A DNA stretch of 64,000 bases from an uncultured Coriobacteriaceae bacterium. Its GTDB lineage: Bacteria > Actinomycetota > Coriobacteriia > Coriobacteriales > Coriobacteriaceae. Below the pieces are notes generated by a model, which saw only the letters and a program-made list of their open reading frames with translations, was not told where the DNA came from and made no database searches. Position numbers and translations under genes: made by a program. The stretch lies in NCBI GenBank assembly GCA_949298635.1, contig CASFXG010000001.1, positions 1 through 64,000 on the forward strand, in the 5' to 3' direction. This document shows, one piece after another, positions 1-64,000 of this stretch (positions are counted from its first letter, which is position 1; each line of letters opens with the position of its first letter).

Positions 1-14
1 CTTTGTATCAAAAA

Positions 15-90
15 CGACACGAACGTACCCGTCCCCAAAGTGACGCCCCCGGCGCCCCCGGCACAAACCAACCCGTTCCCAAAGTGACGC
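15..90. repeat. REP-like GTCCCCAAAGTG repeats upstream of cmk
   Basis: Two short copies of the intergenic repeat that recurs through this window: CCCGTCCCCAAAGTGACGC near 28-46 and CCCGTTCCCAAAGTGACGC near 72-90. They match the right arms of the hairpins at 11540-11670 and 16456-16515. The opposite arms are not seen here and may lie left of the window edge. No gene is visible in 1-172. Confidence 0.6.
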
Positions 91-121
91 GGCACGGCAG
101 CAAAGCGAGGGAGCGTTCTAG

Positions 122-144
122 TACAATGGGGTTCTTGAGAACCC
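122..144 (+). promoter_or_regulatory. putative cmk operon -10 and operator-like dyad
   Basis: A -10-like TACAAT at 122-127 is followed at once by the dyad GGGTTCT-TG-AGAACCC (129-144), which would cover the transcription start of the cmk-plsC-ispH operon. No good -35 is visible. A transcription-factor operator or leader hairpin is an inference from position and symmetry only. Confidence 0.35.
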
Positions 145-172
145 GTATGACAGGGTAGGAAGGGATTCCAGA

Positions 173-850
173 ATGATCGTGGCAATCGACGGGCCTGCCG
201 GCTCGGGTAAATCGACCATAGCGAGCGCGCTCGCGAAGCGCTTCGGCTTCGAGAAGCTCGATACCGGCGCGATGTACCGTGCCGTAGCGTTCACTGCACA
301 GGATCGCGGCATCGATCTTGACGACGAAGACGCCGTCACCGCACTTGCGCACGAGGTGACGATTCGCTTCGCGCCGGGCGAGGGCATGAGCCGCATCACC
401 GTCGACGGCCGCGATGTGAGCCGCGAGATTCGCACACCCGCCGTTGACTCGACCGTCTCCAAAGTTGCCGCCTACGCCGGGGTGCGCAAAGCCATGCTCG
501 AGCCACAGCGTGCAGCGGCGCAGGAACATGATATCGTCGCAGAAGGGCGCGATATCGGCACCGTCGTCTTTCCCAAAGCCGACGTCAAGGTCTTCCTCAC
601 TGCCGACCCGCGCGAGCGTGCGCGCCGCCGCGTGCTTCAGCGCCATGAGGGTGAGACAGTCGAGCCCGTCGCCCTCGAGCACGAAGTTGATGAGACCCTT
701 GCCGCCCTCGAGCGCCGCGATGCCGCGGATTCCGGTCGCGCCGTCGCCCCGCTTGTCGAGGCCGAAGATGCCGTCGAGATCGATTCCACGGCCTATACCA
801 TCGACGAGGTCTGTGACCAGATTTCCGAGCTCATCGAAGAGAGGCGCTAA
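173..850 (+). CDS. cmk: Cytidylate kinase
   Basis: CMP/dCMP kinase (225 aa, full family length), phosphorylating CMP to CDP in the cytosol; CDP feeds dCTP and CDP-diacylglycerol synthesis. The P-loop GPAGSGKST is at residues 7-15 and the substrate-region motif DTGAMYR at 30-36. The ATG follows an AGGAAGG ribosome site. First gene of a tight (+) cluster: plsC begins 3 bases after its stop, and lipid genes dominate the next 7 kb. Family identity is clear. Confidence 0.97.
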   Translation: MIVAIDGPAGSGKSTIASALAKRFGFEKLDTGAMYRAVAFTAQDRGIDLDDEDAVTALAHEVTIRFAPGEGMSRITVDGRDVSREIRTPAVDSTVSKVAAYAGVRKAMLEPQRAAAQEHDIVAEGRDIGTVVFPKADVKVFLTADPRERARRRVLQRHEGETVEPVALEHEVDETLAALERRDAADSGRAVAPLVEAEDAVEIDSTAYTIDEVCDQISELIEERR

Positions 851-853
851 CAT

Positions 854-1579
854 ATGGCACGCTTCTTCCACGACGAGGATTTCTACTACGACCGTGGCAT
901 GCGCGAGAACCCGCCTGCGATTCGGGCGCTCTACCTCGTGATCATCGGCATCCTCTTCGCGTTTTCCAAGATATATTGGCGCTGGCGCGTCGAGCGTGCC
1001 GAGGAACTTCTGCCAACGGGCGAGACCGGCTCCGTCATCATCTCGAACCATACCTCCATGGGCGAGGTCGTGGCGACGGTCTGCCACATCGTGCGCAGCG
1101 GACGCCGTGTCCGCCCCATCATGAAGTCCGAGTTCAACAAGAACCCCATCGTCAAATGGTTCTTCGCCCGTGTGGGCGGCATCCCCGTCGACAGGGGCAC
1201 GTCCGATATGAAGGCGCTTCGCCGCGCCCAGCATGCGCTCCAACGCGGCGAGGACGTGCTCATCTACCCTGAGGGCACGCGCATTCGCACCGACGATCAG
1301 CCGGTCGAGATCCACGGCGGCTTCGCCCTCATCGCCCAGATGGCGAAAGCGCCCGTGGTGCCGCTCGCCGTCTGCGGCTTCCGCGACGTGACGCCGCCGG
1401 GCAAACACATCATGCGGCCGGTGAAGACGTGGATTCGCTGCGGCGAGCGCCTCTCGCTTGACGATGCGCCCGCCGAGCTCAAGCGCCGCGAGCGCCTGCA
1501 ATGGCTCGAAGACGAATCCGTGCGCCGCATGTACGAGGTGCGCGATGCACTCCGTGAAGAGCATCCGGGGAGGCGGTAA
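854..1579 (+). CDS. plsC: 1-acyl-sn-glycerol-3-phosphate acyltransferase (PlsC family)
   Basis: Membrane-associated acyltransferase (241 aa) that makes phosphatidic acid from lysophosphatidic acid. One hydrophobic segment at about 27-41 would anchor it. The acceptor motif PEGTR is at 139-143. The catalytic HX4D motif reads NHTSMGE, so the usual Asp is Glu (H66, E71), a conservative but uncommon change. It sits between cmk and ispH with almost no spacing, and plsY and gpsA, the enzymes of the preceding steps, are 4 kb downstream. The family is clear; exact acyl-donor preference cannot be read from sequence. Confidence 0.9.
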   Translation: MARFFHDEDFYYDRGMRENPPAIRALYLVIIGILFAFSKIYWRWRVERAEELLPTGETGSVIISNHTSMGEVVATVCHIVRSGRRVRPIMKSEFNKNPIVKWFFARVGGIPVDRGTSDMKALRRAQHALQRGEDVLIYPEGTRIRTDDQPVEIHGGFALIAQMAKAPVVPLAVCGFRDVTPPGKHIMRPVKTWIRCGERLSLDDAPAELKRRERLQWLEDESVRRMYEVRDALREEHPGRR

Positions 1580-1580
1580 C

Positions 1581-2432
1581 GTGGCTGCCAAGATCGTGGT
1601 CGCCGAGCATGCGGGCGCCTGCTACGGGGTCGAACGCGCGCTCAAGCTCGCGCGGCAGGCCGGTGAGGCCGCGGGTGCACCGGTGCATACCTTGGGACCC
1701 CTCATCCACAACCCCCTCGTAGTGCGCGACCTGGAAGCTGCCGGCGTCGAGCTCGCCGAAACCCTCGATGACGCCCGTGAGGGCACGCTCATCATCCGCA
1801 CCCACGGCGTGGTGCCCGAAGTTATCGAGGAGGCACGCGGGCGTGGCCTCGAGGTGCTGGACGCCACCTGCCCGTATGTGAAGAAAGTCCACGAGGCGGC
1901 CGCCAAGCTCGTCGCCGAGGGCTATCAGCTGCTCGTCATCGGCGAGGCAGGACATCCCGAGGTCGAGGGCATCCTCGGCCATGCCGGTCCCGGTGCTCGA
2001 GTCGTGAGCGAGGCCGAAGAGCTCGATCGCATCAAGCTTGGTAGCAAGGTCGGCGTCGTCGTCCAGACCACGCAGACCGCGGCACGCCTCGCCGAGGTCA
2101 CGTCCGCGCTCGTCGGTCGCGTTCGCGAGCTGCGCATCGTGAACACCATCTGCAAGGCGACGGGGGAGCGCCAGCGCGCCGCGGCTGAGCTCGCCGCTGT
2201 ATCCGACTGCATGGTCGTTGTGGGCGGTAAGAACTCCGGCAATACGCGCCGCCTCGCCGAAATCTGCTTCGACATCTGCGCGCACACGTACCATATCGAG
2301 TCCGAGCAGGAACTCGAGGCCGCGTGGTTCATCGGCGCGCGTATCATCGGCATCACCGCCGGCGCCTCGACGCCGCAGGCGCATATCGACCGCGTGCGCG
2401 CAAGCATACAAGAGCTGGTCGACGCCTCATGA
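1581..2432 (+). CDS. ispH: 4-hydroxy-3-methylbut-2-enyl diphosphate reductase
   Basis: Last enzyme of the MEP isoprenoid pathway: reduces HMBPP to IPP and DMAPP using a [4Fe-4S] cluster. With a GTG start at 1581 (one base after the plsC stop, preceded by GGGGAGG) the protein is 283 aa, the usual size. The three cluster cysteines are C14 (GACYGV), C97 (ATCPYV) and C191 (NTICKATGERQ). The reading frame extends upstream into plsC, but that part has no similarity to IspH. DMAPP is also the substrate of MiaA, encoded at 23704. Confidence 0.96.
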   Translation: MAAKIVVAEHAGACYGVERALKLARQAGEAAGAPVHTLGPLIHNPLVVRDLEAAGVELAETLDDAREGTLIIRTHGVVPEVIEEARGRGLEVLDATCPYVKKVHEAAAKLVAEGYQLLVIGEAGHPEVEGILGHAGPGARVVSEAEELDRIKLGSKVGVVVQTTQTAARLAEVTSALVGRVRELRIVNTICKATGERQRAAAELAAVSDCMVVVGGKNSGNTRRLAEICFDICAHTYHIESEQELEAAWFIGARIIGITAGASTPQAHIDRVRASIQELVDAS

Positions 2433-3841
2433 CCGATACGCCGCAGATTCCGCCTTACGCCGCTGCCCGCGCTGATTACGCCCGTGAGCGCGATGCCGAC
2501 GCCCAAGGAGCGCTGGTTACAGCGGTCGCACAGGATTCTCCCGCATACGATGCCGGCATCGAGCGCGGCATGCGCGTGCTCGAGGTGAACGGCGTCGCGC
2601 TCATGGATATGATCGACTGGCTCTGGGAGGCTTCTGACGCCGTGTGCGAGCTCACGGTGCTCGACCCGCGCGACGGCTCCGTTGAGAGCGCCGTGCTCGA
2701 GCGCCTTCCCGGCGAGGACTGGGGCATCGAGTTCGACGGCGCGGTCTTCGACGGCATGCGCACCTGCGTGAACGCCTGCACATTCTGTTTCATGCGGATG
2801 CTCCCGCCACACATGCGCGGCACGCTCTACATCCGCGACGACGATTACCGGCTGAGCTTTCTGCAGGGGAACTTCGTCACCCTCACGAACCTCAGTGAAG
2901 GCGATATCGAGCGCATCATCTCGCATCGCCTGAGCCCCATGAATGTGTCGCTCCATGCCGTCTCGCCCAACGTGCGCCGCCGCCTTATGGGCAAAAACGC
3001 TGCACGCGGTATGGATGCGCTCGAGCGCCTCATCGATGCCGACATCGAGATCCATGCGCAGATCGTGCTCGTCCCCGGCGAGAACGATGGCGAGGAGCTC
3101 GACCGCACGCTTGCATGGTGCGCCGCTCGGCCGCAGGTCACGAGCCTCGGCATCGTGCCGCTCGGCTATACCCGGTTCCAGACGAGGTTCACCTCTTCGT
3201 ATTCAGACGATCCCGCTTCCGCTCGCGCGGTCATCGAACAGGTTCGCCCCTTCCAAGAGGCGGCGCGCAAGCGCTACGGACGAACGGTGTTCCAGCTCGC
3301 CGACGAGTTCTATCTCGATGCGGGCATCGAAGTGCCGCCCGCGGACTCCTACGACGGCTACCCGCAGTACTACGACGGCATCGGGATGATCCGAAGCTAT
3401 CTCGATGAAACGGCCGAAGTGCTCGCTGATTCTTCCGACAAACTCTCTCGCGTCCGTGAGCATCTTGAGCGGGAGGGCAGGGAACTCGTCGTCCTGAGCG
3501 GTGTCGCCGCCGCTCGGACCGTTGCGAACTTCGTGGCATCGCCTCAGCTTGGCGGCCGCGTTGCAACCATCACCAATGAATACTTTGGCGGCAACGTCGA
3601 TGTCACCGGTCTTATGTGCGCCTGCGATATCCTCGAGCAGCTGCCCGACGATCTTTCGCAGGTTATGCTGATTGTGCCGGACGTCATCTTCAATGCGGAC
3701 GGCTGCACGCTGGACGGGTATCATCGAAGCTGTCTTATCGAAGATCTAGAGGCGCGCGGGGCGAAGGTCGCGGTGTCATCGACGATGCCACAAGACCTCA
3801 TCCACACGCTCGCTTGCGAGACGTCTGCACCGGGCATGTGA
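2429..3841 (+). CDS. PDZ / radical SAM / DUF512 iron-sulfur protein
   Basis: Uncharacterised but widely conserved family (470 aa). An N-terminal PDZ-like domain (about 27-80, with DAGIERGMRVLEVNG) is followed by a radical-SAM-type cysteine motif CVNACTFC (C113, C117, C120) and a C-terminal DUF512 region. The start overlaps the ispH stop as ATGA, so it is co-translated with the isoprenoid gene. DUF512 genes often lie just upstream of der, as here. The substrate is unknown. The cysteines and PDZ fold suggest a [4Fe-4S] enzyme or redox protein that docks on a peptide, which is inference. Confidence 0.85.
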   Translation: MTDTPQIPPYAAARADYARERDADAQGALVTAVAQDSPAYDAGIERGMRVLEVNGVALMDMIDWLWEASDAVCELTVLDPRDGSVESAVLERLPGEDWGIEFDGAVFDGMRTCVNACTFCFMRMLPPHMRGTLYIRDDDYRLSFLQGNFVTLTNLSEGDIERIISHRLSPMNVSLHAVSPNVRRRLMGKNAARGMDALERLIDADIEIHAQIVLVPGENDGEELDRTLAWCAARPQVTSLGIVPLGYTRFQTRFTSSYSDDPASARAVIEQVRPFQEAARKRYGRTVFQLADEFYLDAGIEVPPADSYDGYPQYYDGIGMIRSYLDETAEVLADSSDKLSRVREHLEREGRELVVLSGVAAARTVANFVASPQLGGRVATITNEYFGGNVDVTGLMCACDILEQLPDDLSQVMLIVPDVIFNADGCTLDGYHRSCLIEDLEARGAKVAVSSTMPQDLIHTLACETSAPGM

Positions 3842-3888
3842 GACTTTAAGACCTGGTGTGAATGTCTCACTTACGAACAGGAGTGCCT

Positions 3889-5229
3889 ATGAAACCTGTC
3901 GTCGCGATCGTTGGGCGACCGAACGTCGGCAAATCGACGCTCGTGAACCGCCTGGCAGGCACGAACGACGCCATCGTCCATGAAAGCCGCGGCGTGACGC
4001 GCGACCGCTCATACCACGATGCCGATTGGAACGGCCGCGAGTTCATCCTCGTCGACACGGGCGGCATCGAGCCCATGAAGAGCGATGACGTCTTCTCGAC
4101 GTCCATCCGCGACCAGGCGCTTGCCGCTGCGGAAGAGGCCGATGTCGTCCTTTTCGTCGTCGACGGCTCCGTGGGCGTTACAGAGGAGGACGAATCTGTC
4201 GCGCGTATGCTCAAGCGTGTGAAAAAGCCCATTTTGCTCTTGGTGAACAAGCTCGATAACCCCGCGCGCGAGGACGAGCGCCTCTGGGAGTTTTACTCGC
4301 TTGGCATCGGCGACCCGAGGCCCATCTCTGCGCACCATGGCCACGGTACGGGCGACTTGCTCGATGAAGTTGTTGCGCTTCTGCCTGAGGAAGAGGACGA
4401 AGACCCCGGTCTGTACCCAGACGCGCTCGGTGTGGCGATCATCGGCCGCCCGAACGCCGGCAAGTCTTCGCTCTTCAACAAGGTCATCGGCTCCGAGCGC
4501 TCCATCGTCTCGGACATTGCGGGCACCACGCGCGACGCCATCGACACCTATATCGAGCGCGAGGGGCGCCGCTACCGCTTGGTGGACACGGCGGGTATCC
4601 GCAAGAAGAGCACCGTCTACGAGAACATCGAGTACTACTCCATGGTGCGGGGACTCCGTGCCATCGACCGCGCCGACGTGGCCCTCCTCGTCATAGACTC
4701 CGGCGTGGGCATGACCGAGCAGGATCAGAAGGTCGCGAACCTCGCCATCGAGCGCGGATGTGCCCTCGTGATCCTCCTCAACAAGTGGGACCTCCTCGAC
4801 GATGACTACAAGCGCGAGAAGGCGCTCGACACCGTCGCCCGCCGCATGACGCTCGCTCCCTGGGCGCCCATGCTGCGCATCTCCGCGCTCACCGGTCGTT
4901 CGGTCGAGAAGATCTGGAAGCTCATCGACGAGGCCGCCGCTGAACGTGCCAAGACCATCTCGACCTCGGCACTCAACCGCTTCCTCACGGGGATGCGCGA
5001 GTTCGGCCATACCATCGTAGACGGCAAGCGCCGCCTGCGCATGCATTACGTCACGCAGACCGGCACGAACCCGCCGGCGTTTACCTTCTTCGTGAATCAT
5101 CCTGACCTCGTGAACGACACGTACCGCCGCTACGTTGAAAACCGTATGCGCACGGAGTTCGGCTTTAAGGGCACGCCCATCCGCCTCTATTTTCACAAGA
5201 AGAACGACCGCAACGGGACGGGGGAGTAG
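3889..5229 (+). CDS. der: Ribosome biogenesis GTPase Der (EngA)
   Basis: Double-Era-like GTPase (446 aa) needed for 50S subunit assembly. Two G domains are visible: GRPNVGKST at 9-17 and GRPNAGKSS at about 185-193, each with DTGG/DTAG and NKxD motifs, then a C-terminal KH-like domain. The ATG at 3889 follows AACAGGAG; an in-frame ATG 27 bases upstream lacks a ribosome site. plsY begins one base after the stop. Confidence 0.97.
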   Translation: MKPVVAIVGRPNVGKSTLVNRLAGTNDAIVHESRGVTRDRSYHDADWNGREFILVDTGGIEPMKSDDVFSTSIRDQALAAAEEADVVLFVVDGSVGVTEEDESVARMLKRVKKPILLLVNKLDNPAREDERLWEFYSLGIGDPRPISAHHGHGTGDLLDEVVALLPEEEDEDPGLYPDALGVAIIGRPNAGKSSLFNKVIGSERSIVSDIAGTTRDAIDTYIEREGRRYRLVDTAGIRKKSTVYENIEYYSMVRGLRAIDRADVALLVIDSGVGMTEQDQKVANLAIERGCALVILLNKWDLLDDDYKREKALDTVARRMTLAPWAPMLRISALTGRSVEKIWKLIDEAAAERAKTISTSALNRFLTGMREFGHTIVDGKRRLRMHYVTQTGTNPPAFTFFVNHPDLVNDTYRRYVENRMRTEFGFKGTPIRLYFHKKNDRNGTGE

Positions 5230-5230
5230 C

Positions 5231-5893
5231 ATGTATGGGGTAAGTACTGCCGTTTATGCCACGCTTGGCTTCATGCTCGTGTCCTATCTGATCTGCGGTA
5301 TTCCCTTTGGAAAGATCCTTGCGAAGGCGATGAGCCACAAGGATCTCCAGCAGGAGGGGTCGGGCAATATCGGCACCACGAATGCGCTGCGCGTCGCAGG
5401 GCCCAAGGTTGCTGCCATCACACTCGCCTGCGACCTGCTCAAGGGCACGATCTGCATGAGGGCTGCCATCGCCGTCCTATGGAATGTTCCCTGGGTTCCG
5501 GAGGTCGATGTCCAGCTCATGGTTGCCTTCGTCGCCCTCGCATGCCTCTATGGCCACATCTTTTCCCCGTACCTTAATTTCCACGGCGGAAAGGGCATCG
5601 CTACGGGCGTCGGCATCCTCTTCGGCTTCTTCTGGCCGCTTGCCATCATTCATCTCGCGATCTTCATCGTACTCGTTGCGATTACTAAATACGTCTCCGT
5701 GGGTTCGATCGTGACCGCGGCGCTCGTGCCGCTTACCGTTTCGATTCTCGTGCCTAATCTTTCACTTGCCGTCATCGCCGTATGGGCGGTGCTCGGGTGG
5801 AGTGTCGTCGCCGCGCACCATGCCAACATCGGCCGGCTCCGTGCCGGTACGGAATCGAAAATCTCGTTCGGCTCGAAAAAGGAGGACGCGTAG
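5231..5893 (+). CDS. plsY: Acyl-phosphate:glycerol-3-phosphate acyltransferase
   Basis: Integral membrane enzyme (220 aa) that acylates glycerol-3-phosphate from acyl-phosphate, the first step of phospholipid synthesis in bacteria of this type. Signature motifs are EGSGNIGTTNALR (42-54) and HGGKGIATG near 117-125; several hydrophobic helices span the protein. ATG 5231 is used, preceded by GGGGAG in the der tail. gpsA follows with no gap, pairing substrate supply with its use. Confidence 0.95.
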   Translation: MYGVSTAVYATLGFMLVSYLICGIPFGKILAKAMSHKDLQQEGSGNIGTTNALRVAGPKVAAITLACDLLKGTICMRAAIAVLWNVPWVPEVDVQLMVAFVALACLYGHIFSPYLNFHGGKGIATGVGILFGFFWPLAIIHLAIFIVLVAITKYVSVGSIVTAALVPLTVSILVPNLSLAVIAVWAVLGWSVVAAHHANIGRLRAGTESKISFGSKKEDA

Positions 5894-6910
5894 ATGAAGG
5901 TCGCAGTTATCGGTGCCGGTTCCTGGGGAACGGCGATCGCCGGCGTCGCGGCGGTGCGTGCCGATGACGTCGTGCTTTGGTCACACGACGAGCCCGTGCC
6001 CGCCGGTATCAACGAGCATCACAAGAACCCGCTCTACCTCACCGATTATATCCTTCCGGATAACGTCCGCTCCACGGGCGAATTCCACGAGGCGCTCGAC
6101 GGCGCGGACGGCGTCATCGTCGTCGTGCCGTCGCCGTTCATCCGCTCGACCATTCATGCCGCGGCGAACGAGTTCGCGCCGGACGTTCCGGTGCTCGTCC
6201 TCACCAAGGGCATCGAGCCCGGGACTGGCAAGCTCATGACGGAGGTCGTGGAGGAAGAGATCGGCAACCCCAGCCGCATCGCTGCGCTCTCCGGCCCCAA
6301 CCATGCCGAGGAGATCTGCCGCGGTACGCTCGCGGCGGCCGTCATCGCCTCAGAGCACCCCGGTGTGGTCGAGTTCTTCAAGAGCCTGCTCATCTCGCCG
6401 AATTTCAGGCTCTATGCCTCGAGTGACGTGGTGGGTATCGAAACCTGCGGCGCCGTGAAAAACGTCATCGCCATCGTTTGTGGCATCGCGGCCGGCTCGG
6501 GCTACGGCGACAACACGCTCGCGCTCATCATGACGCGCGGCCTGGCCGAGATCAGCCGCATCGTCTGTGCGCGCGGCGGTGACCCCATGACCTGCATGGG
6601 ACTTGCCGGTATGGGCGACCTCGTGGTGACGTGCACCTCGCCGCATTCGCGCAACCGCTCTTTCGGCGTGGCGTTCGCGCAGGGAGAATCGCTCGAAGAG
6701 TACCAGGCTCGCACGCACATGATCGTCGAGGGTGCCGCCGCAGTGAAAAGCACGGCTGAGCTCGCACGCGAGCTGGGCGTCGAAGCGCCCATCACGTGCT
6801 GTCTGGAGGCCGCGCTCTACCACGGCATGACGCTCGACGAGGCGCTCGAGACGCTCGTGAACCGTGAGCCCACCGAGGAGTTCTACGGGCTCAATCGAGA
6901 AGGCTGCTAA
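5894..6910 (+). CDS. gpsA: NAD(P)-dependent glycerol-3-phosphate dehydrogenase
   Basis: Reduces dihydroxyacetone phosphate to sn-glycerol-3-phosphate, the PlsY substrate (338 aa). The Rossmann motif GAGSWG is at 7-12. The family motifs LTKGIEP, LSGPNHAEE and GAVKNV (with the catalytic Lys) are present. The start codon follows directly on the plsY stop, so translation is probably coupled. Confidence 0.97.
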   Translation: MKVAVIGAGSWGTAIAGVAAVRADDVVLWSHDEPVPAGINEHHKNPLYLTDYILPDNVRSTGEFHEALDGADGVIVVVPSPFIRSTIHAAANEFAPDVPVLVLTKGIEPGTGKLMTEVVEEEIGNPSRIAALSGPNHAEEICRGTLAAAVIASEHPGVVEFFKSLLISPNFRLYASSDVVGIETCGAVKNVIAIVCGIAAGSGYGDNTLALIMTRGLAEISRIVCARGGDPMTCMGLAGMGDLVVTCTSPHSRNRSFGVAFAQGESLEEYQARTHMIVEGAAAVKSTAELARELGVEAPITCCLEAALYHGMTLDEALETLVNREPTEEFYGLNREGC

Positions 6911-6970
6911 CGCGCGGGACACCGACCTGCGCGTCCGCAATCATCGCACATCAGCTAGGAAGGGGACGCC

Positions 6971-7648
6971 ATGGAACCTCAGGCGCTCATCTCGCCTTCG
7001 ATTCTCTCTGCCGACATCGCGAACCTCGAGCACGACCTTGCACGCATCTCGAGTGCAGACCTCATCCATATCGACGTGATGGACGGCCACTTCACCGGCA
7101 ACCTCACGTTCGGGCCGAACGTCGTCGCCGCATGCAAGCGCGTGTGCGCGGCTCCGCTCGACGTGCATATGATGGTCACGAATCCGGATGCCACGATCGA
7201 CTGGTACCTCGATGCGGGCGCCGACATCATCACCGTGCATGCAGAGGCGTCGACGCACCTGCACCGCACGGTCGCGCATATCAAGGAGCGCGGGGCGCAA
7301 GCCGGTGCGGTTCTGAACCCAGCCACGCCCGTCGGCGTGCTCGAGGACATCCTGCCCGATCTCGATATGGTGCTCCTCATGAGCGTGAACCCCGGGTTCG
7401 GCGGGCAGAGCTTCATAGAGGGTACCTATGCGAAGATCGCACGCCTGCGCGAGCTCTGTGAGCGCGTCAGTGCGCAGCCGCGTATCGAGATCGACGGCGG
7501 TATCTCCGAGAAGAACATTGCGAAGGTCGCGGCGGCGGGTGCCGATACCTTCGTCGCGGGCTCTGCGGTGTATAACGCCGAAGATCCCAACGCGATGATC
7601 GCGCGTCTGCGCACGCTTGCGCAGGACGCCCTCGAGGCCGCACGATGA
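6971..7648 (+). CDS. rpe: Ribulose-phosphate 3-epimerase
   Basis: Interconverts ribulose-5-P and xylulose-5-P in the pentose phosphate pathway (225 aa TIM barrel). Motifs: SILSADIANLEHD at the N-terminus, HIDVMDGHFTGNLTFGP with the metal-binding His/Asp pair, SVNPGFGGQSF, and the phosphate-binding DGGI near the C-terminus. A ribosome site AGGAAGGGG precedes the ATG. It overlaps the next gene by ATGA. Confidence 0.97.
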   Translation: MEPQALISPSILSADIANLEHDLARISSADLIHIDVMDGHFTGNLTFGPNVVAACKRVCAAPLDVHMMVTNPDATIDWYLDAGADIITVHAEASTHLHRTVAHIKERGAQAGAVLNPATPVGVLEDILPDLDMVLLMSVNPGFGGQSFIEGTYAKIARLRELCERVSAQPRIEIDGGISEKNIAKVAAAGADTFVAGSAVYNAEDPNAMIARLRTLAQDALEAAR

Positions 7649-8814
7649 CCCTGTCTGCCCCGTACGTTAACCTCGATTATGCCGCCTCGACACCGCTTCG
7701 CGCTGAGGCGCTCGAGGCTATGCGCTCCTACGATGTCTCGCCGATTGCAGGGGCGAATCCTAACTCGCTCCATTCGCTCGGTCGCGAGGCCGCACGGGTG
7801 CTCGAAGAGGCGCGGCGCTCCGTCGCCTCGTCGCTTGGGCGCGGCGTGCGACCTCAGGAAGTCGTCTTCACCTCGGGCGGCACGGAGGCGAACGTGCTCG
7901 CCCTCCTCGGCATCGCCGAGGCGGTGCGGGCGAAAGATCCCGCGCGCACGCGCATCGTCACGTCAGCGATCGAGCACGACTCCATACTCGACAACATTCC
8001 GGCTCTGCATGCTGCGGGGTTTGCCGTTGATATCGTGAAGCCGGGTGTGCGCGGCGTCATCGAGGTCTCGACGCTTGAAGAGACGCTCGATGATCACGTT
8101 GCGCTCGTATCCATCATGTTCGCAAACAACGAGACCGGGGCGCTCCAGCCGATAGGGGAACTCGCGCGCGCTGCGCACGCGGTGGGTGCGAACTTCCACA
8201 CCGACGCCATCCAGGGGTATCTTCATGCACCGCTCGATGTGAACGACCTGGGCGTAGACGCTCTGTCGCTCGCCGGGCATAAGGTGGGGGCACCGGTCTC
8301 CTGTGGTGCGCTCTATCTGCGCCGCGGCGTGCCTTTCACGCCGCAAGCGCGTGGTGGCGGCCAAGAGGCGGGTAGGCGGCCGGGAACGCAGGATGTGCGT
8401 TCGGCGCTCGCGCTTGCCGCCGTTGCACGCGCCCTCGCACCTAGCGTGGCGGGGGAGTGGCTCAGACTTCGCACGCTCTCGGACGCGCTATACGCACGAC
8501 TGCTTTCATCGCCGCGTATCCATGCGACGCTCGGGGTTCCGCTGCCTGAAGATCGTCTTGGCGGGATCGTGTCCATCTTCGTCGACGGCTTTGAATCGGA
8601 GGAACTCATCTTGCAGCTCGACCAGCACGGCTTTTGCGTTTCCGCGGGCTCTGCTTGCTCGAGTGCGAGCGCCCAGGCAAGTCACGTGCTCACCGCCATG
8701 GGGCTTTCCGGCGATGCTGCAAACGGATCACTCCGCATTTCCTTCGATGACCGCGTCGATCCGGAAGCGCTCGATGCGTTTGCGGACGCGCTTCTTGCTA
8801 TCGTGGAAGGATGA
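7645..8814 (+). CDS. Cysteine desulfurase (NifS/IscS family)
   Basis: PLP enzyme (389 aa) that releases sulfur from cysteine for Fe-S clusters or thiolation. The PLP-binding lysine is K213 in LAGHKVGAP and the sulfur-accepting cysteine is C338 in SAGSACSS, with the short active-site spacing of the IscS-like group. No iscU or sufU is next to it, so the acceptor is not evident; ThiI, encoded at 61316 in this window, needs such a persulfide donor. Start ATG overlaps the rpe stop. Confidence 0.9.
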   Translation: MTLSAPYVNLDYAASTPLRAEALEAMRSYDVSPIAGANPNSLHSLGREAARVLEEARRSVASSLGRGVRPQEVVFTSGGTEANVLALLGIAEAVRAKDPARTRIVTSAIEHDSILDNIPALHAAGFAVDIVKPGVRGVIEVSTLEETLDDHVALVSIMFANNETGALQPIGELARAAHAVGANFHTDAIQGYLHAPLDVNDLGVDALSLAGHKVGAPVSCGALYLRRGVPFTPQARGGGQEAGRRPGTQDVRSALALAAVARALAPSVAGEWLRLRTLSDALYARLLSSPRIHATLGVPLPEDRLGGIVSIFVDGFESEELILQLDQHGFCVSAGSACSSASAQASHVLTAMGLSGDAANGSLRISFDDRVDPEALDAFADALLAIVEG

Positions 8815-8818
8815 GGCT

Positions 8819-9616
8819 GTGAAGGTCAAAGAGCTTGAAAGCCGTCTCTTCGAGATGTTTCCCCGCGGGGATGCGGAGGATTGGGACCATGTGGGGCTCT
8901 CGGTAGGGGATCCGGAAGCCGAGGTCGAACGCGTCTTCGTGGCGCTCGACGCGACGGTCGAGGACATCCGAGCTGCGCATGAGGCCGGTGCGAACGTGCT
9001 TCTTGCGCATCATCCCGTATACATCAAGGCACCGGAGGCATTTGTTCCCGAGGCTGGCACGTACCCTCAGGCGTCTGCAGCGATCTTCACCGCGGCGCGT
9101 CTTGGGGTAAGTGTGCTCTCGTTCCATACGAATCTCGACCGCTCTCGTGAGGCGAGGTTCGTTATCGCGCGTCGCTTGGGGTTCGACGCGCTCTCTTCGC
9201 TAGAATATGCGATCGATGCCGATGCCGCCGGTTACGGCGTGCTCATGGAGACGAAGCGCCTTTCCCTTCGCGACCTTGCCGAACACGCCGCGACGGAGTT
9301 CTCCGTAGAACCGCGCGTATGGGGTGACCCTGAGCGAGAGGTGTCGCGCATCGCGTATATGGGCGGCAGCCTCGGTCATTTCGGTGAGCTTGCCCGTGCT
9401 GCGAACGCGGACGCCATCATCTGCGGAGAGGCGGGGTATCATGTATGCCAGGATCTTGCCTTGCGCGGGGTCGGCGTCATCCTGCTTGGCCATGACGTCT
9501 CGGAGTATCCGTTTTGCGCGGTGCTTGCGGACGCGTGTGCCGAGGTCGGCGTCTCGACCGATGAGATCGTAGTTTCGAGGTTCCGCCGCCCGTGGTGGAC
9601 CTACATGAAGGGATAG
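8819..9616 (+). CDS. Nif3-like dinuclear metal-centre protein
   Basis: YqfO/YbgI-type protein (265 aa) of the Nif3 family, cytosolic with a two-metal site; function not settled, often annotated as GTP cyclohydrolase 1 type 2-like. Metal-ligand motifs LLAHHP, SFHTNLD and GEAGYHVCQD are all present. The GTG at 8819 sits 4 bases after the desulfurase stop; the frame is open far upstream inside that gene, but only the part from 8819 resembles Nif3. Adjacency to a zinc-ribbon coiled-coil gene is a conserved actinobacterial pairing. Confidence 0.88.
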   Translation: MKVKELESRLFEMFPRGDAEDWDHVGLSVGDPEAEVERVFVALDATVEDIRAAHEAGANVLLAHHPVYIKAPEAFVPEAGTYPQASAAIFTAARLGVSVLSFHTNLDRSREARFVIARRLGFDALSSLEYAIDADAAGYGVLMETKRLSLRDLAEHAATEFSVEPRVWGDPEREVSRIAYMGGSLGHFGELARAANADAIICGEAGYHVCQDLALRGVGVILLGHDVSEYPFCAVLADACAEVGVSTDEIVVSRFRRPWWTYMKG

Positions 9617-9621
9617 TCTGC

Positions 9622-10347
9622 ATGAACGATGGAACTCGCTTGCTCAAGCTTCAGGAGACCGATCTTGAGCTCCAGCGTCTTCGTCTCGAGCTTTCGAAGC
9701 TTCCCGAGCTCGTCGAGCTCGCGCGCCTGCGCAAACGGCTCTCGCTCGCACGCGAGGAGATGCTCAAGGTGAAGGGCGAGCGCAAGGACGTGGAGACCGA
9801 TCTGGAGGATCTGGCAGAAGAGGAAGCGTACTATCGCAAACAAGTCGACGGCGTGCAGGCCAAGGCCGCGCGCCTCACCGACTACCGCGAGGTGCAAGAC
9901 CTCGAGATCGAGCTGTCGAACCTCGCAAAGGCGCTCGATAAGGTCGCCTTCGACCAGCGCGATAGGAACGAGAAGCTCGAGCGCGTGCTCGCACGCGAGC
10001 AGCAGGGAGTTTCCGCGATCGAGCGCTTGGAGAGCTCTGTGAAGGCGTGCGCCGCACGCGCTCGCGAGGTAGCAACGGACATTCAAGACAGGATTTCCGC
10101 CGCTGAACAGACGCGCACCAAGCTCTATGGTGAGCTCACCGATGAGCTTGCTCATGCCTATGACGAGGCGGCGCGGGCATTCAATGGGCTCGGCGTCGAG
10201 ACGCTCAGCGATGATGTACCCACGCTCTGCCGCACGAAGCTCATGGAGTCCTCGCTCAACGAGGTCAAGCGCGGCGATGCGATCACGACGTGTCCGTATT
10301 GCCACCGCATCCTCGTGGTGCGCGAAGACGAGGAGGTTGCCTCGTGA
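9622..10347 (+). CDS. Zinc-ribbon coiled-coil protein (DUF164/CT398 type)
   Basis: 241 aa. A long heptad-rich coiled coil (about 5-180) is followed by a C-terminal zinc ribbon. The last CxxC (C224, C227 in CPYCHR) is intact, but the first knuckle keeps only C203; the position of its second cysteine is K206. Zinc binding may therefore be weakened or use another ligand. Its role is unknown. Starts 6 bases after the Nif3-like stop and ends overlapping coaBC. Confidence 0.8.
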   Translation: MNDGTRLLKLQETDLELQRLRLELSKLPELVELARLRKRLSLAREEMLKVKGERKDVETDLEDLAEEEAYYRKQVDGVQAKAARLTDYREVQDLEIELSNLAKALDKVAFDQRDRNEKLERVLAREQQGVSAIERLESSVKACAARAREVATDIQDRISAAEQTRTKLYGELTDELAHAYDEAARAFNGLGVETLSDDVPTLCRTKLMESSLNEVKRGDAITTCPYCHRILVVREDEEVAS

Positions 10348-11531
10348 GCGCGGTGCTCGAGGGGCGCTGCGCGCTCGTGTGCGTGACGGGTTGCATCGCT
10401 GCATATAAGGCATGCGAGCTCGTTCGGGAGCTGCAGCGGCGCGGGGCGCGCGTGAAGGTGCTCATGAGCGAGCACGCAACGCACTTCATTGACCCCACGA
10501 CGTTTCGCGCGCTAACGCATGAGCCCGTTGCGCTCGGCCTGTTCGACGATCCGAGCGATCCCATTCACCACATCTCACTTGCGAAAGAGGCCGACGTCAT
10601 CGTCGTGGCGCCTGCCACGGCGAACGTGATTGCGAAGATGGCGTGCGGCATCGCCGACGACCTGCTTTCGACGACGCTCCTCGCTGCGACATCTCCCATC
10701 GTTGTGGCGCCTGCCATGAACTCGAACATGTGGCGGGCTGCGGCGACGCAGGAGAACATGCAGCGGTTGCGCGAGCGCGGTGTATTGGTTGCGGGGCCGG
10801 GGAGGGGCTACCTCGCTTGCGGCGATGTCGATGAGGGAAGGCTCATCGAGGTAGAAGCCATAGCCGATACCGCCGAACAGGCGCTCTGCGGCTCGCACGA
10901 GCTTTCCGGCGAGCATATCCTCATCACGGCGGGTCCCACGCATGAGCCCATCGACCCCGTCCGCTTCATCGGCAACAGATCCTCGGGCAAGATGGGCGTG
11001 GCGCTCGCGCGTGCGGCGCGGGATATGGGTGCCCGGGTGACGCTCGTGCTGGGCCCAGCTGATGTCGCTGCGCCGTGGGGCGTCGAGGTGGTGCGGGTCG
11101 AGACGGCCGCGGAGATGCACGATGCGGCGCTTTCGGCCTTTGAGAATGCGACGATGGCGATCTGCGCGGCCGCAGTCGCCGATTACACGCCCGCGCAGCC
11201 TTCGGATCATAAGCTTAAGAAAGGCATCGAGCCGATTGATACGCTTGAACTCGTTCCGACCGCCGATATCTTGTATGATCTGTCCTCCATGAAGGGAGAT
11301 CGCATCGTCGTGGGCTTTGCCGCCGAGACGGGTAATCCCGTTGCCTATGCGCAGGCGAAACTTGCGCGGAAAGGGTGCGACGCTATCGTGGCGAACGACG
11401 TCACCCGCACCGATTCTGGATTCGGGACGGACACGAACAAGGCATGGTGGATCACCGCCGCCGGTGCCGAGGAGCTTCCCGTCCTCTCAAAGGATGAGCT
11501 TGCCCGAGAAATCCTCCACCGTCTCAAGTAA
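10344..11531 (+). CDS. coaBC: Bifunctional phosphopantothenoylcysteine decarboxylase / phosphopantothenate-cysteine ligase
   Basis: Two consecutive steps of coenzyme A synthesis in one 395-aa protein. The N-terminal flavin-dependent CoaC half carries DPIHHISLAK and PAMNSNMW; the C-terminal CoaB half carries AGPTHEPIDPVRFIGN, SSGKMG and the KLKKG lysines. GTG start at 10344 overlaps the preceding stop. It is the last gene of the (+) run and is followed by a large REP-like palindrome. Confidence 0.96.
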   Translation: MSAVLEGRCALVCVTGCIAAYKACELVRELQRRGARVKVLMSEHATHFIDPTTFRALTHEPVALGLFDDPSDPIHHISLAKEADVIVVAPATANVIAKMACGIADDLLSTTLLAATSPIVVAPAMNSNMWRAAATQENMQRLRERGVLVAGPGRGYLACGDVDEGRLIEVEAIADTAEQALCGSHELSGEHILITAGPTHEPIDPVRFIGNRSSGKMGVALARAARDMGARVTLVLGPADVAAPWGVEVVRVETAAEMHDAALSAFENATMAICAAAVADYTPAQPSDHKLKKGIEPIDTLELVPTADILYDLSSMKGDRIVVGFAAETGNPVAYAQAKLARKGCDAIVANDVTRTDSGFGTDTNKAWWITAAGAEELPVLSKDELAREILHRLK

Positions 11532-11539
11532 CACTCCCA

Positions 11540-11670
11540 GCGTCACTTTAGGGCCAACACTTTGGGGACGGGGTCAAAAGTGTTGAAATTAACACTTTGG
11601 GGACGGGGTCAAAAGTGTTGAAATTGGTACTTTTGACCCCGTCCCCAAAGTGTTGGCCCCAAAGTGACGC
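11540..11670. repeat. 131-bp REP-like palindrome with a 35-bp tandem duplication
   Basis: Arms 11540-11581 and 11629-11670 (42 bases each) are near-perfect inverted repeats carrying TTTGGGGACGGGG. Inside, the 35-bp unit 11556-11590 is repeated exactly at 11591-11625. The element begins 9 bases after the coaBC stop. It shares its core with the hairpins at 16456, 54250 and 43463. It could form a cruciform or RNA hairpin that also ends coaBC transcripts. Confidence 0.85.
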
Positions 11671-11694
11671 CCAAGATGTTGAAGAAATTAATGC

Positions 11695-11723
11695 TTGCAT
11701 ATCGGGGGCGAGTTGAGTAAAGT
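11695..11723 (+). promoter_or_regulatory. putative tRNA-Pro promoter
   Basis: TTGCAT (11695-11700), 17-base spacer, TAAAGT (11718-11723), about 30 bases before the tRNA. Position and spacing fit a sigma-70-type promoter; the match to consensus is moderate. Confidence 0.5.
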
Positions 11724-11753
11724 ATCACTTGCTGTGCAGTGATGTACGGTTTT

Positions 11754-11830
<77 letters not shown>

Positions 11831-11838
11831 GAATGTTC

Positions 11839-11867
11839 AGGCGCCGGGGTGACTCGGCGCCTTTTTT
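11839..11867 (+). terminator. Rho-independent terminator of tRNA-Pro
   Basis: AGGCGCC and GGCGCCT form a GC-rich stem with a short loop, followed by TTTTTT at 11862-11867. Confidence 0.88.
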
Positions 11868-11954
11868 ATGTCGCATCGCCAGGGTTAGGCTGCTGGTTAT
11901 CGGGTATCATCCATGTCAGTGTGTAACCAAAGCTGCTATCGCTAGGGGAGAATC

Positions 11955-12674
11955 GTGGGATTTCGAAAGAAGGTCAAGCGGGAACTCGTCGGTACGTCGG
12001 AGTATCCCTCGAACCAGATCTTCACGGTCTCCAATTTCATCACCGCGCTCCGCCTCGTTCTGACGTTCGTCTTCCTCTATCTATTCGTGACTGACGTCAA
12101 CCGCTACGTCTGCCTCGTCATCTACGCTGTAGCCGCGAGTACCGACTGGCTCGATGGCACCATCGCTCGCAAGACCCACACCGTGAGCTGGCTCGGTAAG
12201 GTAATGGATCCCATCGTCGACCGTGCGCTTCTTTTCACCGGTGTGCTCGGCCTCGTCGTGCGCCACGAGCTCCCTATCTGGATCTGCGTCGTCATCATCG
12301 CACGCGATGTGTACCTGGCCATCGGCAACTCTATCGTGCGTCGCTATCACAAGCGACCCATCGACGTCGTTTATACCGGAAAGGCAGCGACCGCGCTGCT
12401 CATGAGCGGCTTCTCGTTCATGCTTCTTGGCCTTCCCCAAGTTCACGGCCTCGGGGTGTTAGGCGATGCCTCCGCGTTCTTTCCTGGCCTCGATGCCCAG
12501 CAGGTTCCGTTTGGCATCTTTCTCGTGTATCTCGGCGTCGTCTTCTCGCTGCTCACCGCTGTGATCTACACCGTTAAGGGATACCGCGCGGGTAAGCATG
12601 CCATCGAGCACCCTGAAGAGGAAGACGAGGATTTCCTCAACCCGGAAATCGTGGAGGGCGATGACGCCTCCTAA
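11955..12674 (+). CDS. CDP-alcohol phosphatidyltransferase (PgsA-like paralogue)
   Basis: Membrane enzyme of 239 aa with several hydrophobic helices. The CDP-alcohol transferase signature DxxDGxxAR...GxxxDxxxD is read in DWLDGTIARKTH and LGKVMDPIVDR. The GTG start follows AGGGGAG by a few bases. The polar acceptor (glycerol-3-P, phosphatidylglycerol or inositol-P) cannot be told from the motif. A second paralogue lies at 32134. Known mycobacterial order places pgsA2 a few genes before garA and a MerR gene, as here. Confidence 0.82.
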   Translation: MGFRKKVKRELVGTSEYPSNQIFTVSNFITALRLVLTFVFLYLFVTDVNRYVCLVIYAVAASTDWLDGTIARKTHTVSWLGKVMDPIVDRALLFTGVLGLVVRHELPIWICVVIIARDVYLAIGNSIVRRYHKRPIDVVYTGKAATALLMSGFSFMLLGLPQVHGLGVLGDASAFFPGLDAQQVPFGIFLVYLGVVFSLLTAVIYTVKGYRAGKHAIEHPEEEDEDFLNPEIVEGDDAS

Positions 12675-12769
12675 GCGTCGCGGGCAGATTGCGCCCCGGT
12701 GGGGTAGAATAACCATATCTTTGTGACGTACGGTCGGCTCGATCCGGCTTCTTGTGTGATGGGAGTACC

Positions 12770-13177
12770 ATGGCTGATTCATCCATCGATTCCACGCGCG
12801 TGTTCCGCATCCCTACGGACGATGCCACGGCGCCGGACCTCATGAAGAGCGCCCGTATCTCCAATCCCGTCCTTTCCATCATCAAAGGCCCGCAGACCGG
12901 TAACACCTTCGAGCTCACCGATTCCGAGACCTCGATCGGCCGCGATCCGGCAAACGCCATCTTCTTGAACGACATGACAGTCTCGCGCACGCATGCGAAG
13001 GTCGTGCGCACGCCGTTCGGTACCTCTATCGAGGACCTCGGTTCACTGAACGGCACCTGGGTCGATGGTGCCATCGTGAACTCCGCGCCGCTGCACGACG
13101 GCTCGACCGTGCAGATCGGTACCTTCACGCTCATCTACCACGAGAGCACGCCGGAGCGCATCGAGACTGGTGAGTAA
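12770..13177 (+). CDS. garA: FHA-domain regulator, GarA-like
   Basis: 135 aa with one C-terminal FHA domain (about 38-125): SIGRDPANAIFLNDMTVSRTHA and LGSLNGTWV carry the phosphothreonine-binding residues. The N-terminal tail has STRVFR, aligning with the TTSVFR phospho-switch of mycobacterial GarA, so T9 matches the PknG/PknB-type site. GarA homologues bind 2-oxoglutarate-using enzymes and are released by phosphorylation; that role here is inferred. ATG 12770 is chosen for its GGGAG site. The following MerR gene is the conserved neighbour. Confidence 0.85.
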   Translation: MADSSIDSTRVFRIPTDDATAPDLMKSARISNPVLSIIKGPQTGNTFELTDSETSIGRDPANAIFLNDMTVSRTHAKVVRTPFGTSIEDLGSLNGTWVDGAIVNSAPLHDGSTVQIGTFTLIYHESTPERIETGE

Positions 13178-13179
13178 CC

Positions 13180-14082
13180 TTGGCCGAGCGCAGCTACCTC
13201 AGTATCGGCCAAGTCGTAAACCTGCTTCGCGGCACCTATCCCGACCTTTCTAACTCCAAGATTCGCTTCTTGGAGGACGAGGGGCTCATCACACCGCACC
13301 GCACGCCAAAGGGATATCGCCAGTATTCTATGGACGACGTAGAGCGGCTCGAGGTTATTCTTCACCTGCAGAAGACGCGCTACATGCCGCTCAACGTCAT
13401 CAAGCAGCGGCTCGAGGGGGCCGACGACCTCCATATGCTCGCGTACGAGGTCGGCCTACTCTCCGATGTCCCCATGAAGGCGCAGCCGAAGGAGACCAAG
13501 CAGAAGCTCCATCCGCTCGAGGACGTTCCAGATCTTCTCGGTGTGAGCATCTCGTTCGTGCGCTCTCTAGCGCAAAACGACCTGGTGCGCATCATCAAGA
13601 GCCCTAAGAACCGTGAACTCATCGACGGCAGCGATTTCGAGATCATCCGTTTCTGTGACGAGCTCTCACGGTTCCATATCGAACCGCGCAACCTGCGCCA
13701 GTATGTCGTTTCCGCCAACCGTGAGTCGACGATGTTCGAGCAGGTGCTCGTGGGCATGCTCGGCATGGACGATAGCGACGAGGACCGTAGCGCCAAACTT
13801 GAGCGCGCTTTCAAAAAACTTCACGACCTCACTGATGGCTTGCATACCGCGCTGTTGAAGAACCGCGTCTTTGAATCGCTTAACGCGGTTGTGAAAGACG
13901 CCGACGTTGATTCTATAGACGATGAGCTCGCTCGCGCCGAGGCTGCGCGCTCCGCGCATAAAGCCGAGGTCGCACAGAGGGAGGCGGCCGCTCAGACGAA
14001 CGCGCGCCAAGCTTCCGTTCAAAAGGCCGCAGGATCCAAAGCCGCATCCGCGTCTGCTGTGAAGCGCCGTACCGATAGATAG
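13180..14082 (+). CDS. MerR-family transcriptional regulator
   Basis: 300 aa; TTG start two bases after the FHA stop. Residues about 5-75 form a MerR winged helix with SNSKIRFLEDEGLITPHRTPKGYRQY. A second HTH-like region follows (about 108-165, LEDVPDLLGVSISFVRSLAQ). The end is an Ala/Lys/Gln-rich tail that looks disordered. It corresponds by position to mycobacterial Rv1828, which follows garA. Target genes are unknown; no effector-binding domain is recognised. Confidence 0.83.
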   Translation: MAERSYLSIGQVVNLLRGTYPDLSNSKIRFLEDEGLITPHRTPKGYRQYSMDDVERLEVILHLQKTRYMPLNVIKQRLEGADDLHMLAYEVGLLSDVPMKAQPKETKQKLHPLEDVPDLLGVSISFVRSLAQNDLVRIIKSPKNRELIDGSDFEIIRFCDELSRFHIEPRNLRQYVVSANRESTMFEQVLVGMLGMDDSDEDRSAKLERAFKKLHDLTDGLHTALLKNRVFESLNAVVKDADVDSIDDELARAEAARSAHKAEVAQREAAAQTNARQASVQKAAGSKAASASAVKRRTDR

Positions 14083-14091
14083 GGGAGAGTC

Positions 14092-14625
14092 ATGGCCGCC
14101 TTCGATTTCGCATCCTTCATCACCGATATTCCCGACTATCCCGAGCCTGGCGTCATCTTTAAGGACATCACGCCGCTCTTTGCAAACGCCGAAGCCATGC
14201 ATCGCGCTATCGACGCCATTGCAGCTGAATACAAAAACGCCGGCATCACCAAGGTGATCGGCCCCGAGGCTCGTGGCTTCATGGTGGGCGTGCCTGTCGC
14301 GCTCGAACTCGGCGCTGGCTTCGTACCGGCACGCAAGCCCGGCAAGCTCCCGCGTGAGACCGTCTCGGTGAGCTACGAACTCGAATACGGCACCGATACT
14401 CTCGAGATCCACGCTGACGCGCTCGTTCCCGGCGATCGGGTGCTCATCGTCGACGACCTCGTTGCCACGGGTGGCACCGCCGCGGCCACGGGCAAGCTCG
14501 TCCGCGAGATGGGAGCTGAGCTCGCTGGCTACGGCTGCATCCTCGAGCTCGCGTTCTTGAACCCGCGTCCGCTGCTCGAAGAGGACGGCACTGTGCCGTT
14601 CGTGAGCCTGGTAAAGGTTCAGTAG
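14092..14625 (+). CDS. apt: Adenine phosphoribosyltransferase
   Basis: Purine salvage enzyme (177 aa) converting adenine and PRPP to AMP. Motifs: DYPEPGVIFKDITPL at the N-terminus, GPEARGF, RKPGKLP, and the PRPP loop VLIVDDLVATGGTA. Ribosome site AGGGGAG. It ends at a clear terminator. A purine permease is encoded at 17825. Confidence 0.96.
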   Translation: MAAFDFASFITDIPDYPEPGVIFKDITPLFANAEAMHRAIDAIAAEYKNAGITKVIGPEARGFMVGVPVALELGAGFVPARKPGKLPRETVSVSYELEYGTDTLEIHADALVPGDRVLIVDDLVATGGTAAATGKLVREMGAELAGYGCILELAFLNPRPLLEEDGTVPFVSLVKVQ

Positions 14626-14660
14626 CGCTCTGATTGCGTTTTGATTTTCATGATGAGGGA

Positions 14661-14696
14661 ACGGACGCCCGAGCTATCTGCTCAAGCGTCCGTTTT
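14661..14696 (+). terminator. Terminator after apt
   Basis: ACGGACGC (14661-14668) pairs with GCGTCCGT (14686-14693) across a 17-base loop, followed by a short T run. Confidence 0.75.
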
Positions 14697-14766
14697 CATA
14701 TCCCTCTGTTTTAGCAAGTTCATATCGTTCAGCCATAGAGCCGAACGTTTTAGCCGTATTTCCTTG

Positions 14767-15387
14767 CTATTTGCCAGTTTCCTCAAAGCCGATAAAACGC
14801 AGGTATCCGAGCAGGTACGCTTTCGCGGCGAATGCGGTGACGGCGTTGCGGACGAGCAGCGATTCGCGCGTGACCATGGATGCGGTGTCTGCGATGGGAG
14901 TGGCGTCGAGCGTGAACGCCGTGTGTACCGCGTTTTCAAGTTCAGTGGCAACGTAGTCGAAGGCGACGTCCACGAGATACGTAAGGCGCTGTATACGGAA
15001 GAGCGCCGAAATCGCTTGGATGGAGAGCACCTGCTTGAAGATGCAGATCACGATGAGCCGAGCGATGTGTTCGCGGCCGTATTGCTTCTTAACCGGAGCG
15101 GGGAGGAGCCCGGCTTTCACGTAATTATTCACCATGGACGGTGTAAGCAGTTCGCCGTCGATGCAATCATGAAACGGCTCAAGCGCTTGCTCGACAACTC
15201 CAATGACCTGGTCTCGATACAGGCTCACGCTGGAAAGCTCCTTATAGCGGGGGAGTCTGAACGCCGCCATGCGCTGAGCAATATCGGAGGTGAGATAGGC
15301 GTCGGGCAGGATGGTGGGAGCGATATCCTCTTGGGTGATTGCCGCCGCGTCGTCCGTCATCGCGATAACCCGTTTATGTTGAACCAT
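14767..15387 (-). CDS. DUF1836 family protein (MerR-like HTH)
   Basis: 206 aa from the ATG at 15387; the frame is open to 15486 and a later ATG at 15360 is also possible, so the start is uncertain. It carries the family motif FRLPRYKELSSVSLYRDQVI and a winged-helix region TPSMVNNYVKAGLLPAPVKKQYGREHI, typical of DUF1836 putative DNA-binding proteins. It is divergent from the DegV gene. Function unknown; local DNA regulation of its neighbour is a guess. Confidence 0.78.
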   Translation of the reverse strand: MVQHKRVIAMTDDAAAITQEDIAPTILPDAYLTSDIAQRMAAFRLPRYKELSSVSLYRDQVIGVVEQALEPFHDCIDGELLTPSMVNNYVKAGLLPAPVKKQYGREHIARLIVICIFKQVLSIQAISALFRIQRLTYLVDVAFDYVATELENAVHTAFTLDATPIADTASMVTRESLLVRNAVTAFAAKAYLLGYLRFIGFEETGK

Positions 15388-15579
15388 CACGTACACACCC
15401 CGTTTCACCCTGCACATCAATATCCCATGCAATCTCGTTGGAGATTTACCAAGATAGAGGACGTACTGCATCACATCATGTCGCATAGTGTATCATATTG
15501 TTTTGAAAACTACGTCATGTAATTCTTAGACGTGTTACTATACAGAAGACGGCATTGTCCGGTATGAAAGGAACAGATC

Positions 15580-16425
15580 ATGAGTTGGGCGATCGTTGCA
15601 GATTCGAGCTGTAATCTCCGTAGCTTCGAACCACAGGCGCCCGATTGCGTCTACCGATTCGCGCCGCTTAAGATCAACGTCGCGGGCGATGAATTCATCG
15701 ACGATACATCGCTTGATGTTGCGGAGCTTAACCGTCGCGTTTCCGCTGAAGAGACGGCGTCGTCGAGCGCGTGCCCGAGCGTTGGCGAGTGGGCAGATTT
15801 GTTCCGGCAAGCTGATAACATCATCGCCATCACGATTTCGGCAAACCTTTCCGGCAGCTACGAAGCGGCAGTCATGGCGCGCGACATCGTGCTCGAAGAG
15901 GGCGAGCGGAACATCTTTATCGTGAACTCCCGTGCCGCTGGCGGCAAGCTTGAATTACTTGCTGTTGAGGTTGATAGGTATCTCACCGCTCATCCCGACG
16001 CGACGTTTAACGACGTCACAGCACATATCTGCGATCTCGAGCAGTCGTCTACCGTGCTGTTCTTACTTTCCAGCTACGAAAACCTCGCTAAGGCGGGGCG
16101 TATGCCTAAGATGGCCGGTGTGTTGGCGAACAAGCTTAAGATTCGTATTCTTGGCACGGCGAGCAGCGAGGGAACTATCAAGGTTGTGGGTCCGGCGCGT
16201 TCGCAGAAAAAGGCGTTCGAGAAGATTGTGGGGTGCATGAAGGGCGACGGGTATGCCGGCGGCTCGGTCTACATCGACCATGCATTCAACGAGCGCGCTG
16301 CACAGGAGCTTTCCGACCGTATTCACCAGGATTGGCCGGATGCCGAGATCACCATCATGCCGTGTGGCGGACTCTGCTCGTATTACGCCGAAGAGGATGG
16401 CCTCATCATCGGCTACGGATGGTAA
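15580..16425 (+). CDS. DegV family fatty-acid-binding protein
   Basis: 281 aa, cytosolic. DegV/FakB-type proteins bind a fatty acid and present it to the kinase FakA for acyl-phosphate formation, which would feed PlsY; no fakA lies in the window. Family features: N-terminal IVADSSCNL, SANLSGSYEAA, VNSRAAGGK and the C-terminal GGLCSYYAEEDGLIIGYGW. The start ATG follows GAAAGGAAC. REP-like palindromes begin 30 bases after its stop. Confidence 0.9.
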   Translation: MSWAIVADSSCNLRSFEPQAPDCVYRFAPLKINVAGDEFIDDTSLDVAELNRRVSAEETASSSACPSVGEWADLFRQADNIIAITISANLSGSYEAAVMARDIVLEEGERNIFIVNSRAAGGKLELLAVEVDRYLTAHPDATFNDVTAHICDLEQSSTVLFLLSSYENLAKAGRMPKMAGVLANKLKIRILGTASSEGTIKVVGPARSQKKAFEKIVGCMKGDGYAGGSVYIDHAFNERAAQELSDRIHQDWPDAEITIMPCGGLCSYYAEEDGLIIGYGW

Positions 16426-16455
16426 TCAATCCACCAAGTTTTGTTGCTTTCGCGT

Positions 16456-16587
16456 CACTTTGGGGACGGGTACGTTTGTGACGTTTTCGACACAAACGTA
16501 CCCGTCCCCAAAGTGTCAGGCACCGCCACGGTGACGAAGGTGTCCCAAACGTGTCGGATTCAACACTTTTGGCCCCGTCCCCAAAGT
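16456..16587. repeat. REP-like hairpin array between degV and trxB
   Basis: A perfect inverted repeat with 25-base arms (16456-16480 and 16491-16515; CACTTTGGGGACGGG core) and a 10-base loop is followed by a separate half-copy at 16561-16587 that matches the 11540-11670 unit (CCCCGTCCCCAAAGTG). It lies between two converging genes, so it could end transcripts from both sides. Confidence 0.85.
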
Positions 16588-16625
16588 GATACTTGACTAC
16601 TTTACATAAGAAATATTATCGTGAA

Positions 16626-17567
16626 TTAATGACTATTAAGATAGCGGTAGGCAGACATGCCGGCGATTGCCCCATCTGCGGCAGCGGTGATGACCTGGCG
16701 GAGATGCTTGCTGCGAATATCACCCGCGCAGAAGATTCCCGGCGTGCGCGTAGCCATATCCTCATCAGTAATAACGCCACCATCAGATCCAAGATCGACG
16801 ATATCTTTGACGAGCTGCGTAGCCGGGTTCGTTCCCGCGAAGACGAAGATTCCCACCGAGCCTTCATCGAACGTCTCATCGTGTATCTCGCCCGTGCGGT
16901 TATTCTTGAATTGAATGGTTGCTATTGCGGCATCACCATCAACACGGGTGATCGACATTTCATAGCGCACCTGAACGTTATCACAGGCAAGCACGCGGTC
17001 GACGACGCCCTTGGGGGCTCTGAACTCATCACGGCGAACCACCATCGTAACCTTGGTGGCGATCTTCGAGAGATACATCGCCTCTTCACAGGCTGCGGTG
17101 CCGCCGCCGATTACGAATACTTCCTTGCCACGGTAGAACATGCCATCACAGGTGGCGCAGTACGAGACGCCACGTCCGGTGAAGCGTTCTTCGCCTTCAA
17201 ATCCTACCTGGCGTGGACTCGCGCCCGTAGCCACGACGATCGCTTTGGCACTATAGGAATCTGGGTCGCTATGAACGATGAATGTTGCATCTGCGGTACG
17301 CTCGATTGAAGCAACAACGCCGTAGGCATTCGTGACGCCAAACTGTGCTGCATGGTCTTGGAGCTTCTGACCGAATTCAAAACCCGAGATGCTTTCAATG
17401 CCGGGATAATTCTCGATGATATCAGTCGTGGCAATCTGGCCGCCCGGCATTCCTTGTTCGATGACGACGACGTTCAGGCTGGCTCGCGCAGCATATAGTG
17501 CGGCAGCATAGCCAGCGGGACCGCCGCCGATGACAGCAACATCGAACGTGGCAAGCTTGTCGTCCAT
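16626..17567 (-). CDS. trxB: Thioredoxin-disulfide reductase
   Basis: FAD/NADPH enzyme (313 aa) that reduces thioredoxin. FAD motif GGGPAG at 14-19, redox pair CATC (C137, C140), NADPH motif GGGTAA, and the C-terminal FAD motif GIFCAGDI. The ATG at 17567 has AGGAG just upstream; a longer frame to 17615 has no such site. No trxA is adjacent. An AT-rich dyad lies about 70 bases upstream. Confidence 0.96.
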   Translation of the reverse strand: MDDKLATFDVAVIGGGPAGYAAALYAARASLNVVVIEQGMPGGQIATTDIIENYPGIESISGFEFGQKLQDHAAQFGVTNAYGVVASIERTADATFIVHSDPDSYSAKAIVVATGASPRQVGFEGEERFTGRGVSYCATCDGMFYRGKEVFVIGGGTAACEEAMYLSKIATKVTMVVRRDEFRAPKGVVDRVLACDNVQVRYEMSITRVDGDAAIATIQFKNNRTGEIHDETFDEGSVGIFVFAGTNPATQLVKDIVDLGSDGGVITDEDMATRTPGIFCAGDIRSKHLRQVITAAADGAIAGMSAYRYLNSH

Positions 17568-17635
17568 GGAAGCTCCTAACAGAGATGGCATCGTGTTATC
17601 TTGACCAGTACCCATTTGTATCTACCTATAAACAG

Positions 17636-17661
17636 ATATACGTTAAGGTACCTTAGTATAT
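17636..17661 (-). promoter_or_regulatory. AT-rich dyad upstream of trxB
   Basis: A perfect 12-bp palindrome TAAGGTACCTTA (17644-17655) is flanked by ATATAC and GTATAT. On the minus strand TATACT within it could serve as -10. It has the form of a repressor or redox-regulator operator for trxB; the regulator is unknown. Confidence 0.4.
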
Positions 17662-17743
17662 CCAACATTTCAGTACCCTCGTGGCATGCCTTTAGAATCT
17701 TTTATCAATAGGTTGATTCAGTTACTTCAAATTACCTTGAAAA

Positions 17744-17783
17744 GAAACGTGCCAGAGCCACATTTGCAGCTCTGGCGCGTTTC
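17744..17783 (-). terminator. Bidirectional-type terminator after the purine permease
   Basis: A 15-base stem (17744-17758 with 17769-17783, GCCAGAGC/GCTCTGGC core) with a 10-base loop; the minus strand continues TTTCTTTTC. It lies 42 bases past the permease stop. Confidence 0.75.
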
Positions 17784-17824
17784 GTCAATCTACGGAATAG
17801 ATCGGTTGTAATCCCCTACCGGCA

Positions 17825-19165
17825 TTACATGATGGTCATGAGGAAGTAGACCAGGAATGCGAGGGCGGCGATCCACATGAGCGGACGAACCTTCTTCACG
17901 TTGCCCGTGACGACAGCCACGATGACATAGGTGATGAAGCCGAGGCCGATGCCGTTCGAGATGGAGTAGGTGAACGGGATGCCGGCGATGATCATGAACG
18001 CCGGGAAGGCCTCGATGGGATCGGACCAATCGATGTCAACGACGTCGCTCATCATGAGGAAGCCGACGAACACGAGGGCACCGCAGGTAGCTGCAGAAGG
18101 GATGCAGTTGATGAGCGGCGAGAAGAACGCGGCGAGCAGGAAGAAGATGCCCGCGACGATCGAGGTGAGGCCGGTACGGCCGCCGTCGGCAGCACCGGAC
18201 GCAGACTCGACGAACGTGGTGATCGAGGAGGCGCCGAGGAAGCCACCGGCGATAGCTGCGCTCGAGTCGACGATGAGGATCGGCTTAATGTCCTCGACGC
18301 GACCGTCATCAGTAAGGAACTCGCCCTGCTTAGCGACGGCCATGGCGGTACCCATGGTGTCGAAGAAGTCGCTCATCATGAGCGAGAAGGCCATGAGCAG
18401 AAGGGTCGGCGTGGTGATGACCTGGATAATGCCCATGACGTCCGTGTTCGCGTCAGCCTGGAAGGGGGCGGCGAACGTGGCGAAATCAAGCGGAGCCACG
18501 ATGCCGGCGGGAAGCTGCGTCACGCCGAGCGGCACACCGATGATGGCCGAGATGATGATGCCCCAGAGCAGCGCGCCCTTGACCTTCATGGAATACAGAA
18601 TCACGGTGAGCACGATCGAGATGATGCCCACGACGAAGGTGAAGTTGAGCGCACCCTCGGCGTCCACGATGGTGCCGAGCGCAACCAGCGTGTCTGCGTT
18701 GGCAACGATGACGCCGCCGTCCTTGAGGCCGATCATTGCGATGAAGAGGCCAAGGCCGATCGAGATGCCGTGGCGCAGCGGAACCGGGATGGCGTCCATA
18801 ATGGCCTCGCGCAGGCCGCAAAGGACGAGCAGCAGGATGGCGACGCCCTCAATGAAGATGACGGCCATCGCGGTCTGCCAGCCTACACCCATGCCAAGGC
18901 AGAGCGTGAAGGCGACGATGGAGTTGATACCCATACCGGAGGCGCAGGCAAGCGGGCGGTTGGAGAACACGCCCATAGCGATCGTCATGATCGCGGCGCC
19001 GAGGCAAGTCGCCGTCACTGCTGCGGTTGCAGGAATGCCTGCGGCCGTAAGGATGCTCGGGTTGACGATGATGATGTACGCCATCGCCAGAAACGTCGTG
19101 AGTCCGGCACGAACCTCGGTCACGGTAGAGGTACCGCGCTCCTGTAGCTTGAAGAATGAATCCAT
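17825..19165 (-). CDS. NCS2-family purine permease, AzgA type
   Basis: 446-aa membrane transporter with about 12-14 hydrophobic segments, for uptake of adenine, guanine or hypoxanthine. Typical AzgA/PbuG features: N-terminal TEVRAGLTTFLAMAYIIIVNP, then CLGAAIMTIAMG, and GMGINSIVAFT. SDFFDTMGTAMAV matches the substrate-site helix. Salvage of its cargo would use apt (14092). No purine riboswitch is visible in the short leader. Confidence 0.9.
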   Translation of the reverse strand: MDSFFKLQERGTSTVTEVRAGLTTFLAMAYIIIVNPSILTAAGIPATAAVTATCLGAAIMTIAMGVFSNRPLACASGMGINSIVAFTLCLGMGVGWQTAMAVIFIEGVAILLLVLCGLREAIMDAIPVPLRHGISIGLGLFIAMIGLKDGGVIVANADTLVALGTIVDAEGALNFTFVVGIISIVLTVILYSMKVKGALLWGIIISAIIGVPLGVTQLPAGIVAPLDFATFAAPFQADANTDVMGIIQVITTPTLLLMAFSLMMSDFFDTMGTAMAVAKQGEFLTDDGRVEDIKPILIVDSSAAIAGGFLGASSITTFVESASGAADGGRTGLTSIVAGIFFLLAAFFSPLINCIPSAATCGALVFVGFLMMSDVVDIDWSDPIEAFPAFMIIAGIPFTYSISNGIGLGFITYVIVAVVTGNVKKVRPLMWIAALAFLVYFLMTIM

Positions 19166-19223
19166 TTCTCCCCTTTTCTTCGGATTTCCTTCTCAGCCGA
19201 TACTATATGCTCCGAAGCAACTT

Positions 19224-19667
19224 CTAGGCCGCTCCGCTTGAGCCAAACCCTCCGGCTCCCCTATCTGTCTCATCGAGCTCGTCTACTTCAACAAGCTGTA
19301 CGGTGGGAACCTCTTGGATGACGAGCTGGGCAATGCGTTCGCCGCGCTCGATATGGATGGTCTCGTTCGCATCGAGGTTGACGGCGATGACCTTGAGCTC
19401 GCCGCGATAATGAGCATCGATGAGACCGGGAGTGTTAGCGATGGAAAGGCCACGTTTGAGCGCCATGCCGCTACGCGGCTGAACGAAGCCGGCGTAGCCA
19501 TCGGGCAGGGCTATTGCAAGGCCCGTGGGGATGAGGACGCGTGTGAACGGCGGGATATCCACCGTCTCGTTTGCGCGGAGATCGAGGCCGGCATCGCCCG
19601 TATAGGCATACGAGGGCAGCTCGACAGAAGGATCGAGGCGCTTGATGGAAACCTGAATCTGAGACAT
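19224..19667 (-). CDS. dut: dUTP diphosphatase
   Basis: Trimeric dUTPase (147 aa) that hydrolyses dUTP to dUMP. All five motifs are present: DAGLDLRA, PRSGMA, GLIDAHYRGEL, GERIAQLVI and the C-terminal RGAGGFGSSG. It begins 3 bases after nrdR, linking two dNTP-pool genes. Confidence 0.96.
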   Translation of the reverse strand: MSQIQVSIKRLDPSVELPSYAYTGDAGLDLRANETVDIPPFTRVLIPTGLAIALPDGYAGFVQPRSGMALKRGLSIANTPGLIDAHYRGELKVIAVNLDANETIHIERGERIAQLVIQEVPTVQLVEVDELDETDRGAGGFGSSGAA

Positions 19668-19670
19668 GTC

Positions 19671-20114
19671 CTACCTCAACTTTGCGAGTTCCTCGTTGAA
19701 CTCATCGATATCTTTGAAATCGCGATAAACGGAGGCGAAGCGAATGTAGGCGACCTTATCGAGCTTTTCTAAGCGCTTGAGCACCATATCGCCGATATCG
19801 TGAGACGTCACGTTAGTGAGCGTACGGCTGCGAAGCTCGAGCTCAATATCGTCGATGAGCGCATTGAGCTGAGAGACATCGATATCACGCTTCGACGTGG
19901 CCCGCATAAGACCCACGAGCAGCTTATTGCGGTCGAAGGGCTGCTTTGTCCCGTCACTCTTAATGACCTCGATGGGATCTTCGCACCGTTCGAACGTCGT
20001 GAACCGGTAGCCACAGGAGCGGCATTCCCGGCGGCGCTTAATCGCGTTGCTCGCCTCTTGCGTGCGTGAATCGATGACTCGAGTATCGGCTCCGCCGCAC
20101 CGCGGACAACGCAT
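19671..20114 (-). CDS. nrdR: Transcriptional repressor NrdR
   Basis: Zinc-ribbon/ATP-cone repressor of ribonucleotide reductase genes (147 aa). The ribbon cysteines are CPRCGG (C3, C6) and CRSCGYRFTTFER; the ATP cone follows from about residue 47 (VIKSDGTKQPFDRNKL). Order dut-nrdR-LysM-lexA is conserved in actinobacteria. Its target nrd genes are not in the window. Confidence 0.97.
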   Translation of the reverse strand: MRCPRCGGADTRVIDSRTQEASNAIKRRRECRSCGYRFTTFERCEDPIEVIKSDGTKQPFDRNKLLVGLMRATSKRDIDVSQLNALIDDIELELRSRTLTNVTSHDIGDMVLKRLEKLDKVAYIRFASVYRDFKDIDEFNEELAKLR

Positions 20115-20251
20115 GGCACCCTCCTTCGCGAATCGAACTTCACAAGGATAGCACGGATTGGGGTTTGCGACGAAAAAAGTTCAAGATATAGTGCCTGAAA
20201 CCCGCCTCGGGTCACGTTCCCGAAACATACACGAGTATCGGCTCGAGCAGT

Positions 20252-20752
20252 CTATTCCACAACGGGCACGATAAGTTCCATGCCGGGCTGCAGCGTCGAC
20301 TGCTCAAGATCGTTCCATGTACGGATAAGATCGACGGACTGCTGTGTCGTAAGCCCTTCAACGCCGTGCTCCTCGGCGATGTTCCAAAGCGTATCGCCGG
20401 GAGCGACTGAGACCGTGGTGCGCTCGGTCTCGACAAGAGCCTGCTCAAAGGAGCTCGTTTCGGATCCAAGTACCGTAAAGAGCGAACCCAGCATGAGCGC
20501 AATCATTGCGATCGTCACGAATGAGGCCACAATGAAGCTGATAAGACGATGCGCGTTCTGCGACGTTTGGCTCCGTGCGGGCTGGACGGCGCGCAGCGCA
20601 GCATGAAGAGGCTTCGGAGCCTGCACGCACTGACGCGACGGAGCAGGAAACGTAAGAATCTCGGTCTGGTAAGCGGAATGTGCGGCCAGAGTATCGGTAT
20701 GGGAATCGGAAAGCGCGAGATTGCCATCAACGAGAGCGTAGTTCGAGTTCAT
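20252..20752 (-). CDS. LysM membrane protein, SOS cell-division inhibitor type (YneA/DivS/ChiZ-like)
   Basis: 166 aa: cytoplasmic N-terminus, one membrane helix (about 70-95, ISFIVASFVTIAMIALMLG), then an extracellular LysM domain (about 114-165, VAPGDTLWNIAEEHGV). It is divergent from lexA with LexA boxes between them, as for yneA in Bacillus and Rv2719c in Mycobacterium, so a role in halting septation during SOS is likely. RBS AAAGGGG. Confidence 0.85.
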   Translation of the reverse strand: MNSNYALVDGNLALSDSHTDTLAAHSAYQTEILTFPAPSRQCVQAPKPLHAALRAVQPARSQTSQNAHRLISFIVASFVTIAMIALMLGSLFTVLGSETSSFEQALVETERTTVSVAPGDTLWNIAEEHGVEGLTTQQSVDLIRTWNDLEQSTLQPGMELIVPVVE

Positions 20753-20823
20753 GTGATCCCCTTTCTTGAAATGTGTCGCTTACGGTTATATCCTCGCGCC
20801 CGGACAAAAAAGTTCTGGCGTTA

Positions 20824-20891
20824 GAACGAGTGTTCGTATATCATTATCTTCGAACAGTTGTTCTTGTCAAGAGAAAATCGAACAATTGTTT
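20824..20891. promoter_or_regulatory. Three LexA boxes and the LysM-gene promoter
   Basis: Boxes GAACGAGTGTTC (20824-20835), GAACAGTTGTTC (20852-20863) and GAACAATTGTTT (20880-20891) fit the Gram-positive SOS pattern GAAC-N4-GTTC and are spaced by exactly 28 bp. On the minus strand TTGACA (20865-20870) and GATAAT (20843-20848), 16 bases apart, form a strong promoter for the LysM gene with box 2 in its spacer. lexA is likely transcribed the other way from TTGTTC/AACAAT (20858-20886), a weaker reading. Confidence 0.88.
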
Positions 20892-20910
20892 GGAATATAA
20901 GGAGGAGCCG

Positions 20911-21549
20911 ATGGCACGCAAGATTTCCAAGCGCCAGCAGCAGATCTACGATTTCATCCGCGAGTACCAACTTGAGAAAGGGTATCCGCCGAGCGTGCGC
21001 GAGATGGCGGCTGCCGTCGGCCTGTCGTCGCCTTCCACCGTACATGCCCATCTCAGCGCACTTGAAGAGCGGGGACTTATCAAGCGTGATGCGACCAAGC
21101 CTCGAGCGCTCGAGCTTTTCAACGAAGACGGCACCTCCGTCAACCTCGCCGAGGTCAAGGAATCGCCTGATCGCGGCACGATCACGCTCCCGCTTGTGGG
21201 ACGCGTCGCCGCGGGCATGCCCATCCTTGCCGAGCAGAACGTTGAGGATTCCTTTACCGTCCCCACCGAGATCGCGACGGATTCCTCCTCGTTCGTCCTC
21301 GAGGTGCACGGGGACTCCATGATCAACGTCGGCATCTTTAACGGCGACTACCTCATCGTGCGTGAGCAGCCGAATGCCATGAACGGAGAGATCGTCGTCG
21401 CTATGATTGACAACGAGGCAACGGTCAAGACCTTCTACAAGGAACGTGGCCGTGTCCGCCTTCAGCCGGAAAACGACACCATGGAGCCCATCTACGCGGA
21501 TAACCCGCAGATTCTGGGCAAGGTCGTCGCCCTTATGCGCAGGTTCTAA
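20911..21549 (+). CDS. lexA: LexA repressor
   Basis: SOS repressor with self-cleavage activity (212 aa). Winged HTH in the N-terminal 65 residues (PPSVREMAAAVGLSSPSTVHAHL), scissile Ala101-Gly102 in VGRVAAGMP, catalytic S136 (HGDSM) and K173 (ATVKTF). ATG 20911 follows GGAGGAG. Three upstream boxes indicate autoregulation; the recA box at 31139 is another target. Confidence 0.97.
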   Translation: MARKISKRQQQIYDFIREYQLEKGYPPSVREMAAAVGLSSPSTVHAHLSALEERGLIKRDATKPRALELFNEDGTSVNLAEVKESPDRGTITLPLVGRVAAGMPILAEQNVEDSFTVPTEIATDSSSFVLEVHGDSMINVGIFNGDYLIVREQPNAMNGEIVVAMIDNEATVKTFYKERGRVRLQPENDTMEPIYADNPQILGKVVALMRRF

Positions 21550-21555
21550 ACAGGT

Positions 21556-22281
21556 ATGAAAGGTACCGACGTATCCCAGCACGAACGAATCTGTCTGTTC
21601 GATACGCTGCGTGGCTTCACGATTATCTCCATGGTGCTTTTCCACGCTGCGTACGACGCGACGTATCTGTTCGGTTTCGATATCCCATGGTTTTACGACC
21701 CCGTGGTGCAGAACATCTGGCGGTGCTCTATCAGCTGGGTGTTCCTGCTGCTTGCCGGTTGGATGACACAGCTTTCCAGAAATAACCTCAAACGCGCGGG
21801 CGTCTACGGAGCTGCAGCATGCGCCGTATTCCTCTCCACCTTTGTCGCGAACGTCGATACACCTGTTACCTTCGGCATCTTGTTTTGTATGGCGGCGAGC
21901 ACGCTTGTCTACGCGCTCGCCTCCCCTATCCTGAATCGCGTACAGCCAGCGCTCGGTCTCTGTATCTCACTTGCTCTCTTTGTGCTCACGTATGCGTTGC
22001 CACATGAACGCTATGACATTGAGGGGCTCGCATGGCTCGGTATTCCTAGCCCCACGTTCGCCTCGGGCGACTACTACCCACTCATGCCCTATGGGTTCCT
22101 CTATATGACCGGGATGTATGCGGCGCGGCTCTTCGCACGTTGCTCTCCAGACGGATACCCTGTATGGATGCGGCGCGACTGGGTTCCTGCGCTCAGCCTC
22201 ATTGGTCGCGCAAGCCTGATCATCTACCTTGTTCACCAGCCGCTGCTCATCGGTATATTCATGCTCGTCACGGCTGCTTGA
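21556..22281 (+). CDS. DUF1624/HGSNAT-like acyltransferase membrane protein
   Basis: 241 aa with about seven hydrophobic helices. The N-terminal FDTLRGFTIISMVLFHAAYD motif and the C-terminal GRASLIIYLVHQPLLIG are typical of the heparan-alpha-glucosaminide N-acetyltransferase-like (DUF1624) family of membrane acyltransferases. The ATG is 6 bases after the lexA stop, so it may share the SOS promoter. The substrate is unknown; a cell-envelope glycan or lipid is the usual expectation. Confidence 0.82.
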   Translation: MKGTDVSQHERICLFDTLRGFTIISMVLFHAAYDATYLFGFDIPWFYDPVVQNIWRCSISWVFLLLAGWMTQLSRNNLKRAGVYGAAACAVFLSTFVANVDTPVTFGILFCMAASTLVYALASPILNRVQPALGLCISLALFVLTYALPHERYDIEGLAWLGIPSPTFASGDYYPLMPYGFLYMTGMYAARLFARCSPDGYPVWMRRDWVPALSLIGRASLIIYLVHQPLLIGIFMLVTAA

Positions 22282-22405
22282 GTGTAGGCACTCGCAATCC
22301 ACCAAGATGCTGGATTTCTTCGATGGATCTCAACGGGTCACCGGAGCGGACGATTGCGACCATAGAATACGTTGATCGCGTGCGCAATCCACTATTGGGA
22401 AGAAC

Positions 22406-23707
22406 TCACGCGTTCGTCGCTTCGCTTACATACGCCATCAAGCGGCCCGCGATACGTTTGGGAACTTTTGCAACGATATGAACCGCATGCTCTTCGAACT
22501 CCTCGACCATAACTTGGCCGAAATCGTGCACAAGCTTAAGCGCTGAACCCTCGGTATAGGGAATCGTGAGGTCGAGCATACGGTCAGCTGCTGCTGCCTC
22601 CTCAGCGATGCGGGAAACAAGCGCGTCGATACCCTCGCCGGTGAGCGCGGATACGCAAACGGAAGCGGGAAAGATACGGCGCAGATCCGCACGTCCCATG
22701 TCGTCGACGCAATCCATCTTGTTGAGCACCACCACCGCAGGTGTCTGCCCCGATCCGATCTCCTCAAGCACCGCATCGACCGCATCGAGCTGGCGCATGA
22801 GGTTCTCATCTGACGCGTCGGCAACCTTGAGAATAAGATCTGCCTCGCGTGCCTCGGTAAGCGTCGATTTGAACGCATCGACGAGCCCGTGAGGGAGCTT
22901 CTGGATGAAGCCTACAGTATCGGTAAGCGTGAGCTGACGGCCTCCAGGTAACCGATAGGAGCGCGTCGTTGGATCGAGCGTGGCAAAGAGTTTATCCTGG
23001 GCGAGGACATTCGACCCGGTAAGACGATTGAGCAACGATGATTTACCAGCATTAGTATAGCCAGCCAGCGCCACGCGGAATGCCGGCGACGAGACTCGTT
23101 CCTTCGACTGCACGCGCCGCCTGCGATCGACGGTCTCGAGTTCACGACGAACCGTCGCGATGCGATTGCGGATAAGGCGCCGATCGACTTCGAGCTGACT
23201 CTCGCCCTGGCCGAACCTGCTGCCGATGCCGCCACGCGTCTGCTCCTTGGCGAGATGGCTCCACATGCCCCGCAACCGAGGTAGCAGATACTGGAGTTGC
23301 GCAAGCTGTACCTGTAGCCTGCCCTCACGAGTCTGCGCATGAAGCCCAAAGATATCGAGGATGAGTGCCGTGCGGTCGATGATCTTAACGGGTTCGCCCA
23401 CAGCGCGCTCGAGATTCGTCTGCTGTGAGGGAGAAAGGTCGTCGTCGAAGATGACGACATCGATCTCCATGCGCTTTACGAGTCCGCATATCTCTTCGAC
23501 TTTACCCGAACCGATGAACGTTTTTGGATACGGGCGCTCCAAGCGCTGCGTGACGCGTGCGACGCATACGGCACCAGCGGTATCGGCAAGACGCTCGAGC
23601 TCATCGAGCGAACGCTCGACCGGCCAGGCAGCACCGCGCATCTCGACGCCGACAAGCAGCGCCCGCTCGGGGGCAGGAGCCGTGGGAACGAAATCGAAGC
23701 GCGTCAT
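22406..23707 (-). CDS. hflX: Ribosome-splitting GTPase HflX
   Basis: GTPase (433 aa) that rescues stalled 70S ribosomes under stress. N-terminal nucleotide-binding-like domain, central helical linker GGIGSRFGQGESQLEVDRR, then the G domain with GYTNAGKSS, DTVGFI and NKMD. Start overlaps the miaA stop (ATGA). Last gene of the rny-GHKL-spoVS-miaB-miaA-hflX run. Confidence 0.95.
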   Translation of the reverse strand: MTRFDFVPTAPAPERALLVGVEMRGAAWPVERSLDELERLADTAGAVCVARVTQRLERPYPKTFIGSGKVEEICGLVKRMEIDVVIFDDDLSPSQQTNLERAVGEPVKIIDRTALILDIFGLHAQTREGRLQVQLAQLQYLLPRLRGMWSHLAKEQTRGGIGSRFGQGESQLEVDRRLIRNRIATVRRELETVDRRRRVQSKERVSSPAFRVALAGYTNAGKSSLLNRLTGSNVLAQDKLFATLDPTTRSYRLPGGRQLTLTDTVGFIQKLPHGLVDAFKSTLTEAREADLILKVADASDENLMRQLDAVDAVLEEIGSGQTPAVVVLNKMDCVDDMGRADLRRIFPASVCVSALTGEGIDALVSRIAEEAAAADRMLDLTIPYTEGSALKLVHDFGQVMVEEFEEHAVHIVAKVPKRIAGRLMAYVSEATNA

Positions 23708-24627
23708 AAGCTACCAATCTCATCCAAGATGTAGAAAGCGGCTCTGTCCACATCGAGTTTATCCATCGAAATCCACGAAATACGGTCATCGCGCCTGAAC
23801 CAAGAGAGCTGGCGCTTCGCATACCGACGAGATCGCATCTTGATGAGCTCGATCGCCTCATCCAACGTGCATGAACCTTCGAGATAGGCAATAAGTTCCT
23901 TATAGCCGATCGCCTGACGTGCCGTGAGAGCAGGTGCTGCACCTGCGTCCATGAGCCGCCTGACTTCATCGACGAGTCCTGCCGCGATCATCGCGTCTAC
24001 TCGGTCGTCAATACGCTGGTAGAGGCGCTCCCGCTCCATCGTCAATCCAAAGTACACGGCATCATAGCGCGGGCGCGGCACAGAGAACGCCGCCTTTTGA
24101 TCGGCGTATGAGATACCCTCGTCGAGCATCTCGAGCGCCCGTATGACGCGCCGGACATTATGCTCGTGGATGGCTTCAGCGCTCCGTGGATCGCGCGAGC
24201 AAAGCAATTCGTGCAGAGCGTGAGCACCCGCCTCCTCAGCAAGGCGCTCATAGCGAATCCTTGCTTCGCTCTTCGTCTCGCCTGCAGGAAAATCCATCTC
24301 ATCAAGAGCGGCTCGCAGGTACAGCCCGGTACCGCCGCAGAGGACGACAGGTTTTCCTTGGGCACATAATCGCTCGATCTCGCGCCGTGCATCCCGTTGG
24401 AACAGCGCGGCAGAATAGTTCACCGCTGGATCGACGAGATCGACAAGCCTGAGCGGCACGAGGCGCTCATCGACCGGGGTCTTCGCCGTGCCGATATTCA
24501 TGCCTCGATACACCTGCATGGCGTCGACAGAAAGGACGTCCGTGGCGAGTGCCTGCGCAACGCGGTCCGCAACGGCGCTCTTGCCGACGGCAGTGGGGCC
24601 TACGATTGCGACAATTGGAGCGCTCAT
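23704..24627 (-). CDS. miaA: tRNA dimethylallyltransferase
   Basis: Adds dimethylallyl from DMAPP to A37 of tRNAs reading UNN codons (307 aa). P-loop GPTAVGKSA at the N-terminus and DAMQVYRGMNIGTAKT, the DSxQxY-type motif with Ser replaced by Ala. Its product is the substrate of MiaB, whose gene overlaps directly upstream. Confidence 0.96.
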   Translation of the reverse strand: MSAPIVAIVGPTAVGKSAVADRVAQALATDVLSVDAMQVYRGMNIGTAKTPVDERLVPLRLVDLVDPAVNYSAALFQRDARREIERLCAQGKPVVLCGGTGLYLRAALDEMDFPAGETKSEARIRYERLAEEAGAHALHELLCSRDPRSAEAIHEHNVRRVIRALEMLDEGISYADQKAAFSVPRPRYDAVYFGLTMERERLYQRIDDRVDAMIAAGLVDEVRRLMDAGAAPALTARQAIGYKELIAYLEGSCTLDEAIELIKMRSRRYAKRQLSWFRRDDRISWISMDKLDVDRAAFYILDEIGSL

Positions 24628-25994
24628 CGAGGATCGCCAGCAACCGTTCCGGAAAGATACCAGGTACGGGCAACATCGACGTCGACGTCTACGATGCGTC
24701 CGACATACGCATCGAGCGATGCGCCTTCAGGAATGGGTGCGTGGACGGTCTGATTCTTCGGGCTCTTACCCTGGAGGATGTGGGCATCCTTCTTCGAAGC
24801 ACCCTCGACGAGTACAGGCACCCGTTGCCCGAGCTCATGCTGGTTGAACGCATATGCGGTGCCCTCGATAACCTTCACAAGCCTATCGAAGCGCTCCTGG
24901 ATGACCTCGCGCGGCGTGGAATCCTCGATCTTGGCCGCAGGCGTACCCTCGCGACGGGAATAGATGAACGTGAAAGCCTGGGCGTACCCGACCTCTTCGG
25001 CGAGCGAGAGCGTCTGCTCAAAATCATCTTCGGTCTCTCCTGGGAATCCGACGATGATATCGGTGGTGAGCGCGATGCCGGGGATGCGCTCCCGGACGGC
25101 ATCGACGAGCCGGAGGTAATCCTCTCGCGAATAGCGGCGATTCATGAGCTTCAAGATGCGGCTTGAACCGGATTGCACGGCAAGCTGCAAATGCGGCATG
25201 ACGGCAGGAACCTCGGCCATGGCCTCGATCGTCTGCGGCGAGAGGTCTTTCGGGTGTGAGGACGTGAAGCGGATGCGCTCGATGCCGGTCTCCCCCACCG
25301 CTCGCAGCAGCTCCGCGAAGCGCGGCTCACCGTAGGCGTCGCGGCCATACGAGTTAACGTTCTGTCCGAGGAGCGTCACCTCACGCACTCCGCAGCGCAC
25401 AAGTCCAACAACCTCGTCGACGATAGCGTCGAATGGTCGGCTCTTCTCGCGACCACGCACATAGGGAACGATGCAGTAGGTGCAGAAGTTATTGCAGCCC
25501 GTCATGATGGGCACCCAGGCATGGAACGGCTGCTCTCGATGCCAAGGCAGGGTCGTCGCCGCGGGCAAGTCGCCCTCCGCCGTATCGATGTGGCGCTCAT
25601 CATCCTCAAAGGCTTGAGCCAGAAGCTCGCCCACATGCGCGATGGCTTGCGTGCCAAAAATGACGTCAACGTTGTCGATATGCGAAAGGAGGCGCTCGCC
25701 ATCGCGTTGGGCAATGCAGCCACCGACTGCGATTACGCGCTTGCCAGAAGGCGGCGCAGGCAGGCTTTTACAAGAGGAGCATTGACCGTAGAGACGCTGG
25801 TCTGCCGCCTCGCGCACACAGCATGTCATGAAAATGACGATATCCGCGTCAGCAGGATCTGCAGCGAGAAAGCAGCCGAGTGAATCGAGCAAGCCCGAGA
25901 CACGCTCTGAGTCATGCAGGTTCATCTGGCAGCCGAACGTGCGGATGAAGTACGTTTTACCGGCCAGCACGGACTTCGGGTCCTGGTGGCTCAT
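24624..25994 (-). CDS. miaB: tRNA-2-methylthio-N6-dimethylallyladenosine synthase
   Basis: Radical SAM methylthiotransferase (456 aa) making ms2i6A37. An N-terminal MTTase domain with FGCQMN, a central radical SAM CxxxCxxC (CNNFCTYC) followed by IVPYVRGREKSRP, and a C-terminal TRAM domain. Overlaps miaA by 4 bases. One of three methylthiotransferases in the window (also rimO, mtaB). Confidence 0.96.
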   Translation of the reverse strand: MSHQDPKSVLAGKTYFIRTFGCQMNLHDSERVSGLLDSLGCFLAADPADADIVIFMTCCVREAADQRLYGQCSSCKSLPAPPSGKRVIAVGGCIAQRDGERLLSHIDNVDVIFGTQAIAHVGELLAQAFEDDERHIDTAEGDLPAATTLPWHREQPFHAWVPIMTGCNNFCTYCIVPYVRGREKSRPFDAIVDEVVGLVRCGVREVTLLGQNVNSYGRDAYGEPRFAELLRAVGETGIERIRFTSSHPKDLSPQTIEAMAEVPAVMPHLQLAVQSGSSRILKLMNRRYSREDYLRLVDAVRERIPGIALTTDIIVGFPGETEDDFEQTLSLAEEVGYAQAFTFIYSRREGTPAAKIEDSTPREVIQERFDRLVKVIEGTAYAFNQHELGQRVPVLVEGASKKDAHILQGKSPKNQTVHAPIPEGASLDAYVGRIVDVDVDVARTWYLSGTVAGDPR

Positions 25995-25996
25995 GG

Positions 25997-26317
25997 TTAC
26001 TGCACCGCCGTTACATGATTCGGGTAATCGGGAGCGTCCACGCTGTTGATAGAAAGCGCATGCACGAGCACAGCCAAACGAATCGCTGTGCGGGATTCAC
26101 CGTTGATGAGGATGTCTGAGAACGTCGGGGAACAAGAGATGTCGAGTCCCGTTGGAATGAGGAAGCCGCGCGCGATCGCCATCGCTTTGATCGCTTGGTT
26201 CACGGCGCCGGCTCCGACGCACTGCATGTTGACGGGAACCCCATCTTTGACCATGCCGGCGATGGCTCCGGCGACCGATGCGGGTGAGGATTTACTCGAC
26301 ACTTTGAGGTATTCCAT
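25997..26317 (-). CDS. spoVS: Stage V sporulation protein S homologue
   Basis: 106-aa Alba-like protein, almost entirely the SpoVS domain (EYLKVSSKSSPASVAGAIAGM and GAVNQAIKAMAIARGFL). SpoVS is needed for late sporulation in Bacillus, but the family is found in non-sporulating bacteria, and no sporulation genes are seen here. It stands in the rny transcription unit, as also known in Bacillus, which points to a nucleic-acid-related role. Confidence 0.92.
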   Translation of the reverse strand: MEYLKVSSKSSPASVAGAIAGMVKDGVPVNMQCVGAGAVNQAIKAMAIARGFLIPTGLDISCSPTFSDILINGESRTAIRLAVLVHALSINSVDAPDYPNHVTAVQ

Positions 26318-26398
26318 GATGCTCCTGCGTGTATGGTTCGAAATTGCAGCTCTTTGACTTTACCCTATATAGGCAGGTACGGCAAGCAGTACCAGATG

Positions 26399-27481
26399 CT
26401 ATTCGACGTTTTGGATGGGAATGGTAACGGTGATGGCATCGCGCGTGACGCGCACTTTAGGATCCGCAGACAGGGTGAGGTAGTAGCGCTCGGCGAGATC
26501 GGTGAAGTCGCGTTCGACGGCGCGCGAGAACGCGTTGAGGTCATCAGGCGCGATCTTGAGTCCGCGCCGATCGCGCGTAAGATCCACGGCAGCGGGGGCA
26601 TCCGCGGGGACGCGCTTGCGCATGAGACGCGACGAAACGCTTCTCACCGGCTTGATAGCACCGCTCAGGATTCGATGTGCCGTGCGTTCGGAGATCTGAA
26701 TGCCGAGGGTCTCGGCGATTCGCATGAGGTCGGCGGCATCGGCGGCAAATCCGAGGCGCGACACGACGGGAAGCGCGGTTTCGGAGTCGATGAAAAGGAG
26801 CTGCTGTGTATCGAGGAGTCCTGAGGCATGAGCATAGAGCGTGGCCGCGATCTCTGCCGGACTCCCAAGATATACCTCGCAGCCGGGCTGTTCTTCAAGG
26901 GCGAACTCGCAGGCGGTGCGGATGATGTTATGCGGCCCTTTGACGCACGTCCATGCGCGGTTCTCATCACGGCGAGCATCGGGCCAAGTGGATTGATCGG
27001 CGCGCTCGGGCAAGCGATCGGTGTCGACGACGACGCGAAACGACGACCCGAGCCCCGGAGCCGAAGCCATTACGCGAGCATCCTCGGCGTTTTCGCGAAT
27101 CGAGTAGAGCGCCATACCGCGCCCATGCACACCCCAGCGGTCCATCTTCATAGACTCGAGCTTTGAGGTCACGCGGGCGTCGAAGATGCGCTCCTGCATA
27201 TCGGCGGGGACGCCGCAGCCGTTATCGAGAAAGAGGAGGGTGCGCTCGCCCCCCTCTTTCATGGTTGCGATGTACATGGCGCTCGCATGGGCGTCGCGCG
27301 CATTGCGTAGCATCTCGGTTACGATGTCCTCGACATGCTGGATATCGTGCTTCGCCTGCCGACGCTCTGCCTCGGCAACGCGAAGACGGACGAAGCCCTC
27401 GCCGAGGTTCTCCTCGACGCGCAGGTTCCCTTCGCCCGTCATCGAAGCGATGAACGAAATGAGCTCGTTTGCCTCTGCCAT
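26399..27481 (-). CDS. Orphan GHKL ATPase-domain protein
   Basis: 360 aa, function unknown. Residues about 45-155 form a GHKL (Bergerat) ATP site: N-box EDIVTEMLRNARDAHA, G1 box DNGCGVP, then DARVTSK and G2 box GVHGRGMALYSI. No DHp dimerisation/phospho-acceptor domain, response regulator or membrane helix is seen, so it is not a normal histidine kinase. The C-terminal 200 residues match nothing I recognise. It sits between spoVS and rny, 10 bases from rny, suggesting a link to RNA decay or DNA/RNA handling. Confidence 0.75.
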   Translation of the reverse strand: MAEANELISFIASMTGEGNLRVEENLGEGFVRLRVAEAERRQAKHDIQHVEDIVTEMLRNARDAHASAMYIATMKEGGERTLLFLDNGCGVPADMQERIFDARVTSKLESMKMDRWGVHGRGMALYSIRENAEDARVMASAPGLGSSFRVVVDTDRLPERADQSTWPDARRDENRAWTCVKGPHNIIRTACEFALEEQPGCEVYLGSPAEIAATLYAHASGLLDTQQLLFIDSETALPVVSRLGFAADAADLMRIAETLGIQISERTAHRILSGAIKPVRSVSSRLMRKRVPADAPAAVDLTRDRRGLKIAPDDLNAFSRAVERDFTDLAERYYLTLSADPKVRVTRDAITVTIPIQNVE

Positions 27482-27490
27482 GGCGGAAGG

Positions 27491-29044
27491 CTACTTTGCG
27501 ATGTCTGTAGCGCGGCTCTCGCGGATCACGACCACGCGCACTTGACCGGGGTATTCCATCTCCTCCTCGATCTGGCGGGCGATGTCGTGGGCGAGCACCG
27601 TGGCCTGGGCGTCAGAGATCTTCTCGGGCTGCACCATGACGTGCACCTCGCGACCGGCCTGCATGGCGAACGTACGCTCGACGCCCTCGTGCGCGTTGGC
27701 GATACCCTCAAGCTGTTCAAGGCGCTTCACGTAGTTCTCGAAGGACTCACGGCGAGCGCCCGGGCGGGATGCCGAGACAGCGTCTGCGGCCATGACGAGC
27801 ATGTCGAGTACCGTATTGGGTTCGACGTCGGCATGGTGTGCCTCGATGGCGTGAACGATCTCGGGCTTCTCTCCGTAGCGGCGCGCCAGATCGGCACCGA
27901 TCACCGCGTGCGGGCCGTCAACCTCGTGGTCGATAGCCTTGCCGAGGTCGTGCAGGAGGCCGGCACGGCGAGCGGGCACCGGGTCGAGCTCGAGCTCCGA
28001 GGCCATGATCCCGGAGAGCTCTGCGACCTCGATGGAGTGATTAAGTACGTTCTGTCCAAACGACGTACGATAACGCAGCGCACCGAGCGTCTTGACAAGC
28101 TCGGGGTGCAGGTCATGGAAACCGGTGTCGAACGCCGCCTGCTCGCCTGCCTCGCGCACGCGCTGCTGGACGAGATCGGACGCCTTCTTATACATCTCCT
28201 CGATGCGCGCAGGATGGATGCGGCCGTCGGCGATGAGGTTCTCAAGCGCGACGCGAGCCGTCTCACGGCGCACCGGATCGAAGCTCGAGAGCACGACGGT
28301 CTCGGGCGTGTCGTCGATGACGAGGTTGACGCCGGAAACCTGTTCGAAGGTGCGGATGTTGCGACCCTCGCGACCGATAATGCGACCCTTGAGGTCGTCT
28401 GAGGGGATATGAACAGACGTGACCGTGACCTCGGCGGTGTGGTCGGCGGCGCAGCGCTGAATCGCCGTGGAGAGAATCTTCTGAGCCGTCTTCCGGCATT
28501 CCGCCTTCACGCGCTGTTCGGAATCGCGAATAATCGTCGCGGCCTCATGCGTGACCTCACCGCGCACCTTGTCGAGGAGCTCGCGATGGGCGTCATCGCG
28601 CGTGAGCTCGGAGATGCGCTCGAGTTCCTTCGTCTGGCGATCGATGAGCTCATCGAGTTCGCGGCCGCGCTTCTCGACCTGTCCTGCTTGGCTCGAAAGC
28701 TGATGCTCGCGCTTGTCAAGAGCGTCGTTGCGACGGTCGAGCGACTCTTCGCGCTGCATGATGCGGTTCTCGAGGGAGCGGAGTTCGCGCTTGCGCTGCT
28801 TCTCCTCCGCCTCGGCCGCCTGCTTGTTCTGGATGATCTCTTCCTTGGCTTCGAGAAGGGCTTCCTTCTTGAGCGTCTCTGCCGCACGTCGCGCATCGCC
28901 GATCACCTGGTCCGCCTCTTGGCGAGCAGACTCGATCTTCGAGTCGGCCTCGCGGAGGCTGCCGTTCTTCGCGTTGCGCATGGCGAGCACGGCAACGATG
29001 GCACCGACCAAGATGCCACCAACGATGCCGATGATAATCTCCAT
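27491..29044 (-). CDS. rny: Ribonuclease Y
   Basis: Membrane-anchored endoribonuclease (517 aa) starting mRNA decay. N-terminal membrane helix (MEIIIGIVGGILVGAIVAVLA), long coiled coil (about 30-190), KH domain (GRIIGREGRNIRTFE) and HD domain with HDLGKAIDHE. First gene of the six-gene run down to hflX. Confidence 0.96.
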   Translation of the reverse strand: MEIIIGIVGGILVGAIVAVLAMRNAKNGSLREADSKIESARQEADQVIGDARRAAETLKKEALLEAKEEIIQNKQAAEAEEKQRKRELRSLENRIMQREESLDRRNDALDKREHQLSSQAGQVEKRGRELDELIDRQTKELERISELTRDDAHRELLDKVRGEVTHEAATIIRDSEQRVKAECRKTAQKILSTAIQRCAADHTAEVTVTSVHIPSDDLKGRIIGREGRNIRTFEQVSGVNLVIDDTPETVVLSSFDPVRRETARVALENLIADGRIHPARIEEMYKKASDLVQQRVREAGEQAAFDTGFHDLHPELVKTLGALRYRTSFGQNVLNHSIEVAELSGIMASELELDPVPARRAGLLHDLGKAIDHEVDGPHAVIGADLARRYGEKPEIVHAIEAHHADVEPNTVLDMLVMAADAVSASRPGARRESFENYVKRLEQLEGIANAHEGVERTFAMQAGREVHVMVQPEKISDAQATVLAHDIARQIEEEMEYPGQVRVVVIRESRATDIAK

Positions 29045-29262
29045 GCTAGGCTCCTCAATGTATAAGAATCATCATGATACAGGGCGCGCGAAGCGCCCCC
29101 GACATTTGCAAGGTCTGAACACCCAATATGAAGTTATGCTATCAACACAGGCATCTCATCGAAGATGAGTGTGCATCACAAGACAAATGACAAGTTCATC
29201 GTACGTTTTTGTGGAGATGCTGTCAAATGCTCGCTACATGGGCGGAACGGTTTCCGAAGGAA

Positions 29263-29976
29263 TTACACGCTATCTTCGACATCGCCGAAATCTTCGACGG
29301 AGGCAAGGCGCGCACGAACGGCATCCGCCGCGACCGCATAGGAAAAGCCCTTGCTCATGAGGTGCCGCACAAGGCGCTCGAAGGCATTACGTTCTGGAAT
29401 GGGCTTGCGTGCCAGCAAGGCTGTCGCACGAGCGCGGTCATCTTCGACCGAGAAGAACGCTTCAGGGTACCCCTCTAATGCGAACGGATCCGCACCTCGA
29501 CGGCGAAGATCGGCCTCGATCTTGATCCTCCCCCACCCGCGCCGGATCCGTTCGTCGATATAGCTGCGTAGAAACCGCTCCTCATCGAGAAACCTGAGCT
29601 CCTGGGCTCGATTCAAGGCATGTTCGATAGCGCTTTGCCGATATCCGGCTTGATGAAGCTTTCGCTCAGCCTCATGGACGCCATATTCCCTTCGGCCGAG
29701 CATTTCGGTGAGCGCCGCGAGACAGAGCTTCTTCTCGAGTTCATCGAGCTGCCTGGTTACACGCTCATACGAACAGGGAAGTTCCGGAAGGTCGCGTTCG
29801 AAAGCGCGCGCAACGCGTGGCGGAACCCAATGGCTGCGTGCGTCAACGTTTTCAGCGCGTCCCTCAAATTCGAACGTGACCTGGGCGCGCGGGCGCATAC
29901 TACCGACAGCAGTCGGAAACGCGCCCTCCTTCCGCACAGGATACGCGACCTCTATCGCTATAACAGACTGTTCCAT
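29263..29976 (-). CDS. recX: RecX regulatory protein
   Basis: Modulator of RecA filaments (237 aa). The family's helical repeats are seen, e.g. LTEMLGRREYGVHEAERKL and the RGWGRIKIEADLRRRG motif. An N-terminal extension of about 80 residues precedes the conserved part. It starts 23 bases after the recA stop, so it shares the SOS-controlled recA promoter. Confidence 0.92.
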   Translation of the reverse strand: MEQSVIAIEVAYPVRKEGAFPTAVGSMRPRAQVTFEFEGRAENVDARSHWVPPRVARAFERDLPELPCSYERVTRQLDELEKKLCLAALTEMLGRREYGVHEAERKLHQAGYRQSAIEHALNRAQELRFLDEERFLRSYIDERIRRGWGRIKIEADLRRRGADPFALEGYPEAFFSVEDDRARATALLARKPIPERNAFERLVRHLMSKGFSYAVAADAVRARLASVEDFGDVEDSV

Positions 29977-29999
29977 CGCTCAAATGACCGAGAACTCTA

Positions 30000-31103
30000 C
30001 TATTCAGCCGTTCCCATGGAATCGACATCGTCATCAATGACTGCATCCCCGGTGGGTTCATCGGAGAAATCAAGCCCACAGGCGACGCGCACGCGGTTCT
30101 CGATCTCGTCGCTTAGGTCGGGATGCATCTTGAGGAAGTCCTTGGCGGCCTCGCGGCCTTGACCAAGGCGCTCGGAATCATAGGTGTACCAGGCGCCCGA
30201 TTTCTTCACCACACCGTAGTCGACGCCCATATCGAGGATGGAGCCCTCTTTCGAGATGCCGGTACCGTACATGATGTCGAACTCAGCCGTCTTGAAGGGG
30301 GCGGCCACCTTGTTCTTGACAACCTTGCAACGCACGCGATTACCGACGATGTCGTCTTTAACCTTGATGCTCTCGATGCGACGGATCTCGATGCGTACCG
30401 AGGAAAAGAACTTGAGTGCGCGACCGCCCGTGGTGGTCTCGGGGTTGCCGAACATGACGCCGATCTTCTCGCGTAGCTGGTTGATGAAGATACAGGTTGT
30501 ATTCGACTTCGAAAGGGAGCCAGCGAGCTTACGCAACGCTTGGCTCATAAGACGAGCCTGCAGGCCAACCGAGGAGTCGCCGATCTCGCCCTCGATCTCC
30601 GCGCGAGGAACGAGCGCGGCGACAGAGTCGATGACGACGGCATCGATGGCGCCGGAGCGGACGAGCATGTCGCAAATCTCGAGCGCCTGCTCACCGGTAT
30701 CGGGTTGCGAGATGAGCACCTCGTCGATATCGACGCCGATACGCGCCGCATATGCGGGATCGAGCGCGTGTTCGGCGTCAATGAACGCGACGATGCCGCC
30801 GGCAGCTTGCGCCTCGGCAAGGATCTCTAACGAGAGCGTCGTCTTACCTGAGGACTCGGGACCGTAGATCTCAATGATGCGCCCGCGCGGAACGCCGCCG
30901 ATACCGAGTGCGGCATCGAGCGAGAGCGCACCCGTTGGGATGGCCTCGATTTCCATCTCAGGGCCGCCGTCGCCGAAGCGCATGATGGAACCGCTGCCGA
31001 ACTTTTTCTCGATCTCGGCCTTAGTGGCTTCGATCATCTTATCCCGCTCCTCGCCGAAGGTGCGCTCGTGAATGGTCTTAACCGGGCCGGAACTCTTAGC
31101 CAT
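30000..31103 (-). CDS. recA: Recombinase RecA
   Basis: ATP-dependent strand-exchange protein and LexA coprotease (367 aa). Walker [10 protein letters not shown] at 81-89, the DNA-binding loop L2 region [15 protein letters not shown], and an acidic C-terminus. ATG follows AGAGGAGG. A LexA box lies in the promoter spacer. Confidence 0.98.
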
Positions 31104-31131
31104 GGAATCCTCCTCTTAGGTTGCCACATGC

Positions 31132-31160
31132 ATCATACGCGAACAGCTGTTCGCAGTCAA
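31132..31160 (-). promoter_or_regulatory. recA promoter with embedded LexA box
   Basis: On the minus strand TTGACT (31155-31160), a 17-base spacer and TATGAT (31132-31137). The spacer is almost entirely the palindrome GCGAACAGCTGTTCGC (31139-31154), an SOS box. LexA bound here would block polymerase directly. Confidence 0.92.
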
Positions 31161-31375
31161 GCTTGATACCGAAATGCTACCGCGCCAACCTTGCAGATTC
31201 CCAACAGCCCTCTCGCACGAACCTTGTCACAATCTAAAACGCACCTGTCAGTTTTCCAGGAAGCTGCGAAAAAATCCCATCAGGTGTGATTCAGCCCAGT
31301 AACCAGTAAGAACCACCACGCCCATTTCAACAAAGAAACACCATGCATTCTTATAGTGCTAGACCGCTCCTGTGT

Positions 31376-31438
31376 CGGCGTCTTGGTTTCAGCATCCGAT
31401 TCGCTTCGCTCACGAAGGATGCTGAGACCAAGACGCCG
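31376..31438. repeat. Long hairpin A upstream of recA
   Basis: 22-base arms (31376-31397 and 31417-31438) with one G-T wobble and a 19-base loop (31398-31416) that is the exact reverse complement of the loop of hairpin B. No T run follows on either strand. Confidence 0.9.
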
Positions 31439-31526
31439 CCACGGGAGCTCTGGAGACGAAAGTGCACGTGGCTCGATGCAACCAGTGTGTGCGATTATCG
31501 GTTGGTAAGATAAAGCCTCAGCAAAG

Positions 31527-31611
31527 TGCCCCGCCCTAAGGCGTTTCCTTTCGGAGCCCTTCGTGAGCGAAGCGAATCGGGCTCCGAAAGGAAACGCCTT
31601 AGGGCGGGGCA
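31527..31611. repeat. Long hairpin B between hairpin A and cinA
   Basis: 33-base perfect arms (31527-31559 and 31579-31611) with loop TTCGTGAGCGAAGCGAATC (31560-31578). Its stem is unrelated to hairpin A although the loop is the same in inverse orientation. The 31104-31623 gap also holds the recA promoter and 88 bases between the hairpins with no recognised feature. Confidence 0.92.
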
Positions 31612-31623
31612 ACGCGCAGGAAG

Positions 31624-32121
31624 CTATCCCTCTTCTACCGCACTCAGCAGCATCTGGAGCGCATGCAAACAAGCCGCCTGGCGCACGTCCTCGCGCGTCC
31701 CCTCGAACCTGCAACATTCCGTACGCACCACGCAATCACTCGCGAGACCGAAATAGACGGTGCCCACGGGGTCTTCCTCCGTGCCGCCTCCAGGCCCTGC
31801 GTAGCCCGTCGTGCTCACCGCGAGCGTGCTCCCGAATACCCTGCGTGCACCTTCAGCCATCTCGGAGGCACATGGGGCGGAAACGGCGGTGAAGCGCTCG
31901 AGCGTATGCAACGATACGCCAAGGACGGCATGCTTGATCTCATCGACATAGGTCACCGCTCCGCCGCGCAGCACATCCGAGGCTCCAGGGATGTCGGCGA
32001 TCGTCGATGAGACGAGTCCCGCCGTGCATGACTCGGCGGTGGAGAGCGTTACCCCGCGCTCATAGCAGAGGAGCACAAGCTCACGCGCCTTCTCTTCCGC
32101 AGCTTGAACAGCACAGGTCAT
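31624..32121 (-). CDS. cinA: CinA C-terminal domain protein (PncC-type nicotinamide-nucleotide amidase)
   Basis: 165 aa, only the CinA C-terminal amidase domain: TLSTAESCTAGLVSSTIADIPG and STTGYAGPGGGTEEDPVGTVYFG. Such proteins deamidate NMN to nicotinate mononucleotide for NAD recycling. The MoeA-like N-terminal domain of full CinA is absent, a common natural form. Last gene of the rnj-to-cinA run, next to recA as in many genomes. Confidence 0.9.
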   Translation of the reverse strand: MTCAVQAAEEKARELVLLCYERGVTLSTAESCTAGLVSSTIADIPGASDVLRGGAVTYVDEIKHAVLGVSLHTLERFTAVSAPCASEMAEGARRVFGSTLAVSTTGYAGPGGGTEEDPVGTVYFGLASDCVVRTECCRFEGTREDVRQAACLHALQMLLSAVEEG

Positions 32122-32133
32122 GGATGCCTCCTC

Positions 32134-32760
32134 TTACGAGAAGATGACGTCGCGGCCGTTCCAGAAATACTGCACGCCCGAGACGACGGTGAGAACCACC
32201 GCCAAAATAATGAGCACGTGCGCGGCGATGACAAGGTACGCGGCAAGATAGACACCTCCGACAGACGCGATCGCGATGGCGATGAAGTAGGCGCAGAGCG
32301 CGATCATCGTGACCGCGGTCTTCCATTTCCCAAGGGTATCCGCCGCGATGACGACGCCCTTCGCTCCAGCGACCATGCGAAGCGCGCTCACGAGGAACTC
32401 ACGCAGCAAGATGATAAAGACGACCCATACGCCCACGAACTCCTGCTCGAGCAAGATGAGCAGCGCAGAGAACACGAGAAGCTTATCGGCGATGGGGTCA
32501 AGGAACTTGCCGAAATCCGTGATTTCATTGCGCGACCGCGCGAGATAACCATCGAGCTTGTCCGTCAGGCTCAAGAGAATATACAGAATGCACGCCGCCG
32601 GAGCGAGCACGGGGTCGTAGAGCGCGCCGGCCTGGATGCACGAGAGCTCGGCGAGCACCATGAACACCGGTATGAATACGATGCGCACGCAGGTGACGAT
32701 ATTAGCCGGCGTCCAAACGCTCGGCGCGCCCTCATCCCTATTCTTGGTTTCTGGATCCAT
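32134..32760 (-). CDS. pgsA: CDP-diacylglycerol-glycerol-3-phosphate 3-phosphatidyltransferase
   Basis: Membrane enzyme (208 aa from ATG 32760, which has GAGGG upstream and lies 10 bases after the rimO stop). The CDP-alcohol transferase motif is read in LTDKLDGYLARSR and FGKFLDPIADKLL. It fits classic PgsA better than the paralogue at 11955 and corresponds to mycobacterial pgsA3, which is also near recA and ftsK. Makes phosphatidylglycerol-phosphate. Confidence 0.88.
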   Translation of the reverse strand: MDPETKNRDEGAPSVWTPANIVTCVRIVFIPVFMVLAELSCIQAGALYDPVLAPAACILYILLSLTDKLDGYLARSRNEITDFGKFLDPIADKLLVFSALLILLEQEFVGVWVVFIILLREFLVSALRMVAGAKGVVIAADTLGKWKTAVTMIALCAYFIAIAIASVGGVYLAAYLVIAAHVLIILAVVLTVVSGVQYFWNGRDVIFS

Positions 32761-32770
32761 GTGACCCTCG

Positions 32771-34123
32771 CTATTCCACGACATGACCGACGAGCTCGTA
32801 GCAGAAGCTGTCGGTAAACTCGACCTCTACGATATCACCAACGGTGGCCTCGGTGGCATCGAGATGCACCGCGCCATCGGAATCCGGAGCCTGGAACCAT
32901 GCATGTCCGATGAGCTCAGGTCCTTCGTCCGTCTCCTCGATGCCGTCGACGATCACCTCGGCACGCTCCCCCACGTGCGCAGCGGTCGCCGCGAACCCGA
33001 GCGATTCGGACAGATCCATCGCGGACTGGGTGCGCTCGAGCTTCTCGGCATCATCAATCTGGTCATCCATCTTCTCGGCACGCGTCCCCTCCTCCGGCGA
33101 AAAGGCGAAAACGCTCGTATAGTCAAATCCGATGCGATTCATGAAGGCGAGCATCTGCTCGTGCTCCTCGTAGGTCTCTCCGGGGAACGCGACAAGATAG
33201 GTCGTACGAATGATCATGCCGGGAATCTCGCGACGCAGGCGCGCGAAGAGCGCTTCGAGCTCCTCCTCCGACCCGGTGCGGTTCATGGCCTTCAGGACGC
33301 GCGCGCTGCAGTGCTGCACGGGAATGTCGATATAGGGCAGCACCTCGGGGGTATCGCGAATAGCCGCGATGAGCTCGTCCGTCATCCCCTCGGGCTGCAA
33401 GTAGAGAACGCGCACCCAGACACGCTCAGGACGAACGGCTTCAGCGACGGCAACAAGGAGCTGCGCAAGGTTGCCAGGACCGGTAACGGCTTCGTCGAAG
33501 TCCTCACCCCAGATGCCCGTGTCTTGCCCGATGAGCACGATTTCGCGCACGCCTGCGGCGACGAGGTCGCGCACCTCGGCTTCGATCTCCGCCCAAGGGC
33601 GGCTGTGGTAGCGCCCGCGAATATAGGGAATGGCGCAGAAGCTGCAGAAACGGTCACAGCCATCGGAGATCTTCACGTATGCGACGGCGCTCTCCACGGT
33701 GCGCTTCACCTGCGGCACAAGCGGCGCCTCCACGCGCTCGCGTCCGAGCACACGGTCGACGACCGTGACGATGCCGTCCTCCTCGTCGGTGCGCACGAAG
33801 GCGGCAACCTCGGGAAGCTCGCCCGGAAGCTCCGCTCCGTAGCGCGAGGGGACGCAGCCGCACATCACGATCTTGAGATTGCGCACGCCCGTGGCTGCCT
33901 CTTCGGCAAGCGCGAGCGTAGCCTCAATGCTCTCCTCGGTGGCGGAGGCCAAGAAAGAGCAGGTGTTCACGATCGCAACATCGGCCTCCTCGACATCACA
34001 TGCCTCCTCGTAGCCCGCTGAGAGCAGAAGTGAGCGCATGCGGTCGGTATCGACCTCGTTCTTAGCGCAGCCGAGGGTGATGAAGTAGATGGCGCCGAGG
34101 CTATCGGCGAATTGCTCAGACAT
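32771..34123 (-). CDS. rimO: Ribosomal protein S12 methylthiotransferase
   Basis: Radical SAM enzyme (450 aa) that methylthiolates an aspartate of S12. MTTase domain (TLGCAKNEVDTDRM), radical SAM cysteines CDRFCSFC followed by AIPYIRGRYHSRP, and a C-terminal TRAM domain. The frame is open to 34432, but the ATG at 34123 has AGAAAGG upstream and begins the family homology. Confidence 0.95.
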   Translation of the reverse strand: MSEQFADSLGAIYFITLGCAKNEVDTDRMRSLLLSAGYEEACDVEEADVAIVNTCSFLASATEESIEATLALAEEAATGVRNLKIVMCGCVPSRYGAELPGELPEVAAFVRTDEEDGIVTVVDRVLGRERVEAPLVPQVKRTVESAVAYVKISDGCDRFCSFCAIPYIRGRYHSRPWAEIEAEVRDLVAAGVREIVLIGQDTGIWGEDFDEAVTGPGNLAQLLVAVAEAVRPERVWVRVLYLQPEGMTDELIAAIRDTPEVLPYIDIPVQHCSARVLKAMNRTGSEEELEALFARLRREIPGMIIRTTYLVAFPGETYEEHEQMLAFMNRIGFDYTSVFAFSPEEGTRAEKMDDQIDDAEKLERTQSAMDLSESLGFAATAAHVGERAEVIVDGIEETDEGPELIGHAWFQAPDSDGAVHLDATEATVGDIVEVEFTDSFCYELVGHVVE

Positions 34124-34182
34124 GAAAGCCTTTCTAGTACAACGCGCCCGGACATCGTGCCAAGGCGCGGCGTTTGCGCGCG

Positions 34183-34680
34183 TTAGCGGTAGTTCGTGAA
34201 CTGGAGCGGCAGGCCGTAATCGGCATCGCGGAGATACCCGATGACCTCCTGGAGCGTATCCTTTGATGCCGAGGTGACACGCAGCTTGTCGGATTCTATC
34301 TGGATCTTGCACTTGAGCTTGAGCGCTTTGACATCGCGGTTGATCTTCTTTGCTGTCTCCTGGTCGATGCCGTTGACGATATGGCCGACGACGCGCACAA
34401 AGCCGCCCGATGCTGCCTGCGGCGTATCCCACGAAAGCGCTTTGATATCGATGCCTCGCTTGATGAGCTTCGAATTGAGGACGTCGGTGATCTGGCGAAC
34501 GACGAAATCCGCGGGAGCGGTGATTGTGATGGTGCGATCGCCCTTCGAGAGCTCGACGGTAGAGCCTGAATCCTTCAGGTCGTAGCGCTGTGCGATCTCG
34601 CGCGCGGTCTGCTGGTAGGCGTTATCGACCTCTTGCATATCAACTTCTGAAACGATGTCGAAACTTGATTCCTTAGCCAT
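34183..34680 (-). CDS. yajQ: YajQ family nucleotide-binding protein (DUF520)
   Basis: 165 aa with two ferredoxin-like RNP folds (SFDIVSEVDMQEVDNAYQQT; RDADYGLPLQFTNYR at the end). YajQ proteins bind nucleotides or RNA, and some bind cyclic di-GMP; the cellular role is uncertain. The ATG at 34680 follows AAGGAGGAATC; the 26-residue upstream extension overlaps the rodZ-like gene and is rejected. Confidence 0.93.
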   Translation of the reverse strand: MAKESSFDIVSEVDMQEVDNAYQQTAREIAQRYDLKDSGSTVELSKGDRTITITAPADFVVRQITDVLNSKLIKRGIDIKALSWDTPQAASGGFVRVVGHIVNGIDQETAKKINRDVKALKLKCKIQIESDKLRVTSASKDTLQEVIGYLRDADYGLPLQFTNYR

Positions 34681-34711
34681 GATTCCTCCTTGATCGTCTG
34701 CGGTGCGCTCG

Positions 34712-36049
34712 CTAGGCAGCGGCACCGGCGCTGTCTTCATCAGTTCCCGCTTCCCCATCCGTCGCGGGGGTCTCCGGTTGCGGCGCGGTGATCGTCACCT
34801 TGGCGACGCCGGCGGTCCGGGTATCCCAGCTCACTTCTTTGCCGTTATGCGTCACAGCAACGTCCGCCGGACTGCTTACGGTGATCTCGATCGATTCCTC
34901 AACCGTGTATTCCTTGTCAAAGGGACCTATGACGTTGTCAGCGAAGACTGAGACGCCGTCGAGCTTGATCTCGATCCACGACGTGCTGCCCTCGGGCACG
35001 GAGATGCCGACGATGGTCTCCTCTGGTTCTGCCGGGGTCTCCGCATCGGTAGCCGGTGAGGCGGGCGATGCGGCTGTGTCTGAGGTATCCGCCGTGTCCG
35101 CAGTCTCGGCGCTCGCGGGCGACGTCGACGCCTGTGTCGTCTCGGCTGTGGCAGAACCTGCTGCCTCGGCAGAGCGATCGGGGGCGCAGCCGCGCAGCAA
35201 GAGCAGGGCGATCACGATGAGCAAGAGGATGATGATCGCAATGCCGCCGATGGCGATCCTGGGATCCAGTCCGCCAGCAGAAGCGTTGCCGCGGCCGGCT
35301 CCTCCCCCTCCGCGCCGACCATCATAGGCGCGGCGCGCGGACCTGTCTTGACGCGACATGCCGGAACGACGGTCACGAGCGGTATACGGGGTAGCCTGGA
35401 TATCGTCCGATCGACGGCCGTAGGCGCTGCCGCGCTCGCGATACCCACCGGCTCCTTGATACGAACGAGCAGAAGCCTCGTTACGACCTCCGCGAAGCCG
35501 CGACGTCGGCGTGTTCATGTTCCCGGGTCGGTTTCCACCCTGCGGCACGTAGCCGCGCTGTTGGCTATAGGGACCGCTTGAGCGCGTGCCAGGCTGCGCA
35601 ACAGCTCTTTGACGGTACGGGCTGCGCGAGGCTCGGATGGGCTCATGGCCGGACTGCGATTCGGAGACGTAACCCGCCTGAGGGGGCCGCTGGGCATAGC
35701 GAGACCCGCCATCGAGCGCCATGAAGCGTCCGGTGGGGTTTTCCGAGCGTGAGCTCACGAACCCTGCAGCATCCTGGAGCCGTCCACCGGCGTGCGCGGT
35801 GTCGCGCTCGTATGCATCGAGCTCGTCGAAGTACGCATCCATGACGACGCGGGGGTTCAGCCCGAGATAGCGCGCATAGCTCGAGATCATGCCCTGAGCG
35901 TAGCCTCGTGGCGGCATGGCAGCGAAGTTACCCTGCTCAAAGAACTCGATGATCTGGGGGCGAATCTTGATGGTCGTGGCAACCTGATGGATCGAGAGCC
36001 CAAGCTGGCGCCTGCGCTCAAGCAGCATCTCGCCAAACCGTGCAGCCAT
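34712..36049 (-). CDS. RodZ-like HTH membrane protein with DUF4115
   Basis: 445 aa. Cytoplasmic Xre-type HTH (about 5-75, [25 protein letters not shown]), a long low-complexity linker rich in R, G, S, Y and Q (about 100-265), one membrane helix (about 270-290), an Ala/Thr/Glu-rich extracellular stretch and a C-terminal DUF4115 domain ([17 protein letters not shown]). This is the RodZ architecture, which links cytoskeleton to cell-wall synthesis, but no mreB is nearby. Starts overlapping the ftsK stop (TAATG). Confidence 0.85.
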
Positions 36050-38736
36050 TAGAAACCCCCTAACCCGTCGTCGTCGGACATCTGGGACTCAAGGCTTTGG
36101 AGCTCTTCAAGTGCTTGTTCATCGAGCAGGACCTCGCGCGGCTTCGAGCCATCAGGCGGACCCACGATGCCTTTCTCCTCAAGCATGTCCATGATGCGTC
36201 CGGCACGGGCGTACCCGACCTTGAGTCGCCGTTGCAGACTCGACGTCGAGCCGAGTTTCGACTCAACGACGAGACGCGCGGCCTCCCAGATGAGCGGGTC
36301 GTCTGCGGACGCGCCGCCCGAGCCAGAGCCAGCGCCCTGCATCGCCGCGGGAGCGACCGCGGAGAGGATTTCCTCGTGGTACTCCGCCGGCGACTGCTCC
36401 TTCACGAACTCGACGACACTGAAGATCTCCTCGTCGGAGACATAGCAGCCCTGGATACGCTTGGGTTTACCCCAGTCCACACGACTGAAGAGCATGTCGC
36501 CCTGACCGATGAGCTTCTCGGCACCCGTCTGGTCGAGGATGACGCGGCTATCGATGCCCGTCGCGACGGTGAGGCCGATGCGATTCGTGATGTTCGCCTT
36601 GATGAGGCCGGTCACGACGTTGGAACTCGGGCGCTGCGTGGCAACGATCATGTGGATACCCGCTGCGCGGCCGAGCTGGGCGATGCGTACAATCGATGCC
36701 TCGACGTCTTTGCCGGCGACCATCATGAGGTCGGAGAGCTCGTCGATCACGATCACGAGATAGGGCATCTTACTCGGCGGGTTATCGTACCTCTCAAACT
36801 CGCCGGCAGCCTGCTTCTCGTTGAACGTCGAGATCTTGCGCACGCCGATCCGCTCAAAGATCTTGAGGCGTCGCTCCATCTCGGATACCGCCCACTGCAG
36901 CGCGCTCGCGGCCTGTTTGGGCTCAGTCACGACGGGCACGTAGAGATGCGGCAAGCCGTCGTAGGGTGCGAACTCGACACGCTTAGGATCGATCATGATG
37001 AGGCGGACGTCCTCGGGGAACGTGCGCATAAGAAGGCTCATGAGGATGGAAGAGATGACGACGGACTTGCCCGATCCCGTGGTGCCAGCGATGAGCAGAT
37101 GCGGCATCTTGGCGAGGTCGGCAACCATGGGTTCGCCCTCGGAATCCCGGCCGAGCGCGAACTCCAGCGGTCCTCCCGTCACATAGGGCAGGATGTCTCC
37201 GAACGCAACCGTCTGGCGGGAGCGGTTGGGGATCTCGATGCCCACGAGCGACGTGCCGGGGATGGGCGCAAAAATGCGAACCGAATCCGTCGCAAGCGAA
37301 AGGGCGATATCGTCCTCGAGGCTTGCGATGCGGCTCACGCGCTCGCCCTCGCCCGGTTGCACCTTGAACGTCGTGACCGTGGGACCGGAGATCCAACCGA
37401 CCACGCGCGAGTGCAGGCCAAACTCCTGAAGCGTTGCCTGCAGCGATTCTGCCGTCTGCTGAAGCTCGGTGTTCGCTGCGGCAGAACCCTTCGCTTGCGG
37501 ACTATGGCGTAGCATCGAGGCGGGCGGGAGCTTTCGTTCGGCATCTTCAGCATCGGAAGCTGCGGGCGCGTTTTCGATCTTACGGGAAGTCGCGCCGGAT
37601 GTGGCAGGCTGCCGCACGGACGTCTCGTTTCGAGACGGAGCCTCATCGGCCTCGGTAGAGGCACCTTGACCATGGGGATGTTTCAAGAACTCAGGAATCA
37701 CCAGACCGCTTGCGCTTGCGGAAGCAGGAACCTGGGGCACCGCGTCGAGCGGTGCGTCCACAAGCGCGGTCGCGCTGTCGGCAGCCTCGTCAACAGGCTG
37801 AAGAGACTCTTCAACCCGGACGTCAGCCACGTTGGCAAAATGTTCCTCGATGGGGATGAGCGTCGTCTGCGCGCGCTCCTTCGCAAGCGTGTCCGTGAGG
37901 TCGACGAAGGGGTCTTCGTCCACGTCATCAGCGTCACGGGAAAGCAGCGTCGTCTGCACCCGATCGCCGAGGAACGTCGTTTCTGCGACGCCTTCCCCAT
38001 CAAAGGGAATGGGTTCGACGCCGGCGGCGGCGCCGCGCGGAGCATACGGATTCTGACGGGCGTCAAGAGCGGAGTCATCCCCCCAGGGGCGCTCGTTGAC
38101 CTCGACGTGACGACGCTCGCGAATGCGTTCGGCCTGGTCGCGCACCACGCCGATGAAGCTCGAGACCGAAAATCCCACGAGAATCGCTCCGGCGATGGCG
38201 ATACCCACGAGAACGACGCCCGCGATGGGCTTGCCAAGGGCGGATGCGAGGACGGATGCCACCGCGAACCCAACGTAGCCTCCGGTCGCCGAGAGCTCGG
38301 CCTCCCCCACCGTGACGCCGAGCACCATGTGCTCAGGTGTGCCGACAAGCGTGATGAGCGCGATGACGGCAATGAAGATGATGAGCGCGCCGAGGCACGT
38401 CTTCACCTTGAGGACATCCTCGCTCCGCACGAAGAGCAGAGCCGCTACGAGCAGGAGCGCAAGCGGCAGGACGTAGGCGCCGAGCCCGAATCCCAGGTGA
38501 TAGAAGCCGGCAACCGCGGCGGTAATGGGCGCCGAAGCGGGGGCGATGACCGCAATGAAGGAGCAAACCGCGAAGACGGCGAGCGCGACGCCCGCGATAT
38601 CGCGGCCTGACCCCCCGGAGAGCAGAGGCTCAGGCGCGGGCGCGGCGTGCGCACCGGCGCGAAGCTGCGACGACGCCTTCTTCTGCGCAGGTTTCTTCGC
38701 CTTCCCGCCCTTCGATGTACCCGTTCGAGCCGCCAC
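36049..38736 (-). CDS. ftsK: DNA translocase FtsK/SpoIIIE
   Basis: 895-aa septal DNA pump that clears chromosomes during division. Four or so N-terminal membrane helices (about 50-200), a variable acidic linker, then the motor: Walker A GTTGSGKS near 550, Walker [11 protein letters not shown], and a C-terminal gamma winged helix ([20 protein letters not shown]) for KOPS reading. Start is GTG at 38736, one base after the rnj stop. Confidence 0.96.
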
Positions 38737-38737
38737 G

Positions 38738-40405
38738 TTAGACCTCCATGACGACCGGGATGATCATCGGACGGGTCTTGGTGCGGTTCCAGATGAAGTT
38801 CGAGAGCGAGTCGCGCACGGCCTTGCGGAGCGCGCCCGTGCTGCTGCTCGTGAAGTCGAACGACCCCTTTTCGACCGCTTTCATGATGGCCTGCGACGCG
38901 TCGTCGCCGAATTCCTCGTCGATGTTGAACGAAACGCCGCGGCTCGAGAATTCGATCGCGTCGATGTGCTTCTTCTTCATGGAGACGACGGCCACAACCG
39001 TGACCATGCCGTCGTTTGCGAGCTTCTGACGGTCGCGGAGCACGATGGGGTCGGTGTCGCCAATGCGCAGACCGTCAACGTAGACGATGCCGCTCTCCAC
39101 CGCGGGGCCGACCTTCACCACGCCGCCACGCACCTCGAGCGTGTCGCCGTTATCGAGCACGAAGATGTGATCCTCGGGGATACCCACCTTCCGCGCGAGG
39201 CGCGCGTGCGCCCGCAGGTGCACGGCCTCACCGTGCACGGGCATGAAATAAGTCGGCTTGGCCATGGTGAGCATGAGCTTGAGTTCCTCCTGGCTGCCAT
39301 GCCCGGAGACATGAACGAGCTTGGAGGATTTGTCGACCACGGTGCAGCCGAGCTTCGCCAGGCTGTTGATGACCTGCTGCACGGCCTTCTCGTTGCCGGG
39401 AACAGGCGTCGCGGAAATGATGACGGTGTCACCCGAGTGGATCGAGAGCGTCTTGTGCTCGCCGTTGGCCATACGCGAGAGCGCAGAGAGCGGCTCGCCC
39501 TGAGAGCCGGTGCACATGACGACAATCTTATCGTCGGGAATGCCGTTCACGTCGTAGGCGTCGATGATATCCGCCTCATCGATCTCGAGATACCCGAGCT
39601 CACGCGCAACACGGGTGTTCGTGAGCATGGAACGGCCGGTGACGACGATCTTGCGACCGCTCGCCTTTGCGGCGTTGCAGATCTGCTGCAGGCGATGGAT
39701 GTGGCTCGAGAACGAGGCGACGAATACGCGTCCAGGCGCATTCTTGATGACCTCATTGAGCGTGGGGCCTACCTCCGCCTCAGATTTGGTGAAGCCAGGC
39801 ACGGTCGCGTTCGTAGAATCCGAGAGAAGCAGGTCGACGCCCTGCTTGGCGAACTTCGAGATAGCAGCGTAGTCCGGCGTCACGCCGTCGATGGGCGTCT
39901 GATCGAGTTTGAAGTCACCGGTATGCATGACCGTGCCCTGCGGCGACTTGATGTAGACGCCGAGGGCGCCGGGGATGGAGTGGGTCATGGAGAAGAAATC
40001 GACCGAGATGCACCCGAGGCTGATGTGCGACCCGCTCTTAACCTCGCGGAACTTAGGTGAGCGGATGCGGAACTCGGCAAGCTTGCCCTCGATGAAGCCC
40101 AAGGTGAGCTTGCTCGAGAAGATGGGCACCTTGTTGTTGAGATCCTGGAGGAGGTACGGCAGGGCACCGGTGTGATCCTCGTGGCCGTGTGTCACGATGA
40201 TGCCGCGAAGCTTCTCCTCGTTCTCAAGGACATAGGTGTAATCCGGCAAGACGAGGTCGATGCCGGGCTGCGAATCATCGGGAAACATGAGGCCCGCGTC
40301 GATGAGCACCATGTCGGGGCCGCATTCGACGACCGTCATGTTCTTGCCGATGCCGTCGAGGCCGCCTAGCGGGATGATGCGCAGGGGTTGGTTCTTTTTT
40401 GCCAT
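38738..40405 (-). CDS. rnj: Ribonuclease J
   Basis: Beta-CASP metallo-beta-lactamase RNase (555 aa) with 5'-exo and endonuclease activity. Metal motif HGHEDH (73-78), beta-CASP region SFSSHIHRLQQI, and a C-terminal domain. First gene of a run through ftsK, rodZ-like, yajQ, rimO, pgsA and cinA. rny and pnp in the same window complete the main mRNA decay set. Confidence 0.96.
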   Translation of the reverse strand: MAKKNQPLRIIPLGGLDGIGKNMTVVECGPDMVLIDAGLMFPDDSQPGIDLVLPDYTYVLENEEKLRGIIVTHGHEDHTGALPYLLQDLNNKVPIFSSKLTLGFIEGKLAEFRIRSPKFREVKSGSHISLGCISVDFFSMTHSIPGALGVYIKSPQGTVMHTGDFKLDQTPIDGVTPDYAAISKFAKQGVDLLLSDSTNATVPGFTKSEAEVGPTLNEVIKNAPGRVFVASFSSHIHRLQQICNAAKASGRKIVVTGRSMLTNTRVARELGYLEIDEADIIDAYDVNGIPDDKIVVMCTGSQGEPLSALSRMANGEHKTLSIHSGDTVIISATPVPGNEKAVQQVINSLAKLGCTVVDKSSKLVHVSGHGSQEELKLMLTMAKPTYFMPVHGEAVHLRAHARLARKVGIPEDHIFVLDNGDTLEVRGGVVKVGPAVESGIVYVDGLRIGDTDPIVLRDRQKLANDGMVTVVAVVSMKKKHIDAIEFSSRGVSFNIDEEFGDDASQAIMKAVEKGSFDFTSSSTGALRKAVRDSLSNFIWNRTKTRPMIIPVVMEV

Positions 40406-40605
40406 GAGCTATAAAGCTCCTTTCACGTCGCAGTACGAAATGCATCGCGCTCATGCGCGAGAACGTCCAAAGAGCATGACAATGTGTATAGTCATACAGA
40501 ATATATTGTATGTGTTTTACCGAAGACTTGTGTCAGGCTCACGGCATCCCACAGGAACAGCGTAAGACTAGACGGCGCTGAACATACCGAGCAACATATG
40601 CGCAC

Positions 40606-40649
40606 AGAAAAAAGCCGCTGCGTAGAGAATCGTCTCGACGCAGCGGCTT
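40606..40649 (-). terminator. Terminator after pnp
   Basis: AAGCCGCTGCGT (40612-40623) pairs with ACGCAGCGGCTT (40638-40649); the minus strand continues into TTTTTT. The rest of 40406-40686 is the AT-rich leader and presumed promoter of rnj. Confidence 0.9.
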
Positions 40650-40686
40650 CCAAGCATATCAGCGCTCTATGGCGAACCTCAGCGGC

Positions 40687-42915
40687 TTACCCCTCGTGAT
40701 GACGGCGCGGCGCGCGGCCACCGTGCCCATTGTCACCGGGACGACGGCGCGGGCGCTCGGAGCGGTCGCGGCTCTCGCGACGCGGGCGACCTTCACCCGA
40801 GCCCTTGCCGGAACCCTCGGGCGCCTGCGGCTTGTCGAGGCGGTCGAGCGAGACCTTGCCCTTGTCGTCGACCTCAATGACCTTAACCTTCACGCTATCG
40901 CCGACATTCAGCACATCCTCGACGCGATCGACGCGGCCCTCGGCGACACGGGAGATGTGCAGGAGGCCGTCATGCTCGCCGAACAGTCGCACGAACGCGC
41001 CGAAGTCCTTAACCGTCACCACGGTGCCGTCGTAGACCTCGCCAATCTCGGGCTCGCGGATGATCTCCTTGATCTGGTCGATCGCCGCGTTCACGGAGTC
41101 GCCCACGCCGCCGACGACGACCGAGCCGTCCTGGTCGACGTTGATCGTCGTACCCGTGCCATCCTGGATGCCACGGATGGTGTCGCCGCCCTTGCCGATG
41201 ATGTCGCGGATCTTGTCCACCGGCACCATGATGGTCTCGATGCGCGGCGCGCTCGAGCGCAGCTGCTCGCGCGGCGCAGGGATGACCTCAAGCATCTTGC
41301 CCAGAATGAACGCGCGGCCCTGCTTGGACTGTTCAAGGGCGGTCTTCAGAATCTCGAAGGTGAGGCCGGTGGCCTTGTTGTCCATCTGGAGCGCGGTGAT
41401 GCCGCGCTCGGTTCCCGTTACCTTGAAGTCCATGTCGCCGAGGAAGTCCTCGATGCCCTGAATGTCGGAGAGGACGACGGTCTTGCCCTCTTCCTGGATG
41501 AGACCCATGGCGATGCCAGAGACGGGGCGCTTGAGCGGCACGCCGCCGTCCATGAGCGCAAGGCAGCTCGCGCAGGTGGACGCCATCGAGGAGGAACCGT
41601 TGGACTCCATGACCTCAGAGACGACGCGGATGGCATACGGGAATTCCGTCTCGTCGGGCAGCACGGGGAGTAGCGCACGCTCGGCAAGGTTGCCGTGGCC
41701 GATCTCGCGGCGCTTGGGCGCGCCGATGCGGCCGGTCTCGCCGGTGCAGAAGGGCGGGAAGTTGTACTGGTGCATATAGCGCTTGCCGTCGACCGGTTCG
41801 ATGGTGTCGAGGCGCTGGCCTTCGCTCAGCATGCCGAGCGAGAGCACCGAGAGCACCTGGGTCTGGCCGCGCTGGAAGAGGCCGGAACCATGCACGAGCG
41901 GCAAGTAGCTGTCCTTCACCATGATGGGACGGATCTCGTCGGCGGCGCGGCCATCAACGCGCTCACCCGTCTCGACGACCATGGTGCGCATGGCCTTCTT
42001 CTCGAGTTTCTTGAGGTTCACCGGGATCTCGCGCTCCCAGGCGAGCTGCTCCTCCTCGGTGAACTCGGCGCGGATACGCTCTTTCAGCTCTTCGACGTGC
42101 GCGATGCGAGAAAGCTTGTCGGCATCGGAGAGTGCCGCGTACATCTCGTCGTAGTGGGCGAAGATGCGCTCCTCGACCTCGGGAACGGGCTGGTCGAGCT
42201 CGTACTCCTTCTGCTGGATGGGACCGTTTACGCGCTGCCATTCCTCGACGAAGGCGAGCTGGGCGTCGCAGAAGGCCCCGATGGCCTCCTGGCCGAAGCG
42301 CATGGCGGCGAGCATGTCGTCCTCGGTGACCTCCTCGGCACCGGCCTCCACCATGGAGATGAAGTCGCGCGTGCCGGCGAGCTCGAGGTCAAGGTCGGAA
42401 TTCTCGCGCTCCTCATACGTGGGGTTCACGATGAACTCGCCCGTCTCCTTGTTGCGGCCGATGCGCACACACGCTAGAGGACCCTCGAAGGGTACGCCGC
42501 CCAGGGTAAGGGCGAGTGAGGCACCCATAGTGCAGATCACGTCGATGGGGTTCTTCTGGTCGGCCACGAGTGAGGTGGCGACGATCTGCACCTCGTTGCG
42601 GAAGCCGTCCGGGAAGCTCGGGCGAATGGGGCGGTCGATCATACGCGCGGTAAGCGTGGCCTTTTCAGAAGGACGACCCTCACGCTTGAGGTAGCCGCCC
42701 GGGATGCGCCCGGCCGCGTACATCTTCTCGTTGAAATCGACGGTGAGCGGGAAGAAGTCGTAGTTCTTCCGCTCCTTCGAGACTACGACGGTCACGAGGG
42801 CCGTCGTGTCTGCCTGCTTGACCAGGGCGGCGCCGGTCGCCTGCTTGGCGAGTTCGCCCGCCTCGAGCGTGTAGGTCTTGCCGTAGAGCTCAAAGGTCTT
42901 GGTTACGAGTGACAT
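40687..42915 (-). CDS. pnp: Polyribonucleotide nucleotidyltransferase
   Basis: PNPase (742 aa): 3'-to-5' phosphorolytic exoribonuclease. Two RNase PH domains, a KH domain (DKIRDIIGKGGDTIRGIQ), an S1 domain (YDGTVVTVKDFGAFVRLFGE) and an Arg-rich tail (RPRRESRDRSERPRRR) after the S1. Separate hairpins lie between it and rpsO, suggesting autoregulated processing as known for pnp elsewhere. Confidence 0.97.
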   Translation of the reverse strand: MSLVTKTFELYGKTYTLEAGELAKQATGAALVKQADTTALVTVVVSKERKNYDFFPLTVDFNEKMYAAGRIPGGYLKREGRPSEKATLTARMIDRPIRPSFPDGFRNEVQIVATSLVADQKNPIDVICTMGASLALTLGGVPFEGPLACVRIGRNKETGEFIVNPTYEERENSDLDLELAGTRDFISMVEAGAEEVTEDDMLAAMRFGQEAIGAFCDAQLAFVEEWQRVNGPIQQKEYELDQPVPEVEERIFAHYDEMYAALSDADKLSRIAHVEELKERIRAEFTEEEQLAWEREIPVNLKKLEKKAMRTMVVETGERVDGRAADEIRPIMVKDSYLPLVHGSGLFQRGQTQVLSVLSLGMLSEGQRLDTIEPVDGKRYMHQYNFPPFCTGETGRIGAPKRREIGHGNLAERALLPVLPDETEFPYAIRVVSEVMESNGSSSMASTCASCLALMDGGVPLKRPVSGIAMGLIQEEGKTVVLSDIQGIEDFLGDMDFKVTGTERGITALQMDNKATGLTFEILKTALEQSKQGRAFILGKMLEVIPAPREQLRSSAPRIETIMVPVDKIRDIIGKGGDTIRGIQDGTGTTINVDQDGSVVVGGVGDSVNAAIDQIKEIIREPEIGEVYDGTVVTVKDFGAFVRLFGEHDGLLHISRVAEGRVDRVEDVLNVGDSVKVKVIEVDDKGKVSLDRLDKPQAPEGSGKGSGEGRPRRESRDRSERPRRRPGDNGHGGRAPRRHHEG

Positions 42916-42930
42916 TTCTCTCCTTCATCT

Positions 42931-42981
42931 CCGTACGCCCCGTTGCGTACGGGCTTCCTCGTGCCGGACACGTGTCCGGCA
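42931..42981 (-). promoter_or_regulatory. Stacked hairpins in the pnp leader
   Basis: CCGTACGC/GCGTACGG forms a short hairpin at about 42931-42951, and TGCCGGACACGTGTCCGGCA (42962-42981) is a perfect 20-bp palindrome. Both lie within 70 bases upstream of the pnp ATG. Processing sites or a protein operator are possible; no sequence feature decides. Confidence 0.5.
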
Positions 42982-43016
42982 AACGTCAAGGGAAGCACCT
43001 CGCTTCCCCTCACATG

Positions 43017-43042
43017 AAAAGGAGCCCCGCTCGGGGGCTCCT
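43017..43042 (-). terminator. Terminator/attenuator after rpsO
   Basis: AGGAGCCCC pairs with GGGGCTCCT around a GAGC loop, followed on the minus strand by TTTTC. Only 12 bases past the rpsO stop, so it would end most rpsO transcripts before pnp. Confidence 0.82.
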
Positions 43043-43053
43043 GCATGCACACC

Positions 43054-43332
43054 TTACTGGATGTTGTCGCGGATGCCGAGCTTCGCGATAAGTTCACGGT
43101 ACTCGACGATGTCGTTCTTCTTGATGTAAGACAGAAGACGACGACGATGGCCGACGATCATGAGCAGGCCGCGGCGGGTGTGGAAGTCCTTCGGATGAGT
43201 CTTCATGTGCTCAGTGAGCTCACGGATGCGCTCCGTGGCGATGGCAACCTGAACCTTGGGGTTGCCGGTGTCCTGCGCGTTCTTGCCGAACTCGGCGGTG
43301 AGCTCCGCCTTGCGCTCCTTCGATACGGTCAT
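43054..43332 (-). CDS. rpsO: 30S ribosomal protein S15
   Basis: Primary 16S rRNA-binding protein of the small subunit (92 aa). Recognised by VAIATERIRELTEHMKTHPKDFHTR-type core (GLLMIVGHRRRLLSYI). The ATG at 43332 has AGAAAGGTG upstream; the frame is open to 43452 but that extension is not S15. rpsO-pnp order is widely conserved. Confidence 0.97.
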   Translation of the reverse strand: MTVSKERKAELTAEFGKNAQDTGNPKVQVAIATERIRELTEHMKTHPKDFHTRRGLLMIVGHRRRLLSYIKKNDIVEYRELIAKLGIRDNIQ

Positions 43333-43462
43333 GGTTTCACCTTTCTCTCGATACGCCAAGAACTGGGTAGGTCGTCGGTGATTCGACGAACCAAGTCCAA
43401 GGCACGACTGCGCTATGGTACCACAACGCGTCCCCATCCTCGCAACCTGCACATATCCCTAG

Positions 43463-43495
43463 TGTCCCAAAAAGGGACAGGTGCATTTTGGGACA
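43463..43495 (+). repeat. Left terminal inverted repeat of the RAYT element
   Basis: 33 bases; starts TGTCCCAAAAAGGGACAGG and ends TTTTGGGACA. The next three bases are the transposase stop (TCA on the plus strand). Confidence 0.92.
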
Positions 43496-44242
43496 TCATG
43501 AGCGCTGTGACATAGCACGCGAAACGGTCTTGGAACCAACGCCCGTGAGCATAGCGATTTGGCGAACGCTCAATCCGGCGGCGTGCAACGTCCGCAGACG
43601 CGCATTACGCAGGGGTGGATCGAGTGCTTTAAGACCCCTCGGGTCAACATCGAGCACAGACCGCGCTACACGTTCGCAGTCTTCGTCCGGCGTGCGCTTG
43701 CCCAAACGCATCTCATAGGTCATATCAGCATTACTCATAAGCTCACGATAGCCGTTCACGCCTCCAAGTAGTTCGAGTACATCGTCGGCATCGACATACA
43801 CGCGCTCACCCACATACTCCCGATGGCTGCTCCACCGATACGCATCAAAGGCAGCGATCCCCGCTTTAACCGGGTTGAGATGAATGTAGCGCACCGCAGC
43901 GAGTAGCTGACTATCAGTTGAGATGGGCTGGTTGAAAAACCTACTCTCGAAGACATGTCCCGTATGCCCAGTCACCCTATTGAAATACTGCGCGTACCGC
44001 ATGCAAAGCTGGTGCATGATGCGCGAGAGGTCATCAGGCTGCGAGCGCACGAGCAGGTGCACGTGGTTGCCCATAAGACACCATGCAACAAGGGAGGCGT
44101 CGCATCCGTTAAACGCTTCCTGCATAAGACCGAGGAAATACCAGCGGTCTTCGTCGGAATCGAATAGCACCATGCGGCCGACTCCACGAATCACGATGTG
44201 TTCAACACCGGACTCCGCATACACCCTGCGATGGCGTGGCAC
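43496..44242 (-). CDS. REP-associated tyrosine transposase (Y1/TnpA_REP family)
   Basis: 248 aa from GTG 44242, chosen because GAGGAGGTGATC precedes it and family proteins begin MPR; an ATG at 44269 is the alternative. HUH motif NHVHLLV (H60, H62), candidate nucleophile Y83 or Y86 in RYAQYFN, and the family motif RYIHLNPVKAGI. A C-terminal HTH (GLSVRQIAMLTGVGSKTVSRA) could bind DNA. These enzymes cut single-stranded REP hairpins. Looks intact. Base composition seems slightly less GC-rich than neighbours. Confidence 0.92.
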   Translation of the reverse strand: MPRHRRVYAESGVEHIVIRGVGRMVLFDSDEDRWYFLGLMQEAFNGCDASLVAWCLMGNHVHLLVRSQPDDLSRIMHQLCMRYAQYFNRVTGHTGHVFESRFFNQPISTDSQLLAAVRYIHLNPVKAGIAAFDAYRWSSHREYVGERVYVDADDVLELLGGVNGYRELMSNADMTYEMRLGKRTPDEDCERVARSVLDVDPRGLKALDPPLRNARLRTLHAAGLSVRQIAMLTGVGSKTVSRAMSQRS

Positions 44243-44326
44243 CAAGATCACCTCCTCGCTGCTCGTCATGTACCTATACACGATAGGGCACCGTAGGACA
44301 GAGTATGCGCTAAGAACAGAAAAACA

Positions 44327-44359
44327 TGTCCCAAAATGCACCTGTCCCTTTTTGGGACA
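44327..44359 (-). repeat. Right terminal inverted repeat of the RAYT element
   Basis: Exact reverse complement of 43463-43495. The next base begins the recO stop codon (44360-44362). Confidence 0.92.
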
Positions 44360-45118
44360 TCAGACGCCGAGGAGGAACTCGAGGGCGCGGAGGCGGACAT
44401 CGAGGTGGGTCGCTGCCCACGCGTGGGAAAACGCGAGGAGCAGCGCCGCGGTGGGCGCGTCGATGCTTGCACCAGCGAGGTCATCGAAGCGCAGCGACAT
44501 GAGGGCGCGAAACCATCCGACGAGCGTCGCATCGACTTCCTCTGCCCCGGCGACGCTCGAGGCGCACGAAGCACAGACGAGGCCGCCCGCCGTCGCAGAG
44601 AAATACGAGACGTCCGCATCTCCGCAGAGCACACAGGCCGAAAAATCCGGGTAGTAGCCCAAATGGGCGAGCAGCTTAAACACATAGGCGGCGACGACGA
44701 GGTCGAGATGCGCGCCGTCCAAAACACCATCCGAACCGCCGAGCACCGCAAGCGCGCGCTCGGTGATGGGAAACACGAACGGGTCTTCCGCGTCCTCGAA
44801 GCAGCACGCCCGCGCGACGTCCACGATTGCGGCGCCAGCGGAAAGCACGTCGAGCTCGGGAGCAGCGCCGAAGGGCGCGCAGACGAGCGTTGCCTCGGCG
44901 ACGACATCGAGCGAACGACCGCGCGCGATGAGCATGTCCACCGTGCAGCCGACCTCGCAGCGAGCGGCGAGGCGGCTCCCTGGCTTGCGCGCGCCCTTCC
45001 CCACCGCGCGAATCTGTCGTCCATCACGTGCGAGCAGCGTGTAGATGAGATCGGTCTCGCGCAGCTTGGTTTTATCGAGCACGAGCACTCGCTCGCGGTA
45101 TGTCCTTCCCGCAGCCAT
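44360..45118 (-). CDS. recO: DNA repair protein RecO
   Basis: Recombination mediator (252 aa) that loads RecA in the RecFOR pathway. N-terminal OB fold (RTYRERVLVLDKTKLRETD), helical domain, and a zinc knuckle CVLC...CASC near the middle. ATG 45118 follows GGAGCC, 20 bases after the era stop. The transposon end abuts its stop codon. Confidence 0.93.
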   Translation of the reverse strand: MAAGRTYRERVLVLDKTKLRETDLIYTLLARDGRQIRAVGKGARKPGSRLAARCEVGCTVDMLIARGRSLDVVAEATLVCAPFGAAPELDVLSAGAAIVDVARACCFEDAEDPFVFPITERALAVLGGSDGVLDGAHLDLVVAAYVFKLLAHLGYYPDFSACVLCGDADVSYFSATAGGLVCASCASSVAGAEEVDATLVGWFRALMSLRFDDLAGASIDAPTAALLLAFSHAWAATHLDVRLRALEFLLGV

Positions 45119-45138
45119 AGGGCTCCACGCCGTCCGCG

Positions 45139-46134
45139 TTACTCGTCCGCCGCGTAGCCCAGGCGGCGAATCTCGCGCACGTCTTCGCGCCACCGGCTCT
45201 TCACGCGCACGTCGAGCTCGAGGAAGACCTTGCAGCCGAAGATGCGTTCCAGGTCACGGCGGGCGTCGATACCCACGTGTTTCAACATCTCGCCGCGCTT
45301 ACCGATGATGATACCCTTCTGGCCGTCGCGCTCAACATAGATCGTGGCATGCACGATGAGCGTGCCGCGCCGACGCTCGATGGAGTCGCACATGACGCCG
45401 ATGGAATGAGGGACCTCCTCGCGCGTGCGCAGCAGAAGCTTCTCGCGCACGAACTCAGAAACGATCATCTCGTCGGAGGCATCGGTGTCCACGCCCTCGG
45501 GGAACCACATCGGCCCTTCAGGAAGATAGCTTGAGACAAGGGCGATGAAGGAATCGACGTTGAAGTTCTCCGTCGCGGAGAGCACGATCTCGTCATCGAA
45601 CGTGCAGAGCTCGCGCGCGGCAGCGATTTGCTTCATGACGTTTTCCGGCGAAACAAGATCGGCCTTGGTAAGGACGAGCACGCGCTTTGTGGGCGCCTTC
45701 GCCACGCGCTCTGCCACCCAGGCGTCTCCGCGCCCGATGGGCTTCGAGGCATCGATGAGAAAGCACAGGACGTCGACGTCCTTAAACTCCGCGAGGGCGC
45801 TCTTGTTGAGCTCGCTGCCGAGCGAATCCTGGGGCTTATGCAAGCCGGGCGTGTCGACGAAGACGATCTGGGCATCATCGGTGCGCACGACGCCGAGCAT
45901 GCGCCTGCGCGTGGTCTGCGCGACCGGTGACGTGATGGCCATCTTGCGCCCCATGCAGGCGTTCATGAGCGTCGACTTCCCTGCGTTCGGGCGGCCTACG
46001 AGCGCGACGAACCCGCTTTTGAAGCCCGGCTGCGCCGCAGGAGCGATCTCACCGTTTTCATCTTCATCGACGAACGCATCGAGCTCTTCGTCGCTCATGT
46101 TCTCGAACGGATCGAACTCCTCGATTTCTGCCAT
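45139..46134 (-). CDS. era: GTPase Era
   Basis: Ribosome assembly GTPase (331 aa) that binds 16S rRNA. G domain with GRPNAGKST and DTPGLH, then a KH domain (KGIIIGKRGEMLKHVG). An acidic extension of about 40 residues precedes the usual start of the family and raises the length above the common 300 aa. Its partner ybeY is two genes upstream. Confidence 0.96.
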   Translation of the reverse strand: MAEIEEFDPFENMSDEELDAFVDEDENGEIAPAAQPGFKSGFVALVGRPNAGKSTLMNACMGRKMAITSPVAQTTRRRMLGVVRTDDAQIVFVDTPGLHKPQDSLGSELNKSALAEFKDVDVLCFLIDASKPIGRGDAWVAERVAKAPTKRVLVLTKADLVSPENVMKQIAAARELCTFDDEIVLSATENFNVDSFIALVSSYLPEGPMWFPEGVDTDASDEMIVSEFVREKLLLRTREEVPHSIGVMCDSIERRRGTLIVHATIYVERDGQKGIIIGKRGEMLKHVGIDARRDLERIFGCKVFLELDVRVKSRWREDVREIRRLGYAADE

Positions 46135-46220
46135 GCTTGGATCCTTTCTGGCAATGGGGCGCTTCCCGCTATCATATCAAGTAAAGGCACGCTACCTGCG
46201 AACCGAGATCATGCGCCACC

Positions 46221-46253
46221 ACCAGCCAATAACCCCCGTCCCCATTGGCTGGT
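46221..46253. repeat. REP-like hairpin at the dgkA stop codon
   Basis: ACCAGCCAAT (46221-46230) and ATTGGCTGGT (46244-46253) are perfect inverted repeats around a loop containing CCCGTCCCC. The dgkA stop codon begins at the very next base. Shares the GTCCCCA core with the other repeats. Confidence 0.75.
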
Positions 46254-46631
46254 TCAGAGGAGCACGAGGGCGCGGGCGAATACGATGATGCCCACGATCG
46301 CGGCGGTGATGGAGAGCGTGAAGACGCTTGCGGCCGCGATGTCCTTGGCGCGCTTCGCAAGCGGGTGAAGCTCCTGCGTGGCGAGGTCCACGATCGCTTC
46401 GATCGAAGTGTTCACGAGTTCGGCGAACAGCACAAGCCCGATACAGAGGGCGACGAGTACCCAGGAAAGGGCATCAATCTTGAGCACAATGCCCGCGATG
46501 ACCGCAAGCACGCCCACGCACAGCTGCACCTTGATGTTGCGCTCCGTCGTCACCGCGGTGCGGAACCCTTCGAAGGCATAGCCGAACGAGCGCAGAAACG
46601 TCGGGTGGTCGCGATTCGAGCCGGGAATCAT
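46254..46631 (-). CDS. dgkA: Diacylglycerol/undecaprenol kinase family protein
   Basis: 125-aa membrane protein with three helices. Family residues: RSFGYAFEGFRTAVTTERN and ELVNTSIEAIVDL. In Gram-positive bacteria these enzymes phosphorylate undecaprenol to recycle the cell-wall lipid carrier. ATG 46631 overlaps no stop but follows the ybeY stop at once; a GTG 6 bases earlier is possible. Confidence 0.92.
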   Translation of the reverse strand: MIPGSNRDHPTFLRSFGYAFEGFRTAVTTERNIKVQLCVGVLAVIAGIVLKIDALSWVLVALCIGLVLFAELVNTSIEAIVDLATQELHPLAKRAKDIAAASVFTLSITAAIVGIIVFARALVLL

Positions 46632-46633
46632 CG

Positions 46634-47176
46634 TCACTCCCCCTTTTCGTCTTCATGATGCCGCGTCACAGGCCCGATGCAAACTGTCGCCGGGTCTTCC
46701 CCCCGCCTCGTCGCGAGGGCGCGCAGCACGGTGAGCTCGCGCTCCTCCATGGCAAGCGCATCCTCCTCGTTCATATGGTCATATCCCAAAAGATGGAGCA
46801 TGCCGTGCGCGAGCATGAGGCGACATTCCTCGGCAGAGGTCGTGCCGAACGCGGGCGCTTGAGCCTCGATGACCGCGGGCGCGAGCACGATGTCGCCAAG
46901 CTCAACGGGCGCTTCCTCAGTATCGCGGGCGTGTGCGAGGACCTCTTCGGGACACGAACCGTCGAGCAGCGGAAACGACAACACATCGGTGGGCGCGTCG
47001 ATGCCACGCCACGCATGGTTGAGCTCGTGCATCTCGTCGTCGTCAACGTAGGCAACAGACACGACGGCATCTACATCCAAATCGACCGCCTTCAGCACCT
47101 CATCGAGGGCTGCCTCGAACTCCTCCTCGGCAACGAGGAGCGGGAGGCCGGCATCGTTCGACAGCAAAACGCTCAC
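46634..47176 (-). CDS. ybeY: Endoribonuclease YbeY
   Basis: Zinc-dependent RNase for 16S rRNA 3' maturation and ribosome quality control (180 aa). The zinc motif HGMLHLLGYDH is intact and ATDVLSFPL-type motif (APTDVLSFPLLDG) is present. A C-terminal tail of about 25 residues extends beyond the core. Overlaps the phoH end by 4 bases. Confidence 0.95.
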   Translation of the reverse strand: MSVLLSNDAGLPLLVAEEEFEAALDEVLKAVDLDVDAVVSVAYVDDDEMHELNHAWRGIDAPTDVLSFPLLDGSCPEEVLAHARDTEEAPVELGDIVLAPAVIEAQAPAFGTTSAEECRLMLAHGMLHLLGYDHMNEEDALAMEERELTVLRALATRRGEDPATVCIGPVTRHHEDEKGE

Positions 47177-48174
47177 TTCGCCGCCCCCTTGCCTTTCTTG
47201 CGCCCGCCGACGGGGGCTTCCTCATGTGTACGATCGAACGCATCGTATGCCTCCACGATGCGCCCTACAAGCGAATGGCGCACCACATCGGAGCGATCAA
47301 GATGGATGAAGGCGATGTCCTCGACGCCGGTAAGGATCTCCTCGATCTCGGTGAGGCCACCGCGCCTGCCCATGAGGTCGCGCTGCGTGGTATCGCCCGT
47401 GATGATGAATTTGGAATTGAAGCCCAGGCGCGTGAGGAACATCTTCATCTGTTCGGGCGTGGTGTTCTGAGCTTCGTCCAAGATCACAAACGCATCGTTC
47501 AGCGTGCGACCGCGCATGTAGGCGAGCGGGGCGATCTCGATGATGCCCTGTTCGATAAGCTCGCCGCCGCGCTCCATGTCGGTCATGTCGAAGAGCGCAT
47601 CGAAGAGCGGGCGCACATAGGGGTCGATCTTCTCTTGAAGCGTTCCAGGCAGATACCCCAGGCTCTCCCCGGCTTCCACGACAGGACGCGTGAGCACCAC
47701 GCGGCCGACCTCGTGGCGCTTGAGCGCAGCCACCGCCATCGCCATGGCGAGATACGTCTTGCCCGTGCCGGCAGGCCCCAGGCAAAACGTTACCGTATGC
47801 TGGCGGATCGCATCGATATAGCGCTTCTGTCCCACGGTCTTCGGGCGGATTGCCTTACCGCGGTACGTGAGCAAGATGTCGTCTCGGAAGCCCGAGATGT
47901 CCATCACGCTTTCCCTGAGCGTCTGCAGGGCGCGAACGACCTCGGCCTCTGTGGGCGTGTCGCCCGCCCGCGCCTCCTTGATGAGATAGGTGAAGAGACG
48001 GGTGAGGATCTCGACTTCCTCCGCAGATCCCGACACGGAAAGTGTCCGCCCGCGCGAGGTGATCGCCGCACCGGTGCGCTCCTCGATGGTGCGCAACAGC
48101 ATATCGCCGGAACCGAGAACACGGACCGCGTCGACATCATCGGGTATAGTCAGTTTCACCGTCGCGGTATCCAT
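47173..48174 (-). CDS. phoH: PhoH-like ATPase
   Basis: P-loop ATPase (333 aa) with Walker A GPAGTGKT and the motif ILDEAQNTTPEQMKMFLTRLG. The N-terminal 90 residues hold a KH-like domain. Function not fixed; it is conserved next to ybeY, suggesting RNA metabolism. ATG 48174 overlaps the mtaB stop (TAATG) with GGAGGG upstream. Confidence 0.93.
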   Translation of the reverse strand: MDTATVKLTIPDDVDAVRVLGSGDMLLRTIEERTGAAITSRGRTLSVSGSAEEVEILTRLFTYLIKEARAGDTPTEAEVVRALQTLRESVMDISGFRDDILLTYRGKAIRPKTVGQKRYIDAIRQHTVTFCLGPAGTGKTYLAMAMAVAALKRHEVGRVVLTRPVVEAGESLGYLPGTLQEKIDPYVRPLFDALFDMTDMERGGELIEQGIIEIAPLAYMRGRTLNDAFVILDEAQNTTPEQMKMFLTRLGFNSKFIITGDTTQRDLMGRRGGLTEIEEILTGVEDIAFIHLDRSDVVRHSLVGRIVEAYDAFDRTHEEAPVGGRKKGKGAAK

Positions 48175-49517
48175 TAACCCTCCAAGCACCCTGAGCCGCA
48201 CGTTGCGCCCGATCCGTACGCCTTCATGTCGTCACCGCTGCATACGACCTTGGCGCGCACGAGACCGGATGCGCCCACATCCATGATAGCAACGTCCACG
48301 AGCGTGGGTGCGACGATACCCGCCTCCTCGAGACCCGAAACCTCGACGCGATGGAAGGACGCGAGCGTGCCGCGGCATCCTTCTTCAATGACGGCGCGTT
48401 CCACCGACCCGATCCTCGTCTCGGCATCCTGCTGGGCGAGGCGCGCGGCGAGCTCTCGCGCCCGATGCGAGCGCTCGGCCATGACCTCGGGCGGCACCTG
48501 ATCGGGCATGCTTGCCGCCGGGGTACCGGGGCGCGCGCTATAGCGGAACACGTGCATACGCGAAAATCCCACGCGCTCGCAGAGGGCGAGCGACTCCTCG
48601 AACTCCCCATCGGTCTCCCCGGGAAAGCCGACGATGAGGTCGCAGGAAAGCGAGGCGCTCGGCAGCGCAGCCCGGATACGGCAACAGAGGTCTTCGAACT
48701 CCGCCGCAGTATAGGGACGCCCCATGCGTTCGAGCGTGCGTGTGCAGCCGGATTGTACGGGGAGATGGAAGAAGGGGGCGACGCGCCCGCCAGACGCGGC
48801 GACGCTCGCGATGAGCCGGTCGCTCACGTCCATGGGCTCGATGGAGGAAAGTCTGATATGCGGCACCGCGGTCTCACGTAGGATGATGTCGATGAGCTCG
48901 TCGATCTCGACATGCGCGTCGCGCGGACCCTCTCCGTCGTACGCCCCAAGGTTGACGCCCGTGAGCACGACCTCGGGCAGTCCCTCGTCGAGCGCGGCGC
49001 GCACCTCCTCGAGGACGGCCTCGACGGGAACGGAGCGCTCCGGACCGCGCGCCTTCCACACGATGCAGTACGTGCAGCGGTTGTTGCAACCGTCTTGAAT
49101 CTTCACGCCCACGCGGGCGCGGCGTTGCAACACGCCTGCTCCGCCTCCTCTCGACGCCGCCGGTGGCGCGGCGACATACCCCAGAGCCTCGAGCGCACAT
49201 GAGGCGACCTCGACCTTGGAGGGGACGACGATGACGCGGTCGGAAAGCTCGCGGAGCGATTCGGGATGGAGCGCTGCGGCGCAACCCGTCGCGATCACGA
49301 GCGGTTCCCGCGCCCGCCCGAGCGCATGGCGCACGGCCTTTCTGGTCTTCGCTTCTGCCTCGCCGGTCACGGCGCAGGTGTTGATGACGATAAGTTCAGC
49401 TTCTTCCGGATCAACGAGCAGCAGACCGGCCGAAGCGAGTTCGCGCTCCATGCGGTCGGATTCCACGCGGTTGACCCGGCACCCGAGATTGATGACGGAA
49501 ACGAACGGATTTGCCAC
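48174..49517 (-). CDS. mtaB: tRNA t6A37 methylthiotransferase
   Basis: Radical SAM enzyme making ms2t6A37 in ANN-decoding tRNAs (447 aa). MTTase motif NLGCRVNRVESDRM, radical SAM cysteines CNNRCTYC, then VWKARGPERSVP and a TRAM-like C-terminus. GTG 49517 is preferred for its GGGGA site; an ATG 15 bases upstream (49532) is the alternative. Third methylthiotransferase in the window. Confidence 0.93.
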   Translation of the reverse strand: MANPFVSVINLGCRVNRVESDRMERELASAGLLLVDPEEAELIVINTCAVTGEAEAKTRKAVRHALGRAREPLVIATGCAAALHPESLRELSDRVIVVPSKVEVASCALEALGYVAAPPAASRGGGAGVLQRRARVGVKIQDGCNNRCTYCIVWKARGPERSVPVEAVLEEVRAALDEGLPEVVLTGVNLGAYDGEGPRDAHVEIDELIDIILRETAVPHIRLSSIEPMDVSDRLIASVAASGGRVAPFFHLPVQSGCTRTLERMGRPYTAAEFEDLCCRIRAALPSASLSCDLIVGFPGETDGEFEESLALCERVGFSRMHVFRYSARPGTPAASMPDQVPPEVMAERSHRARELAARLAQQDAETRIGSVERAVIEEGCRGTLASFHRVEVSGLEEAGIVAPTLVDVAIMDVGASGLVRAKVVCSGDDMKAYGSGATCGSGCLEG

Positions 49518-49534
49518 GGTATGTCCCCACATGC

Positions 49535-50674
49535 CTAATCGAGCATGTCGTCGATGGCGTCGCGGATGCGCTCGCCCACGCTGCGATGCGGCGCGACATC
49601 GTCGCCCACTGCCTCGGCATAGCGCTCGAGCAGCTCGCGCGCCTCGCCGGAAAGCTTGCGCGGCACCTCGACGCGGACCTGCGCGATGGCGCGTCCGCGC
49701 GTCGTGCCGTCCATGCGCGGCATGCCGAATTCCTCGGTCGTAACCGTGTCGCCATACTGCGTGCCGGCAGGCACCTGGTACGTGATGGTCTCATCGGGCA
49801 TGATGCCGGGGACGCTCACCGTGCAGCCGAGCGCCGCCTGAGCGATCGAAACTGTGACGACGCACAGCAGGTCGTCGCCCACGCGCTCGAAGCGGTCGTG
49901 ATCTTTGACGACGACTGTAACCAGGAGGTCGCCCGACGCCTCTCCACGGAACCCGGCCTCGCCGTAGCCGCGCACGCGCAGCTGCCGCCCGCTCGCAATG
50001 CCCGCAGGCACCTCGATGTCGATCTTCTCGTGGGTCGGCGTGCGTCCCTGCCCGTCACACATGTCGCAGGGATGGTCGATGACGGTTCCCTCGCCGCCGC
50101 AGTCGGGGCAGGGCGAGGTGGACTGCATCGTGCCGAAGATCGAGCGCTGCATGGTGGTGACGTAGCCCGATCCGTGGCAGCGGGGGCACTGCTTCTCTTC
50201 CGCGCCTTCCGCGCGGCCGGTGCCGCCACAGTCTTCACAAGGAGCAAGGCGGTCGTAGCTCACGGTCTTCGTGCAGCCAAGTGCCGCCTCCTCAAGCGTG
50301 ATGGAGAGCGTGATAGCCATGTCGCGGCCGGCGCGTCTGCGCGCCCGACCACCTTGGGACGAGCGACCCCCGCCGAAGAACGACGAGAAGATGTCGTCCA
50401 CGCCCATGCCACCGAAGATGTCGCTGAAATCGACGTACCCGGAGCCGCCGGGGCCGTCCGCCGTACCGAAGCGGTCGTAGTTCGCACGCTTCTGCTCGTC
50501 CGAGAGCACCGAATACGCCTCGTTCAGCTCCTTGAACTTCTCCTCGGCGTCTGGATCGTCCGAGACGTCCGGATGCACCTTGCGCGCCTTCTTCAAAAAC
50601 GCGCGCTTGATGGTGCGCTGGTCAGCATCTCGCTCTACACCCAGGATATCGTAGTAATCTTTCGACCCCGGCAC
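49535..50674 (-). CDS. dnaJ: Chaperone protein DnaJ
   Basis: Hsp40 co-chaperone of DnaK (379 aa), complete: J domain with HPD, Gly/Phe-rich region, four CxxCxGxG zinc repeats ([32 protein letters not shown]), CTD I and CTD II. Lies 99 bases downstream of a second, truncated-and-anchored DnaJ. No hrcA, grpE or dnaK in the window. Confidence 0.96.
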
Positions 50675-50773
50675 TTCCCTACCTTCTCCCCCATCATGAC
50701 GTTAGCGCCAAGCGCAAGACGCCCGGAGCTCTGTGTTCAACCGCATGCGGCGCATGACGCGTCCGGCGACACG

Positions 50774-51895
50774 CTACCACAAGAACGGTCGATAGAAATA
50801 CATACCGCGCGTGCAGCTCGCAAACCACATGAGCAGCAGCACGTAGAACAGCGAATTCATGCATCCGTTCACAAACAGCTGGAGCCCGCGCTTGAACCAG
50901 ATAAACGAGCGATGCGACGGGACCTCCTTCAGCACCATGCCCGCACCGAAGCAGAACGGGATGAGGCAGAGCGCAGAGAACAGCGTGAAGGCACCGCCCA
51001 TGATCGCAAGCAGCAGAAACGGTGCCGCCATGCCCATAAGTTTGAAGCCCTGGGCCGCTTTGCCCTCGAGCCGCTCGGCTGCCACGCGGGCACGCCCCAC
51101 GAGGTCGCCGGCCGCCGCCCCGTTCGTGCCGGCATGACCCATGCCCTTCACACGAACCGTGGCGCCGTCGTGCATGCCGGCCGGGAACTCGATGACCGCC
51201 TCCGCCATGACCTGACGGCGCCCCGACCCTCCACATTCAGGGCAGGGATCGGAGATGACCTTGCCCGAGCCGTTGCACTCAGGGCACACCATCTGGAACA
51301 TGCCACCGCCAAAAAGGAATGACATGTCGACGTCCATGGCGCCCGTGCCGCCGCACGAGGGGCAGGTATGGGCGTGCTCGGAGGATACGGAACCGGAGCC
51401 ATGGCAGTGGCTGCACGGCTCATACCGCCGATACTTGATGCCCTTGCGCGCGCCGTTTTTCACCTGCTCGGGCGTAAGATCCACATCGACGACGACATCC
51501 GCCCCCTCCTCGGGGTTGAACGCCTGTGACGTTCCGCGCCCGCCGCGGCGGGGCTCCGACCACATGCCGCCGAAAGGGAAGCCGCCAAAGCCGCCATAAT
51601 AGGATCCACGTGCACCGGCCGCTCCCGCATACGGGCTCTGTCCAGCCGCGCCACCGTATCCGGCAAAGGGGTTTCCCGAGCGCATCGCGTCATAGCGGGC
51701 GCGCTTCTGCTCGTCCGATAAGACGGCGTAGGCTTCCGAAACCTCTTTGAACTTCTCCTCGGCGTCGGGCTCCTTGTTGACATCCGGATGCAGCTTGCGT
51801 GCCTTCTGCTGGAACGCCTTCTGGATTTCGCGCTTATCGGCATCTTTCGAGACGCCGAGGATCGCGTAGTAGTCTTTGTCGTTCATTCCTGCCAC
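50774..51895 (-). CDS. Membrane-anchored DnaJ-like protein
   Basis: 373 aa. Residues 1-70 are a J domain with HPD at 36-38, 75-125 are Gly-rich, and 161-226 carry four zinc repeats ([32 protein letters not shown]). CTD I ends near GDLVGRARV (263-271). CTD II is missing; in its place are hydrophobic stretches at about 287-322 and 345-361 and a short aromatic tail. So a DnaK-stimulating domain may be held at the membrane. GTG start with AGGAGG 11 bases upstream. Confidence 0.85.
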
Positions 51896-51935
51896 GGTGG
51901 GGGCAACCTCCTGCTCGCTAACGTAGGCATAGCGT

Positions 51936-51963
51936 ATTGTACCGAAATACTGGGCTGCTCAAA
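51936..51963 (-). promoter_or_regulatory. putative promoter of the dnaJ-mtaB-phoH run
   Basis: Minus strand TTTGAG (51958-51963), 16-base spacer, TACAAT (51936-51941), about 40 bases before the GTG. No CIRCE or HAIR heat-shock operator is visible. Confidence 0.45.
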
Positions 51964-52007
51964 CTCAGGATCACAACTGAACGCAGCTTGCATAAGGACA
52001 GGCGACG

Positions 52008-53183
52008 CTAACGAAGGTCCCACATGATGCCAAATAACTCGTTGCCCAGAAGCCAGCCGTCCTCGGTGGGCACGAGCGCGTCGGTCGCCGTATCGAAGCG
52101 TGCGAGTCCCGACGAGGTCGCAGCGCGTATGCCCGCCCGAACGCGCTCCGCCCCGAGTACGCGCTGAGCCTGCGCGATGAGCTCGCCGGGAGCGCCCGCC
52201 GTCATGCGCATTGCGAGCATGAGGTCTTCTGCTACGGCCTCCCGTTTCGTGAGGAACTCAAGGTCAAAGGAACAAGCGGCATCGTCGCGCTGCACGAAGC
52301 GCACGCGAGCCGCCTCGCCGTCGAGGTGCGCATCACCGAAGAACTCACGCAAGCCGCTGAATTCCCTCGCCGTGAGCATACCGGCCGCTGAGCGTCCAAC
52401 ACCGAGGTAGCTCATCCCCGTCCAGTACGCGATGTTATGCCGGCACGCCTTCCCGGGCTTCGCGTAGCTCGCAACCTCATAGGGTGCGTACCCCGCAACC
52501 TTAAAGAGATTGCGCGCCCGCACCATGCACGCAGCCTGAAAATCCTCGTCAGGGTCAAGTTCCTCTCCCCGCTCGATACGGCACGCGAGCGGCGTTCCCG
52601 CTTCAATGGCGAGCGGGTAGACGGAGATATGGTCGGGCGCGACATCAATCGTCTCACGCAGCGTCTTATCCCAGCTCTCTTTCGTTTGTCGGGGAAGGCC
52701 GCACATAAGGTCGCATGAGACATCGAAACCGTTCGCACGGGCGCGCTCGATGGCGGCGTGCGCCTCTCTCGCGCTGTGAAGCCGCCCGATAGCGCGGAGC
52801 TCCTCATTTTGAAAACTCTGGACACCAAGTGAGATGCGCGTGACACCCGAGGCAGCGAGTGCCGCGGCAAGCGCTTCGGTGAACGATTCCGGGTTCGCCT
52901 CACAGGTGAGCTCCTCGGGCGCACACCAAGTACGGATATGCCGAACGAGCGCAGGCAGCCGACGCCCGAGCACCGTCGGCGTGCCGCCGCCGAGGTAGAC
53001 CGTCCGCACGTCCCGAAGCGCGCCTGCGTCGCCAAACGCGTCGATATGCCGAAAGAGCTCATCGAGGTAGCGCTCCGCGGCGGCATCGAGGGCAGCGCCG
53101 TCAAGCGCTCGCGAATCGAAGTCGCAGTACGCGCACTTCGCGTGACAGAACGGGATATGGACATAGAGCGCCTCTATCGCCAT
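52008..53183 (-). CDS. hemW: Heme chaperone HemW (HemN-like radical SAM protein)
   Basis: 391 aa. Radical SAM cysteines CHAKCAYC at the N-terminus and YLGGGTPT; C-terminal HemN domain. HemW proteins deliver heme and lack coproporphyrinogen oxidase activity; assignment over HemN rests on size and conserved location near dnaJ and lepA. Confidence 0.9.
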   Translation of the reverse strand: MAIEALYVHIPFCHAKCAYCDFDSRALDGAALDAAAERYLDELFRHIDAFGDAGALRDVRTVYLGGGTPTVLGRRLPALVRHIRTWCAPEELTCEANPESFTEALAAALAASGVTRISLGVQSFQNEELRAIGRLHSAREAHAAIERARANGFDVSCDLMCGLPRQTKESWDKTLRETIDVAPDHISVYPLAIEAGTPLACRIERGEELDPDEDFQAACMVRARNLFKVAGYAPYEVASYAKPGKACRHNIAYWTGMSYLGVGRSAAGMLTAREFSGLREFFGDAHLDGEAARVRFVQRDDAACSFDLEFLTKREAVAEDLMLAMRMTAGAPGELIAQAQRVLGAERVRAGIRAATSSGLARFDTATDALVPTEDGWLLGNELFGIMWDLR

Positions 53184-53240
53184 GTCTCCTCCTTCACATG
53201 GCGCGTAGCTGCAAGACAGCCGTCGCGATATGCGGAGACC

Positions 53241-54233
53241 CTAGGCACGGTCGCCCTCGTCCGCATCAAGTGACGCCTCGATCTCGTCGATGAGAGCGAG
53301 GAACTCCTCGAAGGTAGAGCACTTCACCACACGTCCGCGCCACATAGCGGCACGCGGCAGACCCTTGAGGTACCACGTCGCGTACGTGCGTGCGCGAGCC
53401 ATCGCGCACGGGATGAGCTCATTCGTAAGCGCAAGGTGGTCGCGAAGTGCGCCGAGCCGCTCGCAAGCGGTACGCATCGGAACCTCACGCCCGTCGTTCA
53501 GCAGGCGCTCGGCATCTTCGAAGATCCAAGGGTTGCCGTAAGAGCCGCGCGCGATGAAGACACCGCTCGCCGCGGTCTCACGAAGCATCCGCACCGCGGC
53601 CTCGGCGGAAAACACATCGCCCGAACCGATCACCGGCACCGATACGGCGCGAGCGACGTCATCGATCACTGACCAATCCGCCTCACCGGTATACAGCTGC
53701 TTCGCGCTCCTGCCATGCACAGCGATGGCGGAAGCGCCCGCCTCTTCGAGCATCTCAGCGAACACGGGGGCGACGACCTCACCGGTACGGAAGCCCGAGC
53801 GGATCTTTACCGTCACGGGTACGTGGGCATGCGAAACCGCTGCCCGAACGATGTCGCGCGCGAGCAGTGGCTCCTCCATAAGCGCCGATCCCTCCCCCTT
53901 GGTAATCACCTTGCGGGCGGGACATGCCATGTTGATATCGATGAGCGCGAGCTTCTCGCCCACGCGCGCCCCGACCGCCTCGACTGCCTCGGCGAACTGT
54001 TCGGGCTTGCTGCCGAAGAGCTGGACGGCGATATTCGGCTCCTCCTCCGCCGGCAGCACGAGCTCCCAAGTCTGCTCGCTCGTATAGTGGAGCCCGGCGA
54101 CGCTCACCATCTCGCTATACGCGAGCGGTGCCCCGTGCCGACGCATCTGGATGCGGTAAGCGGCATCGGAAACACCCGCCATGGGTGCCATGAGGAAGGG
54201 ATGCTCCTCGAGATATGTCCTAACGTCGTTCAT
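53241..54233 (-). CDS. dusB: tRNA-dihydrouridine synthase
   Basis: Flavoenzyme (330 aa) reducing uridines in tRNA D-loops. FMN-binding APMAGVSDAAYR, catalytic cysteine in NMACPARKV, and HGRSAKQLYTGEADW. Closest in pattern to the DusB group. Followed by lepA with a REP-like hairpin between them. Confidence 0.94.
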   Translation of the reverse strand: MNDVRTYLEEHPFLMAPMAGVSDAAYRIQMRRHGAPLAYSEMVSVAGLHYTSEQTWELVLPAEEEPNIAVQLFGSKPEQFAEAVEAVGARVGEKLALIDINMACPARKVITKGEGSALMEEPLLARDIVRAAVSHAHVPVTVKIRSGFRTGEVVAPVFAEMLEEAGASAIAVHGRSAKQLYTGEADWSVIDDVARAVSVPVIGSGDVFSAEAAVRMLRETAASGVFIARGSYGNPWIFEDAERLLNDGREVPMRTACERLGALRDHLALTNELIPCAMARARTYATWYLKGLPRAAMWRGRVVKCSTFEEFLALIDEIEASLDADEGDRA

Positions 54234-54249
54234 CGATCTGCACGCAATC

Positions 54250-54292
54250 TGACATTGGGGACAGTCCCCAATGTCATGACATTGGGGACAGG
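54250..54292. repeat. REP-like hairpin between dusB and lepA
   Basis: TGACATTGGGGAC (54250-54262) and GTCCCCAATGTCA (54264-54276) are perfect arms separated by one base; a third copy, TGACATTGGGGACAGG, follows at 54277-54292. Core GGGGACAGG matches the RAYT ends (GGGACAGG). It lies 12 bases from the lepA stop. Confidence 0.85.
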
Positions 54293-54304
54293 CGTATCGG
54301 GAAG

Positions 54305-56110
54305 CTAGTCCTCGACCTTCAAGATGGCAAGGAAGGCTTCCTGGGGCACCTCGACCGAACCGATGGCCTTCATGCGCTTCTTGCCCTCTTTTTGCTTCTC
54401 CAAGAGCTTTCGCTTACGTGAGATGTCGCCGCCGTAGCACTTGGCGAGTACGTCCTTACGCACGGCCTTCACCGTGGAGCGCGCGATGATCTTGTTGCCG
54501 ATCGCGCCCTGGATGGGCACCTCGAACTGCTGGCGCGGGATGATCTCCTTGAGCTTGTCGCAGAGGCCGCGCGCGAGCGGGTACGCCTTGTCCTTGTGTA
54601 CGATGAAACTGAGCGCGTCGACTTCGTCGCCCGATAGCAAGATATCGAGCTTCACGAGTTCGCTCGCGCGGTAGTCGGCAAACTCGTAATCGAGCGAGGC
54701 GTATCCCTTCGTGCGGCTCTTGAGCTGGTCGAAGAAGTCGAGAATGAGCTCGGCGAGCGGAATGTCGAAGCGCATCTCCACCGACTTCTGGGAGAGATGG
54801 ATCATGTCGGTCATGATGCCACGGTGCTCGATACCGAGCTGCATCACCGCACCCGTGTACTCAGGCGGCACGATGACCTTTGCTTTGAGGTAGGGCTCCT
54901 CGATGTGGTCGATGCGCGTCACGTCGGGCAGGTCTTGGGGGCTGCGCACCTCGAGCATGGTGCCGTCCGTCTTGTAGACGTGGTAGTCAACGCTCGGACT
55001 CGTGGCTATGAGGTCGAGGTCGAATTCGCGCTCGAGGCGCTCCTTCACGACCTCCATATGCAGCAAACCGAGGAAGCCGACGCGGAAGCCGAAGCCGAGC
55101 GCGACGGAGGTCTCAGGCGTCCAGATGAGCGACGGGTCGTTCACATGGAGCTTCTCAAGCGCGTCGCGCAGGTTCTCGTAATCCTTGTTGTCGATGGGAA
55201 AGATGCCGGTATAGACCATGGGCTTCGCCTCGCGATACCCGGGAAGGGGCTCCGCGCAGGGGCGGTCACGATACGTAAGGGTTTCACCCACGTGGACCGC
55301 TTCGGGATCTTTGAGACCGGTGACGACGAATCCAACCTCGCCCACGGTGAGGGCGTCGACGGGCGTCTCCGCGGGGCGCTTTACACCCACCCCATCGACA
55401 AGGAAGCTGTGTCCCGTCTGCATCATAGTGAGCTGCATGCCGGCGCGGATCTCGCCGTCGAAGATGCGCACCGTGGCGACGACGCCGCGATATTCGTCGA
55501 AATACGAGTCGAGGATGAGCGCTTTGAGCGGCGCCTTGACGTCTCCTTCGGGGGCTGACACCAAAAAGACAATCGCCTCGAGCAAGTCATGGATGCCCTC
55601 GCCCGTCTTGCCCGAGACGCACACGGCGTCGTCGGCGGGAATCGCAAGTTCGTCCTCGATCTCGAGCTTGACCTCGTCGGGGTGCGCGGAGGGTAGGTCG
55701 ATCTTGTTGATCGCGGGCACGATGTCGAGGTTCGCGTTCATGGCGAGGTTCGCATTTGAGACGGTTTGCGCCTCGACGCCCTGCGTGGCGTCGACCACGA
55801 GCACGGCGCCCTCACACGCGGCGAGCGAGCGCGATACCTCGTAGGTGAAGTCGACGTGACCGGGGGTATCGATGAGGTTGAACTGGTAGGTCTCGCCGTC
55901 GTCGGCCGTGTACATGACGCGCACGGCGTTCGACTTGATCGTGATGCCGCGCTCGCGCTCGATATCCATGGTGTCGAGCAGCTGCGAGGCCATGTCGCGC
56001 TCCTCGACCGTGTTCGTGAGCTCGAGGATGCGATCGGAGATCGTCGATTTGCCGTGGTCGATATGAGCCACGATGGAGAAGTTTCTGATGTGTGAGGTGT
56101 TGGTGTTCAT
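54305..56110 (-). CDS. lepA: Elongation factor 4
   Basis: Ribosome-associated translational GTPase (601 aa). G motifs [17 protein letters not shown] and NKIDLPSA, then domains shared with EF-G and the LepA-specific C-terminal domain ([24 protein letters not shown]). Confidence 0.97.
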
Positions 56111-56156
56111 GGGGGTTATTGTACTTGATTAGGCGGGAGGATGCGAGGGGCGTTGG

Positions 56157-56281
56157 GCGCTCGGGGCGGGTTGCGGGCTTCCCTCACTGCTCGGACAGTC
56201 CTGCTCACGACGGAGGCGCCACTGGCGCCTCCTGTTCGCGCGGAACTCGCGTGAGGGAATCCCGCAACTCGCCCCGAGCGC
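56157..56281. repeat. 125-bp nested hairpin between lepA and rpsT
   Basis: Outer arms 56157-56187 and 56251-56281 pair over 31 bases with two mismatches (GCGCTCGGGGCG and CGCCCCGAGCGC at the base). The 63-base interior holds a second perfect hairpin GGAGGCGCC-ACT-GGCGCCTCC (56212-56232). No open reading frame or T run is linked to it. The 56111-56410 gap otherwise holds the rpsT terminator. Confidence 0.88.
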
Positions 56282-56346
56282 GTGCATGGTGCCTCACACA
56301 CCACAAATGGGGGGGCGGGATGGATGTTGAGCGGGTGACGAACCTG

Positions 56347-56384
56347 AAAGCGGGGATTCCATCATTCGATGGAATCCCCGCTTT
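56347..56384 (-). terminator. Terminator after rpsT
   Basis: A 17-base perfect stem (AAAGCGGGGATTCCATC with its complement) and 4-base loop, ending in TTT on either strand, 27 bases past the rpsT stop. Confidence 0.8.
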
Positions 56385-56410
56385 GGGTATCGTGCTTGTA
56401 GAGGCTTACG

Positions 56411-56674
56411 CTAGTTCAGGGTGTTCACGAGCTTCTGGACACCTGACTTGCGGTTAGAAGCCTGGTTCTTGTGGATGATGCCCTTGGCAGCAGCCTGATC
56501 GAGGCGCTTGTAGGCGCGGCTGGCGGCAGCCTGCGCGGCCTGGGCGTCGCCCTGCTCAACAGCCTCATGAACGTGCTTGACGAGCGTCTTGAGCTCGGAG
56601 CGCACGGCGCGGTTGCGCACGCGGGCCTTCTCAGCGGTGCGGATACGCTTCTTCTGCGATTTGATGTTAGCCAC
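56411..56674 (-). CDS. rpsT: 30S ribosomal protein S20
   Basis: 87-aa helical, basic ribosomal protein. N-terminal MANIKSQKKRIRTAEKARVRN and C-terminal AAKGIIHKNQASNRKSG are typical. Monocistronic, with its own terminator. Confidence 0.97.
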   Translation of the reverse strand: MANIKSQKKRIRTAEKARVRNRAVRSELKTLVKHVHEAVEQGDAQAAQAAASRAYKRLDQAAAKGIIHKNQASNRKSGVQKLVNTLN

Positions 56675-56843
56675 TTGCAGAGTTCCTTTCGAATTTCCTA
56701 GATATCGTCGCTATATGATCAGGCCTCTGAGACACGATTGAGGTCACAAGCAGGTAGTGTACCACGACGGCGCAGGTAGGTGAAGTGGTGATGCTGTGAA
56801 ATTATACAGCGCTCTGCATTGCGGTCCATACGCGAAGCAGACG

Positions 56844-57818
56844 CTACGAAGCGCGGGACGGCCTCCGTGCGATGGAGACGAACCATGTGGTGAACGCAAT
56901 CTCGGAATCTCTCGAGCCCTTGAGTGCGCACTCCGTTTCGACCGCGCCGCGCAGAGCATCCACGAGCTCGTCCATCGTAAACAGGCGCGACCACCGCACA
57001 TGGTTCTTTACCTGCCAATCCTTCACGCCAAGCGTTGAGGCGAGCTCGCGCGCCTGGCCACGTTCGTCGAGCGCCTTCGCGACGATGAGCTCGCGCACGC
57101 GCGTGAGCAACAGCGAGAGGAGGCGAACCTCACTCTTAGGCGGCAGCAGACGATAGAGCTCGAGGGCGCGACCGACGTCGCGAGCGCTCACCGCATCGAG
57201 GAAATCCCACGGTTTGATCTCTGCCGTGCGAACGACATAGCGTTCAACGTCTGCAAGCTCGATGTTGGACGACCCGATCATGGCAGCAAGCTTCTTGAGC
57301 TGGGTATCGAGCATACGCGTGGACTCACCCGCACGCGCAACGAGCTCCTCGGCAGCCGCACTCGAGATGGAGACGCCGTGCCTGCTCGCCATACCCTGCA
57401 CGTACGCTGGAAGCTCCCAGTGCTTCTTTGCGGAACAGTCAATGACCGCCTTCGCATCGATCTTCGCGACGGCCTTGTAGAGCCGCGTGTTCTTCGCAAG
57501 CGCATCGGCAACGATGAGGCACACGGTATCCGGCGACGGCTCCGTGAGATAAGAAACGAGCGCTTCGCTCATCGCTTTCACGAGATGGTCGCAGCCTCGC
57601 AAGATCACGAGCCTGAAGTCCGAGCCCATGGGAAACGTGCAGAGCGAGGCGATAATCTCGTCCGGCTCCTGCGGTTTGGTCATGTCGCGGTCGTCGAGGT
57701 TGAAGGTCGCCATGCCGCTCGCTTCGAGCCGAGACACCAGACGGTCTATCGCGGCATCGCGTTTGACCTCGTCGGGGCCGACGAGGAGATATGCTGGCAG
57801 CAGCTTGGCAGACGCCAT
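56844..57818 (-). CDS. holA: DNA polymerase III subunit delta
   Basis: Clamp-loader delta subunit (324 aa): LLVGPDEVKRDAAIDRL at the N-terminus, an AAA+-like middle without a functional P-loop, and a helical C-terminal collar domain. ATG 57818 follows AAAGGAG; a frame extension to 57911 overlaps comEC and is rejected. comEC-holA-rpsT order is conserved. Confidence 0.93.
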   Translation of the reverse strand: MASAKLLPAYLLVGPDEVKRDAAIDRLVSRLEASGMATFNLDDRDMTKPQEPDEIIASLCTFPMGSDFRLVILRGCDHLVKAMSEALVSYLTEPSPDTVCLIVADALAKNTRLYKAVAKIDAKAVIDCSAKKHWELPAYVQGMASRHGVSISSAAAEELVARAGESTRMLDTQLKKLAAMIGSSNIELADVERYVVRTAEIKPWDFLDAVSARDVGRALELYRLLPPKSEVRLLSLLLTRVRELIVAKALDERGQARELASTLGVKDWQVKNHVRWSRLFTMDELVDALRGAVETECALKGSRDSEIAFTTWFVSIARRPSRAS

Positions 57819-57879
57819 GGTAGGCTCCTTTAGCGAATAAAGGGCGCGCGGTCCGCGTCCCGACGACCCCATCACTCTA

Positions 57880-60324
57880 TCACGCCGCCCGGCCATACGA
57901 GACCGAGACACCCCCTCCCGCTGGCGAAACCCTCACATCGCCAACGTCCTTCGTGCTGACGACCTGCGTCCCATGCTCTTCAAGCACTTCAAGGCAGGCA
58001 TCGGCCGGGTGACCGTAGCGGTTGCCCTCCCCTGCACTCGCTACCGCGATAAGAGGGTCAAGCGTTTCGAGTACATCGGCGTCGACGGACTCGGCAGATC
58101 CGTGGTGCCCAAGCTTGAGCACATCCACCTCTCCCACCGCATCCACATAGGCATGCTCCTCATCGACCTCGGTATCGCCCGTGAGCAGAACGCTCATCGA
58201 AGCGCCCGAACCTTCATATGCGACGCCAATCGCGAGGGAGTCCTCGTTGTCGAGACCGTCGACTTCCGCACATGGCCATACGACACGGCAGCGAAACCTT
58301 CCCACCCTGATGCTGTCTCCTGCCAAGACGCTTTCAACCTTCGGTAGATTGAGCGAAGCGACGTTTTGCGGCGCATGCGCGGCGGCACCTTCGGCAACAA
58401 TGAGGCGCTCAACCCCCACCGTATCGAGCACCGCATCGAGACCGCCACAGTGATCGCTGTCCCAATGCGTGATAAGAACGGCATCGAGATGAAGGACGTT
58501 ATTCCTTACAAGCGCCGTAGCCACCGCGTCGTCAACCCCGGCATCGACGAGCACGGCACTCGATCCATCCCTAATGAGTATTGAATCCGCTTGACCGACA
58601 TCCAAGATGATAACTTCCGGAGGCGCGAGGTAGCGCCAACGTACTTGGTGGCCGAATGCAATGAGCGCACACGCACAGAAGGCAAAGGCGAGATGCGCAC
58701 CCCTAATGCTCATCCAGGCGATATACACGAGGGTCGCAAGCCCATAGAGAAACGCGGCAGCACCGCTGCCCAGCACCATTGCAATGGAAGCATGCGGCAC
58801 GGCAGAGAGCGCCGACGCGCAAAAAATGGAAACGCGCGCCAGGGCGAGCGCCGGGACGAGCACGGCGGAGAACCACGGCGCAAACATGCAGACCAGCGCC
58901 GTCACAAGACCGATTACAAGGAGCACCGACATGATCGGACCCAGCACGACGTTTGCCACGGGCGCGATAAGCGAGCAGGTGCCAAACACGGGAACGGTTA
59001 TGGGAAGCGTCGCCCACTGCGCGCAGAGCGTGAGCGCAAGCGCCTCCGCAAGTGCCCGCGGAACACCCAGACGGCGCAGGTAGAACGTGAAGTAGCTACC
59101 GAACACCTGGATGAACAGGACGCTCGCCGCAGAAAGCTGGAATCCAAGGTCGAACACGATGCCCGCATCGAGCACAACGAGTATGAGCGCGCTCACGGCG
59201 AGGGCGGATAAGCCATGCGACCTCCTACCGCCGAGCCCCGCAAGCATGGAGCAGGCCACCATGATGAAGGAACGGACCGCCGAGGCGGCGCCTCCCGTGA
59301 AGAGCACGTACGCACCCATGACAGCCGTTAACAGGGCGAATCTGAGCAAGCGCTTCAGGCCGATCGATCTCACAGAAACCTCTACGAGCGCAGCCACAAG
59401 CGCAAGATGGCTTCCCGAAACAGCGATGAGATGCGACGTCCCCGTTTGCGCAAACGCGTCGGACGCCAAGGATGCGTTGAGTTCTGTCGTGCGACCGCAC
59501 ACGATTCCTGCAAGGAGTGCGCGATCCTCCCCTTGTGCAGGATCGATTGCTGCAAGCACACGGGCGCGCGTCGCGTCGACAAGGGTATGCACCCGCGACC
59601 GCTCAACGATGGATACGACGCGAACACTCGCGACCTCGCCGCCCGTATATGACGACCTGCCCCAGGAATCTGCCGCAAGCGCATCGATGCGACCCACGCA
59701 TGAGATGCTCGTACCTGCAGGAAGTTCCTCATCACAAGAGAGTTCGACCGTTCCCACGCGCGCACCCTCGAGGTAGGCATAGGCTTGATGCCGATACGTC
59801 CACGAAGTTTCCCGTGCGTCTCCAACGATGCGAAACTCGAAACTGCTCGCAGGATTCGTCAGCAGCTTTGCGGTCGAAGCGCTTCTGCTTAAACAACCGA
59901 CAGCACCCGAAAGCGCACCGATTACGCAGCCAATGCCGACCCAGCCGAGAACACGGGACATTCGCTCACACCTTGAGTTGTCGGATGGGATGAGCGATGT
60001 GCATAGCCTCTCTACGAAAGATGGTAACGAGCTATCCCGAACATCTGCGGCATCGGTAGCCGCCCCATCCCGCCGGCGGTGATACGCCCGCAGCACAGCC
60101 GCCATGAGCAGAACGAGGCCCAGCAACGAACACATCGCGGCACACAAGCCCGCCGAGAACGTATCATCTAAAGAAGTTGCTGCTTCGCTCGCCCATGTGC
60201 GAGCATACTCCCACCAGCCACATTCCAAGACCGCCGCCGTGCACGCGAGCGCACTCACCGCAGCCCCCATAGCAGGCGGGATATACGGCCGCGGGGGTGC
60301 CTCGAGCTCGTATCTCCCCTTCAT
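57880..60324 (-). CDS. comEC: DNA internalisation competence protein ComEC/Rec2
   Basis: 814 aa. N-terminal membrane helices and OB-like region, a competence channel domain with many helices (about 300-560), and a C-terminal metallo-beta-lactamase domain with THWDSDHCGG. It moves single-stranded DNA through the membrane during natural transformation. Starts on the comEA stop (ATGA). Confidence 0.94.
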   Translation of the reverse strand: MKGRYELEAPPRPYIPPAMGAAVSALACTAAVLECGWWEYARTWASEAATSLDDTFSAGLCAAMCSLLGLVLLMAAVLRAYHRRRDGAATDAADVRDSSLPSFVERLCTSLIPSDNSRCERMSRVLGWVGIGCVIGALSGAVGCLSRSASTAKLLTNPASSFEFRIVGDARETSWTYRHQAYAYLEGARVGTVELSCDEELPAGTSISCVGRIDALAADSWGRSSYTGGEVASVRVVSIVERSRVHTLVDATRARVLAAIDPAQGEDRALLAGIVCGRTTELNASLASDAFAQTGTSHLIAVSGSHLALVAALVEVSVRSIGLKRLLRFALLTAVMGAYVLFTGGAASAVRSFIMVACSMLAGLGGRRSHGLSALAVSALILVVLDAGIVFDLGFQLSAASVLFIQVFGSYFTFYLRRLGVPRALAEALALTLCAQWATLPITVPVFGTCSLIAPVANVVLGPIMSVLLVIGLVTALVCMFAPWFSAVLVPALALARVSIFCASALSAVPHASIAMVLGSGAAAFLYGLATLVYIAWMSIRGAHLAFAFCACALIAFGHQVRWRYLAPPEVIILDVGQADSILIRDGSSAVLVDAGVDDAVATALVRNNVLHLDAVLITHWDSDHCGGLDAVLDTVGVERLIVAEGAAAHAPQNVASLNLPKVESVLAGDSIRVGRFRCRVVWPCAEVDGLDNEDSLAIGVAYEGSGASMSVLLTGDTEVDEEHAYVDAVGEVDVLKLGHHGSAESVDADVLETLDPLIAVASAGEGNRYGHPADACLEVLEEHGTQVVSTKDVGDVRVSPAGGGVSVSYGRAA

Positions 60325-61037
60325 ATGCAGATCGAGCCCTTCAGCTTCTCGTACTTCTTCTCCCCGATTCCCGATACACGCATGATGTCTTCCGCGGAGG
60401 CGAAAGGACCGTTTGCCTCACGGTCGTCGATGATTGCCTGTGCCGTGGCAGGCCCCACCCCGGGAAGGGCGTCGAGCTCATCGAGCGTCGCGGTGTTGAT
60501 ATTCACGAGCGCCGTTGTCGTCTGGCCTGCACCCTGCGTGCGGGAATCTGCAGATGTACCCGCCAACTCCACTTCGCCCTCTTTGGGTACGTAGACTTTT
60601 TGACCATCTTGAAGAAGCTGTGCCTGGTTCAACGTGGTGCAGTCGGCGTCGGGTGCGAGGCCCCCGGCCGCCTCTATGGCATCGGTGACGCGTGAGCCCG
60701 CGTCGAGCTCGACCACCCCGGGCTCGACCACCGCGCCGCCCACATCAACCACGACGGTTTCGATCTCATCACCTTCGACGGCTGCATCCGTGTCAGCCTC
60801 TTCGCCCTCCTGAACCGCACCTTCGCCCTTGTCCTCTACGCGTCGCGCCTCGGTCGCCGCCGCACGCTCGATGAGGATGGGCTCCCGGAAGGCACCCATC
60901 ACGCCGAGCGAGAGCGCGGCCACGACGCCGAGCAGTAAGCATCCGAGCGCTATGCGTACGCCCGTGCCCGCCTTGGCAAGTTCGCGAATTCGTCTCGCGA
61001 CGCGCGCAGTACCGTGTTCACATTGAAGCTGAGCCAT
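60321..61037 (-). CDS. comEA: Competence DNA-binding protein ComEA
   Basis: 238 aa. A membrane anchor near residues 27-48, an acidic linker, an SLBB domain (about 94-153, VDVGGAVVEPGVVELDAGSR) and a C-terminal helix-hairpin-helix pair (LVNINTATLDELDALPGVGPATAQAII) that binds double-stranded DNA outside the membrane. The ribosome site lies in a hairpin loop next to the ATG. Confidence 0.94.
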   Translation of the reverse strand: MAQLQCEHGTARVARRIRELAKAGTGVRIALGCLLLGVVAALSLGVMGAFREPILIERAAATEARRVEDKGEGAVQEGEEADTDAAVEGDEIETVVVDVGGAVVEPGVVELDAGSRVTDAIEAAGGLAPDADCTTLNQAQLLQDGQKVYVPKEGEVELAGTSADSRTQGAGQTTTALVNINTATLDELDALPGVGPATAQAIIDDREANGPFASAEDIMRVSGIGEKKYEKLKGSICI

Positions 61038-61061
61038 GATGCACCACCTCTTGGTTGCATC
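61038..61061 (-). promoter_or_regulatory. Hairpin holding the comEA ribosome-binding site
   Basis: On the minus strand GATGCA-A-CC pairs with GGTGCATC; the loop AAGAGGT is the only plausible Shine-Dalgarno sequence, and the stem ends at the ATG. Translation might be controlled by opening this hairpin. Confidence 0.5.
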
Positions 61062-61251
61062 ATCCTATGGCTCGACGCCCCTGCCGCGTGGATTCTCAAG
61101 TTTTCGCCCGTGACCTTGCAGAAACCTTGCCATAATCTGTTCTGCATGGCACACAACAGCAACGCAGCCTGTCAATAGGCCATATAGCTGCGTAAAAGCG
61201 CTGCTAAAGTCCTTAATGCAAACAGCTCCAACGCGCAGGATTTCGTGCATG

Positions 61252-61304
61252 AAAAAACGCCCGGCGCATCATAGGCATAAGCCGATGCGCCGGGCGTTAA
61301 AAAA
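61252..61304 (-). terminator. Strong terminator after thiI
   Basis: 15-base perfect stem (61256-61270 with 61284-61298, CGCCCGGCGCATC core), A run before and after, so it can act in both directions. Confidence 0.93.
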
Positions 61305-61315
61305 CCGTTGATGAG

Positions 61316-62548
61316 CTATCGAACACGCGGTGCGAGTTCGTCGTGACGCTCGCGGACGGAACGCCCCGGGCGATACGAGGAACTCGAAAAATCGATGTAC
61401 TCGACGTTTTGGACGAGCTCTTCGATCATCGCGTCATGATCGAACGCGTCCCAAGCTTCATGGACCGCATCAAGACGCGCATGCGTCTCGGGCGCGCGCG
61501 GCATGAACAGCGTGCAGCAGTCCGGTGCCGTCTCACACGAGATGTCGTAGGTCCCGATCTCGTGCGCTCGCTCGATGATCTCCTGCTTGTCTGAGCCGAT
61601 GAGCGGTCGCAAGACCGGCAGCGTCACCATCTCGTTCACCGCCGCGATGTTCTCAAGCGTCTGGGAGGCCACCTGGCCGAGCGACTCGCCCGTCACAATC
61701 GCTTTCGCCCCTTCAAGGCGCGCGATGCGTTCGGCCACGGCATACATGACCCGACGGTACATGATTACGCGCAGGCTCGTGGGGCACGCGAGCGCGATCT
61801 GGCGCTGTGCTTCGCCAAACGGCACGACGTACAGGCGGCCGATCTGGATGGCGGGAGCAAAAGCGCGGATGATGTCCTGGCAGAGATATTCGCTCGTATC
61901 GGCCGTCTGAGGGCGACCGGAGAAATGCACCGGCACGCAGACGGCACCGCGTCGTGCGATAAGCCAGGTGGCGACCGGCGAATCAATGCCGGAAGAAAGG
62001 AGCGTCACGACCTTGCCGGCGCTGCCGACGGGAAGCCCGCCCACGCCGCGCTCGGATCGGGCGTACACGTACACGCTTCCTTGGACCACGAGCACGTGCA
62101 CCGTGGCGTCGGGCGCTTTCATCTGGACGTGCTTTTCGGGATACGCCTCGCAGAGCGCCTCGCCCACCTGGGCGTTGAGCTCAAGCGAACCGAGCGGGTA
62201 ATCGGTGTTCGACCGCTTCGCGGCTACCTTGAAACTCTCGAACTCCCCCACCTCGCCAAGCGCACGAATCGCCGCACGGCAATACTCCTTGGGGTCGCGG
62301 TTCGTGTGGAACGCAAGCGACACGCGCGCCACACCGGGTACGCGCCGGATGATGGGAAATGCTTGCTCCGCGTCTCCAGGCTCGGAGAACGTCACGAGGA
62401 TATGTCCTGAGATGCGGGCACACGTCGCCACGGAAAAGGCGGCACAGGCCGCCTTGATAGTATCGATGAGAATGTGCTCGAAATGCGCACGGTTCTTACC
62501 CTTGAGGCCGACCTCGTGGTAATGAACCAGGCAAACGCGACTCGCCAT
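61316..62548 (-). CDS. thiI: tRNA 4-thiouridine synthase ThiI
   Basis: 410 aa: N-terminal ferredoxin-like/THUMP domains and an ATP-pyrophosphatase domain with the PP-loop SSGIDSPVA. It makes s4U8 in tRNA and may serve thiamine synthesis. The C-terminal rhodanese domain of enterobacterial ThiI is absent, as in many Gram-positive bacteria. Sulfur is probably passed from a desulfurase like that at 7645. Confidence 0.95.
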   Translation of the reverse strand: MASRVCLVHYHEVGLKGKNRAHFEHILIDTIKAACAAFSVATCARISGHILVTFSEPGDAEQAFPIIRRVPGVARVSLAFHTNRDPKEYCRAAIRALGEVGEFESFKVAAKRSNTDYPLGSLELNAQVGEALCEAYPEKHVQMKAPDATVHVLVVQGSVYVYARSERGVGGLPVGSAGKVVTLLSSGIDSPVATWLIARRGAVCVPVHFSGRPQTADTSEYLCQDIIRAFAPAIQIGRLYVVPFGEAQRQIALACPTSLRVIMYRRVMYAVAERIARLEGAKAIVTGESLGQVASQTLENIAAVNEMVTLPVLRPLIGSDKQEIIERAHEIGTYDISCETAPDCCTLFMPRAPETHARLDAVHEAWDAFDHDAMIEELVQNVEYIDFSSSSYRPGRSVRERHDELAPRVR

Positions 62549-62551
62549 GCG

Positions 62552-62854
62552 CTAGTCCACAGACCCAGCGGACTCGTAGGTGGTCGGCTGGTGACCGAGC
62601 GCCTGGGAGAACTTCTCGTGGTCGAAGGAGATGTCGCCGTCGACGATCTCCTCCATGGCCATGGAGATGGCGTCCTTGCCGGACAGCGCGATGGTGATGT
62701 CGTCGACATCCTGCACCTTCAGCACGCGCTCGTGCTGGCCGCGGAGCATGTCGTTGATGTCGCAGGCGCGCTTGGACGCGAGCGAAGCCAAGAGGAACCG
62801 GTTGTTATCGGTCTTCTCGAGCAGATCGTCGATATGAGGCTTGATGACAGACAC
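62552..62854 (-). CDS. rpoZ: RNA polymerase omega subunit
   Basis: 100 aa. Core MSVIKPHIDDLLEKTDNNRFLLASLASKRACDIND region with the conserved ASKRARQI-type helix. Third gene of mihF-gmk-rpoZ, a typical actinobacterial order. Stabilises beta-prime. Confidence 0.93.
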   Translation of the reverse strand: MSVIKPHIDDLLEKTDNNRFLLASLASKRACDINDMLRGQHERVLKVQDVDDITIALSGKDAISMAMEEIVDGDISFDHEKFSQALGHQPTTYESAGSVD

Positions 62855-62860
62855 AGGACC

Positions 62861-63430
62861 TCAGTTCCTTTCATAGTTCTCGATAATGCCGATGAGCTGG
62901 GCGACCGCCTCATCGAGGTCGTCGTTGACCACGATCTCGTCGTAGCGATCCTGCAGCGCGAGCTCGCGCCGGGCGTTCGACAGACGGAGCGCTATGGCGT
63001 CTTCCGTTTCCGTGCCACGGTTACGCAGGCGCTCGGCGAGCACCTCGAGCGAAGGCGGCTTGATGAAGATGAGCACCGCTTCGGGCATGCGCTCGCGCAC
63101 CTGCAGAGCGCCTTGGACGTCAATCTCGAGGATGAGCGAGGAACCCTGCGAGAGGTTGCGCTCGACCTCGCTTTTGAGCGTGCCATAGCAATGTCCGTGA
63201 ACGTGCGCCCATTCAACGAACTCATCCGCGTCGACGCGACGCTGGAACTCATCGGGCGTGAGAAAGTAATAGCTCGTGCCGTCCACTTCGCCCTCGCGCG
63301 GTTCCCGCGTGGTAGCGGAAACCGTCAGGCCCAGATTCGGCAGCTCCTCACGCACACGCGCGACGAGCGTGCCTTTTCCGGCACCTGACGGTCCTGAAAC
63401 GACAAAGAGCTTTGACGCCGTATCGCTCAC
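62861..63430 (-). CDS. gmk: Guanylate kinase
   Basis: GMP kinase (189 aa). P-loop GPSGAGKGT, then VSATTREPREGEVDGTSY with GMP-binding residues. GTG start directly follows the mihF stop, so the two are translationally coupled. Confidence 0.96.
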   Translation of the reverse strand: MSDTASKLFVVSGPSGAGKGTLVARVREELPNLGLTVSATTREPREGEVDGTSYYFLTPDEFQRRVDADEFVEWAHVHGHCYGTLKSEVERNLSQGSSLILEIDVQGALQVRERMPEAVLIFIKPPSLEVLAERLRNRGTETEDAIALRLSNARRELALQDRYDEIVVNDDLDEAVAQLIGIIENYERN

Positions 63431-63739
63431 TTACTTGGTGAGGGCAGCGAGGAGCTGCTCACGCTGGCGAACGCCGAGACCCTGGACACGACGGGTAGCA
63501 GAGATCTCGAGCTCGTCCATGATCTTGGCGGCCTTGGCCTTGCCATAACCGGGGAGCGACTCGATGAGGGTCGAGACCTTCATGCGGGACGCGATGGGAT
63601 CGTCGGAGTTGAGGACGGACTCGAGGGAGACCTCACCCTTCTTGATCTTCTCACGAAGCTCGGCACGGGCGTGGCGGGCTGCGGCGGCCTTCTCGAGAGC
63701 GGCCTTGCGCTGCTCATCGGTGAGCTGGGGAAGCGCCAT
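63431..63739 (-). CDS. mihF: Actinobacterial integration host factor
   Basis: 102-aa nucleoid-associated protein found in Actinobacteria and unrelated to proteobacterial IHF. S13-like H2TH region (MKVSTLIESLPGYGKAKAAKIMDEL) for DNA binding. Ribosome site AGGAGGT. Its presence upstream of gmk is good taxonomic evidence. Confidence 0.95.
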   Translation of the reverse strand: MALPQLTDEQRKAALEKAAAARHARAELREKIKKGEVSLESVLNSDDPIASRMKVSTLIESLPGYGKAKAAKIMDELEISATRRVQGLGVRQREQLLAALTK

Positions 63740-63943
63740 TAGAACCTCCTACTTTCAAGGTTTATACAAACAAAACTACTGGTTACACGCCTAGCAAAAG
63801 CACTTTTGGCAGGCAACCAACGTGATACGTTAAAGGATAGAGCCTCAAAGTTCAAGAGCATCAAGGGAATCTTCAAGGTCACAACCTGCATATTCACAGA
63901 ACGACCGCGAAGAAACTGCAGGATAGAGCTTGCGCGACCCGAC

Positions 63944-64000
63944 TTAGAGTGCTAGCGGCACAAGCTCGGAAACGATCGCCTCATATGCCTTGACCGGATC
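63944..64000 (-). CDS. 3' end of a gene upstream of mihF, possibly pyrF
   Basis: The last 18 codons (ending DPVKAYEAIVSELVPLAL, stop at 63944-63946) run off the window. In mycobacteria pyrF precedes mihF, so orotidine-5'-phosphate decarboxylase is a position-based guess; the visible residues do not prove it. The 63740-63943 gap is the mihF leader, AT-rich, with no clear promoter. Confidence 0.45.
   Translation of the reverse strand, partial: DPVKAYEAIVSELVPLAL

Follow-up and report, generated by a model that had tools for sequence, protein, structure and literature searches.

Two long hairpins, A and B, lie in the gap between recA and cinA of an uncultured Coriobacteriaceae bacterium, within the 64,000-nt stretch of DNA that was analysed (the window). 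They are the simplest members of a dispersed Coriobacteriales class that is defined by its core. Each member of this class consists of a free stem around a fixed core, which is either of the GAGCGAAGCGA type or has the form AGTTCCGCAG[cap]CGAGGACTGTYTGAGCA, and stem lengths across the class range from 17 to 59 bp. The explanation that we favour, with a confidence that stops just short of even, is that A and B are an inverted pair of REP-like, core-recognised elements whose arms are matched by fold-back template switching.

Hairpin A (31366 to 31448, minus strand) is composed of arms at 31366-31397 and 31417-31448 and a loop at 31398-31416; its core, read on the minus strand, is TTCGTGAGCGAAGCGAATC. 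The stem is 32 bp long and 91% complementary, departing from perfect pairing at two T-G wobbles and one mismatch; the 22-bp stem originally described is its inner portion. Hairpin B (31527 to 31611, with its core on the plus strand) has arms at 31527-31559 and 31579-31611, which form a 33-bp, 100% complementary stem around the 19-nt loop at 31560-31578. Between the full hairpins stands a gene-free spacer of 78 nt (31449-31526), rather than the 88 bases first reported. The two loops, 19 nt each, are exact reverse complements, and similarity among the stems of A, B and a third copy, hairpin C (see below), does not rise above that of shuffled sequence. The original observation, that two hairpins carry one 19-nt loop, inverted, on unrelated stems, is confirmed. 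A perfect 22-bp hairpin is expected by chance 6e-7 times per window and a 33-bp hairpin 2.5e-13 times; A and B as products of chance are excluded. Folding z-scores for the two, on either strand, run from -9.7 to -13.4. Elsewhere in the window the 19-nt loop has no further match with up to three mismatches allowed (chance expectation 0.07).

The pair is bounded upstream by cinA (31624 to 32121, minus strand), which encodes a CinA C-terminal domain protein (PF02464) and reads towards hairpin B; its stop codon, at 31624, is 12 nt from the hairpin base. Downstream lies recA (30000 to 31103, minus strand; PF00154), which starts at 31103 and is preceded by a promoter-like site (31132-31160) that overlaps a LexA-type box, CGAACAGCTGTTCG, seen in the sequence. 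Like an intrinsic terminator, B is a strong hairpin soon after a stop codon. However, there is no T run on either strand, the stem is three times the usual length, and the core is conserved. Terminator-like sites with a T run are absent from 31080-31700, which agrees with the earlier view that A and B are not plain terminators; intrinsic termination is ruled out by the missing T run. A special tie of the hairpins to SOS and recA is unsupported, since the third copy sits between zinc-ribbon and cyclophilin genes and the recA-cinA gaps of four congeners lack such hairpins.

The third copy is the one further exact 19-mer in the host genome (G000, a 1.93-Mb draft in 83 contigs, 86% complete, of which 441 kb was surveyed for all hairpins), and it is present on another contig. 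It tops hairpin C, a perfect 37-bp hairpin with a third unrelated stem, which has the zinc-ribbon gene on one side and the cyclophilin gene on the other (gene neighbours of the elements are called from open reading frames only). When one mismatch is allowed, none of 66 other genomes of the family contains the 19-mer, and the other searched genomes of the taxonomic class yield a single match, with no hairpin and in seemingly coding sequence. In Collinsella massiliensis (G003), the site of C upstream of the cyclophilin gene holds a perfect 32-bp hairpin. The flanks of the two sites align up to the hairpin base and the loops are homologous; the stems are unalignable. Within the core of A, B, C and the C. 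massiliensis copy, 20 of 23 positions are invariant, CCKTCGYGAGCGAAGCGARTCGG, and the four stems resemble one another no more than shuffled sequences do. Five genomes of the genus contain no second copy of the A, B or C stems. The predicted constancy of the loop over free stems therefore extends to the other copy in the genome and to the orthologue in a related species, and it holds both within and between species. A local inversion-duplication accident is ruled out by the third copy and the C. massiliensis orthologue. About 80 nt from the orthologous hairpin lies a DUF3800-XI RNA (L033:2312-2359; Rfam RF02975, 64 bits against a cut-off of 37.8), which is a separate RNA.

The wider class emerges from several searches. 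At the same cyclophilin site, a further genome (G004) carries a different hairpin, in which a 20-bp outer stem surrounds GCGCAGTTCCGCAG, a variable capped stem and CGAGGACTGTCTGAGCA. The second core type is present in several copies in G004, the host genome, C. massiliensis and one more genome (G002), each copy with its own long outer stem; its cap sometimes equals the GAGCGAAGCGA motif of the family-1 loop. Across 84,980 species genomes it occurs in at least 113 stretches, mostly in Coriobacteriia. Among the matches listed there are also exact cores in metagenome-assembled genomes (MAGs) labelled Hydrogenedentota, Bdellovibrionales, Chloroflexi, Omnitrophota, Myxococcota and others, although these cross-phylum occurrences rest on MAG labels and may include binning errors. 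One such MAG (HKST-UBA12, labelled Bdellovibrionales) has two elements, L116 and L178, with stems of 78-80 bp, the outer half of which (AGGTGCCTGACACTT...) is common to both while the inner half differs in both arms. The window itself contains a further class member, which the first reading did not mention, at 56157 to 56281 (minus strand), with a 31-bp outer stem (94%) and a degenerate second-type core (GCGAGTTCCGCG...CAGGACTGTCCGAGCA). A covariance model built from A, B, C and the C. massiliensis copy gives 88-95 bits for only these four source hairpins and 31-56 bits for hairpins in 30 further genomes of the order; at most of the 28 loci examined, a long hairpin carries a different GAGCGAAGCGA-like or AGTTCTTCGCGCAGCGAAGCTG-like core. 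No family of Rfam 15 exceeds its gathering score, A, B and the second-type elements giving only sub-threshold matches to microRNA hairpins, and the class was not found in literature searched by motif and by description. Viral contigs contain neither the exact 19-mer nor the second-type core, and phage records give no match; on these exact patterns a phage-borne element is rejected. A plasmid search returned two weak partial matches only.

In their placement these elements recall the REP, BIME and REPIN sequences, which are short intergenic palindromes that recur many times per genome, frequently as neighbouring pairs of inverse orientation, and mostly downstream of genes (PMC3733652, PMC3116915, PMC8266576). 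Like them, members of the class are intergenic, near-perfect hairpins, and close neighbours among them are arranged as '-+', as A and B are, in 17 of 18 pairs (12 of 13 in one set, 5 of 5 in another). That A and B face opposite ways is what is usual for pairs of the class and no special event. What appeared to be a conserved upstream module 60-120 nt before the stem is actually the partner hairpin of a '-+' pair. A preference for gene ends is also seen. Of 70 cases, 38 have the stop codon of an opposite-strand gene no more than 30 nt from the hairpin base at the core's 3' side, compared with 11 at its 5' side, and many members are 6-25 nt from a stop codon. In most cases the core is antisense to the closest gene end. 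The stop-codon rule is followed by hairpin B, whose base is 12 nt from the end of cinA, but by neither A nor C.

REPs, however, are grouped by a conserved palindrome together with an unpaired GTAG or CGTC tag, whereas in the present class it is the core that is constant; the stem varies freely and is longer, and tags are lacking. Each of the two tags is found in only 1-2 of 92 flanks per side, the same as in control windows. With tags at the control level and stems that are not conserved, identity with GTAG/CGTC REPs is rejected; the class is REP-like in placement and is not REP by definition. The window also contains separate palindromic repeats with conserved stems (CACTTTGGGGACGGGT..., GTAAAATTACCCCAGGGG..., ATGTCCCAAAAAGGGACAG...), at 11540-11670 and 16456-16515, with others at L017, L020 and L027 of the same genome. 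These look like ordinary REP-type repeats.

Comparisons between orthologues reveal how the stems change. At one site in Adlercreutzia muris and A. caecimuris the flanks are 96-98% identical and the core is kept; the outer stem and the cap stem differ. The genomes G056 and G058 (91% identical) differ in a block of the outer stem, on the two arms alike, and C. massiliensis and the host (L056, L061) differ by a 4-nt block that one carries in both arms and the other in neither. In 17 orthologue comparisons there are 56 paired changes, 19 one-sided changes, one unpaired double change and 30 paired gap columns; the paired counts are inflated because the stems were chosen for being paired, a choice of which the block changes are independent. 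Other orthologues have unchanged stems. An ancestral empty site was not found; the g4 genomes checked all carry the element, and the recA-cinA gaps of relatives, which are hairpin-free, are too diverged for an ancestral arm to be identified. Copying of stems from another location in the genome is rejected, since no second copy exists. To the right of the core at L222 (G058) lies a tandem duplication, of about 55-60 nt, of the 3' half of the hairpin, which is missing in G056 and has the appearance of replication slippage at the hairpin.

Template switching at fold-back hairpins creates, extends and maintains perfect stems and can make several compensatory changes at once (PMC8794818). The hairpins described in that work resemble the present class in their perfect stems, multiple simultaneous paired changes, paired insertions and rarely changed loop. 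However, they belong to single RNA genes, whereas here one core with many stems forms a dispersed family that recurs across species. In the process that we envisage, the core, when single-stranded during replication, would fold onto itself into a small hairpin, across which the polymerase would change templates and so copy one arm onto the other. A change in a single arm would then be either erased or fixed in both arms, and the stem would stay near-perfect while its sequence drifts or is replaced. The heptamer d(GCGAAGC), a known DNA mini-hairpin, occurs in all family-1 loops and in many of the caps found across the wider class. However, the DNA fold of the 23-nt core in G000 is instead a predicted CTTCG-TGAG-CGAAG hairpin, and a role for the heptamer is only a possibility.

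Two options had originally been offered for a constant loop on free stems, a loop-recognising protein or a process by which any sequence adjoining the loop is copied in inverted form. The second is the best fit to the arm data, that is, to the paired block changes, the paired 4-nt insertion and the mismatch ratio of the window's family (19:18, below). A loop-recognising protein is possible as well, and the core has to be maintained and dispersed by something. Template switching alone does not explain the arrival of the core at new sites or its conservation. The core may be kept and spread through recognition by some factor, for which a binding or mobilising protein would be the obvious candidate, and a hairpin at the 3' end of a gene may serve as a transcript-end or read-through barrier. 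Several observations count against arm copying, namely the lack of an empty site at which the copying of one flank onto the other could be observed directly, a G-U to A-C ratio of 34:6 in Eggerthellaceae, the unchanged stems of some orthologues, and the departure of A and C from the stop-codon rule. A broader version, which is possible but less likely than not, is that the class represents undescribed cross-phylum DNA elements. Their heritable identity would be the 20-60-nt core only, and fold-back copying would build, and go on renewing, a near-perfect stem from local sequence wherever the core lands, which would give each copy a stem of its own.

Mismatches within the stems bear on whether the arms are matched as DNA or as RNA. 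When RNA pairing is under selection, G-U pairs are expected to exceed A-C on the transcribed strand. For all elements pooled, the ratio of G-U to A-C is 54:13. In Coriobacteriaceae/Atopobiaceae, however, G-T and A-C stand at 19:18, with 33 other mismatches, in 1232 pairs. Because the excess disappears from Coriobacteriaceae once the families are split, it was dropped as RNA evidence for the window's hairpins. The 19:18 ratio suggests that in the window's family it is not RNA pairing that keeps the two arms complementary; equal numbers of G-T and A-C are what matching at the DNA level would be expected to give, and the mismatches look like raw DNA mutations. The G-U excess is found in Eggerthellaceae (34:6) and in a few other phyla (10:1), and an RNA role elsewhere in the class is possible. 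In Eggerthellaceae elements such as L082, L090, L139 and L179, the outer stem has a conserved inner part (GTGCCTCCA/G) and G-U pairs recur at the same positions, a sequence pattern that suggests an RNA-level role in that family.

An alternative that we consider unlikely is that the hairpins are RNA elements at gene 3' ends, where they would provide end protection or U-run-free termination, while a protein reads the core and the stems drift by compensatory substitution. Sites 6-25 nt after stop codons (12 nt after cinA for B), very stable folds, the G-U excess of Eggerthellaceae and the other phyla, and paired substitutions between orthologues are all consistent with such a function. However, the window's family lacks a strand bias of G-U over A-C, the T run is absent, and no Rfam family passes its cut-off. 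In addition, insertion of a multi-base block into both arms is hard to achieve via single substitutions, neither A nor C comes after a stop codon, and the core is mostly antisense to the closest gene end.

Another alternative, slightly less likely still, invokes non-autonomous mobile hairpins. Here a core-binding, single-strand transposase of the REP/RAYT or IS200/IS605 type would swap whole hairpins at preferred sites, with the stem lying outside its recognition site. Dispersed copies, '-+' dimers and intergenic sites would be accounted for, as in REPINs (PMC3733652, PMC8266576), and so would the difference in the entire hairpin between A. muris and A. caecimuris within near-identical flanks. 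However, moved copies should have stems in common, and the stems of A, B and C are single-copy in the genome; the stem base is also without GTAG or CGTC tags, and the viral contigs and phage records are without a match. An assembly or library artefact, from fold-back chimeras or a hairpin adapter, can be dismissed: an adapter would leave a fixed loop with inverted flanks, and G000 is an incomplete draft, but the symmetry ends after 32-37 bp with ordinary flanking genes carrying on, an independently sequenced species has a hairpin at the position of C, between flanks that align, and the class recurs across many unrelated assemblies.

Because palindromic repeats are as a rule identified by their stems, a class whose identity lies in the core slips past ordinary repeat finders. 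The class raises the questions of what recognises the core and why it often adjoins stop codons. Its many copies with altered stems at orthologous sites constitute a natural test of the origin and persistence of long, near-perfect hairpins, whether through base-by-base compensation under selection or through one-step copying of an arm.
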